This document shows, piece by piece, positions 1 through 62,798 of a stretch of DNA of 62,798 nt; the stretch's first letter is position 1; every line of letters starts with the position of its first letter. Source of the DNA: Puniceibacterium sp. (GTDB taxonomy: Bacteria > Pseudomonadota > Alphaproteobacteria > Rhodobacterales > Rhodobacteraceae). The notes beneath the pieces are model-generated. The model made no database searches, was not told the origin of the DNA, and worked only from the letters and a program-made list of their open reading frames with translations. The stretch is taken from NCBI GenBank assembly GCA_024636635.1, contig JAGXGV010000011.1, positions 1-62,798 on the forward strand, written 5' to 3'. A program made the position numbers and the translations under genes.

Positions 1-1297
<1,297 letters not shown>

Positions 1298-1301
<4 letters not shown>

Positions 1302-2077
1302 CCTCGATCATGGCCGAACAGGCTTGGAACCCCGGGGCCTACTACAGGTTCCGGGGTTTGCGATTGCGTCCCGCGCTGGATCTGCTCCGCTCGATCGGGC
1401 CTTTGCCCGAAGGCGCGGTGGTCGATCTTGGCTGTGGCGGTGGGGCAGTCGGTCCGGCACTCGGCCAGTTGCGCCGCCATCTGATCGGCGTCGATACCAG
1501 CCCTGCCATGCTGGCGCAGGCGCGGCTGACAGGCGGCTACGACGCCCTGCTTGAACAGGATCTGGCCGAATGGCGGGCCGCCGAACCGGTCGCCATGATC
1601 TTTTCCAACGCCGCCCTGCACTGGGTCGCCGCACATGACGAACTGATGCCCCGGCTGGCCGCCATGCTGCACACCGGCGGCGTGCTGGCGGTTCAGATCC
1701 CGCACCAGAACAATGCACCGTCGCACCGGCTCTGGCGCTCTCTGGTGGACGAATTGTTTCCTGGGCGGATTGATCCCGCACAGGGGCCCAAGGTCTTGCT
1801 TCCGGCCGAATATCACCGCCTGCTCGCGCCTCTTGGCAAGGTGGTGCTGTGGGAAACGGAATATTATCAGGAACTTGCGCCGGATGCAGAAGGCCACCCG
1901 GTGCGGCGCTTCACCGAAGGCACATATGCGCGACCGATCCTGAACAAGCTTGACCCTGACGAACAGTCCAGGCTGATCCGCACCTACGAAAGCGTGATCG
2001 GCAAAGCCTATCCCAAGGGTCCGGACGGGACGGTGCTGTTCCCGTTCCGGCGAATGTTCTTCACGCTTACGGTGTGA
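1298..2077 (+). CDS. class I SAM-dependent methyltransferase, trans-aconitate 2-methyltransferase-like
   Basis: [16 protein letters not shown] motif I; ATGA-type overlap with ftsH. Confidence 0.85.
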
Positions 2078-2175
2078 TCACGTGCAGTTGAGACGACATT
2101 CGCCGGGACATACCCGATGCGGGGACCCGCACGCCGCATTTACGGTCCCCCGCACCGTTCTGGACGCCGGTTCGA

Positions 2176-2766
2176 ATGAATGACCTTGCCGACGATATCC
2201 AAAGCTGTCGCCTGTGTGCCGACCGGTTCGCCGCGACACGCACCGCCCATGCGCCGCGCCCCGTACCGTGGTTCGATCCGCGCGCGCGGCTGCTTATCGC
2301 CGGACAGGCCCCGGGTTTGCGGGTGCACCGCTCCGGCGTGCCCTTCGACGATGCTTCGGGTGACCGCTTGCGCGACTGGCTGGGGCTAAGCCGCGACACG
2401 TTCTACGACCGCGCCCGCGTCGCCATCGTGCCGATGGCTTTCTGCTTTCCCGGTTACGATTCCCGCGGCGCCGATCTGCCGCCTCCTGCGATCTGCGGTG
2501 CGACCTGGCACGACAGCGTGATGCAGGCGCTTCCCGCGATCCGCCTGACTGTGGTCATCGGGGCCCATGCGCAGCGCTATCACCTCGGCACCCGGGACAG
2601 CGTCACGCGCACGGTGGCGGGCTGGCGCGACCATCTGCCCGGGCGTATCCCCTTGCCCCACCCGTCCTGGCGCAATACCGGATGGCTGCGGAAAAACCCA
2701 TGGTTCGCCGCAGACCTGCTGCCGGTCCTGCGCGCCCGCGTGACGGCCCTGATGGATGAGAATTGA
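2176..2766 (+). CDS. uracil-DNA glycosylase family protein
   Basis: LLIAGQAPGLRVHRSGVPFDDASGDRLRDWLG and LPHPSWRN motifs. Confidence 0.85.
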   Translation: MNDLADDIQSCRLCADRFAATRTAHAPRPVPWFDPRARLLIAGQAPGLRVHRSGVPFDDASGDRLRDWLGLSRDTFYDRARVAIVPMAFCFPGYDSRGADLPPPAICGATWHDSVMQALPAIRLTVVIGAHAQRYHLGTRDSVTRTVAGWRDHLPGRIPLPHPSWRNTGWLRKNPWFAADLLPVLRARVTALMDEN

Positions 2767-3557
2767 TGCCCGAAGACACACCGCTTGATGCCGCCCATGC
2801 CGCGATGGAGGCCGCCCCCGAAGACGACCAGGTGCGCCTGCGCTTTTATGAACGGCTGGCGGACGCGGAACTCTTCTTGCTTCTGGCGCAAGAGGCGACC
2901 GGCGACAGCCTCACACCCGAGATTTTCGACCTTTCCGACAGCCGCTTCGTGCTGGTCTTCGACCGGGAAGAGCGCCTCAGCCGCTTCACCGGGGGCGCCG
3001 CCGCTTATGCCGCGCTGCCGGGCCGCGTGATCGCCGGAATGCTCGCCGGACAGAACATCGGGCTGGGCCTCAACCTTGACGTGTCGCCCTCGTCCTTCCT
3101 GATTCCCGCCCCTGCGGTCGACTGGCTGGCACAGACCCTGGGTCAAGGTCCCGAAGAGGCAGAGGCCCGGCTGGTCGAGGTGCTGGCCCCCAGCGGCCTT
3201 CCCGACGACCTGCTGCGCGCGCTCGACACCAAGCTCGCACTTGCGGCGGGGCTTGCGCGCAGGGCCTACCTCGCGGCGGTGGTCTATGACGACAACAGCC
3301 GCGGGCATCTGCTTGGACTGACCGGCACGGCCGCCGGGGCCGAAGCAGCACTGGCCCGCGCGGTCAACGAGGCGCTGGTGTTTTCCGGGATCGAGGCGGG
3401 CGCGCTCGACGTGGTGTTCCTCGCCGACAGTGATCCGCTCACCGCACGGCTCGCCCGCGTTGGCCTGCGCTTCGACCTGCCACAAGCCGCCGCACGCACA
3501 GCACGCGCCAGTTTGGCTCCGGGATCGGATCCGGACAAGCCGCCGATCCTGCGCTGA
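2766..3557 (+). CDS. SseB family protein
   Basis: SseB N-terminal-like domain; start ATG at 2766 overlaps the preceding stop. Confidence 0.7.
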   Translation: MPEDTPLDAAHAAMEAAPEDDQVRLRFYERLADAELFLLLAQEATGDSLTPEIFDLSDSRFVLVFDREERLSRFTGGAAAYAALPGRVIAGMLAGQNIGLGLNLDVSPSSFLIPAPAVDWLAQTLGQGPEEAEARLVEVLAPSGLPDDLLRALDTKLALAAGLARRAYLAAVVYDDNSRGHLLGLTGTAAGAEAALARAVNEALVFSGIEAGALDVVFLADSDPLTARLARVGLRFDLPQAAARTARASLAPGSDPDKPPILR

Positions 3558-3690
3558 CCCGGCTCTTCTTCGGGTCAAAAATATCCCCGCCGGAGGCACC
3601 GCGACGCGCGCCCCGCGAGCGGCGCCACCAGAAACGCGTGACCTCCCGGGCAGGGCCGCCCGCCCGGCATCCAGCCCGGCATCCCGCCCC

Positions 3691-4698
3691 TCATACCGCG
3701 CCAAGCTCCTGCCGCAGCGTCGCCAACAGGTCACCCGGCATCGGCCGCGCCTCCCAGACCGCACGGGCTATGGCGCGCGACAGGCAGATCGCGGCGGCAT
3801 GGCCGATCTGCGTCAGTTGCTGCTGCGGCGCGGCCAGGGGCAGGGACCCGGTCGATGCGGCAAAGACCAGATCGCCATCATTCGGGCTGTGCGCGGGCAG
3901 GATGGCGCGGGCGATGCCGTCATGCGCGGCCACGGCCAGCCGCCGCAGCTGTGCCTTGTCAAGGGCTGCATCGGTTGCCACGATGGCGATGGTGGTGTTG
4001 CCCTGTCCGGCCATCGCCGCCAGCTTGCGGCTTTCCGGCGGTTCCCGCCAGCCGCAGGCCGGATCGGGACCAAGCGCGCCGTATTCGTCCCCGAATTCAA
4101 AGGGCGCGGCCCAGAAATGGCGTCCCGAGGGTGTCGTGACGCTGCCCAGCGGGTTCACCGCGACCAGCGCGCCCACCGTCACGCCCTGCCCAAGACGCAA
4201 GGACGCCGAACCAAGCCCGCCCTTGTGCATGGCGGTCTGCGCCCCTGTCCCGGCCCCGCTGCTGCCCAGCGCAAACCGCACCGACGCGGCGGCAAGGGCG
4301 TCGCGCCCAAGCGCCGGATAGGGGTTCACGCCCCAGCGTTTTTCGCCGCCGTTCAGCAGATCGAACAGGATGGCCGCAGGCACCAGCGGCACCCGGGCGC
4401 TGTGGACGGCAAAGCCGCGCCCCGCCTCGTGCAGCGCCTCCATCACACCCTGCGCCGCGGCAAGTCCAAAGGCGCTGCCCCCCGACAGGACAAGCGCATC
4501 GACGCCCGGCGCGGTCTTGTCCGGTTCGAGCAGATCAGTCTCGCGCGTGCCCGGGGCACCGCCCATAACCGCATAGGAACAGGCAAAGGGCGCATCGGCG
4601 GTCAGCACCGTTGTGCCCGACTTCAGCGCGGAATCCTGCGCGTTTCCCACCCGCAGTCCGGGCACATCGGTGATCAGGTTCAGCGGTCCCGGTTGCAT
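3691..4698 (-). CDS. P1 family (S58/DmpA-like) peptidase
   Basis: LITDVPGLRVGNAQD start, DALVLSGGSAFGLAAAQGVME, and GVTVGALVAVNPLGSV motif. Confidence 0.9.
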   Translation of the reverse strand: MQPGPLNLITDVPGLRVGNAQDSALKSGTTVLTADAPFACSYAVMGGAPGTRETDLLEPDKTAPGVDALVLSGGSAFGLAAAQGVMEALHEAGRGFAVHSARVPLVPAAILFDLLNGGEKRWGVNPYPALGRDALAAASVRFALGSSGAGTGAQTAMHKGGLGSASLRLGQGVTVGALVAVNPLGSVTTPSGRHFWAAPFEFGDEYGALGPDPACGWREPPESRKLAAMAGQGNTTIAIVATDAALDKAQLRRLAVAAHDGIARAILPAHSPNDGDLVFAASTGSLPLAAPQQQLTQIGHAAAICLSRAIARAVWEARPMPGDLLATLRQELGAV

Positions 4699-4890
4699 GT
4701 CACTCCCTCGCGTTCGGATGAACCGGAGCCCGGTTCAGATGCGGCGTCCACTGTCGACCTCCATACAGGCGCCGGTGAACGCGCGGCCAGTCCGGTCAGA
4801 GGCAGGGCGCGGTAAGGCCCCTCTGACCTGATATGGGGGACGATGTCGGCCCCTGGGGCCCATCCGTTGAACAACTTCGCGGCCTTGCCC

Positions 4891-6519
4891 TCAGGCGTCA
4901 TCCCATACTCCTTGCTGTGTCAGGGCCTGTGCGCCGAATTCTGGCAGGCGTGGCGCGGCATCCACAAGTTCGCGGATATAGGGATGCGCGGGATTCTCAA
5001 GGACCTGCCCGGTCGGCCCCTGTTCGACGATCTCGCCGGCCTGCATCACCAGCACGCGGTCAGTGACGCCGCGGACCACCGAAAGGTCGTGTCTGACGAA
5101 CAGGTAGGCAAGCCCATAACGGGGCGACAGGTCTGCGATCAGGTCCAGGATCTGGGCGCGCACCCGCACGTCCAGCGCCGAAACCGCTTCGTCGAACAGG
5201 ATCAGATCCGGTCGGATAATCAGCGCGCGGGCGATGGCGATGCGCTGACGCTGGCCGCCGGAAAAGGCGTGGATGTATTTCTCGGCATCCTTCGGGGACA
5301 TGTTGACCGCGGTCATAACCTCGGCGATGGCTGCCTGCCGCGCGGCGCCCGTGGGCGGATCCTCAAGCAGGTGAAACGGCTCGGATATCAGGCGCGCGAC
5401 GCTGTGGCGGGGGTTGAAGCTGCTGTAGGGGTCCTGAAACACCGCCTGCATATGGCGCCGCGTGGCCGGGTCGCCGGCGCGCACGGGCCGTCCATCGAGG
5501 GTGATCTGGCCGCCGCTTATGGGATCGAGGCCCAGGATCGCCCGGATCAGCGTCGATTTTCCGCTGCCGCTTTCCCCGACAAGGCCAAGGCGTTCGCCGC
5601 GCCGGATGTCAAAGCTGATGCCCTTCAACGCCTGGAACACCGGGCGGGGCCGGAACAGCCCGGTGCGCCGCATCGGATAGTCACGGCTGACGTCCTGCAC
5701 GCGCAGCAGCGGCCCCCGTTGCGGGACCTTTGGCAGCGTGGCCCGGTGGCCCGAGGCATCGAACAGCGCGCGGGTGTAGGGGTGTCCGGCCTGCCTGAAC
5801 ACGTCGCGCGCGGCGCCCTGTTCGACGATTTCGCCCTTGCGCAGGACGGCGATCCGGTCGGCCATGCGGGCAACCACGGCAAGGTCATGGGTGATCATCA
5901 GAAGGCCCATGTCGTAATCGGTCACCAGACCCTTGAGCAGGTCAAGGATCCGGGCCTGCGTCGTCACGTCCAGCGCCGTCGTGGGTTCATCCGCGATCAG
6001 CAGCGCGGGGCGGCGGATGATGGCCATGGCGATGACCACCCGCTGGCGCTGACCCCCTGAAAGCTGGTGCGGATAACGGTCGGGCGGAACCCTGTCCGGC
6101 GGCAGACCGACGCGGGCAAGCGTTTCGGCCAGCAGCGCGTCTGCCTGTGCCGAGGACAGTGACGTCTCGCCCGCGCGGTGCAGGCGCAGGGTTTCGCCGA
6201 CCTGCCGCCCAATGGTCTGGAGTGGATTGAGCGCGGTCATCGGCTCCTGGAACACCATGCCCATCGCGTTGCCGCGCCGCGCACACATCTGCGCCTCGTC
6301 AAGCGTCAGAAGGTCGGTGCCATCCAGCAGGATCTGCCCCGAGGTGGCGGCGCCCTGCGGCAGCAGCCCGATTGTGGCCAGCGCGGTCATGGACTTGCCC
6401 GACCCGGATTCGCCGGTCAGCGCGACGATTTCGCCCCGTGCGACGGACAGCGAAAGATCGTGCAGCACCGGGATTCCCCTGATGGTGACGCCCAGGGCGC
6501 GGATATCCAGTAGGCTCAT
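4891..6519 (-). CDS. dipeptide/oligopeptide ABC transporter, fused double ATP-binding protein
   Basis: two Walker A (GESGSGKS) and two LSGGQRQR/FSGGQRQR signatures. Confidence 0.95.
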   Translation of the reverse strand: MSLLDIRALGVTIRGIPVLHDLSLSVARGEIVALTGESGSGKSMTALATIGLLPQGAATSGQILLDGTDLLTLDEAQMCARRGNAMGMVFQEPMTALNPLQTIGRQVGETLRLHRAGETSLSSAQADALLAETLARVGLPPDRVPPDRYPHQLSGGQRQRVVIAMAIIRRPALLIADEPTTALDVTTQARILDLLKGLVTDYDMGLLMITHDLAVVARMADRIAVLRKGEIVEQGAARDVFRQAGHPYTRALFDASGHRATLPKVPQRGPLLRVQDVSRDYPMRRTGLFRPRPVFQALKGISFDIRRGERLGLVGESGSGKSTLIRAILGLDPISGGQITLDGRPVRAGDPATRRHMQAVFQDPYSSFNPRHSVARLISEPFHLLEDPPTGAARQAAIAEVMTAVNMSPKDAEKYIHAFSGGQRQRIAIARALIIRPDLILFDEAVSALDVRVRAQILDLIADLSPRYGLAYLFVRHDLSVVRGVTDRVLVMQAGEIVEQGPTGQVLENPAHPYIRELVDAAPRLPEFGAQALTQQGVWDDA

Positions 6520-7331
6520 GGCACACGGTCCTTCAGGCGCGGATCAAGCGCATCGCGCAGCCCGTCGCCCAGCAGGTTGAGGCCAAGGACCATAAGCACG
6601 ATGGCCATGCCGGGCACGATCGCCACATGCGGCGCGATCGCCACCATGGTCTGCGCCTCGGCCAGCATCCGCCCCCAGGACGGCACCGGTGGCTGCGCGC
6701 CGAGGCCCACATAAGACAGCCCCGCCTCGGCCAGGATGCCGAGCGAGAACTGGATGGTGCCCTGAACGATCAGCAGGTTGGTCAGGTTGGGAAGGATGTG
6801 TTCAATGCTGATCCGGGGCGCGGATTTGCCCGAAACCCGCGCGGCAAGGATAAAGTCGCGCTGCCAGAGCGACAGCGCCCCGCTGCGGGTAAGCCGGGCA
6901 AAGACCGGGATGTTGAAGATGCCGATGGCGATGATTGCGTTCACCGCGCCGGGGCCGAAGACGGCGGTGATCAGGATCGCGATCACAAGGCTGGGGAAGG
7001 CAAATATCAGGTCGTTGCCGCGCATGATGATCTCATCCAGCCAGCCGCCCGCCCGCGCGGCGGCCCAGAGCCCGAGCGGCACGCCAAAGCCCATGCCGAC
7101 GGCCACGGCAACAACCGCCACGCCAAGCGAGGTGCGCGCGCCGACCATGATCATGCTCAGGATGTCGCGGCCGAAATGGTCTGTGCCCAGCAGGTTCACG
7201 CTGTCCGGCGGATGCAGGCGGGCCGCGATGTTCACGCCGCTCACCGGCTCTGGCGTCCACAGGAACGACAGCAGCGCCGCCCCGAGGAAAGCGGCGGTCA
7301 GGCCCGCGCCAAGGACAAGCGTCAGCCTCAC
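6516..7331 (-). CDS. ABC transporter permease (DppC-like)
   Basis: GTDHFGRDILS and EAA-loop region; GTG start at 7331 overlaps the upstream permease stop. Confidence 0.92.
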   Translation of the reverse strand: MRLTLVLGAGLTAAFLGAALLSFLWTPEPVSGVNIAARLHPPDSVNLLGTDHFGRDILSMIMVGARTSLGVAVVAVAVGMGFGVPLGLWAAARAGGWLDEIIMRGNDLIFAFPSLVIAILITAVFGPGAVNAIIAIGIFNIPVFARLTRSGALSLWQRDFILAARVSGKSAPRISIEHILPNLTNLLIVQGTIQFSLGILAEAGLSYVGLGAQPPVPSWGRMLAEAQTMVAIAPHVAIVPGMAIVLMVLGLNLLGDGLRDALDPRLKDRVP

Positions 7332-8272
7332 CTCTGCGTCCTGAGGCGCGGGTCGATCGCGGCATAAGCAAGATCGACAAGGAAATTCACCAGGATCACC
7401 GCAAACACCAGCAGCATCACCACTGATTCCACCACGATCAGATCCCGCTGGCTGATGCTTTGAAAGATCAGGCGGCCAAGGCCGGGCAGAAAGAACACCT
7501 GTTCGATGATGATCGCCCCGGCCAGCAGGAACGAAAATTGCAGACCGATGATGGTCAGCACTGGGATCATTGCATTGCGCAGGGCATGGCGCCACAGCGT
7601 CTGGCGGCGGGTCAGCCCCTTGGCACGTGCGGTGCGGATGTAATCCTCGTCCAGCGTGTCAAGCAGCGAAGACCGCAGCACCCGGGTCAGGATCGCGGCC
7701 TGCGGCAGCGCCAGCGCAATGGCGGGCAGGGTCAGTGCCTTGATCCCGGCCCCCAGCGACTCCCAGCCGGGAAAGCCGCCGGCACTGAACCAGCGCAACT
7801 GGATGGCGAAGACCAGCACCAGAAGCATGGCGAACCAGAAATTCGGCAGCGCAATGCCCAGTTGCGTGGATGCCATCACGCCAATATCGCCCGCGCGCCC
7901 GCGCCGCGCCGCGGCAAAAAGCCCGGCCGGAAAGGCAATCAGCACGGCCAGAGCAAGAGCATAGACGGCCAGCGGCAGAGACACCCACAGACGGTCCGCG
8001 ATCATCTGCGACACGGGCGTGCGGTAGGTGTAGGACAGGCCGAAATCTCCCGACAGCATGCCCGTGATCCAGGTCACATACCGCTCGGGCCTCGATACGT
8101 CGAGCCCGAGTTCGGCGCGCAGCGCGGCCAGCGTGTCGGCTTGTGCATTCAGGCCCAGCATGTAGCTGGCCGGATCGCCGGGTGCTACCTCTATCACAAG
8201 GAATATAACGACCGACGCGACAAGCAGGCTGATCGCGAGCGATGTCAGGCGGGTGAGTGCAAAGAGCCACAT
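7328..8272 (-). CDS. ABC transporter permease (DppB-like)
   Basis: EVAPGDPASYMLG and EDYIRTARAKGLTRRQTLWRHALRNAMIPVLT motif. Confidence 0.94.
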   Translation of the reverse strand: MWLFALTRLTSLAISLLVASVVIFLVIEVAPGDPASYMLGLNAQADTLAALRAELGLDVSRPERYVTWITGMLSGDFGLSYTYRTPVSQMIADRLWVSLPLAVYALALAVLIAFPAGLFAAARRGRAGDIGVMASTQLGIALPNFWFAMLLVLVFAIQLRWFSAGGFPGWESLGAGIKALTLPAIALALPQAAILTRVLRSSLLDTLDEDYIRTARAKGLTRRQTLWRHALRNAMIPVLTIIGLQFSFLLAGAIIIEQVFFLPGLGRLIFQSISQRDLIVVESVVMLLVFAVILVNFLVDLAYAAIDPRLRTQR

Positions 8273-8868
8273 GTGCGCAGGTTAGGGCGCATCTGCAGGG
8301 TGGTCCAGAGCCGGCCGCGTTCCGGGGATGGCAACGCGCCTGCGGCTTGGGCGGCGCGCTCACATCCAGCCGTCCTTGTGGTCGGAGCGGGCGACCTGCT
8401 GGCTTTATTGCGAAGCGGAAAACCTGCAATCTGACAACCTGCAATCTGACGGCGGCCAGAGTGCAAGGGATTCGCCGGAGTGTGGCGATTCCCGGCCAGG
8501 TGCCTTGCGCGTGAAGGATTCCCGCAAGAATTGGCAAGAATCTGCTTCAGATTCGTGCATTAGTCCAAAACAGCCGCAATCCTCACCAAGCGATTAAGCG
8601 ACAAGAGACCAAATTTTGGCAGATGTGAGATTTATTTTGACAGGCGCAGGCGTACATGACCAAAATAGCAGCTAAATGTGAATGGTCTCATTTGCATCGA
8701 ATAAGCAGTTTCTCGGTGAACGGGCCGTGTCGCAAGGAATGATGAAAAGTTCGGGCACCGGACGGTCATTCAGAAAACCGGTTGGCGGCCAAGGGCTGCA
8801 GCGACCGGCAAGAGATTCGGCGCGCAAGAGGGAATGGGAGAGGAGCCCGGACCTTCATCGTGCCGACC

Positions 8869-8895
8869 GGAGCCGGAGCGGGATGCTCCGGCTCC
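8869..8895. other. strong inverted repeat (11-bp stem, 5-nt loop)
   Basis: GGAGCCGGAGC GGGAT GCTCCGGCTCC in the gap between binding-protein and permease genes. Confidence 0.85.
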
Positions 8896-9007
8896 TTTGA
8901 CGCAAAGGGGTGTGGTCGATAGCGCTGCACCCCCGGACGCTTCATCATCCACACAGCCAGAAACGGTCTCAAATCAGGCTGCACGGCCAATGCCCATCGC
9001 CCGGGTG

Positions 9008-10480
9008 CTATTCGGCCCAGCTCACCCCGGTCAGATCGGTTGCCTGCGTCGGCTGATCCTGCCACAGCCCGCGCAGGCGCGCATCGGCGACTGTCGGAAA
9101 GGCCAGCTGGAACAGGTAGCCGTTTACATAATCGTCGGCGATGATCCGTTCGGCCTGCCGGATCAGGTCGGATCGTGCGGCGGCATCCGTGGTGCCGTCA
9201 AGCGTGGTCATCAGATCCCGGAAAACGGGGTTGTCATACTGGAAATAATAGTCGGGCCGGGCATAGATGTTGATGTCCATCGGTTCGGTGTGGCTCACGA
9301 TGGTCAGGCCGAAATCCCGGCCGCGAAACACCTCTTCGAGCCATTGCGCCCATTCAAGGTTGGTGATCTCGGCCCTGATCCCGACAGCGCGCAACTGGGC
9401 GGCGATAATCTCGCCTCCGCGCCGGGCATAAGAGGGCGGCGGCAGTTTCAGCGTGGTGGAGAAGCCGTCCGCCAGCCCGGCCTCGTCCAGCAGGCGCAGG
9501 GACAGTTCGGGGTCGTAGACAGACTGCGCCGTCAGGTCGACATAATCGGGATTGTGCGGCGCGAAATGCGTACCGATCGGGGTGCCAAGGCCGAACATCG
9601 CGCCGTCGATCACGTCCTGACGGTTGATGGCATGGGCGACGGCCTGGCGCACGCGGATGTCGTCGAACGGCGGTTGCGCGTTGTTCATGGCCAGGATCGT
9701 CTCGCCTTCGGTGCTGCCGACAAGAACCTGAAACCGCGGATCGGCCTCGAACTGGGGCAGGTTCTCGGGGGCGGGGAAGCCGGCGAAGGCGTCGATATCA
9801 TGCGCCATCATCGCGGCAAAGGCCGCCGTCGGGTCCGAGATGAACTTGAAGGTCGCCTCTGTCAGCGCCGGTTTTGTGCCCCAGTAGTCCGGATAGGCGG
9901 TCAGGGTGATCTGGTCGCCCTGCCGCCAGTTGTCAAAGACGAAAGGGCCGGTGCCGATGGGGGCGGTCTTGATCTCTGCGATGTTTTCGGGGGCGACGAT
10001 CACCGCATCCCCCCAGGCCAGGTTGAAGGGCAGCGCCCCGTTGGGGCGGCTGAGCGTGATGGTGACAGTCTGGGGATCGGTCGCCGCAACCTTGGCGATA
10101 TCGGTGAAAAGCGCCTTTTGGGCGTTTACGCTGTCCTCGGCCCGGGCCCGGTCGAGCGAGAATTTCACATCCCCGGCGTCCATCGCGGTACCGTCGTGGA
10201 AGGTCACGCCGGGGTGCAGATGAAAGGTGTAGGTCAGGCCGTCGTCGCTGATGTCCCAGCTTTCGGCCAGCGAGGGCACCACCGCGCCGTCCGGGGCGAA
10301 CCGGGTCAGCCCCTCGAACACATTCGCATAAAGCACGGAATCGATCGCCCCTGCCGCCGCGCTGGTCGGATCAAGATGCGGCGGTTCGAGTTGCAGCGCA
10401 ATGGTCACGTCCGTCCGCTGCGCCTGCGCCGCTGTTGCAAGGGCAAGGGCGGTCGTGATGCCAAGGGTCCAGCGGTTCAT
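9008..10480 (-). CDS. peptide ABC transporter substrate-binding protein (SBP family 5)
   Basis: signal peptide [20 protein letters not shown] and family-5 motifs ([28 protein letters not shown]). Confidence 0.94.
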
Positions 10481-10635
10481 GGGCGTCAACTCCTTCTGGG
10501 GCGCGGGGCGCCGGTTGCAGCGACTGTCGGATGAATTGGGATGGGGATCAAGCGGCGAGAGCGGGCGCGAAATGCTGGCAGGCCGGGCCGGGGTTTGGTA
10601 GATGCAGCGCGTCCCGACCCGGAGGAGAGACCAGG

Positions 10636-11469
10636 ATGAGCGCCACCGCCCGCAAGACCGCGCCTTTGCCCGACGACATCCGCGCCCGCAAGGGCGGCGT
10701 GCCGCTTGTATCGCTGACCGCCTACACCACGCCCATGGCACAACTGATGGATGCGCATTGCGACTTTGTGCTCGTGGGGGATTCGGTCGGCATGGTGCTG
10801 CATGGGCTGCCCTCGACCCTGGGTGTAACGCTTGAGATGATGATCCTGCACGGTCAGGCGGTACGGCGCGGCCTGAGCCGGGCGATGATGGTTGTGGACA
10901 TGCCCTTTGGTTCTTACGAGGAAAGCCCGCAGCAGGCGTTCCGCAATGCGGCCCGGGTGATGGCCGAGACGGGCGCGGGCGCGGTCAAGCTGGAAGGCGG
11001 CGTCACGATGGCCGAGACGATCGCCTTTCTGGTCAGGCGCGGGATCCCGGTGATGGCGCACGTTGGTCTCACGCCACAGTCGATCAATACGCTGGGCGGG
11101 TATCGGGTGCAGGGACGCGGTGCGGCGGGCGACGCGCTGATGGCCGACGCGCAGGCAGTGGCGCAGGCAGGGGCCTTTGCTGTGGTTCTGGAAAAGGTGC
11201 CCGAAGCACTGGCTGACCAGATCACCGCCGACATCATCATCCCGACCATCGGCATCGGCGCCTCGGCGGGCTGCGACGGGCAGATTTTGGTGGTGGATGA
11301 CATGCTGGGGCTGTTCACCGCCTTCAGGGCGAAATTCGTCAAGCGCTACGCCGATCTGGGCGAACAGGCCGAAGCGGCGGTGGCAGCTTATGCGGCCGAG
11401 GTGCGGGCGCGGTCCTTTCCGGCGGCAGAACACGTCTTTGGCGATACCGCGCCGGAGCGCACGATATGA
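10636..11469 (+). CDS. panB: 3-methyl-2-oxobutanoate hydroxymethyltransferase
   Basis: [34 protein letters not shown]-like [20 protein letters not shown]. Confidence 0.97.
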
Positions 11470-12311
11470 CTGCGCCGATTGTCAGGACCCTGGCCGCAAT
11501 ACGGTCCGAGGTGGCGGGCTGGAAACGGGCCGGGCAGAGCGTGGGGGTGGTGCCCACCATGGGCGCGCTGCACGAAGGGCATCTGTCGCTGGTGCGGGCG
11601 GCAAAGGCGGGTTGCGACCGGGTGATCGTCACGATCTTCGTCAATCCGCGGCAGTTCAATTCACCGCAGGATCTGGCGGACTATCCCCGCACCGAGGTCG
11701 AGGATGCGCGCAAGCTGGCGCCTCTGGGGGTGGATGCGGTCTATGTGCCGGACCCGGAGCAGATATATCCCGAGGGGTTTTCCACCACCGTTTCGGTTGC
11801 GGGGCTGACGGAAGTCCTGTGCGGCGCGCACCGGCCGGGGCATTTCGACGGGGTGGCGACGGTGGTGACCAAGCTGTTCACCCAGACCCGTGCCGACCGC
11901 GCCTATTTCGGCGAAAAGGATTACCAGCAGTTGCAGGTGGTGACGCGGCTGTCGCGCGACCTTGACCTGCCGGTCGAGGTGGTGGGCTGCCCGACGATAC
12001 GCGAAGAGGACGGTCTCGCCATGTCCTCGCGCAACCTGCTTTTGTCGGATCGCGCGCGGGTCTGGGCGCCCGAACTGCACCGCGCAATGGAGGAGATGGC
12101 CGCGGGATTGGTGTCGGGGGGCGACCTGACCGCACTGCGCGCCGACGCCGAGGCCCGGCTGCTGCGGGCCGGGTTCACCGGTGTCGATTACCTCGATCTG
12201 CGGGCCTGCGGGGATCTGTCGCTTTTGACGGCTGTGGACCGCCCGGCGCGGCTGCTGGCGGCGGCCTGGCTGGCCGGGGTGCGCCTGATCGACAATATCG
12301 CGGTCGGTTAG
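11466..12311 (+). CDS. panC: pantoate--beta-alanine ligase
   Basis: [39 protein letters not shown]; overlaps panB. Confidence 0.97.
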
Positions 12312-12528
12312 GGCAGGGTGCAAACAACTGCCGCCCGGTGCGCCGGGCGCGTGCTGAAGGGCGGGACGCCGGGCTTCACGACCACTTCGCTGGCCACTCG
12401 ATCAGATCTGGCCCAGGTGGTCGCAAATTTCCTGCGTTGCCCGGATTTTCTGACCTTCGGGGCTTGGCTCCGGGTCGCATTGCGCCGGGTCGCTGTGATC
12501 GGGGTCGCTTTGCAATCCGCACCTTGGA

Positions 12529-12699
12529 TCAGCTACAACCTTTCACCTTTACGCTGCGTCCGTCCTCCAGCGTCAGGATGCTGTCAGCGCGGTCCAGGAT
12601 GCGAATGTCATGCGTGACCAGCAGCGTTGTCGCACCGCGTGCGGCCCACATCCGTTTCAGCAGGTCCACCACCTTGGCGGCGCTGTGCTTGGCCGGTCC
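12529..12699 (-). pseudogene. C-terminal remnant of an ABC transporter ATP-binding protein
   Basis: minus-strand reading GPAKHSAAKVVDLLKRMWAARGATTLLVTHDIRILDRADSILTLEDGRSVKVKGCS*; H-loop THD present, upstream Walker A/B absent. Confidence 0.7.
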
Positions 12700-12743
12700 G
12701 CTTCAGCGTATCTGGTTCTGATTAATCTTCTGATGGATGTAAA

Positions 12744-12818
12744 TGGTGCTGTGAGGGAGGATTGAACTCCCGACCTCACCCTTACCAAGGGTGTGCTCTA
12801 CCACTGAGCTACCACAGC
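12744..12818 (-). tRNA. tRNA-Thr (anticodon GGT), CCA encoded
   Basis: cloverleaf GCTGTGGTAGCTCAGTGGTAGAGCACACCCTTGGTAAGGGTGAGGTCGGGAGTTCAATCCTCCCTCACAGCACCA; 7-bp acceptor stem. Confidence 0.95.
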
Positions 12819-12916
12819 ACCGGTCGCCTAGGCGGCGTGGCGGGTGATTAGACGCAATTCCGGGTTCGTGCAAGCGCAATCTGGACGCTTTTTCCCCTCT
12901 GCGCTACAGAGAACCC

Positions 12917-13075
12917 ATGGAGCAGAAACACCACCCGCCGAAATCGCCCAAAGATAAGCGCGACGCGCGGCTCAAGACCGCGCTCAAGGCGAATCTGGCG
13001 CGACGCAAGGCGCAGGCCCGGGCCCGCGGCGGCGACAAACCGCAGCCCGAGGACGTACAGAAAGACAAAGGATAG
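12917..13075 (+). CDS. small basic conserved hypothetical protein (52 aa)
   Basis: MEQKHHPPKSPKDKRDARLKTALKANLARRKAQARARGGDKPQPEDVQKDKG*; placed just upstream of murA; not in the supplied ORF list because of its length. Confidence 0.6.
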   Translation: MEQKHHPPKSPKDKRDARLKTALKANLARRKAQARARGGDKPQPEDVQKDKG

Positions 13076-13081
13076 ACAGGC

Positions 13082-14353
13082 ATGGATTCGATCATCGTCA
13101 CCGGGGGTGGGCCGCTGTCCGGCCAGATCCCCATCGCAGGCGCCAAGAACGCCTGCCTCACCCTGATGCCCGCGACGCTGCTCAGCGACGAACCGCTGAC
13201 GCTGACCAATGCGCCGCGCCTCTCGGACATCCGCACCATGACCACCCTGCTGCAATCGCTGGGGGCCGAGGTGCAGAGCCTTCAGGACGGTCAGGTTCTG
13301 GCCCTCTCCAGCCACAATATCCACAATCACACTGCGGATTACGACATCGTGCGCAAGATGCGTGCCTCGATCCTGGTGCTCGGGCCGATGCTGGCGCGCG
13401 ACGGCCATGCGGTGGTGTCGCTGCCGGGCGGGTGCGCCATCGGCGCGCGTCCCGTGGACCTGCACCTCAAGGCGCTCGAGGCAATGGGCGCGCAGCTTGA
13501 CCTGCGCGAGGGATACGTTCATGCCAAGGCGCCCGCCGGCGGGCTGAAGGGCGGCATCGTGGACTTTCCGCTCGTTTCGGTCGGAGCGACGGAAAACGCG
13601 CTGATGGCGGCGACGCTGGCCCGGGGCACGACCGAGATCCGCAATGCCGCGCGCGAACCCGAGATCGTCGATCTGGCGCAATGCCTGCGCAAGATGGGCG
13701 CGCAGATCGACGGGGAAGGGACCCACACGATCACCATCCAGGGTGTCGACCGGCTGGGCGGAGCGACGCATCGCGTGGTCACCGACCGGATCGAGCTTGG
13801 CACCTACATGCTGGCGCCGGCGATCTGCGGCGGAAAGGTTACACTGCTGGGCGGGCGTATCGACCTGCTTGCGGCCTTCTGCGAAAAGCTTGACGCGGCC
13901 GGAATCGACGTTTCGGAAACGCCCGAGGGTCTGACAGTGACCCGCAAGAATGGCCGCATCCGTGCTGTGGATGTCACGACCGAACCTTTCCCCGGCTTTC
14001 CCACCGATCTTCAGGCGCAGATGATGGCGCTGCTCTGTACCGCCGAAGGCACCTCGGTGCTGGAAGAGAAGATCTTCGAAAACCGCTTCATGCACGCCCC
14101 CGAACTCATGCGGATGGGCGCGCGGATCGAGGTGCATGGCGGCCATGCCACCGTGACCGGCGTGGACAAGCTGAAGGGTGCGCCGGTGATGGCCACCGAT
14201 CTGCGCGCCTCGGTGTCGCTGATCCTTGCCGGGCTTGCCGCCAGCGGTGAAACCATCGTGAACCGGGTCTATCACCTTGATCGCGGATACGAACATGTGG
14301 TGCGCAAGCTTTTGGGGGTGGGTGCGAAAATTGAACGGGTGACAGGCCAATGA
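13082..14353 (+). CDS. murA: UDP-N-acetylglucosamine 1-carboxyvinyltransferase
   Basis: [24 protein letters not shown] and [25 protein letters not shown]. Confidence 0.97.
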
Positions 14354-14820
14354 CCGATGATGCGCGTTTCGAAGACGCAGGGGCCCGTCCTCTCAACCTT
14401 GGCGCCATGGATGTCGAGGATCTTGCCGTCCTGTCGGCCCTTGCACAGGATTCGGTGTTCCCGGTGTCCCAAATGACCTGGCAGCCCCGGCGGCGTCGCC
14501 TCGCCCTGCTGCTCAACCGCCTGAGGTGGGAGGATCGTCCAACCGCGGACCGCCCGCCAGAGCGGGTGCAATCCGTGCTTGTGATCGAGAATGTGCTGGG
14601 GGTCGGCAGCCAGGGCATCGACCGTTCGGACCGCGACACCGTCCTGTCGCTGCTCTCGGTCACGTTCGAACCCGGCCCCGACGCCTCGGGCAATGTGCTG
14701 CTCACGCTCGCCGGGGACGGCGCGCTCCGGGCGCGGGTCGAAGCGCTCGAAGTCACGCTCAAGGATGTGACGCGACCCTACGTCGCCCCGTCCGGCAAGA
14801 CTCCGCAGCACCTGGTCTGA
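14350..14820 (+). CDS. DUF2948 family protein
   Basis: [41 protein letters not shown]; conserved neighbour of murA/hisD. Confidence 0.75.
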
Positions 14821-14831
14821 CCCATCCGGTA

Positions 14832-14865
14832 CCCCTTGCGGCGCGCAAGAGTGCGCCGCAAGGGG
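14832..14865. terminator. hairpin, possible factor-independent terminator or processing site after the DUF2948 gene
   Basis: 13-bp perfect stem CCCCTTGCGGCGC/GCGCCGCAAGGGG with 8-nt loop; no long T tract. Confidence 0.5.
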
Positions 14866-14958
14866 GTCTTGAGAGCCCTGGGGCCCGGCCACCTGTTGCA
14901 GGCACCTTGAGGCCCGCCGCCCCGCAGGCTATGTCGCAGCAAATCAAAGGGGTCTGCC

Positions 14959-16269
14959 ATGCCGGTCTTTCTCGACACCACCCAGCCTGATTTCGAAACG
15001 TCCTTCGCCCGTCTGCTGGGGGCAAAGCGCGAGGAGAGCGATGATGTCGACGACATCGTCGCTGGCATCATCGCCGATGTGCGCCGCCGCGGCGATCAGG
15101 CGGTGCTGGACCTCACCGCGAAATTCGACCGGCTGACGCTGACGGCCGATCGGCTGGCCTTCAGCCGTGCCGAGGTCGATGCGCAAATCGCCGATGTGAC
15201 CCCGCAGGATCGCGCTGCGCTGGAACTGGCGGCGGACCGCATCCGCTCCTATCACGACCGCCAGATGCCCGAAGATGCGCAATGGACCGACCCGCAGGGC
15301 GCGACCCTGGGCTGGCGCTGGACTCCGGTGGGGTCGGCCGGTCTTTACGTGCCGGGCGGACTTGCCAGCTACCCTTCGTCGGTGCTGATGAACGCGATTC
15401 CGGCCAAGGTCGCAGGTGTGCCGAGGCTCTGCATCACAGTGCCGACGCCGGACGGGGTGGTCAACCCGCTGGTCCTGCTTGCCGCGCGGATCAGCGGTGT
15501 GGACGAAATCTATCGCATCGGCGGCGCACAGGCCATTGCGGCTCTGGCCTATGGCACACAAACCATCAAGCCGGTGGACAAGATCACCGGCCCCGGCAAT
15601 GCCTATGTCGCGGCGGCCAAGCGGCGGGTCTTTGGCAAGGTCGGCATCGACATGATTGCGGGCCCGTCGGAAATCCTTGTCATCGCCGACGGCGAAAACG
15701 ATCCCGACTGGATCGCGCTCGACCTGCTCAGCCAGGCGGAACATGACGAAAGCGCGCAGTCCATCCTGATCACCACCGATGCCGCCTTTGGCAACCGCGT
15801 CGCGCAAGCGGTTGAAACGCGGCTTGAAACGCTGACACGCCGCGCCATCGCGGGGGCCAGCTGGCGCGACTTCGGCGCGGTGATCACCGTGCGCGACCTG
15901 TCCGAGGCCGCCGCGTTGTCAGACCGCATCGCGCCCGAGCACCTTGAACTTTGCGTCGCAGATCCAGAGGCGCTGAGCCGACAGATCACCCATGCCGGGG
16001 CCATCTTCCTGGGTCAGTGGACACCCGAAGCCATCGGCGATTATGTCGGTGGCCCGAACCATGTCCTGCCCACGGCGCGTTCGGCCCGTTTCTCGTCTGG
16101 CCTTTCGGTGCTCGACTTCGTCAAGCGCACCACCCTGGCCCGCATGACCCCCGAGGCATTGCGCGCCATCGGTCCGGCAGCCGAACGCCTCGCCATCTCC
16201 GAAAGCCTTGAGGCGCACGGCCTTTCGGTCACCGCCCGCTTGCGAAAGTTGAACGAACCGGGGGAATAG
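14959..16269 (+). CDS. hisD: histidinol dehydrogenase
   Basis: GLYVPGGLASYPSSVLMNAIPAKVAGVPR, GPGNAYVAAAKRRVFGKVGIDMIAGPSEI. Confidence 0.97.
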   Translation: MPVFLDTTQPDFETSFARLLGAKREESDDVDDIVAGIIADVRRRGDQAVLDLTAKFDRLTLTADRLAFSRAEVDAQIADVTPQDRAALELAADRIRSYHDRQMPEDAQWTDPQGATLGWRWTPVGSAGLYVPGGLASYPSSVLMNAIPAKVAGVPRLCITVPTPDGVVNPLVLLAARISGVDEIYRIGGAQAIAALAYGTQTIKPVDKITGPGNAYVAAAKRRVFGKVGIDMIAGPSEILVIADGENDPDWIALDLLSQAEHDESAQSILITTDAAFGNRVAQAVETRLETLTRRAIAGASWRDFGAVITVRDLSEAAALSDRIAPEHLELCVADPEALSRQITHAGAIFLGQWTPEAIGDYVGGPNHVLPTARSARFSSGLSVLDFVKRTTLARMTPEALRAIGPAAERLAISESLEAHGLSVTARLRKLNEPGE

Positions 16270-16474
16270 GCAAGAGTCGCCACTTGTCTTTTTGCAACAA
16301 TTTACTCTCGAAAACACCTGTGAAGACATGGGAAGTTTAGAAAAACGTACATTCTTCTGAAAGTCCGAAATCCATGACGCCCGCCGCCGCCCGTCGGGTC
16401 AAACAGCGCAATTGCCCCACACACGCGAACGCGCTAAGCATCAAAGGGGAGGATGGCAGGGAAAGGGTCCGTCC

Positions 16475-16954
16475 ATGAGCCGCATCGCACACATAGAACT
16501 GGATGACGCCGGGCTTCCGCCGCCGACGCCAGAGATCGAACAGGAACGCCGCGTGGCAATGTTCGACCTGATGGAGCAGAACTCTTTTGTGCTGCCCCAG
16601 CGCGACGAGCGGGCCATGCCCCCGGGCCCCTACCGCGTCGGCCTGTCGATCCGGGAAAAGCGCCTCGTTTTTGATGTCGCCACAGAAGCCCATGAAAAGG
16701 CGGCGGAATTCCACCTGTCCCTGTCACCCTTCCGGCAGGTGGTGAAGGACTACTTCCAGATCTGCAAAAGCTATTTCGACGCGGTCAAGAACCTGCCCCC
16801 CAGCCAGATCGAGACGATCGACATGGCGCGGCGCGGCATCCACAACGAAGGTGCGCGCATCTTGCAGGAACGGCTCGACGGCAAGGCCGAAATCGACGAT
16901 GACACCGCCCGCCGTCTGTTCACCCTGATCTGCGTCCTGCATTTCGGAGGCTGA
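16475..16954 (+). CDS. UPF0262 family protein
   Basis: MSRIAHIELDDAGLPPPTPEIEQERRVAMFDLMEQNSFVLP. Confidence 0.85.
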   Translation: MSRIAHIELDDAGLPPPTPEIEQERRVAMFDLMEQNSFVLPQRDERAMPPGPYRVGLSIREKRLVFDVATEAHEKAAEFHLSLSPFRQVVKDYFQICKSYFDAVKNLPPSQIETIDMARRGIHNEGARILQERLDGKAEIDDDTARRLFTLICVLHFGG

Positions 16955-16957
16955 GCG

Positions 16958-17404
16958 GTGCCGGCCACACTTCCGCAATCCGTCCTTTTCTGCTGCGACC
17001 ACAATGCCGTGCGATCGCCCATGGCCGAGGGCATCATGAAAAAGCTCTACGGCTTTGACACCTACGTGCAATCCGTCGGCGTGCTGAACGATCTCGACAT
17101 CGACGGTTTCGCCATCGCCGCCTGCCAGGAGATCGAGGTCGAACTGTCGCGCCACACCGCGCGCAATTTCGATGATCTTGAGCAATACGGCGAGACTTTG
17201 TCAGGTTTTGACCTGATCGTCGCCATGTCTCCGGCCTCGCAACGCAAGGCGCTGGATCTGACGCGGCTGTTCCATTTGTCGGTGGAATACTGGCCGATCA
17301 TGGACCCTACCGGACTTGGCGAATGCCGCGAGGCAAAGCTGAACGCCTATCGGCAGACACGCGACCAGATATACGACCAGTTGAAAGGAAAATGGGGAAG
17401 ATGA
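16958..17404 (+). CDS. low molecular weight protein-tyrosine-phosphatase/arsenate reductase family protein
   Basis: VLFCCDHNAVRSPMAEGIMKKLYG (CX5R-type P-loop region). Confidence 0.85.
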   Translation: MPATLPQSVLFCCDHNAVRSPMAEGIMKKLYGFDTYVQSVGVLNDLDIDGFAIAACQEIEVELSRHTARNFDDLEQYGETLSGFDLIVAMSPASQRKALDLTRLFHLSVEYWPIMDPTGLGECREAKLNAYRQTRDQIYDQLKGKWGR

Positions 17405-17799
17405 TGGGCGAGGCAACATTGGAACGGTACTTCGATGCGTTCAACCGGGGCGACACGGCGGGCATGCTGGACTGTCTGGCGGACGAGGTGGCCCATTACG
17501 TGAATGAGGGCGACGTGCGCATCGGACGCGAAAAATTCGCCGAATTCTGCACCCACATGGCGCGATGCTATGACGAAAAGCTGACCGAACTGGTCCTGTT
17601 CGAGGCCGAGAACGGCGCACGGGGTGCTGCAGAATTCATGGTCAACGGCACCTATCTGGAAACCGACGCCGGCTTGCCGGAGGCGAAGGGCCAGTCCTAC
17701 CGCCTGCCTGCGGGGTCATTCTTTTCCCTGCACGACGGCAAGATCACCCGCGTCGTGACCTATTACAACCTCAGCGACTGGATCAGGCAGGTTTCGTGA
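17401..17799 (+). CDS. NTF2-like/ketosteroid isomerase-like protein
   Basis: ATLERYFDAFNRGDTAGMLDCLADEVAHYVNEGDVRIGREKF; ATGA overlap with upstream gene. Confidence 0.8.
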   Translation: MMGEATLERYFDAFNRGDTAGMLDCLADEVAHYVNEGDVRIGREKFAEFCTHMARCYDEKLTELVLFEAENGARGAAEFMVNGTYLETDAGLPEAKGQSYRLPAGSFFSLHDGKITRVVTYYNLSDWIRQVS

Positions 17800-18410
17800 T
17801 TCGGGTCGAGGTTCTGACCGGTGCAGCTCTGGACCGCGCGCTGGACGATGTGGCGCGCCTGCGGATCGAGGTGTTCCGCGCCTGGCCCTATCTTTACGAC
17901 GGCGATCCCGGTTACGAACGCAATTACCTGCGGACCTACCGCGACAGCGCGCGCGCGGTATTGGTCGCGGCCTTCGACGGCGACAGGCTGGTAGGTGCAT
18001 CCACCGGCGCCCCGATGCAGGACCATGCCACGGATTTCGCCGCTGCCTTCGCGCAAAGCTGCCTGCCTCTGCGGGACATCTTTTACTGCGCGGAATCCGT
18101 GCTTTTGCCCGAATGTCGCGGGCAGGGGATCGGTCACCGCTTCTTTGATCTGCGCGAAGACCATGCGCGGCGGCACGGCTTCACACATGCCGTGTTCTGT
18201 TCGGTCCTGCGCCCGGCGGATCATTCCCTGCGGCCCGACGGTTACACGCCGCTTGATGCCTTCTGGCGCAAACGCGGTTACGCACCGTTGGAAGGCGTCG
18301 TCGCACAGTTCCGTTGGAAGGATATCGATGTACCGGACGAAACCGCCAAGCCGCTGCAATTCTGGGGTCGCCGCCTTGCCCCTTATGAAGACGCCCGCGC
18401 GGGCGCATGA
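17796..18410 (+). CDS. GNAT family N-acetyltransferase
   Basis: VLLPECRGQGIGHRFFDLREDHARRHGF acetyl-CoA binding motif. Confidence 0.85.
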   Translation: MIRVEVLTGAALDRALDDVARLRIEVFRAWPYLYDGDPGYERNYLRTYRDSARAVLVAAFDGDRLVGASTGAPMQDHATDFAAAFAQSCLPLRDIFYCAESVLLPECRGQGIGHRFFDLREDHARRHGFTHAVFCSVLRPADHSLRPDGYTPLDAFWRKRGYAPLEGVVAQFRWKDIDVPDETAKPLQFWGRRLAPYEDARAGA

Positions 18411-18491
18411 CCACGCTGCACGGTCCCTTGCGGGCCACCTCGACCTCACTGACCTCTGATTCCGGAACCGCCGCCACATGAAAGTCGCCAC

Positions 18492-19376
18492 ATGAAAGTC
18501 GCTACAGCCGCCTATCCGATGGATTTCTTGCCCGACTGGAACGCCTATGCCACCAAGATCACGACCTGGGTGGCCGAGGCCGCGGGGCAGGGCGCCGACC
18601 TGCTGGTCTTTCCCGAATACGGCGCGATGGAGCTTGCCACCCTCGCCGGGGCCGACACCGCCGCCAACCTCGAATCCTCCCTGCATGCCGTATCGGACCG
18701 CATCCCGGATGCCGACGCGCTTCACGTCACGCTGGCGCGGCATCACGGCGTCCACATCCTCGCCGCCTCTGCCCCGGTGTTTGACGCCACGATCGGCCCG
18801 CGCCCGGGGAATCGCGCCCGCCTGTTCACCCCGACCGGGGCCATGGCCTTTCAGGACAAGCAGATCATGACCCGGTTCGAACGTGAAGTCTGGGGCGTGG
18901 TCGCGGGCCATCCCCTGACCATCTTCGACACGACGCTTGGCAGGCTTGGCATCCTGATCTGTTACGACAGCGAATATCCCCTTCTGGCGCGGGCGCTGTC
19001 AGAGGCCGATCTGATCCTCGTGCCGTCCTGCACAGAGGCGCTGACCGGGTATTCCCGCGTGCGCATCGGCTCCATGGCCCGCGCGCTGGAACAGCAATGC
19101 GTCACGGTCATGTCCTCGACCGTGGGCGCGTCCCCCTGGTCCGAAGCGGTGGACACCAACTGTGGCACGGGTGGCATCTTCGGCCCGCCCGACACCGGGT
19201 TTCCCCCGACCGGCGTCATAGCAGAGGGCACACTGAACCAGCCCGGCTGGACCTATGGCACGGTCGATACCGCCCACATCGCCCATGTCCGCGCCGACGG
19301 CATCGTGCTGAACCGCGCGCACTGGTCCGATCAGGCGGGAAGGGATGCCGTCGCGCCCATCCTGCCTCTGCGCTGA
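18492..19376 (+). CDS. carbon-nitrogen hydrolase (nitrilase superfamily)
   Basis: Glu (LVFPEYGAMEL), Lys (DKQIMTRFE) and Cys (ILICYDSEYP) catalytic motifs. Confidence 0.92.
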   Translation: MKVATAAYPMDFLPDWNAYATKITTWVAEAAGQGADLLVFPEYGAMELATLAGADTAANLESSLHAVSDRIPDADALHVTLARHHGVHILAASAPVFDATIGPRPGNRARLFTPTGAMAFQDKQIMTRFEREVWGVVAGHPLTIFDTTLGRLGILICYDSEYPLLARALSEADLILVPSCTEALTGYSRVRIGSMARALEQQCVTVMSSTVGASPWSEAVDTNCGTGGIFGPPDTGFPPTGVIAEGTLNQPGWTYGTVDTAHIAHVRADGIVLNRAHWSDQAGRDAVAPILPLR

Positions 19377-19459
19377 ATTGGGCCTTGAAAATCCGGGGAA
19401 TTGCGCCCATTTAATGCTGCGCTCTGCCCTAAGACAGAGTCGGTAACTCAGGAGAGACC

Positions 19460-19678
19460 ATGGCCAAGGAAGAATTGCTCGAATTCCCCGGTGTCGTGAA
19501 GGAACTCCTGCCGAATGCGACGTTCCGGGTCGAGCTTGAAAACGGCCATGAGATCATCGCACATACGGCAGGAAAGATGCGCAAGAACCGCATCCGTGTC
19601 CTCGCAGGCGACAAAGTACAGGTCGAAATGACCCCCTACGATCTGACCAAGGGTCGGATCAACTACCGCTTCAAGTAA
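19460..19678 (+). CDS. infA: translation initiation factor IF-1
   Basis: [72 protein letters not shown]. Confidence 0.98.
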
Positions 19679-19744
19679 GCGCATGATGACTGCTGTCCCG
19701 TCACATGGCCGCAAGGCCACGCTGAAACGCGCGCCGGGGCAGGC

Positions 19745-20323
19745 ATGAAGCTGATCCTCGGCTCTGGCAGTCCGCGCCGTCGTGAACTGCTGGCCCAGCT
19801 GGGGGTTGTGGCGGATGACATCCGCCCCCCCGACATCGACGAAGATCCCGCGCCCCGCGAACTGCCGCGGCCCTATTGCATCCGCCTCGCGCGGGAAAAG
19901 GCGCTGGCGGTTGACGCGCAGGACGACGACATCGTGCTGTCCGCCGATACCACCGTCGCACTTGGCCGCCGCATCCTGGGCAAACCCGCCGATGCGGGGC
20001 AGGCGTCGCAGTTCCTGCTTGCCCTGTCCGGGCGGCGGCACCGCGTGATCACGGCCATCGCCGTGCGGCGCGGTTCACGGGTCTGGGAACGCGATGTCGT
20101 GACCGCGGTCAAGATGAAGCCGCTGTCGGACGAGGAACTGAACGCCTATCTCGCCACCGATGACTGGCGCGGCAAGGCCGGAGGTTATGGCATACAGGGG
20201 CCTGCGGGCGCCTTTATTCCGTGGATCTCGGGGTCTTTCACCGCTGTTGTCGGCCTGCCGCTGGTGGAAACCGCGCATCTTTTGCGCGCCGCCGGATACC
20301 CCCTCTGGAAGGAGCAGCCATGA
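19745..20323 (+). CDS. maf: Maf family nucleotide pyrophosphatase
   Basis: [54 protein letters not shown]. Confidence 0.95.
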
Positions 20324-21339
20324 AAGGCCGCACCATCGCGCTGGATCACCTGAACAAAGCCGAGGCCGCCGCCCTGATGGTGGACGGCGTGCTTCAGGAT
20401 CTGCTGGTCGATACCGACCTGCCGCGTCCCGGCACGATTTACCGCGCCATCGCCCTGCGCCCGATGAAAGGGCAGGGCGGCATGTTCCTGCAATCCCCCG
20501 ATGGCCCCTGCTATCTGCGCCAGATCAAGGGGTTGGCCGCTGGTCAGCCGCTTCTGGTTCAGGTCACCGGCTATGCCGAGGCGGGCAAGGCGATCCCCGT
20601 CACCACCAAGATCCTGTTCAAGAGCCGCCATGCCATCGTCACCCCAGAGGCACCCGGCTTCAACGTCTCCCGCTCGATCCGCGACGAAGAAGAGCGTGTG
20701 CGCCTGATCGACCTCGCCCACGAGGTGATGGAAAAAGGCGGGCACGGGCTTATCCTGCGGTCTTCCTGCGACGGCGCCGATGCCGACGAGATCGCCGAGG
20801 ACATCCGCGCCATGGCCGATCTTGCCGCCACCGTGATGAACGACGCCACCGGCGGAGCCGAAACCCTGGTCGAAGGCGACAGCCCGCATGCGCTCGCCTG
20901 GCGCGAATGGGTGGAACCGGCCGACATCGACACCGAAACCGGCAGTTTTGAAACCCGGGGCGTTCTGGATGCCCTCGAAGAACTGCGCAGCGCCCGTGTC
21001 CCGCTGGGTGACGGGTCGATGTATATCGAACCCACCCGCGCGCTGGTGGCCGTGGACATCAACACCGGCGGCGACACCACACCGGCGGCGGGTCTCAAGG
21101 TCAATCTGGCCGCGATGAAGGATCTGCCGCGCCAGCTGCGCCTGCGGGGCCTGGGCGGTCAAATCACCATCGACATGGCGCCGGTGCCGAAAAAGGACCG
21201 CCGCGCCATCGAATCCGCCCTGCGCGCCGCGCTGAAACTCTGCACCATCGAAACCACTCTGGTTGGCTGGACCCCGATGGGCAATCTCGAACTGCAACGC
21301 AAGCGGGATCGGATCGCCCTGTCGCAGGTGCTGGCATGA
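20320..21339 (+). CDS. ribonuclease E/G family protein
   Basis: [50 protein letters not shown]; start overlaps maf stop. Confidence 0.92.
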
Positions 21340-21518
21340 CCTGTCCGATCTGCAAGCGCAAGACCGACCCCACCTGCCGTCCCTTCTGTTCCCGGCGCTG
21401 TGCCGACGTGGACCTTGCCCGCTGGATGTCGGGCAGCTACGCCGTGCCATCCGACGACGTCGAAGAGGCGCTGAATGCGGTCCTGAACGCTCTGGATCCC
21501 GACGACAGGCGACACTGA
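21336..21518 (+). CDS. yacG: DNA gyrase inhibitor YacG
   Basis: CPICKRKTDPTCRPFCSRRCADVDLARWMSGSYAVP four-cysteine zinc protein. Confidence 0.95.
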   Translation: MTCPICKRKTDPTCRPFCSRRCADVDLARWMSGSYAVPSDDVEEALNAVLNALDPDDRRH

Positions 21519-21719
21519 CCACAACCGCCATCGGCCCTTTGCGCCCAGCGCACTTTCCCCACAATCAGCGTTCAAGCGTTTCGGAAAATACCTGATCCAC
21601 ATGGTCGCGGCTTTTCACCTGCGACTCAGACGCGAAAAGGGATGCTGGATGTTTCAAGTTCTCCCCGAAACGCTGTAAAGCGCACATGTTCCTGTTTTTC
21701 TCTGCGAAAGGTGCCCCCG

Positions 21720-22970
21720 ATGTTCGATCAAAAACCCGGTCTGCTGGACCAGATCCGTGCCCGTTTTGCCCATGTGGACACCTGCCCCTTTGACGGCCCC
21801 CGGGTGTTCTTCGAAAATGCCGGCGGGGCGCTGACCCTGAACGCCGTGGTCGCCAGATCGGCCGAATTTGCCGCCATTCCTGACAACCAGGGCCGTGACA
21901 ATGCCGCCGCCCATGCACTTGTCGCCACCATCGACACGGCGAAATCCGATATCCGCACCTTCTTCAACGCGCCCTCGGGGGCGGTCTTTGTCGGTGAAAG
22001 CGGGACCGAACTGACGTTCCGGCTGATCTGCGACGCCATCCTGGGCAGTGCCCCGGGGGGCATCGTGCTTGGCTCCACAGTCGAACATCCGGCCTCGCGG
22101 TCGGCCTGCACGCGCTGGGCCGCCGTGGCGGGCAAGGATTATGTGCAGGTGCCGCACGATGACGCGCTCGGGCTGGTCAAGGCCGATCAGTACGCCGCCC
22201 ATGTCACCCCCGATGTGCGGGTCGCCACCATCCTGCACACCTCGCCGGTGACCGGCATGGCGATGGATGTCGCCGCCATCGCCAAGGTGATCCGCGCCGC
22301 GGCACCCGATGCCTACATCATCGTGGACGGGATCCAGCACGCCAGCCACGGGCGCATCGACATCGCCGGCTGCGACATCGACGGCTACGTGATCTCGCCC
22401 TACAAGGTGTTCTCGCGCCACGGCTACGGCGTGGCCTGGGCCTCGGACCGGCTGACCGCGCTGCCGCACAACGCCCTTGTCGGCGGCCCGGCCGGCACTT
22501 GGGAACTCGGCACCCGCGACACCGGCGCCTACACCACCTTTTCCGATGTGGTCGGTTATTTCGACTGGCTGGGCAGCCAGTTCAGCGACAGCCCGGACCG
22601 CCGCACCCGGATCGAGGCGGCAGGCCACGCCATCCACGCCCACGAGGCGTCGCTGACCGATGCGATGCTGCACGGCACCGGCAACCTGCCGGGTCTGGCC
22701 GAAATGCCGGGCGTGACGATCATCGGCGGCGTCGACAACCCCGCGCGCGAAGGACTGGTGTCCTTCCTGTCCGACAGGATGGCGGCGGTGGACATCGTCG
22801 CCGCGCTGAAGTCCGAAGGCATCCGCGTGCATCTGCGCAAGGAAGACCACTATTCCGGCAACATCCTCACGCCGCTCGGCCACAAGGGCTGTGTGCGGGT
22901 ATCGCTTTGCCACTACAATTCCCAGGCCGAGGTGGCGACATTCCTGGCGGCGATGCAGCGCATCCTCTAG
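21720..22970 (+). CDS. aminotransferase class V / cysteine desulfurase-like protein
   Basis: VFFENAGGALTLNAV, DGIQHASHGRIDIAGCDIDGYVISPYKVFSRHGYGVAW (PLP-Lys region). Confidence 0.88.
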   Translation: MFDQKPGLLDQIRARFAHVDTCPFDGPRVFFENAGGALTLNAVVARSAEFAAIPDNQGRDNAAAHALVATIDTAKSDIRTFFNAPSGAVFVGESGTELTFRLICDAILGSAPGGIVLGSTVEHPASRSACTRWAAVAGKDYVQVPHDDALGLVKADQYAAHVTPDVRVATILHTSPVTGMAMDVAAIAKVIRAAAPDAYIIVDGIQHASHGRIDIAGCDIDGYVISPYKVFSRHGYGVAWASDRLTALPHNALVGGPAGTWELGTRDTGAYTTFSDVVGYFDWLGSQFSDSPDRRTRIEAAGHAIHAHEASLTDAMLHGTGNLPGLAEMPGVTIIGGVDNPAREGLVSFLSDRMAAVDIVAALKSEGIRVHLRKEDHYSGNILTPLGHKGCVRVSLCHYNSQAEVATFLAAMQRIL

Positions 22971-22982
22971 GGGCGCGCCCGG

Positions 22983-23510
22983 TCAGTACGTCGTCGCCGC
23001 CCGCGCTGCCTGATCGTACTGGCCCGACATCAGCCGCAGCAAGGTGGACAGCCGCGTGATCTGTTCGGGTTCGAACCCCAGTTCGCCGACCGCGCTCAGC
23101 AGCAGCGCATCGCGGATCTCGCGGTAGCGTTCGCAGGCGGCGGCGCCTTCGGGGGTCGCTGACACGGTCTTTTCCTTGCCTTGCCGCCCTTCCTGTACCA
23201 GCCCGGCGCGGGCGAGTTTCTTGATCGCATAGTTGACCGTATGCGTATCCTCGATATTCAGGACCAGACAAAGATCCGCCAACCGCTTGGGCCGGTTGCG
23301 GTGATAGACGGAATGAAGCACCAGCACCTCGAGCGCGGTCAGCCCCGGGTGCCCCGCCGTCGCCATGGCACGGACAATCCAGCGCTGGAACGCGTTATGC
23401 GCCAGCGTCAGGCCGAACTCGAACTCGGAAATCTCGGGAAAGGCACCCCCGGCCAGATGGGCCGAGGACACGACCGGACCTAGATCATTCTGTTTCATGA
23501 GCATCAGCAA
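22983..23510 (-). CDS. MarR family transcriptional regulator
   Basis: winged-HTH: LTALEVLVLHSVYHRNRPKRLADLCLVLNIEDTHTVNYAIKKLARAGLVQEGRQGKEKTVSATPEG; start could be 23498. Confidence 0.88.
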   Translation of the reverse strand: MLMLMKQNDLGPVVSSAHLAGGAFPEISEFEFGLTLAHNAFQRWIVRAMATAGHPGLTALEVLVLHSVYHRNRPKRLADLCLVLNIEDTHTVNYAIKKLARAGLVQEGRQGKEKTVSATPEGAAACERYREIRDALLLSAVGELGFEPEQITRLSTLLRLMSGQYDQAARAATTY

Positions 23511-23528
23511 AGCCGATCCTGATAATTT

Positions 23529-23545
23529 GTCAACAAATTGTTGAC
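23529..23545. promoter_or_regulatory. putative MarR-type operator
   Basis: inverted repeat GTCAACAA-A-TTGTTGAC in the divergent promoter region; right arm contains a TTGAC -35-like element. Confidence 0.7.
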
Positions 23546-23548
23546 GTA

Positions 23549-24850
23549 GTGTCAGGACACTTCACAATGACGGGATGGAATCACCTGACGAAAGTTCTTG
23601 CCGTGACCCCCGACCCTGATCATGTCGTTGTCATCGGTGCCGGTATCGTCGGGGTCTCGACTGCGATCTGGCTGCGCCGCTTCGGCGCGCGGGTCACGCT
23701 GGTGGACCGTCTTGCCCCGGGCGAGAGCACGTCGCACGGCAACGGCGGGGTTCTGGCCGCCTGCGCCATGCTGCCGGTCACCGCGCCGGGCCTGCTGCGC
23801 CGCGCGCCGGGCATGTTGCTGGACAGCGATGCGCCGCTGTTCCTGAAATGGGCCTACCTGCCGCGCCTTCTGCCCTGGTTGCTGAAATACCTTGGCCATG
23901 CCAACGCCCCCGAAACCCGCCGCATCGCGCAGGCGCTGACCCCCATCGTCGCCGACAGCGTCGATCAGCACATGGCCCTGACCGACGGCCTTTCGGCGCG
24001 CCGCCATGTGGTGCCGGGCGATTATGTCTATGCCTACCCCGACCGCGCAACCTTTGATGCCGAGGCGGGCGCCTGGGATCTGCGCGCCGAATTCGGCTTT
24101 GCGCCCCGCCTGATCGAAGGCGACGCGGTGCGCGACTTTGAGCCGACGCTTGGCCCGTCGATCACCTGCCTTGCGGTGATGCAGGACCACGGCCACGTCC
24201 GCGACCCCGGCGGCTATGTCAAGGCGCTGGCGCGGGATCTGGTCGCCATGGGCGGCGAAATCCGCCAGACCGACGTGCGGGACGTGACCCTGACCGAAGG
24301 GCGCATCACGGAAATCGTTACCGGTGACGGCCCGCTGGCCTGCGACCGGGCGGTCATCGCCACCGGCGTCTGGTCGGGTCCGCTGATGCGCAAGCTGGGC
24401 CTGAACATCCCGCTGGAATCCGAACGCGGCTATCACATCGTCTTCGAAGGGGCAGAGAACGGCCCCCGCGTGCCCTTCATGATCAACGCCGGAAAATTTG
24501 TCGCAACGCCAATGGACGCGGGCCTGCGCTGTGCGGGTATCCTCGAATTCGGCGGGCTGGACGCGGCCCCGTCGCGCGCGCCTTTCGCGCTGCTGCGCCG
24601 TCAGGTGAAACGCGCCTTTCCCGGCCTCACCCACGGGCACGAGGTTGAATGGATGGGCCATCGGCCCGCGACATCGGACAGTCTGCCGCTGATCGGTCAG
24701 ATCCGTGATACAGGTATCTATGCGGCCTTCGGGCATCACCACATCGGCCTGACAGCCGGTCCAAAGATTGGCCGGATGCTGGCCGGTCTCATGACGGGAC
24801 AACCGTCCAACACCGATCTGACCCCGTACCAACCGGGGCGATTTGCCTGA
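23549..24850 (+). CDS. FAD-dependent oxidoreductase, D-amino acid dehydrogenase (DadA)-like
   Basis: VVVIGAGIVGVSTAIWLRRFGARVTLVDR dinucleotide fold; start uncertain (23549, 23567 or 23603). Confidence 0.88.
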   Translation: MSGHFTMTGWNHLTKVLAVTPDPDHVVVIGAGIVGVSTAIWLRRFGARVTLVDRLAPGESTSHGNGGVLAACAMLPVTAPGLLRRAPGMLLDSDAPLFLKWAYLPRLLPWLLKYLGHANAPETRRIAQALTPIVADSVDQHMALTDGLSARRHVVPGDYVYAYPDRATFDAEAGAWDLRAEFGFAPRLIEGDAVRDFEPTLGPSITCLAVMQDHGHVRDPGGYVKALARDLVAMGGEIRQTDVRDVTLTEGRITEIVTGDGPLACDRAVIATGVWSGPLMRKLGLNIPLESERGYHIVFEGAENGPRVPFMINAGKFVATPMDAGLRCAGILEFGGLDAAPSRAPFALLRRQVKRAFPGLTHGHEVEWMGHRPATSDSLPLIGQIRDTGIYAAFGHHHIGLTAGPKIGRMLAGLMTGQPSNTDLTPYQPGRFA

Positions 24851-24880
24851 ACCACCACTTTCAACACGGGAGACAACACC

Positions 24881-25858
24881 ATGAAACTGATCACGAATAC
24901 CCTTTCCGGACTGGCCTGCGCCACGGCGCTGACCGCGCCCGCGATGGCCGAAACCTGGGACATGCCCATGGCCTATTCGGCCTCGAACTTCCATTCGGCC
25001 ACGGCCACCGAATTTGCCCGATGCGTGACCACCGGCACCATGGGCGAGATCGAGATCGTGACTCACCCGGGCGGCGCGCTGTTCGCCGGGGCCGACATCA
25101 AACGGGCGATCCAGACCGGTCAGGTGCCTATCGGGGAACGCCTGCTGTCGGGCCATGCAAATGAAAATGCCGTCTTCGGCTTCGATTCCATCCCCTTCCT
25201 GTCGCCCAGCTTTGACGATCACGCCAAACTTTGGGAAGCTGCCAAGCCCGAGATGGAAAAGGTGCTGGAAGAGCAGAACCTGCACCTGCTCTATTCCATT
25301 CCCTGGCCGCCGCAGGGCCTTTATTTCGACCGCGAGGTGACCTCTGTCGCGGATATGGAGGGGATCAAGTTCCGGTCCTACAACAATGCCACCGCGCGGC
25401 TGGCCGAACTGACCGGCATGGCGCCCGTCACGATCGAGGCGGCGGAGCTGAGCCAGGCCTTCGCCACAGGCGTCGCGGAATCGATGATCTCGTCCGGGGC
25501 CACCGGCTATGATCAGAAGGTATGGGAATCGCTCACATATTTCTATCAGGTCGACGCCTGGCTGCCGCGCAATTATGTGCTGGTGAACGGGGACACCTGG
25601 GCCGACACCTCTGATGCCGGCAAGGCCGTGATCGAAGGCTGCGCCGGGCTTGCGGAATATGCCGGCCTCTACCGGGCCAAGGAATATACCAATTTCACCT
25701 ATGAAGGCCTGCGCGAAGGCGGCATGATGGTGCAACCCCCTTCGGAACAGCTTGAATCCGACCTGCGCGCCATCGGCGACACAATGACCACTGAATGGCT
25801 CGAACAGGCCGGCGAGGCCGGACAGGCCATCGTTGACAATTACCGCGCCATGCAGTGA
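24881..25858 (+). CDS. TRAP transporter substrate-binding protein (DctP)
   Basis: signal peptide, SVADMEGIKFRSYNNATARLAELTGMAPVTIEAAELSQAFATGVAESMISSGATG. Confidence 0.94.
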   Translation: MKLITNTLSGLACATALTAPAMAETWDMPMAYSASNFHSATATEFARCVTTGTMGEIEIVTHPGGALFAGADIKRAIQTGQVPIGERLLSGHANENAVFGFDSIPFLSPSFDDHAKLWEAAKPEMEKVLEEQNLHLLYSIPWPPQGLYFDREVTSVADMEGIKFRSYNNATARLAELTGMAPVTIEAAELSQAFATGVAESMISSGATGYDQKVWESLTYFYQVDAWLPRNYVLVNGDTWADTSDAGKAVIEGCAGLAEYAGLYRAKEYTNFTYEGLREGGMMVQPPSEQLESDLRAIGDTMTTEWLEQAGEAGQAIVDNYRAMQ

Positions 25859-25915
25859 CGACAAACCCGGGTGGCCCGGCGCCGGGCCACCCGCTCTGTG
25901 ATCCGGGGGATTGCC

Positions 25916-26449
25916 ATGCCACTGCTGCGCCAGATCCGACGCGGGCTCGATGCCCTGTACCTTGGCGCGGGGGTGCTTGCCGCGCTCTGCCTTGTCGCCA
26001 TCCTGCTGCTCATTGTCGCCCAGATGCTGGCCCGCTGGACCGGCACCGTCTTTCCCGGCGGCGCAGCCTATGCCGGCTATGCCATGGCGGCCGCCTCCTT
26101 CCTTGCCTTTGCCAATGCGCTGAACCGGGGCGCGCATATCCGCGTCTCGATCCTGTTGTCGGCCGTGTCCGACCGCGTGCGTCTGCTGCTGGAACTCTGG
26201 TGCTTCGCGCTTGGCGCCGCGATTGGCTGGTATTTCACCTGGTACGCTTTCTGGTTCACTTACTGGTCGTGGAAATTCAACGAGGTGTCGCAATCCCAGG
26301 ACGTCACCGCTCTGTGGATTCCGCAATCTGTGATGGTGCTTGGCGGAGGAATCTTGTCCATCGCATTAACAGATCACCTCATCCATCTGATGTTGAACGG
26401 TAAACATCGCATGACCCGCGATCTTGTCGACCAGTCCCACGGAGAGTGA
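25916..26449 (+). CDS. TRAP transporter small permease (DctQ)
   Basis: four-TM DctQ-like protein between dctP and dctM. Confidence 0.88.
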   Translation: MPLLRQIRRGLDALYLGAGVLAALCLVAILLLIVAQMLARWTGTVFPGGAAYAGYAMAAASFLAFANALNRGAHIRVSILLSAVSDRVRLLLELWCFALGAAIGWYFTWYAFWFTYWSWKFNEVSQSQDVTALWIPQSVMVLGGGILSIALTDHLIHLMLNGKHRMTRDLVDQSHGE

Positions 26450-26450
26450 C

Positions 26451-27758
26451 ATGACCGAGATTTATGCCATCACGCTGTTTCTCCTTGTCCTTTTCCTGCT
26501 GCTGGGCACAGGGGTCTGGGTCGGCCTTGCCCTGATGGGCGTCGCCTGGGTCGGCATGGAGCTTTTCACGTCACGCCCGGTGGGTGATGCCATGGTCACG
26601 ACAATCTGGGCCACGGCGTCCAGCTGGACGCTGACCGCGCTGCCGCTGTTCATCTGGATGGGTGAAATCCTCTATCGGACAAGGCTTTCCGAGGATATGT
26701 TCAAGGGCCTGTCGCCTTGGCTCGCCCGGTTGCCGGGGGGGCTCGTGCATACCAACATCGTTGGCTGCACGGTCTTTGCCGCTGTCTCTGGCTCGTCCGC
26801 GGCGACCCTGTCGACCGTGGGCAAGATGTCGATCCCGGAACTGCGCGCGCGCAACTATCCCGAAAAGCTGATCATCGGCACGCTCGCCGGGGCGGCGACG
26901 CTGGGGCTGATGATCCCGCCCAGCCTCGCGCTTATCGTCTATGGCGTGTCGGTCAACGAATCCATCACCGCGCTGTTCTTTGCCGGCGTGATCCCGGGCC
27001 TCGTGCTGGCCGCGATGTTCATGGGTTACGTCGCGCTTTACGCCACCTTTTCGAAAGGCTGGGCGCCGGTTGCCGAAACCGGAATGAATCTGGCCGAAAA
27101 GCTGCGCAATTCACGGTTCCTTTTGCCGGTGATCGGCCTGATCGTGGTGGTCATCGGCTCGATGTACCTCGGGTTTGCCACCGCGACCGAGGCGGCGGCC
27201 TTCGGCGTGATCGGTGCGCTGGTGCTGGCCGCCGGACAGGGTTCCCTGTCATGGCAGACCTTCAACGCAAGCCTGATGGGCGCCACGCGTACCTCTGCGA
27301 TGATCGCGCTGATCCTGATCGGTGCGGCTTTTCTCAAGCTCTCGATGGGCTTCACCGGCCTGCCGCGCGCGCTGGCCGACCTGATCGCGGCGATGGAGCT
27401 TAGCCGGTTCCAGCTGTTGATGGCGCTGCTGGTGTTCTACATCGTGCTGGGCATGTTCCTTGACGGAATCAGTTCCGTCGTCCTGACCATGGCGGTGGTC
27501 GAACCGATGGTGCGCGAGGCGGGGATCGACCTGATCTGGTTCGGCATCTTCGTCGTCGTGGTGGTCGAGATGGCGCAGATCACGCCGCCCATCGGCTTTA
27601 ACCTCTTCGTGTTGCAGGGGATGACGGATCACGAAATGGGCTATATCACGCGCGCAGCACTTCCCATGTTCCTGATCATGGTGCTCATGGTCTTTGTGCT
27701 GATCTGGGTGCCAGATCTGGCGCTCTGGCTGCCCGACACCATCCGCGAGGCGCGATGA
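26451..27758 (+). CDS. TRAP transporter large permease (DctM)
   Basis: SGSSAATLSTVGKMSIPELRARNYPEKLIIGTLAGAATLGLMIPPS. Confidence 0.95.
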   Translation: MTEIYAITLFLLVLFLLLGTGVWVGLALMGVAWVGMELFTSRPVGDAMVTTIWATASSWTLTALPLFIWMGEILYRTRLSEDMFKGLSPWLARLPGGLVHTNIVGCTVFAAVSGSSAATLSTVGKMSIPELRARNYPEKLIIGTLAGAATLGLMIPPSLALIVYGVSVNESITALFFAGVIPGLVLAAMFMGYVALYATFSKGWAPVAETGMNLAEKLRNSRFLLPVIGLIVVVIGSMYLGFATATEAAAFGVIGALVLAAGQGSLSWQTFNASLMGATRTSAMIALILIGAAFLKLSMGFTGLPRALADLIAAMELSRFQLLMALLVFYIVLGMFLDGISSVVLTMAVVEPMVREAGIDLIWFGIFVVVVVEMAQITPPIGFNLFVLQGMTDHEMGYITRAALPMFLIMVLMVFVLIWVPDLALWLPDTIREAR

Positions 27759-27761
27759 ACC

Positions 27762-28682
27762 TTGGCTTTGCTGCATATCCTTGCCCGCCACGCGCGGCTG
27801 TGCCTGATGCTGGGTCTGATCGCGGGTCTTGTCCTGCCGGATCTGGCGGCTTTTCTCAGACCCTGGCTGCCACAGATGGTCGCGCTGTTGCTGTTCCTCA
27901 CCGCGTTCCGGGTGGGACCGGCGGCGGCGCTGGGCGGGCTTGCACTAGGGCGGCGCAGCCTTGGCGTCGTGCTGGTGCTACAGGGGGCGCTGCCGCTGGC
28001 GGGGCTGGCATTGTGTGCGGGTCTCGGCGTGCTCGACACGGCCTTCGGCCTTGCCGTGGTGCTGATGCTCTGCGCGCCCTCGGTCACCGGGGCGCCGAAC
28101 TTTGCGATCATGGCCGGGCAGGACCCGGGCCCGGCGATGCGGGTGCTGGTGCTGGGCACGCTGCTGTTTCCGCTGACCGTCCTGCCGGTGCTGGCGCTGC
28201 TGCCGCAGCTGGGCGGAACGGGGGCGGCGCTGCGCGCGGTGGGGTGGCTGATCGGTGTCACGATGCTGGCGGTGGCGGGTGGATTTGCCGCCCGGTCGCT
28301 GCTGCTGCCGCATCCGTCGCAGGCGCAGATCCGCGCGCTGGACGGGGTGGCGGCACTGGCGCTTGGGGTGATCGTCGTAGGCCTCATGTCGGCCATCGGT
28401 CCGCTGGTGCGCAGCGACCCCTGGCGCCTTGCGGTCTGGCTCGGCGCGGTGGTGGCGGTGAACTTCGGCCTGCAACTGGTCTGTTTCGCGCTGCTGCGCC
28501 GCCGCTGGGGCGCTCAGGGCTGGGCTGTGCCGGTGGCCATCGTGGCGGGAAACCGCAACATCGCGCTGTTTCTCGTGGCGCTGCCGCCCGCGATCACCGA
28601 TCCGCTGCTGCTGTTCATCGGCTGCTACCAGATCCCCATGTACCTCACCCCGGTCCTGCTGAGGCGGCTCTATGACCGATGA
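27762..28682 (+). CDS. polytopic membrane transporter, bile acid:sodium symporter (BASS)-like
   Basis: multi-TM with APSVTGAPNFAIMAG and AGNRNIALFLVALPP; TTG start. Confidence 0.6.
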   Translation: MALLHILARHARLCLMLGLIAGLVLPDLAAFLRPWLPQMVALLLFLTAFRVGPAAALGGLALGRRSLGVVLVLQGALPLAGLALCAGLGVLDTAFGLAVVLMLCAPSVTGAPNFAIMAGQDPGPAMRVLVLGTLLFPLTVLPVLALLPQLGGTGAALRAVGWLIGVTMLAVAGGFAARSLLLPHPSQAQIRALDGVAALALGVIVVGLMSAIGPLVRSDPWRLAVWLGAVVAVNFGLQLVCFALLRRRWGAQGWAVPVAIVAGNRNIALFLVALPPAITDPLLLFIGCYQIPMYLTPVLLRRLYDR

Positions 28683-29406
28683 CGCCTTTCCCCGCATCCG
28701 CAGCGTCGGCACGGACGGCCTGCTGGTCAGCTTTGCCGACCGGCTGTCAGAACCGGCCAACCGCGCCGCGCTTGCGTTGCGCGCCGCCGTGGACAGGGCC
28801 GGATGGTCGGGAGTCGAGGAAACATCGACCTCATTGGTTTCGGCCTATCTGCGCTTTGATCCGCTGGGGCCGGGGGCTGAAAACCTGCGCGCCCGGCTCG
28901 AGTCCCTGCTGGCCGAGCGGGACTGGACCACTGCCGACCTGCCGGACGGCCGCCGGTTCTTTCGCATTCCGACTGTCTATGGCCCCGACCGCGCGCCACA
29001 ACTGGCCGAAGCCGCAGAGCTTGCAGGGATGTCGGTGCAACAGGCCATCGACTCGATCGCCGCCGCGCGGGTGCGCGTCACCACCATCGGCTTTGCCCCC
29101 GGCCAGCCCTATCTGGGCGAATTGCCGGAACAATGGGACATCCCGCGCCAAAGCGCGCTGACCGCGACCGTGCCGATGGGTGCGCTTGTGGTGGCGATCC
29201 GTCAGCTTGTGCTGTTTTCGGTCACCACGCCCACCGGCTGGCGCCACATCGGGCAGACCGCCTTTCGCCTGTTTCGCCCCGACAGCGAAACCCCATTTGT
29301 GCTGCGCCCGGGGGACGAGGCGCAGTTCGTGCCGGTCGCGCCCGGGGAGCTTGCCAACATGGACGACGATCCCGACGGCGGCGCCACATCCGAGGTGATC
29401 CGATGA
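28672..29406 (+). CDS. pxpB: 5-oxoprolinase subunit PxpB (KipI-like)
   Basis: GFAPGQPYLGELPEQWDIPRQSALTATVPMGALVVAIRQLVLFSVTTPTGWRHIGQT. Confidence 0.92.
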   Translation: MTDDAFPRIRSVGTDGLLVSFADRLSEPANRAALALRAAVDRAGWSGVEETSTSLVSAYLRFDPLGPGAENLRARLESLLAERDWTTADLPDGRRFFRIPTVYGPDRAPQLAEAAELAGMSVQQAIDSIAAARVRVTTIGFAPGQPYLGELPEQWDIPRQSALTATVPMGALVVAIRQLVLFSVTTPTGWRHIGQTAFRLFRPDSETPFVLRPGDEAQFVPVAPGELANMDDDPDGGATSEVIR

Positions 29407-30464
29407 GCGGTGTCCTGATCGTCCACAGCGCCGGTCCGGGCGTCACCGTGCAGGACCGGGGCCGCAGCGGCACGCTCGCATTCGGGCTGTCGCGCGGCGG
29501 TGCGATGGACCGGCTGGCCCTGGCCGAAGGCGCGGCCCTGCTGGGGCAGCCCGGCACGCTTGCCACGCTTGAGCTGGCCGGGATGGGAGGGCGGTTCGAG
29601 GCAAGCCGCGACCTGCGCATCGCCCTGACCGGCGCGCCGATGCGCGCGTCCCTGACCCTCGCGCCGCAAGGCGCGGTACACGGCAATGCGCCGCAAGGCG
29701 CGGTACAGGGTGGCCGTCTGGTCTGGGGGGCGTCGCATCTGCTGCCCGCAGGTGCCACGCTCGATATCGGGCCGGTGACGGCGGGGGCCTACGGGTATCT
29801 GCACGTGGGCGGAGGGATCGACGTGCCGCAGGTGCTGGGCGCGCGTTCGGCGCATCTGGCCGCCGGTCTGGGCCGGGTGATCAAGGCGGGTGACCGCCTG
29901 CCGCTGGGCAAGGACGCTGGTCAGGGCACTGGCCTTGCCCTGCCGCCGTCCGACCGGTTCGGTGGTGGCGTGGTGCGCGTGGTGGCCAGCCTTCAGACCG
30001 GGCTGTTCCCGCAGGACCAGCTTGACCGCTTTGCGCGGACAGAATTCCGCCGCGACACAAGGGCCAACCGCATGGGTGTCCGGCTGGATGGCGCGGGCGA
30101 AGGCTTTGCCGTTTCCGGCGGCCTCTCGGTCGTTTCCGAACTGATCGTGCCGGGGGATATTCAGGTGACGGGTGACGGCGCGCCATTCGTTCTGATGGCC
30201 GAAAGCCAGACCACCGGCGGCTATCCCCGCATCGCCACCGTGCTGCCCTGCGACCTGCCGCGCGTGGCGCAGGCGCCGGCAGGGGCCGTGCTGGAATTCC
30301 GCTTTGTCACGATGGCAGAGGCGCTCGAGGCGGAACGCCGTCATCGCAACGACATTTCGGCACTGGCCGGACAGATACAGCCGCTGGTGCGCGACCCGCA
30401 TGATATCCGCGACCTGCTGGCCTATCAGCTGATCAGCGGCGTGACCGCGGGCAACGACCTTTAG
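29403..30464 (+). CDS. pxpC: 5-oxoprolinase subunit PxpC (KipA/biotin-dependent carboxyltransferase-like)
   Basis: GPGVTVQDRGRSGTLAFGLSRGGAMDRLALAEG; ATGA overlap with pxpB. Confidence 0.92.
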   Translation: MSGVLIVHSAGPGVTVQDRGRSGTLAFGLSRGGAMDRLALAEGAALLGQPGTLATLELAGMGGRFEASRDLRIALTGAPMRASLTLAPQGAVHGNAPQGAVQGGRLVWGASHLLPAGATLDIGPVTAGAYGYLHVGGGIDVPQVLGARSAHLAAGLGRVIKAGDRLPLGKDAGQGTGLALPPSDRFGGGVVRVVASLQTGLFPQDQLDRFARTEFRRDTRANRMGVRLDGAGEGFAVSGGLSVVSELIVPGDIQVTGDGAPFVLMAESQTTGGYPRIATVLPCDLPRVAQAPAGAVLEFRFVTMAEALEAERRHRNDISALAGQIQPLVRDPHDIRDLLAYQLISGVTAGNDL

Positions 30465-30475
30465 GGAGACAGGAC

Positions 30476-31264
30476 ATGACACGGACAGTCGATCTGAATG
30501 CCGACATGGGCGAAAGCTTTGGACCCTGGGTCATGGGCTCTGATGCCGAACTGCTGAAGGTCGTGACCTCGGCCAACATCGCCTGCGGCTTTCACGCCGG
30601 CGACTGGGATGTGATGGCCGCGACAATGAAAGAGGCGGTGGCCAACGGCACCGGCATTGGCGCGCATCCGGGCTTTCCCGACCTTCAGGGATTTGGCCGC
30701 CGACGCATGGACCTGCCCGCGCGGTCCCTGCGCAATCTGGTGCGCTACCAGCTGGGCGCGGCGCGGGCCATGGCGGCGGCCGAGGGCGGCACCGTGCGGC
30801 ATCTCAAGCTGCACGGGATGCTTGCCAACATGGCATCGGGCGACGCCGAAATGGCGCGGGCCTGCTATCAGGGCGCGCTGGATGTGGACCCCGACATCAT
30901 CGTGATGGTGCTGGCCGCCACTGCCCAGCAAGAGGCGGTCGAATCGCTGGGCTGTGCCTGGGCGGGCGAGATATTTGCCGACCGCGCCTACAACGACGAT
31001 GCCACGCTTGTGGACCGCAGCCTGCCGGGGGCGGTGATCCACGATCCCGCACAAGCAGGCCGACGCATGGCCAGGATGGTCGCGGCGGGGGCCATCGTCA
31101 CGGAAAGCGGGCTGCGGATCCCGGCGGCTGTGGACACGATCTGCCTGCACGGCGACGGCCCGACGGCGCTTGCGATCGCGCAGGCCGTCCGCGCCGCGCT
31201 CGAAGCGGATGGCGTCAGCCTGCGCCCCTTCAAGGGCCGCACCGGTCCCGTGCACGTTGCCTGA
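30476..31264 (+). CDS. pxpA: 5-oxoprolinase subunit PxpA (LamB/YcsF family)
   Basis: VDLNADMGESFGPWVMGSDAELLKVVTSANIACGFHAGDW. Confidence 0.96.
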   Translation: MTRTVDLNADMGESFGPWVMGSDAELLKVVTSANIACGFHAGDWDVMAATMKEAVANGTGIGAHPGFPDLQGFGRRRMDLPARSLRNLVRYQLGAARAMAAAEGGTVRHLKLHGMLANMASGDAEMARACYQGALDVDPDIIVMVLAATAQQEAVESLGCAWAGEIFADRAYNDDATLVDRSLPGAVIHDPAQAGRRMARMVAAGAIVTESGLRIPAAVDTICLHGDGPTALAIAQAVRAALEADGVSLRPFKGRTGPVHVA

Positions 31265-31306
31265 CGGTCCCGGGGCCATCCGGCCACGCGGGAAGGGGCG
31301 GCGGCA

Positions 31307-32560
31307 TCAGGGCCGGATCAGCAGCACCTGCACATCAGCGACGTTCGTTCCCGTGGCGCCGGTCATCAGCAGATCGCCCGCAGAGTCAAGCGCGGCAAAG
31401 CTGTCGTTGTTGGCCAGCAACGCGTCGCCGTCCTGTCCCGCCCCGGCGATCCGCGCGGCGGTGCCCGCATCCACCACGCCGCCGGCCGCTTCTGTCGGCC
31501 CGTCGCGCCCGTCGGTGCCGCCCGATAGGAACAGCCAGTCACCATCCATCCGGGGCGCGGACAGCGCGACCCGCAGCGCCAGTTCCTGATTGCGCCCGCC
31601 GCGCCCGGTGCCGCGCAGGATCACCGTAGTTTCGCCGCCGAACAGCAGCGCCGTGGGGCCGTCCACGGGTGCCATGAGGGACAGAACCTCTTGTGCGGCC
31701 GCGTCCACGTCGCCAATAAGCGGCGCCTGCGCCACGCGCACGTTCCAGCCTTCGGTCGCGGCAAGGTCCGCCATGGCGGCGACGGACTGTCCGTTCGATC
31801 CGACCATGATGTTGCTGGCGAAAGGGACGGCCTCCGGGGCGCGGTCGTGTTCCAGCGCATCGCGTGCGGGCGCGGGCAGCCTGTCCCAGAGGCCGTGGTT
31901 CCTGAGCAGGGCGCGCGCCTCTTGCACGCTGCCGATGGGGCCGACCGTGGGCCCCGAGGCGATGGCGCGCAGGTCGTCGCCGATCACGTCGGACAGGATC
32001 AGCGCGGTCACCGGCGCGGGGGCAGCCCGGCGCAGAAATCCGCCGCCCTTGAGCTGCGAGAGCTGCTGGCGCACAAGGTTCATCTGGACGATATCAAGCC
32101 CGGCGGACAGCAGAATCTGGTTGACCTTCGCCTTGTCGTCCAGCGTCAGCCCCGCGACCGGAGCGGGCAGCAGCGCCGAACCACCGCCCGAAATCAGCGC
32201 GATCACCTGATCCCCGTCGCCGCAGGTGTCAAGCAGGTCCATGACCGCCCGGCCCGCGGCGGCCCCGGCGGCATCGGGGACCGGATGGCCCGCGCGCAGG
32301 ACCCGCGCCCCGGGCACGCCTTGGGTGTTTTCGTGATGGGTCACGGCCAGCGCCTCGTGCGGGCCGGTGACATGGTTCAGCGCCTCGGCCAGCATCGCGG
32401 GTGCCGCCTTGCCCACGGCGATCAGCACCGTGCGCCCCTTTGCCCGTGGCAGCGGCGCAATCGCAAGCTGGCGGCGCACGGCAAGGGCAGGATCGGCGGC
32501 CGTCACGGCTGCGTCGTACAGGCGGCGCGCAAGGCTGCGCAGGTCATCATTCGGGGTCAT
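31307..32560 (-). CDS. glycerate 2-kinase, MOFRL family
   Basis: VLIAVGKAAPAMLAEAL, ALISGGGSALLPAP, LFLSGGTDGRDGPTEAAGGVVD. Confidence 0.92.
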   Translation of the reverse strand: MTPNDDLRSLARRLYDAAVTAADPALAVRRQLAIAPLPRAKGRTVLIAVGKAAPAMLAEALNHVTGPHEALAVTHHENTQGVPGARVLRAGHPVPDAAGAAAGRAVMDLLDTCGDGDQVIALISGGGSALLPAPVAGLTLDDKAKVNQILLSAGLDIVQMNLVRQQLSQLKGGGFLRRAAPAPVTALILSDVIGDDLRAIASGPTVGPIGSVQEARALLRNHGLWDRLPAPARDALEHDRAPEAVPFASNIMVGSNGQSVAAMADLAATEGWNVRVAQAPLIGDVDAAAQEVLSLMAPVDGPTALLFGGETTVILRGTGRGGRNQELALRVALSAPRMDGDWLFLSGGTDGRDGPTEAAGGVVDAGTAARIAGAGQDGDALLANNDSFAALDSAGDLLMTGATGTNVADVQVLLIRP

Positions 32561-32772
32561 TCGGGTGTCTTGATCATCGGGGGCGCCTTCCTGTTCGGGT
32601 GCAGGAAAGCGTCGCAGGGACCAGACTGTCAAGCGGCCAGCCCGGTTTAGACCGAAGGTATCGGATCACGAAGGCGGGTGTCAGGCAGGCCAGGATGCAA
32701 TCTGCATTGCCCGTGTTGCCCCATATTGGCGCATGAACAAAGCCGTCCGTAACCAGCTGATCTGCAAAGAAA

Positions 32773-32856
32773 TGGTGGGCGACCCAGGAATCGAACCTGG
32801 CGTGCGTCTCCGCGAGGGAGTTACAGTCCCCTGCCACACCTTGCGGCCTGTCGCCC
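32773..32856 (-). tRNA. tRNA-Tyr (anticodon GTA), CCA encoded
   Basis: class II tRNA GGGCGACAGGCCGCAAGG...GGGGACTGTAACTCCC...GGTTCGATTCCTGGGTCGCCCACCA. Confidence 0.95.
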
Positions 32857-32992
32857 ACTGTCGCCATGCCCCGGGGGCGCGTCGACGTGAGGGGGTGATT
32901 AGCGGTGCATAAATGCGGCGTCAACCGGAAAATCCCTTGCGCAGCCGGTCACCTTTGCCCATGGTCCCGCGCATCGCGAAAAGGGCCGGAAC

Positions 32993-33772
32993 ATGGTGAA
33001 GAAACCCAAATGGGTCGTCGAAAAAGAACAGTCCCGCAAGGCGTCGGCGGCGGAAACCGTCTGGCTGTTCGGGCTGCATGCGGTGCGCGACGCGCTGGTG
33101 AATCCGCAACGCGAAAAGCTGCGGCTGGTGGTGACCCTGAACGCGCAGGCCAAGCTGGAGGAAGCCATCGCCGAAGCAGGTATCGCACCCGAAATCAGCG
33201 ATCCGCGCCGGTTTGCCGCCCCGATCGAGGCGCAGTCGGTGCATCAGGGCGCCGCACTCGAGGTGAAGGCGCTTAACTGGGGGCCGCTTGAGGAAGTGGC
33301 GCTGGGCGACGGAACGCGCCCGCCCCGTGTGCTGCTGCTGGATCGAGTGACCGATCCGCACAACGTCGGCGCCATCCTGCGTTCGGCCGAGGTGTTCGGC
33401 GCCTGCGCGGTGATCGGCACCCTACACCATTCCGCCCCCGAAACCGGGGCGCTGGCCAAGTCCGCCAGCGGCGCGCTGGAGCGCCAGCCCTACCTGCGGA
33501 TGCGCAACCTGGCCGAGGCGATGGAGCGGCTCAAGGCGATGGGCTATTTTATCGTCGGGCTGGACGGCGAGGCGGAGCAGAGCATCGAGGCGGCACTTGA
33601 GGGACGGCGCGACCGCGCGGTGGCGCTGGTGTTGGGCGCCGAGGGGCCCGGCCTGCGCCAGAAGACGAAAGACACCTGCGACGCGCTGGTGCGCATCGAC
33701 TTTGCCGGGGATTTCGGATCGCTCAACGTCAGCAACGCCGCGGCGGTGTCGCTTTACGCCGCGCGCGGCTGA
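32993..33772 (+). CDS. rlmB: 23S rRNA (guanosine-2'-O-)-methyltransferase RlmB (SpoU family)
   Basis: LLLDRVTDPHNVGAILRSAEVFGA, VLGAEGPGLRQ, SLNVSNAAAVSLYAA. Confidence 0.95.
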   Translation: MVKKPKWVVEKEQSRKASAAETVWLFGLHAVRDALVNPQREKLRLVVTLNAQAKLEEAIAEAGIAPEISDPRRFAAPIEAQSVHQGAALEVKALNWGPLEEVALGDGTRPPRVLLLDRVTDPHNVGAILRSAEVFGACAVIGTLHHSAPETGALAKSASGALERQPYLRMRNLAEAMERLKAMGYFIVGLDGEAEQSIEAALEGRRDRAVALVLGAEGPGLRQKTKDTCDALVRIDFAGDFGSLNVSNAAAVSLYAARG

Positions 33773-33956
33773 CGCGCACCACGGCAGTCCGCCAAGCCGG
33801 CGGATGCGCCCTCCGCCACGCCCCGAACCTGGCCCGCGCGCGGTGACGCGCCGCGTGCCGCTGCGCCATGTCGCTCTGGTCAATCGGCCTCGTGTGGCTT
33901 ATCTGCGCCGGTAACATCCGGCCACACCCCGTGCCGGAACACATTGCGGAGGCCTC

Positions 33957-35084
33957 ATGGCGGATTACGAAACCCCCGGTCCGGTCGAAGAGAACTGGAA
34001 GGATGCCATTTCCTCGGTCGAGGAAATCATCGAGGATGCCCGCAACGGGCGCATGTTCATTCTGGTCGACCACGAGGACCGCGAGAACGAAGGCGATCTG
34101 GTGATTCCGGCGCAATGGGCCACGCCCGATGTCGTCAATTTCATGGCGCTGTATTGCCGCGGGCTGATCTGCCTTGCCATGACCGCCGAACGGGTCGAGG
34201 CGCTGGGTCTCAAGCTCATGTCGACCAACAATTCCTCGCGCCACGAAACCGCGTTCACCACCTCGATCGAGGCGCGCGAAGGGGTGACCACGGGCATTTC
34301 CGCAGCAGACCGGGCGCGGACCATCTCTGTGGCCATCGACGCCTCGAAGGGCGAACCTGACATCGCGACGCCGGGCCACGTCTTCCCGCTGCGGGCCAAG
34401 AACGGTGGCGTGCTGGTGCGCGCAGGCCATACAGAGGCGGCTGTGGACGTGGCCCGGCTGGCCGGGCTGAACCCTGCCGGGGTGATCTGCGAGATCATGA
34501 ACGATGACGGCACAATGTCGCGCCTGCCCGAGCTTGTGGCGTTCGCCCAGCGGCACGGGCTGAAGATCGGCACGATTTCGGACCTGATTTCCTACCGCCG
34601 CCGCAACGACAACCTTGTGCGGGTGCGCAAGGAAGAGGTTGTCACCAGCGAATTCGGCGGTGAATGGAACATGCGGATCTACACCGATGAGACGCACGGC
34701 GACGAGCATATCGTGCTGAGCAAGGGCGATCTGTCGGGCGACGAACCGGTCCTGGTGCGGATGCACGCCATGGACCCGATGCTGGACGTGATCGGTACCG
34801 GGCAAAAGGGGCGCGCGGCGGAATTCCACCATGCAATGCAGGCTGTTGCCGCTGCTGGGCGCGGCGTGGTCGTGCTGCTGCGCGACACGTCGATGAAGCT
34901 GGATGTACATGACGACGTGTCGCCCAAGACGCTGCGGCAATACGGCCTTGGCGCGCAGATCCTGTCGTCGCTGGGCCTGTCGAAGCTGACGCTGCTGACC
35001 AATTCGCCGACGCCCCGGATCGTGGGACTTGAGGCATATGGACTTGAGATTACCGGAACGCAGAAAATCTCGGAGCTTGGATGA
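33957..35084 (+). CDS. ribB: 3,4-dihydroxy-2-butanone-4-phosphate synthase (RibB/RibBA-like)
   Basis: VDHEDRENEGDLVIPAQ, GHTEAAVDVARLAGLNPAGVICEIMNDDG. Confidence 0.96.
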   Translation: MADYETPGPVEENWKDAISSVEEIIEDARNGRMFILVDHEDRENEGDLVIPAQWATPDVVNFMALYCRGLICLAMTAERVEALGLKLMSTNNSSRHETAFTTSIEAREGVTTGISAADRARTISVAIDASKGEPDIATPGHVFPLRAKNGGVLVRAGHTEAAVDVARLAGLNPAGVICEIMNDDGTMSRLPELVAFAQRHGLKIGTISDLISYRRRNDNLVRVRKEEVVTSEFGGEWNMRIYTDETHGDEHIVLSKGDLSGDEPVLVRMHAMDPMLDVIGTGQKGRAAEFHHAMQAVAAAGRGVVVLLRDTSMKLDVHDDVSPKTLRQYGLGAQILSSLGLSKLTLLTNSPTPRIVGLEAYGLEITGTQKISELG

Positions 35085-35635
35085 TGGCAGCCAGCGAAAA
35101 CCACTATACCCTGCCGCGCGCGGAGTTCGACAAGCCGGTCAAGCTGCTGATCGTGGTCGCGCCCTATTACCGCGACATCGCCGACCAGCTTCTGACCGGG
35201 GCCCGCGCCGAGATCGAGGCGTCTGGCGGCACCCACGAGACGGTCGAGGTGCCAGGCGCGCTTGAGGTTCCGGTTGCCATCGGCATCGCCGAACGGCTGA
35301 GCCATTTTGACGGCTATGTGGCGCTCGGCTGCATCATCCGCGGCGAGACGACGCATTACGATACGGTGTGTAACGATTCCTCGCGCGGCATCGCGCTGCT
35401 GGGCCTTCAGGGGCTGTGTATTGGCAACGGCATCCTCACGGTCGAAAACATGGCGCAGGCCGAGGCGCGCGCCGAAGCCAAGGGCCAGAACAAGGGCGGC
35501 GGGGCGGCGGCCGCGGCCTTGCATCTCATCGCGCTCAGCCGTAAGTGGAGCGGCCAGCGCGAGGGTGTGGGGTTCAAACCCGCCCGGGACGAATACCAGA
35601 TCGCTGCCGACAGCAAGGGCAAGACCCGATCATGA
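35081..35635 (+). CDS. ribH: 6,7-dimethyl-8-ribityllumazine synthase
   Basis: VEVPGALEVPVAI, ALGCIIRGETTHYDTVCNDSSRG. Confidence 0.96.
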   Translation: MMAASENHYTLPRAEFDKPVKLLIVVAPYYRDIADQLLTGARAEIEASGGTHETVEVPGALEVPVAIGIAERLSHFDGYVALGCIIRGETTHYDTVCNDSSRGIALLGLQGLCIGNGILTVENMAQAEARAEAKGQNKGGGAAAAALHLIALSRKWSGQREGVGFKPARDEYQIAADSKGKTRS

Positions 35636-36126
35636 CCACACCATCCCCAAGCCCCTCTGGCGCCCCGTCGGGCAACATGAAGCGCAAGATGAAATCCGCG
35701 GCCCGGTTTTATGCCGTACAGGCGCTGTTCCAGATGGAACATTCCAGCCTGACCGTCGATCAGGTGCGGCTGGAGTTCCTGGATCACCGCTTTGGCGAGA
35801 TCTTCGAGGAAGACGAGATGATGGAGGGCGACGTGGACCTCTTCACCAAGACGCTTGAGGATGCGGTGTCTTGGCAGGGCAAGATCGACCAGATGGCGGA
35901 CCGTGCGATCGTCGCGAAATGGGCCATTGGCCGGATCGACCCGACGATCCGCGCGCTGTTCCGTGCCGCCGGGGCCGAACTGGTCAATTCAGACACGCCG
36001 CCGCGCGTGATCATCAAGGAATTCGTCGATATCGCTGGGGCGTTTTACCCCGAGGGCAAAGAGCCGAGCTTTGTGAACGCGGTGCTGGACCACATGGCCC
36101 GCGAGGCGCGCCCCGAGGCGTTCTGA
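35632..36126 (+). CDS. nusB: transcription antitermination factor NusB
   Basis: SAARFYAVQALFQME, INEFVDIA-type IIKEFVDIAGAFYPEGKEPSFVNAVLD. Confidence 0.95.
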   Translation: MTTPSPSPSGAPSGNMKRKMKSAARFYAVQALFQMEHSSLTVDQVRLEFLDHRFGEIFEEDEMMEGDVDLFTKTLEDAVSWQGKIDQMADRAIVAKWAIGRIDPTIRALFRAAGAELVNSDTPPRVIIKEFVDIAGAFYPEGKEPSFVNAVLDHMAREARPEAF

Positions 36127-36297
36127 TCCCTGACGACGCGCCGGGCACCGGTCGGCATTTCATCGCCTGCGGTTTGTGACAGCGCGGGGGCAGCACGGCA
36201 TCATTTCGTCGAAACACGCCGCCCTGCTGCCGGAACGGATTTTCCCCGTGTCTGCCCCGGGCGACGGGATGCCTCGCCCGAAACAGGTGTTGCAGGC

Positions 36298-36996
36298 TCA
36301 GAGTTCCCTGACCTGGCCCACGGCCAGAACGTCACCCGTCGGCGCCCCGGTGGGAGAGCCGCCCGGCGGTTCGTCCGAAATCGCCAGAGTGAGGCTCGCC
36401 ACCAGCGGCACCAGATCTGCGGGCAGGGTGAGGGTGGCGCGCGGATCGTCGGGCAGCACGCCCAGCGATACGGGCGCAGCACCTTCGGCAATCGCCCAGA
36501 GCTCCAGCGCCCGACCGGCAGCGGCCTGACCTGCGGTGCGGGAGACGCTCAGGCGGTCCGCGTCGGGATCGTAGACAGCAAGAACGCGCAGCGACTGATC
36601 CTCGGCCGCGATTTCGCTGATCAGCAGGGGGCCGCCAGCGCCGGGCAGCACGGTTTCGGGGGTGCGCAGCACCTGCACGCCCAGAAAGACAGCCAGCGCG
36701 ACAGAGGCAAGGCTGAGCGCCTGCCAGAGGCCCGCGCGTTGCCAGAACGTGCCGCGTTCGACCGAACCGAACAGGCGGTGCATCAGGCGGCGGCGGGTGC
36801 GTGACGGCGGCGCGACCTCGGGCACCTCGTCGTTCAGCCCCGACAGGCGCGTGGCCCAGAAGGACACGTAGTCCATCAGGCCGGGTTCGCGCGCAAGACG
36901 CTCTTCGAATGCGGTTTCCTCGCGTTGGGGAAGCAGGCGCAGGACATATTCCGCCGCCAGGATGCCGTCGTCCGGGATCTCCGATTGTTGGGTCAT
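36298..36996 (-). CDS. anti-sigma factor (RskA-like C-terminal domain)
   Basis: single TM, N-terminal anti-sigma region; ATGA overlap with ECF sigma gene. Confidence 0.85.
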   Translation of the reverse strand: MTQQSEIPDDGILAAEYVLRLLPQREETAFEERLAREPGLMDYVSFWATRLSGLNDEVPEVAPPSRTRRRLMHRLFGSVERGTFWQRAGLWQALSLASVALAVFLGVQVLRTPETVLPGAGGPLLISEIAAEDQSLRVLAVYDPDADRLSVSRTAGQAAAGRALELWAIAEGAAPVSLGVLPDDPRATLTLPADLVPLVASLTLAISDEPPGGSPTGAPTGDVLAVGQVREL

Positions 36997-37535
36997 GGCT
37001 GCATACATTCCTTCAGACTGATCAAACTACGCCTCAGCCAGGTGCGCATGGTGTTGAGCGGGACATTGAACCGCTCGGCCAGTTCGGCATAGCTGAGCCC
37101 CTGGAGATAGGCACCGCGCACCGCCTGGCTCTTGTCCGTCTCGAGCTGGTCGAGACAGGCGACGATCCGCGCCGCCTCGCCCGCGGCGATGGCCGATTGT
37201 TCCGGCGTGGGGCCGCGCGCCTCGAGCCGGTCGGCCAGGGCCTCGACATCCGCGCCTTCGCGTGTGGCGCGCAGGCGGTCGATGGCCGTGTTGCGCGCGA
37301 TGGTTATCAGCCAGGTCATGGGACTCATTCCGTTGGACATGTACCGGTCCGCATACCGCCAGATCTTCATGTATGTCTCTTGCAGGACATCTTCGGCATT
37401 GGCCCTATTGTTCAACACACGCAGGGCGACCCCGAATAGTTTCGCGGATGTCTGATCGTAGAGGCTGGAAAATGCCGCGCGGTCGCCCAGGGCCACCCGG
37501 GAAATCAAATCTTCGATGTCTTTGGGTTGTGCCAA
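36993..37535 (-). CDS. ECF-type RNA polymerase sigma factor
   Basis: region 2 (AEDVLQETYMKIWRYADRY) and region 4 (GLSYAELAERFNVPLNTMRTWLRRSLISLKECM). Confidence 0.92.
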   Translation of the reverse strand: MAQPKDIEDLISRVALGDRAAFSSLYDQTSAKLFGVALRVLNNRANAEDVLQETYMKIWRYADRYMSNGMSPMTWLITIARNTAIDRLRATREGADVEALADRLEARGPTPEQSAIAAGEAARIVACLDQLETDKSQAVRGAYLQGLSYAELAERFNVPLNTMRTWLRRSLISLKECMQP

Positions 37536-37703
37536 CAGTCTCGTCCTTTGTCCGGGTGCAACCGTGAATGGAAGTTCACATCTGCCACTCTAGCGAGGGG
37601 CGGTGGAATTACATGCAAAATTTGCGGAAGTATTCCAGACCGTTGCGGGGATGAACCGGTTCGCCCGCGCAACATGTGGAGGCCGACGCCGACACGCGGA
37701 CGG

Positions 37704-37725
37704 GTTTATGACCGCGGTCATAAAC
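37704..37725. repeat. 22-bp perfect palindrome
   Basis: GTTTATGACCGCGGTCATAAAC is identical to its reverse complement. Confidence 0.9.
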
Positions 37726-37807
37726 TTTGTGGGGGCCTGTATCCAAGCGCCTTTCGGGCGTCATGTGCCGCTCGGCTTGCAGGACAGGTGTTTGCGGGGA
37801 AAGCAGA

Positions 37808-37842
37808 AAAAAACGCCCCCGGCGAGGGGGGCGTTCTTTTGT
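37808..37842 (-). terminator. Rho-independent terminator (minus strand; weaker on plus)
   Basis: minus strand AACGCCCCCCTCGCCGGGGGCGTTTTTTTC: GC hairpin followed by 7 T. Confidence 0.8.
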
Positions 37843-38045
37843 GGCGGGAACCGCAGCAACCGCGGGGTTATCTCATTCCCGAGGACCTGTATGTACAGGT
37901 GGGCGTCAGGTAACCGGACCAGGGCCCGGACAGAGCCAACTCCCTCGGAATTGCTTAAGGCCACCGGAATGCAACCCTTGACGAGAAGAGCAGAAGCCCG
38001 CCTGACGCAGAAGGTAGGATGTGCGGTGGCAGACGACAAGGGGGT
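37843..38045 (-). ncRNA. candidate structured non-coding RNA (class unknown; 6S-like considered)
   Basis: no credible CDS; terminator at its 3' end; long-range pairing GCGTCAGG/CCTGACGC about 100 nt apart; local hairpin ACCTGTACATACAGGT. Confidence 0.4.
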
Positions 38046-38132
38046 TTGACGCAAGGCGGCCACGTGAGCGCAAAGATTTCCTGCCGCTGGCCCGGCGCAC
38101 CTTGTACTTGAGACCCCGGCAAGGACAGCAGC

Positions 38133-38876
38133 CTAGCTTTCGTCGGCGACGAATCCGTACAGCGCGAGCTCTTCGGGCAGCAGGACGTAGATTTCATCCG
38201 AAGGGGTGGTAAGCGCGTGCTGCATGACCAGCGGGTCGATGCCCATCTCTTCGAGATAGATCATCACCTCGCCCTGTCCGCGCTGGATGTCCTCGACCGC
38301 GACAAAGGCGGGCAGCAGGGTGTTTTCCCCGAAATAATGCTGATGGACACCGACCGACGCGCCTTCGGCAATGTCGCGGGTGGTGCCGCCGGCCAGCAGA
38401 TAGGGGCAGGCGGAATAGCAGAATTCGCCCTCCAGCATCCGGGTCGCTATGCCATTTTCGCGCAGGTGTCGGCCCAGGGCCAGCGCATCCAGAACCGACC
38501 CGCCGGGGCTTTGCAGGATCAGCGTATCCAGCGCAGAGTCCGCGCCGTCGATCAAGTCGATGATGCGGGTCGCGTCGCCCGAGACGATCGCCCCTTCAAG
38601 CCGCCAGGTGCCGCCGCTTTCGCGGGTCAGGGTCAGGCGGTCGGGCAGGGTGCCCGCGTCGCGCAGCGGCGAAACGGGCGCGTGGTCGCGCGACGGGTCA
38701 AAGGTGCGCCGCTGGTCGCCCGGGCGGACGGGTTCGGACAGGCGTGGCGCAGAGGGGCCAAAGCGGGGCAGACTGAAGCCGCCGTCGCGCACATCGCCCA
38801 GCACCAGAAGGGCGCCTATGGCGAATTGCAGCACCAGCGTTCCGCGCAAGACGCCCGAGACGGTCAGGCCGCGCAT
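38133..38876 (-). CDS. COG3904-like predicted periplasmic/membrane protein with ClpP/crotonase-like fold
   Basis: N-terminal TM; SPGGSVLDALALGRHLRENGIATRMLEGEFCYSACPYLLAGGTTRDIAEGASVGVHQHYF. Confidence 0.65.
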   Translation of the reverse strand: MRGLTVSGVLRGTLVLQFAIGALLVLGDVRDGGFSLPRFGPSAPRLSEPVRPGDQRRTFDPSRDHAPVSPLRDAGTLPDRLTLTRESGGTWRLEGAIVSGDATRIIDLIDGADSALDTLILQSPGGSVLDALALGRHLRENGIATRMLEGEFCYSACPYLLAGGTTRDIAEGASVGVHQHYFGENTLLPAFVAVEDIQRGQGEVMIYLEEMGIDPLVMQHALTTPSDEIYVLLPEELALYGFVADES

Positions 38877-40261
38877 CAGGCGCTTTTGCCCGGCAGGCGG
38901 GGTATGTCGGTGTGATCCGGGCTGGTTGCGGCGGCTTTATCCTTGCGTGTCGCTTCGGAACCGGCCTGATTGGATGGCGCGGCTGTGGCGTCATCCCCCT
39001 GCGCGGACGCAGCGGGCGTTGCCGGCACGGTGCGGATATTGATCGCCTCTTCGACGTCGCGCACCGCATGCAGGGCGGCGCGCAATTCGGCCAGGGTCAT
39101 CGTATCCTCGACCCCGACACCGTCGCGCCCCGAACGGATGGCAGAGTGGGTGACGGCGAGGATAAAGACCAGCACGGCGGGCAGCAGGTCGATGGCAATG
39201 GCCCCGGCCCAGGAGGGCACGAAGTTGCGCGCATAAAGGATGACCGCATCGGCAGAAGAGATCGGTGTATAGGTCACCTCTTTTGCGGGTTGCAGGGCCA
39301 GCACCTCTTGCGCGGCGGTTTCGAGCGTGGTGGCGCGCTGGGCCAGCACCTCGAGCACCGAGGTGATGGTGGCGGCCTGGTTGCCGCGGTTCGCCTCTGT
39401 ACTGCCGTCAAGTTCGGGCAGGACGACCGAAGCCGCCAGATCCTGCGCCGCGCGCTGCACCAGCGCGGCAACGGACAACTGGCGCATCTGGGCAATGAGG
39501 CCCTGCAACTGCACCGCGGATTCGGAAAATTCGACCGAGCGCGCCTCGACCGGGCCGGGTTCGACGGTGAGCGCGCGCATCCGCGACAGGATGGTGTTGC
39601 CTTCGGCAAAGGCTGCCTCGACCAAGGGCGTCTGTGCCACGATCTGGGCCTCCAGCGCGGTCAGTTCGGCCGATTTCTGGCGCAGCACGCGGAAGACGGC
39701 GCCACGCCCGGCAAGGCCCGAAAGCGAACCTGCCGCCTCCTGTTCTGACAGATCCTCGAAGCTCTGGCGCACGCGGGCGACATCGCGTTCGAGCGACTGG
39801 CCGGTCAGCGCGATCTCGTGCGCGCGTTCGAGCGAGCCCTGATAGTCCTGAACGGTGCGGGCAAGGTGCTGTTCGACAGCCGCCGATCCGGCCAGCGCGG
39901 CGGCATTCAGCCAGGAGGACATGGCGATGATGGCAACCGAACCAAGGCCCATCGCCGCAAGCAGCCCGGCCTTGGCCCCGCGCGAGCGGACGGCGGGAAA
40001 CAGCCGCATGAGGTAGGACCAGAACACGAAGATGCCGACCGACACGGCGACGGAATAGGCGATGGCGGCAAAGATCGACATGGCGCCGTTGTCATCCAGC
40101 AGCGAGGACACGCCGAGATAGGTGTAGATGCCCGAGGCGGCGGCAAGCACGCCAAGCGCCGTGCCGGAAAAACTCTCGAGCCAGCCAAGGTGGTCTTCCA
40201 GTTCGCGGGCATAGCGCACGCCGCGCGCCTGGGACGAGGTCAGCCTGGTGTCTTCGGTCAT
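38876..40261 (-). CDS. hypothetical multi-TM protein with long coiled-coil region
   Basis: N-terminal TM cluster, extended heptad-like region, another TM near the C-terminus; stop overlaps downstream start (TGATG). Confidence 0.6.
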   Translation of the reverse strand: MTEDTRLTSSQARGVRYARELEDHLGWLESFSGTALGVLAAASGIYTYLGVSSLLDDNGAMSIFAAIAYSVAVSVGIFVFWSYLMRLFPAVRSRGAKAGLLAAMGLGSVAIIAMSSWLNAAALAGSAAVEQHLARTVQDYQGSLERAHEIALTGQSLERDVARVRQSFEDLSEQEAAGSLSGLAGRGAVFRVLRQKSAELTALEAQIVAQTPLVEAAFAEGNTILSRMRALTVEPGPVEARSVEFSESAVQLQGLIAQMRQLSVAALVQRAAQDLAASVVLPELDGSTEANRGNQAATITSVLEVLAQRATTLETAAQEVLALQPAKEVTYTPISSADAVILYARNFVPSWAGAIAIDLLPAVLVFILAVTHSAIRSGRDGVGVEDTMTLAELRAALHAVRDVEEAINIRTVPATPAASAQGDDATAAPSNQAGSEATRKDKAAATSPDHTDIPRLPGKSA

Positions 40262-40409
40262 GTCGCATCCTTTTCGGGCGGTGTCGCGGGTGGCGTGATG
40301 CGACGCCTGCGACACGCACATTCTGCGTAAGGTAAGCGCATGGGCGCACGATGGAAGAGGGCGATGCGGGGGGCTTGCATTTGTTCACGTATTGTTCATA
40401 GTTTCGGTC

Positions 40410-40868
40410 ATGTCTGTCCAGTCCGACATATCCCTGATGCCCGGTCAGTTGCTGGCGCGCGGCGTGTCGCGCCACCTGGCGAGCCACGGCTTTTCCGTGG
40501 TCGAAGAGTTCTGCCCCGAGCGGGGCAAACGGGTGGATGTGATGGCGCTGGGTCAGAAGGGCGAGATCTGGGTGGTCGAGTGCAAGTCGTCGCGCGCCGA
40601 TTTCAGGGCGGACGGCAAGTGGCAAGGCTATCTTGACTGGTGCGACCGCTATTTCTGGGCGGTGGATCAGATGTTCCCGACCGACCTGCTGCCAGAAGGC
40701 ACCGGGCTGATCATCGCCGATGCCTACGACGCCGAGATCCTGCGCATGGCACCCGAGACGAAACTGGCCGGTGCGCGGCGCAACGCGCTGATCCGCCGGT
40801 TCGCGGCCCATGCGGCGCGGCGGTTGCAGCTTTTGCGCGATCCGGATTTCGGACTCGAGTCGTACTAG
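40410..40868 (+). CDS. MmcB family DNA repair protein
   Basis: PD-(D/E)XK-like core RVDVMALGQKGEIWVVECKSSRADFRADGKWQGYLDWCDRYFWAV. Confidence 0.8.
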   Translation: MSVQSDISLMPGQLLARGVSRHLASHGFSVVEEFCPERGKRVDVMALGQKGEIWVVECKSSRADFRADGKWQGYLDWCDRYFWAVDQMFPTDLLPEGTGLIIADAYDAEILRMAPETKLAGARRNALIRRFAAHAARRLQLLRDPDFGLESY

Positions 40869-40966
40869 AGCGTGGTGCGTTCAATCGGAAACAAGAGGAA
40901 TCGCAACGCGGGTTCGAGCGAAAGCGAGAGGCAGCGCGTTTTGAATCCAGCCTGACGCAACCAGCC

Positions 40967-41167
40967 CTAACGCTTGCCGCGCGGCTTTACCTTGCGGGCG
41001 GCGGCGGCGGCGGCACGGATCTCTTCGGCGATCTCGTCGGCCTCGTCGGGCGAGAAATCCATCGGGATCTCGATGTTTTCTGCCAGCACGAACAGGCGGA
41101 CCATGCCAAGGTCGGTCGGGCCGATCTGAAGGTTGGCTTCGACGTCGCGTTCGGTGTTGATGGTCAT
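40967..41167 (-). CDS. small conserved hypothetical protein (DUF6324-like)
   Basis: MTINTERDVEANLQIGPTDLGMVRLFVLAENIEIPMDFSPDEADEIAEEIRAAAAAARKVKPRGKR. Confidence 0.65.
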   Translation of the reverse strand: MTINTERDVEANLQIGPTDLGMVRLFVLAENIEIPMDFSPDEADEIAEEIRAAAAAARKVKPRGKR

Positions 41168-41281
41168 GGCGCGCTCCAGCGGGGGCCGCAAGCCCGGCAG
41201 GGCGGCGGCAGTCTGTTTCAAGGGCGTTTCCCTACGCCGGGGGACATTGAAATGCAAGCGCCACAGGGGCTACAAGGCGTC

Positions 41282-41761
41282 ATGGACGTGATGTTGCGGG
41301 ATCTCGGGGCTGGGGATGTCGGCTGGCTGGTGGCCCAGCACGGCGAACATTATGCGCAGGCCGAAGGGTTCGACGACAGCTTTGGCGCGCTGGTTGCGGC
41401 GATTCTGGACGCCTACCAGCGCGACCGCGACCCGGAATGCGAACGCGCCTGGATTGCCGTGCAGGACGGTCAGCGTCTGGGCAGCATCTTCTGCGTGCGC
41501 GTGGATCCAGAGACCGCCAGGCTGCGGCTGTTCCTGCTGACGCCGGGCGCGCGCGGCAAGGGGATTGGCCTTCGGCTGCTGCGGTCCTGCATGGGTTATG
41601 CCCGCGCCACCGGATACCGGCGGATGGTGCTGTCGACGCATGAAAGCCACCGGGCGGCTTGCGCGCTTTATGTCCGCAACGGCTGGCGGCTGGTGAAATC
41701 GGTGCCCGTGCGCAGCTTTGGCGTCGATCTGGTCGAGCAGTCCTGGGAGATCGACCTCTAG
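41282..41761 (+). CDS. GNAT family N-acetyltransferase
   Basis: LLTPGARGKGIGLRLLRSCMGYARATGYRRMVLSTHESHRAACALYVRNGW. Confidence 0.88.
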   Translation: MDVMLRDLGAGDVGWLVAQHGEHYAQAEGFDDSFGALVAAILDAYQRDRDPECERAWIAVQDGQRLGSIFCVRVDPETARLRLFLLTPGARGKGIGLRLLRSCMGYARATGYRRMVLSTHESHRAACALYVRNGWRLVKSVPVRSFGVDLVEQSWEIDL

Positions 41762-42057
41762 TCCACGTCGATCGTCTGGCGCAGTCTGCCCGTGGCGCGG
41801 TCGAAGATCAGGATCTGGTTGCCCGCTGTCACCACGGCGTACCAGGTCGGCCCTTGGGTAAAGGCGGTGGCCGTGGTGCCGTCGGGCAGGGTTATGGTAT
41901 CGGGCAGCGGGGCGCTCTGATCACGGTAGCGGATGACAATCAGCGTGATGATGATTAGAAGCCCCACGATCATGGTGGCTGTCAGCGTCGTGACAAGCAA
42001 CCGCAGGAATTTCAGGTTGGCCGGCTCGGGCAGGGGCGGCTCGGGGGTATCGATCAT
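41758..42057 (-). CDS. small membrane protein (DUF6476-like)
   Basis: single TM LLVTTLTATMIVGLLIIITLIVIRYRD; ATG complement at 42055-42057. Confidence 0.7.
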   Translation of the reverse strand: MIDTPEPPLPEPANLKFLRLLVTTLTATMIVGLLIIITLIVIRYRDQSAPLPDTITLPDGTTATAFTQGPTWYAVVTAGNQILIFDRATGRLRQTIDVD

Positions 42058-43081
42058 GGCGTCCAACGTTGTGCGGGTGGTGATAAGCGCGGCACCGCCG
42101 CCGCGCCTTGATAAGGCGCTGGCGCGCGATGTGCCAGAGGCGGCGGCGCTGTCGCGTACCCGGCTGGCCCGGCTGATCGCCGAGGGGCATGTGTCGCGCG
42201 GCGGTGACGTGCTGGCAGACCCCAAGGCGAAGGTGGCCGAAGGCGACGTTCTGGACATCCGCGTGCCCGAAGCCGAACAAAGCCATATCGGCCCCGAGGA
42301 CATCCCGCTGGACGTGCTTTACGAGGATGCGGACCTGATCGTGGTGAACAAGCCGGTTGGCATGGTGGTGCATCCGGCGCCGGGCTCGCCCTCGGGGACT
42401 ATGGTCAACGCGTTGCTGCACCATTTCGGCGATGATCTGTCGGGGGTGGGCGGCGAAAAGCGGCCCGGGATCGTGCACCGCATCGACAAGGACACCAGCG
42501 GGCTGCTGGTGGTGGCGAAGACCGACCGCGCGCATCACGGCCTTGCCGCCCAGTTCGAGGCGCATAGCGTGGCGCGGTCTTATCTTGCGCTGTGTTATGG
42601 CGTGCCAGACACCGGCGATCCGCGTCTGCGTGGGCTGCGCGGCGTGTCGGCTGAACCGGGGGCGGTGATCAAGGTGACCACGCAACTGGCGCGGCACCGG
42701 ACCGACCGGCAGAAACAGGCGGTTTTCTTCGGACAGGGGCGGCATGCGGTGACGCGGGCGCGGCTGCTGGAAAGCTTCGGCACGCCGCCGACGCTGGCCC
42801 TGCTGGAATGTCGGCTGGAAACCGGACGCACCCATCAGATCCGGGTGCACATGGCGCATATCGGGCACGGGCTGGTGGGGGATCAGACCTATGGCGGGCG
42901 GCGCAAGCTGGCAGCGTCTGCCGTGTCGGGCGAGGTGGCGGAGGCGGTGCAGGGATTCGCGCGTCAGGCGCTGCATGCGGCCGAACTGGGATTCGAACAT
43001 CCGGTCACGGGCGCATGGATGACCTTCGAGGCGCCTCTGCCCGACGATCTGGCGCGGCTGATTGCGCTTCTGCGCGGCTGA
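42056..43081 (+). CDS. RluA family pseudouridine synthase (RluD-like)
   Basis: S4-like N-terminus, GIVHRIDKDTSGLLVVAKTDRAHHGLAAQF, ECRLETGRTHQIRVHMAHIGHGLVGDQTYGG. Confidence 0.95.
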   Translation: MASNVVRVVISAAPPPRLDKALARDVPEAAALSRTRLARLIAEGHVSRGGDVLADPKAKVAEGDVLDIRVPEAEQSHIGPEDIPLDVLYEDADLIVVNKPVGMVVHPAPGSPSGTMVNALLHHFGDDLSGVGGEKRPGIVHRIDKDTSGLLVVAKTDRAHHGLAAQFEAHSVARSYLALCYGVPDTGDPRLRGLRGVSAEPGAVIKVTTQLARHRTDRQKQAVFFGQGRHAVTRARLLESFGTPPTLALLECRLETGRTHQIRVHMAHIGHGLVGDQTYGGRRKLAASAVSGEVAEAVQGFARQALHAAELGFEHPVTGAWMTFEAPLPDDLARLIALLRG

Positions 43082-43265
43082 CGGGGTTACACGAACAGCA
43101 CATGCGCGTGAGTGCACTGACATAAGGACCCAATCCGGGGATGATTGCGTTAAAGTAAGAGAGACCAATAGCGTTGCAAAACGCTTGAACACCCTCGGGC
43201 CGTATCACATATGGATGTTAAGTGTCTAAACATGGCGCGGCCCCGATACATTGGAGGGAAGAGGG

Positions 43266-44162
43266 ATGAGCAACTACGGCAATCTGCCGGCCCCGTCACC
43301 GGAAGGTGGACTGAGCCGCTACCTGCAACAGATCCGGAAATTCCCGCTGCTTGAGCCGGAAGAAGAATACATGCTGGCCAAGCGCTGGGTCGAAGAGCAG
43401 GACACCGAGGCGGCGCATCGCATGGTGACGTCACACCTGCGTCTTGCTGCAAAGATCGCCATGGGCTATCGCGGCTACGGCCTGCCCCAGGCCGAGGTGA
43501 TTTCCGAGGCCAATGTCGGTTTGATGCAGGCGGTCAAGCGGTTTGATCCGGAAAAGGGTTTCCGCCTCGCGACCTATGCGATGTGGTGGATCCGCGCCTC
43601 GATCCAGGAATATATCCTGCGGTCATGGTCGCTGGTGAAGATGGGCACGACCTCGGGCCAGAAAAAGCTGTTCTTCAACTTGCGCAAGGCAAAGTCGCGG
43701 ATCGGAGCGCTTGAGGATGGTGATCTGCGTCCCGAGCATGTGACCAAGATCGCCACCGATCTGGGTGTGACCGAGACGGAAGTGATCTCGATGAACCGGC
43801 GTATGTCGGGCGGCGATGCCTCGCTGAACGCCACGGTCGGCTCTGAAGGCGAAGGGTCCATGCAATGGCAGGACTGGCTCGAAGACGAAGATGCCGACCA
43901 GGCCGGCGATTATGCCGAGCGTGACGAACTCGAGGCGCGCCGCGCCTTGCTGGCAAATGCGATGGACGTGCTGAACGATCGCGAGAAGGACATCCTGACC
44001 CAGCGCCGTCTGGCGGACCAGGCCGTAACGCTCGAGGATCTGAGCGGCCAGTACGACGTCAGCCGTGAGCGCATCCGCCAGATCGAGGTACGTGCCTTCG
44101 AGAAATTGCAGACGCGGATGCGCGACCTGGCGCGCCAACAAGGGATGCTGGCACAGTCCTGA
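43266..44162 (+). CDS. rpoH: RNA polymerase sigma-32 factor RpoH
   Basis: AHRMVTSHLRLAAKIAMGYRGYGLPQAEVISEANVGLMQAVKRFDPEKGFRLATYAMWWIRASIQEYILRSWSLVKMGTT; QKKLFFNLRK RpoH box. Confidence 0.97.
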   Translation: MSNYGNLPAPSPEGGLSRYLQQIRKFPLLEPEEEYMLAKRWVEEQDTEAAHRMVTSHLRLAAKIAMGYRGYGLPQAEVISEANVGLMQAVKRFDPEKGFRLATYAMWWIRASIQEYILRSWSLVKMGTTSGQKKLFFNLRKAKSRIGALEDGDLRPEHVTKIATDLGVTETEVISMNRRMSGGDASLNATVGSEGEGSMQWQDWLEDEDADQAGDYAERDELEARRALLANAMDVLNDREKDILTQRRLADQAVTLEDLSGQYDVSRERIRQIEVRAFEKLQTRMRDLARQQGMLAQS

Positions 44163-44259
44163 TCCCCGCGAACACACGGCTATACAGCGGCGCGCGAATG
44201 ACACTTCGGGCGCCGCTTGTCTGTAACACCCCACCGCGTGGATGTGACCGGCACACTAT

Positions 44260-44320
44260 GGGTATTTGAGAAAAGGAGAATTGAAGGCCAGCTTTCGGCT
44301 TCTTCTTTTTCCAAATACCC
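44260..44320. repeat. inverted pair of GGGTATTTGGAAAAAGAAGAAG-type element, hairpin downstream of rpoH
   Basis: GGGTATTTGAGAAAAGGAGAATTGAAG ... CTTCTTCTTTTTCCAAATACCC. Confidence 0.85.
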
Positions 44321-44421
44321 AATCCTGTCTTCCGTAAACCTGCGACACATCGGAGGCGGGGAGCTCTGGTCTTTGCCTCCTGCGATGCGTAGCCTGCAGG
44401 TAGCATGAACCGGAGACATAC

Positions 44422-45117
44422 ATGTCAGGGATTGTAAGGTGGGGTATCATCGGCGCTTCCGGTTTCGCCAGGCGCGAGATGGCACCGGCCCTTCATCTGG
44501 CGCGGGGCGGCGCGCTGGCGACCGCGGCCGCGGACAAGGCCGCGGCGTTCAGCGACATGGTGCCCGGTCTTCGCCTGCACAAAAGTTATGATGCGCTTCT
44601 GGCCGATCCGGACATCGACGCGGTTTATATCCCGCTCCCGAACCACCTGCATGGGCGACGAAGGCGGCCGAGGCGGGCAAGCATGTGCTGTGCGAAAAGC
44701 CTGTCGCGCTGGCGGCGGGCGAGATCGACAGCCTGATCGCCCTGCGTGACAGGACCGGCCTGCTGATCGCCGAAGCCTACATGATCGTGCACCATCCGCA
44801 GTGGATCAAGGCTCCATTACACCGGCATGGTGTCGATGCGTCTGGCCCCGTTTCAGGAAATGGTCTTCCACGGCGACGGGTGCGCGATGCGCCTGTCGGC
44901 CCCTTTCAATGCCGGAAGCTTTGGCGAGGCGCGGATCGACCTGACCGGCGCGGACCAGGCATCGCGGACCTGGCGGTTCACCGCGGACAACCAATATCTG
45001 CGCCAGGTCGAAGCCTTCAACGCGGCGGTGCGGGGCGGAGCGGAGTTTGCCTGCCCGCTGGAATTCTCGCGCGGGACGCAGGCCATGATCGACATGGTGT
45101 TCGACGCCGAACGCTGA
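44422..45117 (+). pseudogene. degenerate Gfo/Idh/MocA family oxidoreductase
   Basis: N-terminal fold in frame 44422 (WGIIGASGFARREMAPAL...IPLPNHLH), continuation in frame 44685 (LCEKPVALAAGEIDSLIALRDRTGLLIAEAYMIVHHPQWIK), C-terminus in a third frame (EMVFHGDGCAMRLSAPFNAGSFGEARI...), with an apparent internal deletion. Confidence 0.85.
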
Positions 45118-45177
45118 TGCGAAAAGGGCCCCGCAGTTGGACTGCCGGACCCTTTTTCAGTCTATTGTCAGGCGGGT

Positions 45178-46443
45178 TCAGGCCGCATTGCTGTTTGCCG
45201 CTGTCTGCTTCTTGCCTGAGTTCGCGTCGATGAAGTTCAGCACGAGCGGGCGGATGTTGTTGCGCCAGCTCTTGCCCGCGAAGATGCCGTAGTGGCCGGC
45301 GCCGGGTTCCAGATGGCTTGCCTTCATCGTGTCGGGCAGGCCGGTACAGAGGGCAAGAGCCGCGACACACTGGCCGGGGGCCGAAATGTCGTCCTTTGCG
45401 CCTTCGACGGTCTTGACGGCCACCTTGGTGATCTTGCCGATGTCCACGTGCTTGCCGTTGACGACGAATTCGTTCTTCGCGATCTCGCCATTCTTGAAGA
45501 TCCGCTCGACCGTCGAGAGGTAGAATTCGGCCGGCATGTCCATCACGGCGAGATATTCGTCGTAAAACCGGTTGTGGGCGTCGTGATCGGACGCATCGCC
45601 GCGGGCGACGCGCATGATCTGATCGTTGAACGCCTGCGAATGGCGATCAAGGTTCATCGACATGAACGACGAGAGCTGCAACAGCCCGGGGTAGACAAGC
45701 CGCCCGACACCCGGATATGAAAAGCCAACGCGCTGGATTGCGGTCTCTTCCAGTTGACCCATCGTGACGCGGCGTCCAAAGTCGGTTACATCCGTAGGGG
45801 TTGCATCCGGGTCGATCGGACCGCCGATGAGCGTAAGCGAGCGAGGCTGCGCGTCGGGATCTTCCTGGGCGAGGTAGGCGGTGGCCGCCAGTGTCAGAGG
45901 CGCTGGCTGGCAGACCGCGATCACATGAGTGTCGGGGCCAAGATGACGCATGAATTCAACGAGATAGAGGGTGTAATCCTCGATGTCGAACTTGCCCGCG
46001 CTGACCGGCACGTCGCGTGCGTTGTGCCAATCGGTGACGTAGACCTCGCAATCGGGAATGAGCGAGGTCACGGTAGAGCGCAGCAGCGTTGCGTAGTGCC
46101 CGGACATCGGGGCCACCAGAAGGATCTTGCGCGGCTGTACGGGACGGTCCGTCACGTCAAAGTGAAGCAGGTTGGCGAACGGGCGTTCGACCACTGTTTC
46201 GACGTGGACCAGATGGTCGCGTCCATCGACACCGGGGATCGAGTGTATGCCCCAGTCCGGCTTGGCGTTCATGCGTTCGAAGCTGCGTTCCGCAACTTCG
46301 CCCCAAGCGGCCATCCACTGGATCGCCGGGTTGGAAAAAAGTGCGAAGGCCGGGTAGGACGCCATGGTGCGGGCCGTCGCGCCCAGCCATTGATTCGTGT
46401 TCCTGACGGTTTCCATCAGGTCGTAAGTCGCCATGTGGCGCAT
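45178..46443 (-). CDS. phaZ: intracellular polyhydroxyalkanoate (PHB) depolymerase
   Basis: alpha/beta hydrolase with VTDWHNARDVPVSAGKFDIEDYTLYLVEFMRHLGPDTHVIAVCQP; divergent from phaC. Confidence 0.92.
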   Translation of the reverse strand: MRHMATYDLMETVRNTNQWLGATARTMASYPAFALFSNPAIQWMAAWGEVAERSFERMNAKPDWGIHSIPGVDGRDHLVHVETVVERPFANLLHFDVTDRPVQPRKILLVAPMSGHYATLLRSTVTSLIPDCEVYVTDWHNARDVPVSAGKFDIEDYTLYLVEFMRHLGPDTHVIAVCQPAPLTLAATAYLAQEDPDAQPRSLTLIGGPIDPDATPTDVTDFGRRVTMGQLEETAIQRVGFSYPGVGRLVYPGLLQLSSFMSMNLDRHSQAFNDQIMRVARGDASDHDAHNRFYDEYLAVMDMPAEFYLSTVERIFKNGEIAKNEFVVNGKHVDIGKITKVAVKTVEGAKDDISAPGQCVAALALCTGLPDTMKASHLEPGAGHYGIFAGKSWRNNIRPLVLNFIDANSGKKQTAANSNAA

Positions 46444-46517
46444 GATGCGTCTCCTTGTTTCCGGAACGGGGTCCGGGCCAAATCGTCGCTTTGCCCCCCG
46501 ACTGAGGCGACGGTATT

Positions 46518-46528
46518 CTGCACAGCAG
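46518..46528. promoter_or_regulatory. candidate PhaR binding site in the phaZ/phaC intergenic region
   Basis: CTGCACAGCAG (CTGC-N3-GCAG). Confidence 0.65.
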
Positions 46529-46552
46529 CGAAGATAGGGGGGAAATCTCGTA

Positions 46553-48355
46553 ATGACAACCGATGACGTCATCGCAACCGAAGAACTGGAGCGGCTCAAC
46601 AAGAACCTGACGAAGGTCGAAGAGCTGACTCAAAGGCTGCTTGTGGCCATGGGCAGCAAGCAGCGCGTCAATCCCGCGCTTTCCGGTCCAAGTCAGGATC
46701 TGTATGGCAAGGCAATGACCGCATACTGGCAGGAATGGGTTCACAACCCGTCAAAGATCCTGGAACACCAGATCGGTTTCTGGGGGAAATCCGTCACCCA
46801 TTTTGTCGAGGCGCAGCAGGCCCTTGCCAAGGGCAAGTTGCAGGCCCCCGCCGATCCCGGGCCGAAGGACCGCCGGTTTGCAAACCCTCTCTGGGACAGC
46901 CATCCCTATTTCAACTTCATCAAGCAGCAGTACCTGATCAACGCGACGGCGGTGCAGCAGGCGGTCGAGGATATCGACGATCTGGAGCCGGTGGAAAAGA
47001 AGCGCCTGCGCTATTTTGCCCGCCAGATCGTCGACATGATGGCGCCGACAAACTTTTTCTCGACCAACCCGGATGCCTTGCAGAAGGCGGTCGAAACCGA
47101 TGGCGCATCGCTGGTCAAGGGGCTGGAAAACCTTGTTGCCGACCTCGAGGCGAACAACGGCGAACTTGTGGTTCGGCTGGTGGACGATGCCGCCTTCGAG
47201 ATCGGCAAGAATATCGCCACCGCCAAGGGCGAGGTGGTGTACCGCAACCGGATGATGGAGCTGATCCAGTACGGACCGACCACCGAAAAGGTGCGCGAGA
47301 CGCCAATCGTGCTGTTCCCGCCCTGGATCAACAAGTTCTACATCCTCGACCTCAAACCCGAGAACAGCCTGATCCGCTGGGTGGTAGACCAGGGCTATAC
47401 CCTGTTCGTGGTGAGCTGGGTCAACCCGGACGAAAGTTATGCCGATGTCGGGCTTGATACCTATATCGAAGAGGGGTTCCTGACCGCGATCGAAGAGGCC
47501 AAGGCGATCACCGGGCAGGCCAAGGTCAACGCGGTCGGCTACTGCATCGCTGGCACCACGCTGGCGCTGGCGCTGGCGCTGATGAAGCAGCAGGGCAACG
47601 CTTCGGTCAAGTCCGCGACCTTATTCACCGCGCTGACCGATTTCAGCGATCAGGGAGAATTCACGCCCTTCCTGCAGAACGATTTCATCGACGGGATCGA
47701 AGAAGAGATCGGCGATACCGGCCTGCTGCGGTCATTCATCATGGCGCGTACGTTTTCGTTCCTGCGGTCCAACGATCTGATCTACGGGCCTGCCATCAAG
47801 AGCTACATGATGGGCGAGACGCCTCCGGCCTTCGATCTGCTGTACTGGAACGGCGACGGGGCGAACCTGCCGGGGCGGATGGCGGTGCAGTACCTGCGGC
47901 GCCTGTGTCAGGAAAACAAGTTCGCCGAGGGCACTTTCGAACTGCTGGGCCATACGCTGAGCCTCAAGGACGTGTCGGTCCCGCTGATATCCGTCGCCTG
48001 CGAGACGGATCACATCGCCGCCTGGAAAGACTGCTACCGGGGCGTGCAGAATATGGGCAGCCGGTCCAAGACCTTTGTCATGTCGGAATCGGGCCACATT
48101 GCCGGCATCGTCAATCCGCCAACCAAAAAGAAGTACGGCCATTACACCAATGACGATCTCGACCCGCTGCCCGAGGACTGGCTGAAGGTGGCCAGCTACA
48201 ACGAGGGATCCTGGTGGCCGCGTTGGGAGGAGTGGCTGTCAAAGCGGTCCGGCAAATGGGTGGCGGCCCGGAGCCCCGGCGATTCGGAGCATCCCTGCCT
48301 CGAACCGGCGCCCGGAAGCTATGTGAAGATCAAGGCCCGCCCGTCAAATCAGTGA
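46553..48355 (+). CDS. phaC: class I poly(3-hydroxyalkanoate) synthase
   Basis: PHA synthase N-terminal domain and lipase-like box VGYCIAGTTLALALA; FPPWINKFYILDLKPENSLIRW. Confidence 0.97.
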   Translation: MTTDDVIATEELERLNKNLTKVEELTQRLLVAMGSKQRVNPALSGPSQDLYGKAMTAYWQEWVHNPSKILEHQIGFWGKSVTHFVEAQQALAKGKLQAPADPGPKDRRFANPLWDSHPYFNFIKQQYLINATAVQQAVEDIDDLEPVEKKRLRYFARQIVDMMAPTNFFSTNPDALQKAVETDGASLVKGLENLVADLEANNGELVVRLVDDAAFEIGKNIATAKGEVVYRNRMMELIQYGPTTEKVRETPIVLFPPWINKFYILDLKPENSLIRWVVDQGYTLFVVSWVNPDESYADVGLDTYIEEGFLTAIEEAKAITGQAKVNAVGYCIAGTTLALALALMKQQGNASVKSATLFTALTDFSDQGEFTPFLQNDFIDGIEEEIGDTGLLRSFIMARTFSFLRSNDLIYGPAIKSYMMGETPPAFDLLYWNGDGANLPGRMAVQYLRRLCQENKFAEGTFELLGHTLSLKDVSVPLISVACETDHIAAWKDCYRGVQNMGSRSKTFVMSESGHIAGIVNPPTKKKYGHYTNDDLDPLPEDWLKVASYNEGSWWPRWEEWLSKRSGKWVAARSPGDSEHPCLEPAPGSYVKIKARPSNQ

Positions 48356-48369
48356 CTTGCGGAATTTTG

Positions 48370-48380
48370 CTGCACCGCAG
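48370..48380. promoter_or_regulatory. candidate PhaR binding site upstream of phaP
   Basis: CTGCACCGCAG within TTTGCTGCACCGCAGCATTT. Confidence 0.75.
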
Positions 48381-48475
48381 CATTTACCCTTGAAATGCCG
48401 CGGCGCAGCATGCATATTGAGGACAGCTTGAGAAAAGGTGGGGTGGGCCCGCCGAAAAGCAAAAGGATGATTACA

Positions 48476-48934
48476 ATGGCCGCCAAGACACAAGACTTCA
48501 CCACCGCCATCAAGGACATGATGGGCGCATTTCCCGTGGACACCAAAGCCATGGACGACGCGTTCAAGACCACCGCGACGCTGAACGAAAAGCTGTCGGG
48601 CGTTGCGATCGAAGCGGCCAACAAGTCGACCGAAATCTCGACCAAGTGGACCAAGGACACGCTGGCCAAGCTGGCCGAAATGTCCAAAGCCAAGACCGAG
48701 CCGGCCGATTATGCCAAGGCGATGACCGATTTCGCATCGGCTCAGGCCGAAGTGGCTGCCGAGAACATGTCCGCATTTGCCGAAATCGCGAAGAAGGTCC
48801 AGATGGACACCGTCGAACTGATGATGGCGGCCGGCAAGGACATGTCCGAAGATGCGTCCGCGGCCATCAAAAAGGCCACCGACGACGCGACCACCGCTGC
48901 AAAGAAGGCCGCGGCTTCTGCTCCGGCGAAGTAA
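48476..48934 (+). CDS. phaP: phasin family protein
   Basis: Ala/Lys-rich helical protein between phaC and phaR. Confidence 0.88.
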   Translation: MAAKTQDFTTAIKDMMGAFPVDTKAMDDAFKTTATLNEKLSGVAIEAANKSTEISTKWTKDTLAKLAEMSKAKTEPADYAKAMTDFASAQAEVAAENMSAFAEIAKKVQMDTVELMMAAGKDMSEDASAAIKKATDDATTAAKKAAASAPAK

Positions 48935-49015
48935 GAACACGCTTTAACGAGTTATCAAGGTAACGAACAGCTTTGAGAACCGCACCGTTCTCCTCCCAGA
49001 CGGAGCGGTTCATCG

Positions 49016-49043
49016 GGCGGGGTCTTCGGACCCCGCCTTTTTT
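49016..49043 (+). terminator. Rho-independent terminator after phaP
   Basis: GGCGGGGTC TTCG GACCCCGCC TTTTTT. Confidence 0.92.
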
Positions 49044-49116
49044 ATGTTCTGCCGGTCCCATGCGCATCTGCGGAAACCTTGGTCTTTTCTTTTGCGCACC
49101 AGCGCCCTAGTGTTTG

Positions 49117-49127
49117 CTGCACCGCTG
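49117..49127. promoter_or_regulatory. candidate PhaR autoregulatory site
   Basis: CTGCACCGCTG within TTTGCTGCACCGCTGCATTT, 21 bp upstream of the phaR GTG. Confidence 0.65.
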
Positions 49128-49148
49128 CATTTTCTAGGGAGGGACCCC

Positions 49149-49697
49149 GTGGCTGACCCGGACAAACCGCTGCTGATCAAACGCTATGCCAGCCGCAGGC
49201 TCTACAACACCGAAACCAGCGATTACGTGACGCTTGAGGACATCGCCGGATTCATCCGCGCAGGCCGCGAAGTCAAGATCGTGGACCTGAAATCCGGAGA
49301 CGAACTGACACGGCAATACCTTCTTCAGATCGTGGCCGAGCACGAAAGCAAGGGCGAAAGTGTCCTGCCGATCAACGTGCTGACCGACCTTGTGCGCAGC
49401 TATACGACGCAGGCGACCAGCGTGGTGCCACAGTTTCTGGCGCAGAGTTTCGAGATGTTCCGCGACAGCCAGTCGAAATGGGTCGAGAACATGCAGTCGA
49501 TCAACCCGATGACAAAGATGCCGGGATTCGAGGCGGTTCAGGCGCAGCAGGAAGCGTTCATCAAGGCGATGACCGGTTCGGTCGGCAAACAGTGGTCCGC
49601 CGCCGAAGCCGACCAGGAAGGCAAGCCCGAAGACCTGGAGTCGATCAAGAAGGAACTGGCGGCGCTTCAGAAGAAGCTCAACAAGATGGGTGGCTGA
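49149..49697 (+). CDS. phaR: polyhydroxyalkanoate synthesis repressor PhaR
   Basis: LLIKRYASRRLYNTETSDYVTLEDIAGFIRAGREVKIVDLKSGDELTRQYLLQIV; GTG start. Confidence 0.96.
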   Translation: MADPDKPLLIKRYASRRLYNTETSDYVTLEDIAGFIRAGREVKIVDLKSGDELTRQYLLQIVAEHESKGESVLPINVLTDLVRSYTTQATSVVPQFLAQSFEMFRDSQSKWVENMQSINPMTKMPGFEAVQAQQEAFIKAMTGSVGKQWSAAEADQEGKPEDLESIKKELAALQKKLNKMGG

Positions 49698-49750
49698 GGG
49701 GTCGCGAGAGGGGTCGCGGGAAACCGGTCTGCCGTTCTATGGGCGCCTGT

Positions 49751-49803
49751 CGGAGCGAGGGGCCTGCCCCTCGCGCTCCCCGGGGTATTTGTGAAAAGAA
49801 GAA
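49751..49803 (+). repeat. composite intergenic repeat (GC hairpin + CCCCGGGGTATTTGTGAAAAGAAGAAA)
   Basis: GGAGCGAGGGGC-CT-GCCCCTCGCGCTCC followed by the A/G-rich core. Confidence 0.75.
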
Positions 49804-49825
49804 ACCGGGGGCGGTGCCTGATGGA

Positions 49826-51022
49826 TCAGGTGCCATAGGCCCGGTGTGGCGCCGTGACGCGGGCGGCGGCGGCGAGCAGCACATCAGCGACAGCATCGCA
49901 GTCGGCAGGGTTCAGCCGTGCGGGCAGGCGGGTGTCACAGGCCCGCATCAGCATGGCGCGCGTCCGGGGAAGGTCCGGGCAATCGTCGAGGAACTGCCAG
50001 TTCCAGAACGCGCGCGCATTGTCCCGGCTTAGCCCAAAGATCTGCACCTTGATCCCGGTTTCGGAAGTGGTCTGCGCGAAAAGCCGCGCCTGTTCGTCAG
50101 ACATGCCGCAAAGGGTGAACTGAATCGAATCCGGTGCGCGCCTTTCCGGGGGCAGGCTTGCGGGGACATCGAACCAGGGGCTTGCGTTCAGGCGCGCGGC
50201 CACATGGTCATGGTTGCGTCGACCGTCGGCCACCCGCCGCGCCACCTGGGACAGTTGCGGGCGGATCACTGCGGCAGACAGGTTCGACAGCCGCATGTTG
50301 TAGAGCGGCAGCTGATTCTGCCACCGCGCGCAGGCTTTGGCGAGCCCCATATGGCTGGTCCAGTTGTGTTCGTAAGCCCCCGACATGATGCTGGCGCGGG
50401 CGACAAGATCCGCATCGTCGGTCACAAGGATTCCGCCTTCACCGGAGTTGATCATCTTGTAGCTCTGAAAGCTGAAGCAACCGATCGCCCCCAGCGTACC
50501 GATGTTGCGTCCGTTCCAGGTGGTGCCCAGACTGTGGGCCGCATCCTCGATCATCGGGATGCCGCGTGCGTCGCAGAGTTCAAGGATGGTGTCCATGTCC
50601 GAGGTGTGGCCGCGCATGTGGCTGATGATCACTGCCTGCGCCCCCGGCAGTTTGGCTGCGAAATCGCTCAGGTCGATGCGGTAGTCCGCGCCCACCTCGC
50701 ACAGCACGGGGCGACAGTTGGCATGTACCACGGCAGAGGGCACGGCGGCGAAGGTGAAACCGGGGATCAGAACGCGCGCGTCACGCGGCAGGTCGAGCGC
50801 GCGAAGCGCGAGGAACAGCGCGGCCGAGCAACTGCTGACAGCCAAGGCGTAGCGGGCCCCAAGCAGGTCGGCGAACTCCCGTTCCAGCAGGCTGACCGGC
50901 GCATCAGAGGGTGCATGATAGCGGAACAGGTCCCCCGAGCGGAGCAACCGGTCGATTTCGGCGCGGGCCTCCGGGGGGATGGGTTCGGCATCGTGCATGT
51001 CCGGGATATGCGTCATTTTCAT
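49826..51022 (-). CDS. DegT/DnrJ/EryC1/StrS family PLP-dependent aminotransferase
   Basis: MIEDAAHSLG, GAIGCFSFQSYKMINSGEGGILVTDD PLP-lysine motif. Confidence 0.92.
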   Translation of the reverse strand: MKMTHIPDMHDAEPIPPEARAEIDRLLRSGDLFRYHAPSDAPVSLLEREFADLLGARYALAVSSCSAALFLALRALDLPRDARVLIPGFTFAAVPSAVVHANCRPVLCEVGADYRIDLSDFAAKLPGAQAVIISHMRGHTSDMDTILELCDARGIPMIEDAAHSLGTTWNGRNIGTLGAIGCFSFQSYKMINSGEGGILVTDDADLVARASIMSGAYEHNWTSHMGLAKACARWQNQLPLYNMRLSNLSAAVIRPQLSQVARRVADGRRNHDHVAARLNASPWFDVPASLPPERRAPDSIQFTLCGMSDEQARLFAQTTSETGIKVQIFGLSRDNARAFWNWQFLDDCPDLPRTRAMLMRACDTRLPARLNPADCDAVADVLLAAAARVTAPHRAYGT

Positions 51023-51107
51023 AATCCTGAAGGTTGGTTTCAGGTTTTGTAAATCAGATGAGCGACATACCCAAGTGAAGATCCTGTGACGGGCCGGTTT
51101 GGGTGTG

Positions 51108-52412
51108 TCAGAGGCCGAGCCGGTCGCGCAGGGCGTACCAGCTCATCGCCAGCATCAGAAGTGGCGTCCGCATCGTCGGCCCGCCGGGAAAGGCAGGCAG
51201 CGGCACGTCGGCCAGCGCGTTGAACCCTTCGGCTTGGCCCTGAATGGCGCGCGCCATGAGCTGTCCGGCATGCACCGCCGTCCCGACTCCATGCCCTGAA
51301 TACCCCGAGGCCGAAAGCATGTTGGGCGCAGGGCGCGCAAGGTAGGGCATGCGCTTCATGGTAATGGCAAGAGTGCCACCCCAGGCATGGTCCAGCCGAA
51401 CGTCCTGCAGATGCGGAAAGACCCGGAGCATGGGTCTGGATACCAGCGCGCGGATGTCCCGTGGGAACCGGTAGCCATAGCTTTCTCCGCCGCCGAACAA
51501 CAGCCGGCGGTCGTGGGAAAGGCGGAAGTAGTTGACGACAAATCGGGAATCGGCGACGGCGACATCTTGCGTCAGCACCTCGTCGGCCCGCGCGCCCAGC
51601 GGTTCCGTCGCCACGATGAAATTGTTGATCGGCATGACCTTCGCCGCGACGCTACGCTCGAGCCCGCCAAGATAGCCATTGGCGGCAAGAATGACATGCC
51701 GCGCCGTCACCCGGCCCGCATCGGTCTGCAACACTGCCGGGTCGCCTTTGGCGATGTGATTGACATGGCTCATCTCGTGAATCCGTACACCGGCCGCTGC
51801 GGCGGCCCGCGCCAACCCCTGAGCCAGGCTCAACGGATGAAGATGGCTTGCACCCCAGTCCAGAATCCCGCCCCTGTAGTCGGGTGAGGGACACAGGGCG
51901 AAGCAGGCCTCCCGGTCCAGCACCTCGATCCGGTCGTATCCGTAACGGGTCGCAAGATGATCGGCATAAGCGTGCAGGTCCCGGACGCCGCTGTCAGATG
52001 ATGCGGTCCAGGCCACGCCCGGTTTCAAGTGGCAATCGATGTCATGCTCGGCGATGAGGCGCCGCACCAGTGCCTTTGCCTCCTCCCCAAGCTCCCAAAG
52101 CCGGTGGGCATGGACTTGACCCACCATCGCCTCGAGCTTCTGCTGATCCTGTCGCTGCCCCGACCCCAGTTGTCCCCCGTTTCGTCCCGATGCGCCAAAG
52201 CCGACGCGATGCGCCTCGAGCAGGACCACATCCAGCCCCGCCTGCGCCAGATGCAGCGCCGCCGAAAGCCCCGTGTAACCCCCGCCGACGATGCAGACAT
52301 CGGCCCGTGTCTCGCCTTTCAGCGGTGCGAACGGCCCAAGGTCCGACGCTGTCGCGGCATACCAGCTTTGTGGATAGTCTCCGCGGCGGTCGTTGGAAAA
52401 CAGCAAATCCAT
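51108..52412 (-). CDS. FAD-dependent oxidoreductase (gamma-glutamylputrescine oxidase/DAO-like)
   Basis: ADVCIVGGGYTGLSAALHLAQAGLDVVLLEAHRVGFGASGRNGGQLG. Confidence 0.9.
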   Translation of the reverse strand: MDLLFSNDRRGDYPQSWYAATASDLGPFAPLKGETRADVCIVGGGYTGLSAALHLAQAGLDVVLLEAHRVGFGASGRNGGQLGSGQRQDQQKLEAMVGQVHAHRLWELGEEAKALVRRLIAEHDIDCHLKPGVAWTASSDSGVRDLHAYADHLATRYGYDRIEVLDREACFALCPSPDYRGGILDWGASHLHPLSLAQGLARAAAAAGVRIHEMSHVNHIAKGDPAVLQTDAGRVTARHVILAANGYLGGLERSVAAKVMPINNFIVATEPLGARADEVLTQDVAVADSRFVVNYFRLSHDRRLLFGGGESYGYRFPRDIRALVSRPMLRVFPHLQDVRLDHAWGGTLAITMKRMPYLARPAPNMLSASGYSGHGVGTAVHAGQLMARAIQGQAEGFNALADVPLPAFPGGPTMRTPLLMLAMSWYALRDRLGL

Positions 52413-52426
52413 GATGACCGTTTCTC

Positions 52427-52497
52427 GCTTCTTCTTTTTCCAAATACCCCGGGGGGAGTCCGCAGGACGGGGGGGCAGCGCCCCCCCCTTTTTTCCT
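52427..52497 (-). repeat. composite intergenic repeat (GC hairpin + CCCCGGGGTATTTGGAAAAAGAAGAAG)
   Basis: TTCTTCTTTTTCCAAATACCCCGGGGGGAGTCCGCAGGACGGGGGGGCAGCGCCCCCCC on plus. Confidence 0.8.
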
Positions 52498-52507
52498 TGC
52501 ACCCGGC

Positions 52508-53869
52508 TCAGACGTTCAGCAACAGGTGCTCGCGTTCCCAAGGCGAAATCACCTGAAGGAACTCCTCGTATTCGGTCCGTTTCACGATCGAATAGACCCG
52601 GGCAAACTCTCGTCCGAGCACCTCGTGCAGATCCTTGGATGCATCGAAAAGATCCAGTGCCTGGCCCAGAACGCGGGGGATGTCGCCTTCGCCTTCATAA
52701 GCGTCACCCTTGAACTGCCTGGTCGGGCGCAGCTCCTTCATCATGCCAAGGTAGCCACAGGCAAGCGAGGCGGCGATGCCGAGGTAGGGATTGCAATCCA
52801 TGCCGGCGATCCGGTTCTCGACCCGGCGCGATTCCGGCCCCGACAGCGGTATGCGGATGCCCGTGGTGCGGTTGTCCCGGCCCCATTCAAGGTTGATCGG
52901 CGCGGCGTGGTCCTTCACGTAGCGGCGGTAACTGTTCACATAGGGCGCCATCACGGCAAGGGCCGCAGGCATATGCGCCTGCAACCCGGCGATGAAGTTG
53001 AAGAACGCGTCCGTCTCGCCCCCGGCCGGCCCGGTGAAGATGCTCTTGCCGGTTGCCAGGTCCAGCACGGAATGATGTAGGTGCATGGCCGACCCGGGTT
53101 CGTTTGCGATGGGTTTCGCCATGAAGGTGGCAAAACAGTTGTGGCGCAGCGCCGCCTCGCGGATCAGGCGTTTGAAATAGAACACTTCGTCAGCCAGCTT
53201 CACCGGATCGCCGTGGCGCAGGTTGATTTCAAGCTGCCCGGCGCCGCCTTCCTGGGTGATGCCGTCAATTTCGAAACCCTGGGCCTCGGCGAAATCGTAG
53301 ATGTCGTCGATCACTGGGCCGAATTCGTCCACTGCCGTCATGGAATAGGCCTGTCGCGCGGCGGCGGGGCGGCCAGAGCGGCCCATCATCGGCTCGATGT
53401 TCTTGGCGGGGTCGATATTGCGCGCCACAAGAAAGAATTCCATCTCGGGGGCGACCACGGGCTGCCATCCCTGCGCCTTGTACAGATCGCACACTCGTTT
53501 GAGCACATTGCGCGGCGCGCAGCCTACGGGTCGGTCCTTGCGGTCATAAGCGTCGTGGATGATCTGCAAGGTCCAGTCGCCGGTCCAGGGCGCGGCGGTC
53601 GCCGTGCTCATATCCGGTTTCAGGATCATGTCGCGTTCGATGAAACCTTCGTTCACGTCCGCCGCTTCGCCCCAGTCGCCGGTGATGGTCTGGAAGAATA
53701 TTGAATCCGGCAGGTGGAAATACTTCTGCCGCGCGAATTTCGACGCGGGCACCGCCTTGCCCCGTGCGATGCCGGGCAGGTCCGAGATGATACATTCGAC
53801 CTCGTCCAGGCGGCGGTTTTCAAGATAGGCATGCGCCGCTTCGGGCAGGGCATCGGTCCATTCGCTCAT
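52508..53869 (-). CDS. glutamine synthetase family protein (gamma-glutamylpolyamine synthetase, PuuA-like)
   Basis: GS C-terminal catalytic motifs: EGGAGQLEINL, MAKPIANEPGSAMHLHHSV, NRTTGIRIP. Confidence 0.92.
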   Translation of the reverse strand: MSEWTDALPEAAHAYLENRRLDEVECIISDLPGIARGKAVPASKFARQKYFHLPDSIFFQTITGDWGEAADVNEGFIERDMILKPDMSTATAAPWTGDWTLQIIHDAYDRKDRPVGCAPRNVLKRVCDLYKAQGWQPVVAPEMEFFLVARNIDPAKNIEPMMGRSGRPAAARQAYSMTAVDEFGPVIDDIYDFAEAQGFEIDGITQEGGAGQLEINLRHGDPVKLADEVFYFKRLIREAALRHNCFATFMAKPIANEPGSAMHLHHSVLDLATGKSIFTGPAGGETDAFFNFIAGLQAHMPAALAVMAPYVNSYRRYVKDHAAPINLEWGRDNRTTGIRIPLSGPESRRVENRIAGMDCNPYLGIAASLACGYLGMMKELRPTRQFKGDAYEGEGDIPRVLGQALDLFDASKDLHEVLGREFARVYSIVKRTEYEEFLQVISPWEREHLLLNV

Positions 53870-54549
53870 GCGATCTTCCTTTCGGTGAAGAACAGGGCGA
53901 ACATCTCGGCAAGCCGCGCGCTGTCGGTTTCGCGGTCCAGTTGCGCCAGGGCATTCTGGCGCAGGTCTTCGGGCACCACGCCGGGGGCGCGGCTTTCGAG
54001 CAGGCCCCTGATGTAGGTCCGGTCAATTTCCGGATGGGGCTGGATCGTGAAGGCCCTGTCACCATAGATCACGGCGGCGTGCCGACAGAAATCGGTGCCC
54101 GAGACGGTCGTGGCGCCTTCGGGCAAGACCGTCACCTGATCCTGATGCCAGGCGTTGAGGTTCAGCACCTCGCCGTTGATATCATAGGACGTGCGGCCGA
54201 CCGACCATCCGCCCCTGAACTTCTCGACCCGTCCCCCCAGCGCCTGGGCGATGATCTGATGGCCGAAGCAGACGCCGATCAGCGGCCGCCTCACGGCATA
54301 GATGTCGCGGATCAGCTGTTCCAGCGGGGGAATCCAGAAATGGTCCTCGTAAGCGCCAAAACGCGAGCCGGTGATCAGCCAGCCTTCGGCAGAGTCCGGG
54401 CCGTCGGGAAATTCACCGTCGACCACGGCATAGGTCTGGAAGGTCAGGCCGCGCCCGGCCAGAAACCGCGGGAAGATCTCGGAATAGTCGCCATTCTCGG
54501 CCAGAAGGTCATCGGCCACGTGGCCGGTTTGAAGTATCCCGATTTTCAT
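53866..54549 (-). CDS. type 1 glutamine amidotransferase
   Basis: LIGVCFGHQIIAQALGG nucleophile elbow, IQPHPEID. Confidence 0.9.
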   Translation of the reverse strand: MKIGILQTGHVADDLLAENGDYSEIFPRFLAGRGLTFQTYAVVDGEFPDGPDSAEGWLITGSRFGAYEDHFWIPPLEQLIRDIYAVRRPLIGVCFGHQIIAQALGGRVEKFRGGWSVGRTSYDINGEVLNLNAWHQDQVTVLPEGATTVSGTDFCRHAAVIYGDRAFTIQPHPEIDRTYIRGLLESRAPGVVPEDLRQNALAQLDRETDSARLAEMFALFFTERKIA

Positions 54550-54645
54550 GAGGCACCGAAGGTTTGGGAGTGTCAGGTCACTGGTAACTGTCCGACGGAC
54601 AGGCGGCAAGGGGCCGCCTGTCCGGGCCGCCAGTCTGGGCCGGTT

Positions 54646-55992
54646 TCAGACGGTATCGAGATAGATCTCGACCTGTTCGTTGGGGCTGAGTTCGGCCATG
54701 TAGAACAATTCCTGCCGCTTGGTGGACACAAGGTTGCGGATCAGTTCCGCCGAAAAGATGCGCGGCACCACGGTGCTGTTCTCGAAGGCGTCGATCGCCT
54801 CGCCCCAGGTGGTCGGGATGCGCGGCAGGTCCAGCGCATAGGCGTTGCCGGTGATCGGGTCGGGCGGCTCGACTCCGTCCTCGATCCCGTTCAGCGCGGC
54901 GCCCAGGATGGCGGCGAGCATCAGGTAGGGGTTCACGTCACCCCCGGCCACGCGGTGTTCGATCCGCCGCGCGGCGGAATTACCCGATGGGATGCGGATC
55001 GCCGCGGTGCGGTTCTCGTAGGCCCAGCTGAGCCCCGAGGGGGCATGGGCACCCGGCACCATCCGATCAAAGGAATTGAGGTGCGGCGCGAAGATCAGCG
55101 AACAGTCGTGCATCGCGTTCAGACAGCCGGCGACGGCGTGGCGCATCAGGGTGGTGCCGCGCGGGCCGCCGTCGTCGAAGATGTTCGCGCCGTTCCTGTC
55201 TACGACCGAAAAATGGGTGTGCAGGCCGGAGCCTGCGTAATCCTCGTAAGGTTTCGCCATGAAGGACGCGGCAAAGCCGTGCCGACGCGCCAACCCCTTG
55301 ACCAGCATCTTGAACAGCCAGGCATCGTCGGCGGCGCGCAGGGCGTCGTCGCCGTGCATCAGGTTGATTTCGAACTGGCCAAGGCCAGCCTCGGAAATCG
55401 CGGTGTCGGCGGGAATGTCCATCGCCTCGCAGGCATCGTAGAGATCGGTGAAAAAGCTGTCAAAACTGTCCAGCGCGCGGATCGACATGGTTTCAGCCGC
55501 CTTGCGCCGCTTGGACGACCGCGGCGAGATCGGCACCTGAAGGTTGCGTCCGGAATCGTCGATCAGAAAGAATTCCAGCTCGACCGCGACCACCGGCGTC
55601 AGTCCCTTGTCCTTGAAGCGGTCCAATACGGTCTTGAGCGTCTGGCGCGGGTCACCCTCGTACGGGCGGCCATCTTCGCGGAACATCCAGATCGGCAGAA
55701 GTGCGGTCGGCGCCTCGAGCCAGGGCATCGGGACAAAGCCGCGTTCGGTCGGTTTCAGCACGCCGTCGGCATCGCCGGATTCAAAGACCAGCGGGCTGTT
55801 GTCGATATCCTCGCCCCAGATGTCGAGGTTCAGGACCGAAAGCGGAAAGCGCGTGCCATCCTCGACCACCTTGTCGGCAAAGCGCGAGGGGACACGCTTG
55901 CCCCGCGGCTGGCCGTTCAGGTCGGCGGCAGCCACACGGATCGTGCGGACCTCGGGATGTTTGCGCAGGTAGTTCTTCATGGCGGAGGACAT
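54646..55992 (-). CDS. glutamine synthetase family protein (second paralogue)
   Basis: SEAGLGQFEINLMHGDDAL, AKPYEDYAGSGLHTHFSVVD, ENRTAAIRIPSGN. Confidence 0.92.
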   Translation of the reverse strand: MSSAMKNYLRKHPEVRTIRVAAADLNGQPRGKRVPSRFADKVVEDGTRFPLSVLNLDIWGEDIDNSPLVFESGDADGVLKPTERGFVPMPWLEAPTALLPIWMFREDGRPYEGDPRQTLKTVLDRFKDKGLTPVVAVELEFFLIDDSGRNLQVPISPRSSKRRKAAETMSIRALDSFDSFFTDLYDACEAMDIPADTAISEAGLGQFEINLMHGDDALRAADDAWLFKMLVKGLARRHGFAASFMAKPYEDYAGSGLHTHFSVVDRNGANIFDDGGPRGTTLMRHAVAGCLNAMHDCSLIFAPHLNSFDRMVPGAHAPSGLSWAYENRTAAIRIPSGNSAARRIEHRVAGGDVNPYLMLAAILGAALNGIEDGVEPPDPITGNAYALDLPRIPTTWGEAIDAFENSTVVPRIFSAELIRNLVSTKRQELFYMAELSPNEQVEIYLDTV

Positions 55993-56121
55993 GGGACACC
56001 GGGGTTGGAGGGGATTTGATCAAATTAGGGATAACGACTGACCGGGGGGGCTGGCAAGCGAAAAAACCGGCGGCACTTGGTGTGCGTGCCCCGGGTCGCT
56101 GCCCGGAACGGCGCCTGCTCC

Positions 56122-56928
56122 CTACCGGATCAGGTTCGGACGGAATTTGACCCGCAATCGCTGCTCCTGTGGCAAATGCCGGTTGAGGCGACGGTTGATC
56201 AGTCCGAAACACGACAGGATGACCAGCGTGAGGAGGATGAAATAGCCCGCAAGGATCGGGTAGGGCACAAAGGGGTTGAACGTCTTGTCGGCGAAATAGC
56301 TGGCATAATACAGCGCGTCACCTTTTTGCTGCCAGGCAGGAAAGCCAGAGAAATAGACCAGTGTCGTGGCGTGGAACAGGAAGATCGCCTCGTTCGTATA
56401 CGCGGGCCAGGCCAGGCGAAGCATGGTCGGCCAGATGATCCTGCGGAACCGGGGCCAGCCGGACAGGCCATAGGCATCCGCCGCTTCTGCGTCACCTTTT
56501 GGGACGGACCGCAGCGCGCCGTAAAAGATTTCGCCCGAATAGGCGGCGGTGTTGAGGAACAGCACGATCAGGGCGCCCAGCCAGGCGGCCGAAAAGGGGT
56601 CGAAGACCGACGAAACGGACTTGAGGCTTTGGAACGCGAAATAGGCAAAGAAGAACTGGATGAACAGCGGCGAGCCGCGGAAGAGGAAGATGAACCATTC
56701 AGAAAGCTTGCGCGTGACGGTCTGGCCGGACGCCTTGCCCAGCGCGACGGCGGTGGCCAGCACAAACCCGGTCACCAGCGCGACAAGGCCGAAATAGACG
56801 TTCCAGATCATGCCTGACCCGATCAGAACCACCTGCTGGCAAAGCGTGAAATCCGACCGCGGCAAAAGCCGTTCCCCGATTCCGATCGAGCGCAGGCCGT
56901 AATCCGTCAGGGTTTCCCAGCAGCTCAT
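56122..56928 (-). CDS. polar amino acid ABC transporter permease (HisM-like)
   Basis: EWFIFLFRGSPLFIQFFFAYFAFQ and EAADAYGLSGWPRFRRIIWPTMLRLAWPAYTNEAIFL. Confidence 0.92.
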   Translation of the reverse strand: MSCWETLTDYGLRSIGIGERLLPRSDFTLCQQVVLIGSGMIWNVYFGLVALVTGFVLATAVALGKASGQTVTRKLSEWFIFLFRGSPLFIQFFFAYFAFQSLKSVSSVFDPFSAAWLGALIVLFLNTAAYSGEIFYGALRSVPKGDAEAADAYGLSGWPRFRRIIWPTMLRLAWPAYTNEAIFLFHATTLVYFSGFPAWQQKGDALYYASYFADKTFNPFVPYPILAGYFILLTLVILSCFGLINRRLNRHLPQEQRLRVKFRPNLIR

Positions 56929-56961
56929 GCACAAGCTCCCGGCAGGGGGCGGGGTGCCTGC

Positions 56962-57063
56962 TTCTCCGGGTCGGAAATATCCCGGGGGAGTCCTGGACAC
57001 AGTCCCGGGCGGGGGCCTTGACGGGGGCAGAGCCCCCAGCGCAGACGGGGGCTCTGCCCCCCC
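56962..57063 (-). repeat. composite intergenic repeat with 15-bp perfect stem
   Basis: CTTCTCCGGGTCGGAAATATCCCGGGGGAGTCC plus GGGGGCAGAGCCCCC/GGGGGCTCTGCCCCC (57023-57037, 57047-57061). Confidence 0.8.
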
Positions 57064-57088
57064 GCGCTTGGCAGGCCTGGCGCATCCG

Positions 57089-57946
57089 TCATGCCGCGAC
57101 CTTGCGTTGCGCTTCGCCGCCCAGCGTGGCCTGGCCGTGGGTCAGTCGCACCATCAGCCGCTCAAGCACCACCTCTGAAACGCGGGTAAAGCAGAGGTAG
57201 AACACCAGCAGGGCGAGAAAATACCACATCCGCCAGTCGCCGTGCGGATAATCCGTAAAGCGCGGCGTCTTGGAGCCGCCCAATTCTCGCGCCCAGTAGA
57301 CGATATCCTCGACTCCCAGCAGGAAAAGCAGGGGGGTTGACTTGATCAGCACCATCCAGAGGTTCGACAGACCCGGCAAAGCATAGACCCACATCTGCGG
57401 AACGAGGATGCGGCGGAAGATCTGGCGGGGGGTCATGCCATAGGCCTCGGCGGTTTCCATCTGGGCGCGAGGCACAGCACGCATGGCGCCGAAAAGTACA
57501 TTGGCGGCGAAAGCACCGAACACGATCGCAAATGTCAGCACGGCCAGGAAGAATCCGTATGTTTCGTGCACCCACTGCGCCGCGTTACCCATGGGCAGCT
57601 TGGCGGCGGCGCAAACGACAAAATCACTCCCCTGCCGGATCGGCTGGTCCCAGTCGGGGCATTTCACCTTGTGGCGAATGTACTCAAATGCCTGGTCGAG
57701 GGCGATCACGAAGAACAGGAAAAAGGCGATGTCGGGCACGCCCCGAACGATGGCGATATAAATCTGTCCGAACCAGCGCAGGGGCAGGAACCGGGACCGC
57801 GCCGCCGCAGCAGCGCCGAAACCGAAAGCCAGCGCAAGCGGGGCAGTGATCGCCAGCAGCAGCAAAACGGTTCCAAAGGACCAGTACAACGCCATGTGCT
57901 TGGCTGTCGTAAGATAACAGGCCATCCAGGCCGCACCATCAAGCAC
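57089..57946 (-). CDS. polar amino acid ABC transporter permease (HisQ-like)
   Basis: FGQIYIAIVRGVPDIAFFLFF, METAEAYGMTPRQIFRRILVPQMWVYALPGLSN; true start may be ATT at 57973. Confidence 0.92.
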   Translation of the reverse strand: MLDGAAWMACYLTTAKHMALYWSFGTVLLLLAITAPLALAFGFGAAAAARSRFLPLRWFGQIYIAIVRGVPDIAFFLFFVIALDQAFEYIRHKVKCPDWDQPIRQGSDFVVCAAAKLPMGNAAQWVHETYGFFLAVLTFAIVFGAFAANVLFGAMRAVPRAQMETAEAYGMTPRQIFRRILVPQMWVYALPGLSNLWMVLIKSTPLLFLLGVEDIVYWARELGGSKTPRFTDYPHGDWRMWYFLALLVFYLCFTRVSEVVLERLMVRLTHGQATLGGEAQRKVAA

Positions 57947-58014
57947 GGAAGGATCGGAGCAGAAATCGAAAATTGGCGCATCCTTTCCTGAACACGGCGT
58001 TGCGGGCGGGCCTC

Positions 58015-58075
58015 AAAATTTTCGCAGAAAAATTTTCATTGCGGATCGGGAACAGAATTTTCGGCGAAAATTCTG
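58015..58075. repeat. two AT-rich hairpins of AAAATTTTC type
   Basis: AAAATTTTCGCAGAAAAATTTTC and CAGAATTTTC-GGC-GAAAATTCTG (10-bp perfect stem). Confidence 0.85.
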
Positions 58076-58118
58076 GGTTGGTTGCGGCAGGGCGTTGTAC
58101 CGTCCTGCCGCAGCGGGA

Positions 58119-58847
58119 TCAAAAAGTGGCCGAGCCTGGCAGCCACTTTTCGATCAGCGCGTTGAGCGAACCGTCAGCTTTCATGGCGTCGATGGCGACC
58201 GAGAACTTGTCCTTGAGCTCGGTGTCGCTTTCGCGGACGCCAAGTCCGATGCCGCCGCCGATCAGCACATCCTCGCCCACGATGGCAAGATCGGCGGCTT
58301 CCTCGGCGATAGGCAGCAGATAGGCCTTGTCGGCAAGTACGGCATCCGCCTCGCCGTTGCGGACCGCGGCTACGGATTCATCGGGGGTGGCGAATTCGAC
58401 CAGCGTGGCCCCGGACGAGGCGATGTGGCTGGCCTGGATGGTCCCGGCCTGCGCGGCCAGGATTCCACCCTCGAAGTCTGGTTCCGCGCCGTCAATCCCG
58501 AGGTAGGACGAAGGGTCCGGCTGGGTGTAGTTCGACGTGAAGTCGATGACCTCGTCGCGTTCGTCGGTGATGGACATCCCGGCGATGATCGCGTCATAGT
58601 TGCCTGAGACCAGGTTGGGGATGATGCTGTCCCATTCATTGGTGACCCATTCGCAGGTCAGTTCGGCGCGTGCGCAAAGCTCGTCACCCAGTTCACGCTC
58701 GAATCCGTCGACTTCACCACTGTCGTTGATGAAGTTGTACGGAGGATAGGCGCCCTCGGTGCCTAGGCGCACAACCGACCCGTCCTGGGCAAAGGCCATC
58801 GTGGCCGAAAGCGTCAGTGCAGCGGTGCCGAGAAGTATCTTCTTCAT
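58119..58847 (-). CDS. polar amino acid ABC transporter substrate-binding protein (HisJ/ArgT-like)
   Basis: signal peptide; VRLGTEGAYPPYNFINDSGEVDGFERELGDELCARAELTCEWVTNEWDSIIPNL. Confidence 0.95.
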   Translation of the reverse strand: MKKILLGTAALTLSATMAFAQDGSVVRLGTEGAYPPYNFINDSGEVDGFERELGDELCARAELTCEWVTNEWDSIIPNLVSGNYDAIIAGMSITDERDEVIDFTSNYTQPDPSSYLGIDGAEPDFEGGILAAQAGTIQASHIASSGATLVEFATPDESVAAVRNGEADAVLADKAYLLPIAEEAADLAIVGEDVLIGGGIGLGVRESDTELKDKFSVAIDAMKADGSLNALIEKWLPGSATF

Positions 58848-58901
58848 GTAAGTCTCCCTTGGTGTTGGTCTTGTCGGGGCCGGGGCGCAGGGCCCCGCGC
58901 C

Positions 58902-59672
58902 TTATGCGGTGGATCTCAGAAAACCCTGGAGGCGTTCGGATTTCGGGTTGCCGAACAGCGTCTCAGGCGGGCCTTCTTCTTCGATGAGGCCCTGATGCAG
59001 GAACACGATATGCTTGCTGACGTCGCGGGCCATCTTCATGTCATGGGTCACGATCAGCATTGTGCGCCCCTCGGCGGCCAGATCCCGGATCACCCTGACA
59101 ACTTCCTGTTCCAGCTCGGGATCGAGCGCCGAGGTCGGCTCGTCGAACAGGATCGCCTCGGGCTCCATGCACAGCGCGCGGGCAATGGCGGCGCGCTGCT
59201 GCTGGCCACCGGAAAGCTGCGCGGGGTAGTTGTCGCACTTGTCGCCGATGCCGACCTTGTCGAGATAGCGGCGGGCGGATTTTTCAACCTCGCGCGGCGA
59301 GCGGGCCAGCACCGTGACCGGTGCCTCCATCACGTTTTCAAGGATCGTGAGGTGGGACCAGAGGTTGAACTGCTGGAATACCATTGACAGGTTCGTGCGG
59401 ATGCGCAGCACCTGCCTTGGGTCTCGCGGGCGGCGCGCCATCGCGCTGCCTTTCCAGGCGACAGGTTCACCCTTGAACAGGATCTCGCCCTGCTGGCTGT
59501 CCTCAAGCAGGTTCGCGCAGCGCAGCAACGTGGATTTGCCTGAACCGGATGAGCCGATGAGCGCCACCACATCGCCGCGCCGCGCCGTGATATCGACGCC
59601 TTTCAGCACCTCAAGCGATCCGTATTGCTTGTGGAGATTGCGGATTGCGATCACGGGGGTGCTGTCTGTCAC
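58902..59672 (-). CDS. polar amino acid ABC transporter ATP-binding protein (HisP-like)
   Basis: GSSGSGKSTLLRCANLLE, LSGGQQQRAAIARAL, LFDEPTSALDPELEQEV. Confidence 0.97.
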   Translation of the reverse strand: MTDSTPVIAIRNLHKQYGSLEVLKGVDITARRGDVVALIGSSGSGKSTLLRCANLLEDSQQGEILFKGEPVAWKGSAMARRPRDPRQVLRIRTNLSMVFQQFNLWSHLTILENVMEAPVTVLARSPREVEKSARRYLDKVGIGDKCDNYPAQLSGGQQQRAAIARALCMEPEAILFDEPTSALDPELEQEVVRVIRDLAAEGRTMLIVTHDMKMARDVSKHIVFLHQGLIEEEGPPETLFGNPKSERLQGFLRSTA

Positions 59673-59808
59673 GTCCGCCTTGCCGGTTTGTTGCGCTGTC
59701 CTGTGTGACAGAAAAGCGGCAAAACCCCCAGCATTGCAACGTGCAAATCGGAAGATTCACGACGATTGCCTGCGAAATGACCGAAGGTGAGCCCGTTTTC
59801 ATGGCGAT

Positions 59809-60531
59809 TCATGGATTTGGGACGGCCATGTAAGCGTCATGCGGGACATTGATGACGGCATGCAGGTTCAGGGTCGCCCGGATGTCGGGCGCGAGGTTGC
59901 TGATTGCACCACTCAGCGCCGCACGCAGGGGGGCGGGGTCTGTCCCCGGTGCCGTGATGAACGGCATGGCGGGTGTCGGCACGGTACGGTCACATTCGCG
60001 CAGGTCCCGGGCGATGTCGTCATACCGCTGGATCAGCCGCCATGTATGGGCGTCTATCGCCGTCAGATCGGCCTCGTCCCGGGCCACCATGCAGGCGGAC
60101 CGAACATGCGAGCCGCTTTCCGACACATCCCCGACCGGGACGCCAAGGGTGCGTGCATGGTGGATCAGCGCGGCATGACCGGACTGGCTGTGCCGCTGGT
60201 TGATGACGATGCGCTGCGCGAACAGATCCTCAAGCGCCAGACGGTTGTCGCTGCGCGTCACGAGCACAGAGTTGTAGTAGCCGGGCGGACATCCCGGCAG
60301 GCCGTAATCCGGGCTGCCCACCAGCATGACCCTGTCGTGCAGATGGGCGCGATACGGCATCCCGCAGGTCTGTGACAAAAGCAGGTCGGGATGTTCCCAT
60401 GCGTCCCACAGGCCGATGTCGCGGTTCAGCGTTTCAGGGCCATAGCCCAACCGGTTCCTGACCGCGGACCAGAGGGCATCATTGGCAAGGGCAATTTCTG
60501 GTCGGTCGTACATCGGAAACGAGACAATCAT
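59809..60531 (-). CDS. PhnD-like phosphate/phosphonate-binding-fold protein, no obvious signal peptide
   Basis: MIVSFPMYDRPEIALANDALWSAVRNRLG; YNSVLVTRSDNRLALEDLFAQRIVINQRHSQSGHAAL. Confidence 0.7.
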   Translation of the reverse strand: MIVSFPMYDRPEIALANDALWSAVRNRLGYGPETLNRDIGLWDAWEHPDLLLSQTCGMPYRAHLHDRVMLVGSPDYGLPGCPPGYYNSVLVTRSDNRLALEDLFAQRIVINQRHSQSGHAALIHHARTLGVPVGDVSESGSHVRSACMVARDEADLTAIDAHTWRLIQRYDDIARDLRECDRTVPTPAMPFITAPGTDPAPLRAALSGAISNLAPDIRATLNLHAVINVPHDAYMAVPNP

Positions 60532-60968
60532 TCCTTTGCTTCGACCCGTTGCCTGGCCATCGCGCTGTCCACGTCGCTGACGCCAAGAAGGCTGCAGACG
60601 AGCCGCAGCAGCGAATCCTCTTCCGCCTCGCGCACACCATCGGCCAGCACCACATCCCACAGCGCCTCGATTACGGCGATGCGGTGTTCGTAGGAAACGC
60701 AATCCTTGATGGCGCGGGTAAAGCGCACGGTGTCAGGTGCCTGGGATTCCAGTTCTTCGGCCTGCGTGCGCAGGTCGGTCGCATCGTCCGGGCTGAGCCC
60801 GTACCGGCCAGCGGAAATCCGGTCGATCCGGTGGCGTTCCTTCTGCTCGTAGCTGCCGTCGGATCTGGCAACGCGTACCAGAAGGGCAGTCAGCGCAAGA
60901 CGCGCGTCTGCGTCCGGCATCGGTTCAGGATCGGTCTGGGTCAGGCGTTTCAGGAATTCAGCAAACAT
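60528..60968 (-). CDS. TerB family tellurite resistance protein
   Basis: LTALLVRVARSDGSYEQKERHRID, WDVVLADGVREAEEDSLLRLVCSLLGV. Confidence 0.85.
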   Translation of the reverse strand: MFAEFLKRLTQTDPEPMPDADARLALTALLVRVARSDGSYEQKERHRIDRISAGRYGLSPDDATDLRTQAEELESQAPDTVRFTRAIKDCVSYEHRIAVIEALWDVVLADGVREAEEDSLLRLVCSLLGVSDVDSAMARQRVEAKE

Positions 60969-61195
60969 GTCACCACTACATAATAGTTGTTGTTCTAAAC
61001 AAATCCCTTAGGAGCAAGATTGTTCCGTACGCACAAGAGATGGTGGTTCTACGCCCATGATTCGCAGGAAAATGGCAAGCACTGCGTGTGGAACATCACG
61101 GGTTTCATCCGATGCTTGCAGCGCGTGGCGCAGCGGCCAGTCGGTGGGGCCATTCGGTGCTGCGAGTCGGTGCTGCGAGTCGATGGGGCCGGTTG

Positions 61196-61975
61196 TCAGT
61201 GCAGGGTCCGGAACCGGGCAGACAGTGCAGCGGCCTCTGCTTCCAGCCCATAGGGCGGATTGATCACGAACAGACCCGAACCTGTCATGCGGTGCCCGTC
61301 GCGGATCGGTGGAAAAGTGACCTCGTGGCGCAGGGCTGTCGGGTGATCCTGCTGCAACCGGGCCAGCATGTCGCTGTGGGCGGCGGATCTCAGGATGGGA
61401 TACCAGAGCGTCAGGATGCCCACGTTCCATTTGCGGTGCAGCGTCTGAAGCACCCGCGGCAGCGTGTCGTAATCGGTCTTTACCTCGTAGCTGGGGTCGA
61501 TCAGTAGCAGGCCGCGACGCGGTTCGGGCGGGCAGAGGCTTTGGGCAAGCTGAAGACCGTCCTGCGGATAGGTATGGCCCTTGTGGTGCCATAGCGCGTC
61601 ACGCAGGGCGGTGAATTCGCCCGGGTGCAGTTCCGCGAAATGAAGCGTGTCGGTGGCCCGCAGCAGGGTCGCGGCGACCAGCGGTGATCCGGGATAGGCG
61701 GTCGGCCCGTTGCTGTGCCGGATCGCGTCCAGCACTCTGGAATAGGGATGGTTTTTGGGGAACCAGCCTCTGGCTCGGGTGATGCCCATGGCCGCCTCGC
61801 CGGTCTTGACCGCCTCGGGCGCGGCAAGGTCGTAAAGACCCCGTCCGGCGTGCGTCTCGATATAGCTGAGCGGTTTGCCCTTTTGCGTCAGGTAGTCGAG
61901 CATCCACGCCAGCAGGGCGTGCTTGTGGACATCGGCCAGATTTCCGGCGTGGTAATGATGTTGGTAGGACAGCAT
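61196..61975 (-). CDS. rlmJ: 23S rRNA (adenine(2030)-N(6))-methyltransferase RlmJ
   Basis: MLSYQHHYHAGNLADVHKHALLAWMLDYLTQKGKPLSYIETHAGRGLYDL. Confidence 0.95.
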   Translation of the reverse strand: MLSYQHHYHAGNLADVHKHALLAWMLDYLTQKGKPLSYIETHAGRGLYDLAAPEAVKTGEAAMGITRARGWFPKNHPYSRVLDAIRHSNGPTAYPGSPLVAATLLRATDTLHFAELHPGEFTALRDALWHHKGHTYPQDGLQLAQSLCPPEPRRGLLLIDPSYEVKTDYDTLPRVLQTLHRKWNVGILTLWYPILRSAAHSDMLARLQQDHPTALRHEVTFPPIRDGHRMTGSGLFVINPPYGLEAEAAALSARFRTLH

Positions 61976-62019
61976 GGACAGGGCTTAGCCGCGGGGTAGG
62001 GGCGGCGCAAGGGCCGCCG

Positions 62020-62633
62020 TCAGCGCAGTCTTTCGCGTCGCAGCGCCCGGGCGGCAACCGCGAGCGGCGCCCGTTCGGCCCGCGCCAGTTGCGTCATGGC
62101 GGCGTTGAGGGCGCGCAGGCGGATGTTGTCCACGGTGCAGATGTCTGCCACGTGCCGCAGCGCCTGATACTGCGTCTCGGCCACGTCGCGCGACATGGCC
62201 GGTGATGGAATTTCGGGAAATGTGACACCGAACCGGTCATGCAGCCATGCAAGATCCGCAGTGCGCGCCTCTAACACGGGGCCAAGTCCGGGATGCCGGC
62301 GCGGTTTGGTCCAGCCCGGCGTGACCGCGTCGGCGCGCCGCACAAGTGCCTTGAACCGTTGTGCCCGACGCCCGTACCAGCGGTGGGGCGCCGGTGTGTG
62401 GCCGCCGAAATAGGATTGCAGCACCTCCATCGCTTCGGCGCTGAGGGTAGCGTTTTCCCCGCTCGAAAGGGTGCCGAGGCCGGACATATCCAGCAGCGGC
62501 AGGAACCGGGCGCAAAAATCGTTGACCACGTTGCCGTCAGCCGCTGGTGATTTGCATGTCCATCCGCATCCGCCATGAGAATGCCAGCCGGGCGCAATGC
62601 GTCAGGCGCGTTCCGCAAAATCACTGTATCAGT
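62020..62633 (-). pseudogene. possible degraded sulfotransferase-like gene; ORF 62020..62529 is the longest intact piece
   Basis: frame A (TVILRNAPDALRPAGILMADADGHANHQRLTA) resembles a sulfotransferase N-terminal segment; frame B (LSAEAMEVLQSYFG...LAWLHDRFGVTFPEI) resembles a C-terminal segment; middle missing. Confidence 0.35.
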
Positions 62634-62699
62634 CTGGTGCAGACGCAAGAATGAAACAGTACCGGGCTGGCGGAACGCGATGATGCGAAAGCGCGCATG

Positions 62700-62798
62700 T
62701 CACACAAGTCGCGACATGTCCTTGGCCGCCCGCACAAAGTCCTTGAACAGCGGGTGCGGCTCGAACGGTTTCGACTTCAGCTCGGGGTGGAACTGCAC
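62700..62798 (-). CDS. pyrG: CTP synthase, C-terminal end (truncated by window edge)
   Basis: minus-strand [32 protein letters not shown]. Confidence 0.93.

Follow-up and report, generated by a model that had tools for sequence, protein, structure and literature searches.

A match to the 6S RNA family in an intergenic region

The minus strand of the window, the 62,798-nt stretch of DNA analyzed here, almost certainly carries the single, ordinary 6S RNA (ssrS) gene of this genome, which belongs to a marine member of the Rhodobacteraceae related to Puniceibacterium. The 6S core occupies 37844..37999 (-), as judged from a full-length Rfam match, a held-out family model (R1) and covariation; with the closing-stem nucleotides GGCGGG/CCCGCC included, the feature extends over about 37843-38001 (-). 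The gene is newly annotated here, yet the family is well known. A previously unannotated stretch is now assigned to a housekeeping regulator, in agreement with one option of the original prediction, a housekeeping RNA of the 6S type.

A permissive Rfam scan of 37300-38400 returned RF00013 (6S/SsrS) at 37999-37844 (-), covering the whole model (1-187 of 187) with 41.5 bits and an E value of 9.4e-7. This is 4.9 bits short of the gathering score of 46.4 bits, and a scan of the whole window at gathering thresholds reported one tRNA and nothing else. Other weak Rfam matches in the gap, among them ctRNA, asX2 and Scr1601, fell far under their own cut-offs and were discarded; they probably arose by chance from the terminator hairpin and from GC-rich stems. 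The possibility that the gap is coding was likewise rejected. The open reading frame at 37603-38049 (+, 148 aa) had no Pfam match, and the same DNA gives the full-length match to an RNA family, so that the earlier view of this gap as devoid of a credible coding sequence holds.

The low score was shared by relatives. RF00013 matched the window's own genome and 52 of 60 relatives, which makes 53 of 61 genomes; only 23 of the 61 passed the cut-off, and the window's genus scored in the same range. Since 30 of the 53 matching genomes fall short in the same way, the general RF00013 model appears to be biased against this lineage, in which 6S RNA may be underannotated. Indeed, a score just below the standard Rfam cut-off means that automatic annotation could miss the gene in the window.

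We therefore relied on covariance model R1, built from 26 aligned sequences that all come from outside the window's genus. R1 scored the window at 158.1 bits (E value of 2.4e-32; R1 E values are rough owing to a short calibration, though the margin is large), next to 157 to 164 bits for five other members of the genus. It also recovered L002, L003 and L010, all of which lie above Rfam's own 6S cut-off. Genome-wide searches of the 3.55-Mb assembly, which is 79% complete, gave one match only, both with R1 and with RF00013. A 70-base core pattern was found in 81 stretches, nearly all of them in records titled Rhodobacteraceae.

Two side observations were made in these searches. L088 (JAHVJD010000007.1), from a record titled Nocardioides marinus, contains a Rhodobacteraceae-type 6S RNA that scores 160 bits with the family model, and this assembly is probably mislabeled or contaminated. 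Genome G013 (82% complete) has two divergent 6S matches, L060 and L061, on different contigs, which are either two paralogues or the product of a mixed assembly.

Covariation supports the 6S structure

The minus strand of 37805-38010 folded better than its shuffled versions (z of -2.64). RNAalifold, run on 34 family sequences, recovered the 6S architecture with compensatory change at 10 of 31 pairs. When the canonical structure, including the 3' hairpin of the central bulge, was held fixed, 96.7% of cells were paired in these 34 sequences, a value that is favored by the partial derivation of this structure from the same alignment, though hardly to such an extent. Sliding the partner by one column reduced pairing to 52% or less. 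Changes on both sides were observed at 11 of the 31 pairs, and none of 500 shuffles reached the covariation score of the canonical structure. The closing stem, the central bulge and the apical stem of 6S RNA are thus all supported by covariation in relatives.

The sequence elements singled out in the original prediction were all recovered at or beside the places given for them, on the minus strand within 37806-38008, and most of them have a place in this structure. The hairpin ACCTGTACATACAGGT (37885..37900, -) is the conserved 3' hairpin of the central bulge, and its innermost tested pair changed on both sides in nine sequences; the helix of this small hairpin (helix 6; ACCUGUACAUACAGGU) was paired in 91.8% of cells. 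The segment GGTGGCCTTAAGCAATTCCGAGGGAG (37940..37965, -), in which a slight resemblance to 6S RNA had been noticed, was identified by the alignments as the 5' strand of the central bulge together with the start of the apical stem. In the apical stem, CCTGACGC (37903..37910, -) makes up the 3' strand. It pairs with GAGTTGG and not with the upstream GCGTCAGG, and a compensatory pair between CCTGACGC and GAGUUGG reads UA in the window's genus (7 of 34 sequences) as opposed to CG in most relatives (27 of 34).

This last result bears on the long-range helix that had been proposed between GCGTCAGG (complement of 38001-38008, +) and CCTGACGC (complement of 37903-37910, +). The letters of both 8-bp arms are present, but the helix is not conserved and was rejected: 47.0% of cells were paired, compared to 46.2% in shuffles, and CCTGACGC covaries with its apical-stem partner instead. 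It is extremely unlikely that the locus encodes an uncharacterized trans-acting small RNA, distinct from 6S and organized by this helix. Such a reading can draw on the perfect 8-bp complement, which the window shares with one close relative and which a random 12-nt leader yields in about 1.2% of trials, and on the use of the helix when the isolated stretch is folded to minimum energy. However, GCGTCAGG is confined to these two sequences and is not conserved in the other 32 of 34. When a longer stretch is folded to minimum energy, pairing of the two arms is favored over formation of the canonical closing stem, by a nondiscriminating margin of 0.4 kcal/mol (-65.6 versus -65.2). Moreover, GCGTCAGG starts 3 nt past a -10-like element, and part of this arm is therefore probably untranscribed. 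Pairing between GCGTCAGG and CCTGACGC is a near-chance feature of two species.

Putative promoter and terminator

Upstream of the 6S core, conservation among relatives revealed a -35-like element, CTTGTC (38035..38040, -), and, after a 17-nt spacer, a -10-like element, CTACCT (38012..38017, -). The pair reads CTTG(T/C)C-N17-CTANNT in relatives and lies at a nearly fixed distance from 6S; for the -35-like element, most relatives have the same spacing and near-identical letters. A scan with a generic sigma-70 consensus reported no promoter because these promoters match TTGACA/TATAAT poorly. Judging from spacing, transcription would start at about 38004-38006.

On the other side, a minus-strand terminator had been proposed, and the intrinsic terminator AACGCCCCCCTCGCCGGGGGCGTTTTTTT indeed lies within 37806..37842 (-), a few nucleotides past the 3' end of 6S. 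In the window and in three other members of its genus (G001, G002 and G005), 6S is followed by a terminator no more than about 10 nt away, with a stem sequence that differs in each of the four. In other family members, none was found directly behind 6S by a script that missed the imperfect stem of G005 and may overlook others. As far as sequence can tell, the promoter-like pair and the terminator fit an RNA with its own promoter, a defined 3' end and a length of about 160 to 200 nt.

Genomic neighborhood

The 6S gene of most family members is flanked by mmcB/DUF6324 and by nusB-ribH-ribBA. The usual zapA/fau neighborhood is absent from the window, as had been pointed out, but this is no oddity, since a 6S locus between mmcB and nusB is normal for the family.

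Extra genes have entered this locus in the window's genus. An ECF sigma factor (36993-37535, -) and an RskA-type anti-sigma factor (36298-37008, -), both identified by Pfam, are downstream neighbors that lie outside the RNA. The window, G001, G002 and G004 carry the pair in the interval from 6S to nusB; in G003, the anti-sigma factor alone was detected after 6S, and in G005 the pair was not found. This operon is a genus-level neighbor of 6S. Between mmcB and 6S lies a two-gene cassette (38133-40321, -) without Pfam match. Four genomes of the genus carry it upstream of 6S (the window's own, G001, G002 and G005), as do G025 and G030, which belong outside the genus; it was not found in G003 and G004. 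By eye, its 247-aa product resembles ClpP.

Several family members outside the genus have instead a gene for a predicted membrane protein of about 105 aa, convergent with 6S and shortly after it, for which no Pfam family was found. The same query matched in 13 relatives and gave no match in any of the genus's six genomes. One might imagine that the 6S locus was rewired in this genus, by loss of the membrane-protein gene, a terminator in four of six species and the arrival of the ECF sigma/anti-sigma operon on the same strand, and that read-through from 6S could couple this polymerase-sequestering RNA to alternative sigma factor levels; we regard this as very unlikely.

The RNA could also be viewed as acting in cis, as leader or attenuator for the ECF operon, given that both lie on the same strand and that a terminator separates the structure from the sigma gene. 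The structure is, however, that of 6S, the distance from the terminator to the start codon of the sigma gene is about 270 nt, and the same RNA occurs without an adjacent ECF operon in G005 as well as in those genomes of the family that were examined outside the genus, so that a leader function has next to no probability. That the locus is a degenerate 6S pseudogene, with a working copy elsewhere in the incomplete assembly, would agree with the score under the Rfam cut-off and with 79% completeness, but its probability is practically nil, since the promoter-like element and the pairing are intact, the held-out score is level with those of the five close relatives and each of these five has exactly one match, in the corresponding neighborhood.

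Proposed function and predicted pRNA

For the 6S RNA of the window, expression, polymerase binding, pRNA synthesis, growth-phase control and a physiological role are inferred from the 6S family. A housekeeping-type promoter at about 38012-38040 (-) would produce an RNA of about 160 nt, or about 200 nt with the terminator tail. Its closing stem, central bulge with 3' hairpin and apical stem would together resemble an open promoter. By analogy, the RNA would bind the RNA polymerase holoenzyme that contains the primary sigma factor and would thereby lower housekeeping transcription as growth slows. Upon relief from stress, the polymerase may copy the bulge strand GGCCUUAA into a pRNA with the predicted start 5'-AAGGCCACCGGAAU..., which would refold the 6S RNA and release the polymerase.

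The pRNA template is probably contained in GGTGGCCTTAAGCAATTCCGAGGGAG. From the position in E. coli, we take the predicted 5' end to be 37957 (+), with the pRNA reading 5'-AAGGCCACCGGAAUGC... (AAGGCCACCGGAAU; AAGGCCACC). The bulge of the window reads GGCC-TTAA, compared to GGCCGATAA in some family members, and the predicted pRNA thus begins with AAGGCC and not with AUCGGCC. This start puts GG at positions 3/4. As GG is found at pRNA positions 4/5 in E. coli, R. sphaeroides and A. aeolicus (PMC8414754), the predicted start could be off by one base.

Comparison with known 6S RNAs

Known 6S RNAs occupy the polymerase holoenzyme with a sigma70-type factor by mimicking an open promoter (PMC10406553) and are freed from it through pRNA synthesis on the bulge (PMC8414754). 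The RNA of the window resembles the proteobacterial 6S RNAs of RF00013 in its full-length match, its closing stem, central bulge with 3' hairpin and apical stem, its length of roughly 160 nt and its single copy, and differs from them in scoring 4.9 bits under the gathering score.

A close point of comparison is Rhodobacter sphaeroides, which belongs to the same bacterial family as the window and whose 6S RNA is that of Elkina et al. (2017), as cited in PMC8998176, PMC8414754 and PMC13414033. The pRNA start of this 6S RNA has been proven experimentally (PMC8414754), and a salt-stress phenotype is reported for it (PMC8998176, PMC13414033). According to the second of these, a 2026 review (PMC13414033), sspA, a putative membrane protein gene, lies downstream of 6S in R. 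sphaeroides. The gene for the small predicted membrane protein that lies convergently after 6S in several relatives is a possible counterpart. The lineage-specific loss of the small membrane-protein neighbor offers a minor lead on the reported connection of 6S with salt stress in R. sphaeroides. Compared to R. sphaeroides, the window's genus stands apart in that the membrane-protein gene was not found in its six genomes, that an ECF sigma/anti-sigma operon comes after 6S in most members and that four of the six species have a terminator immediately behind 6S.
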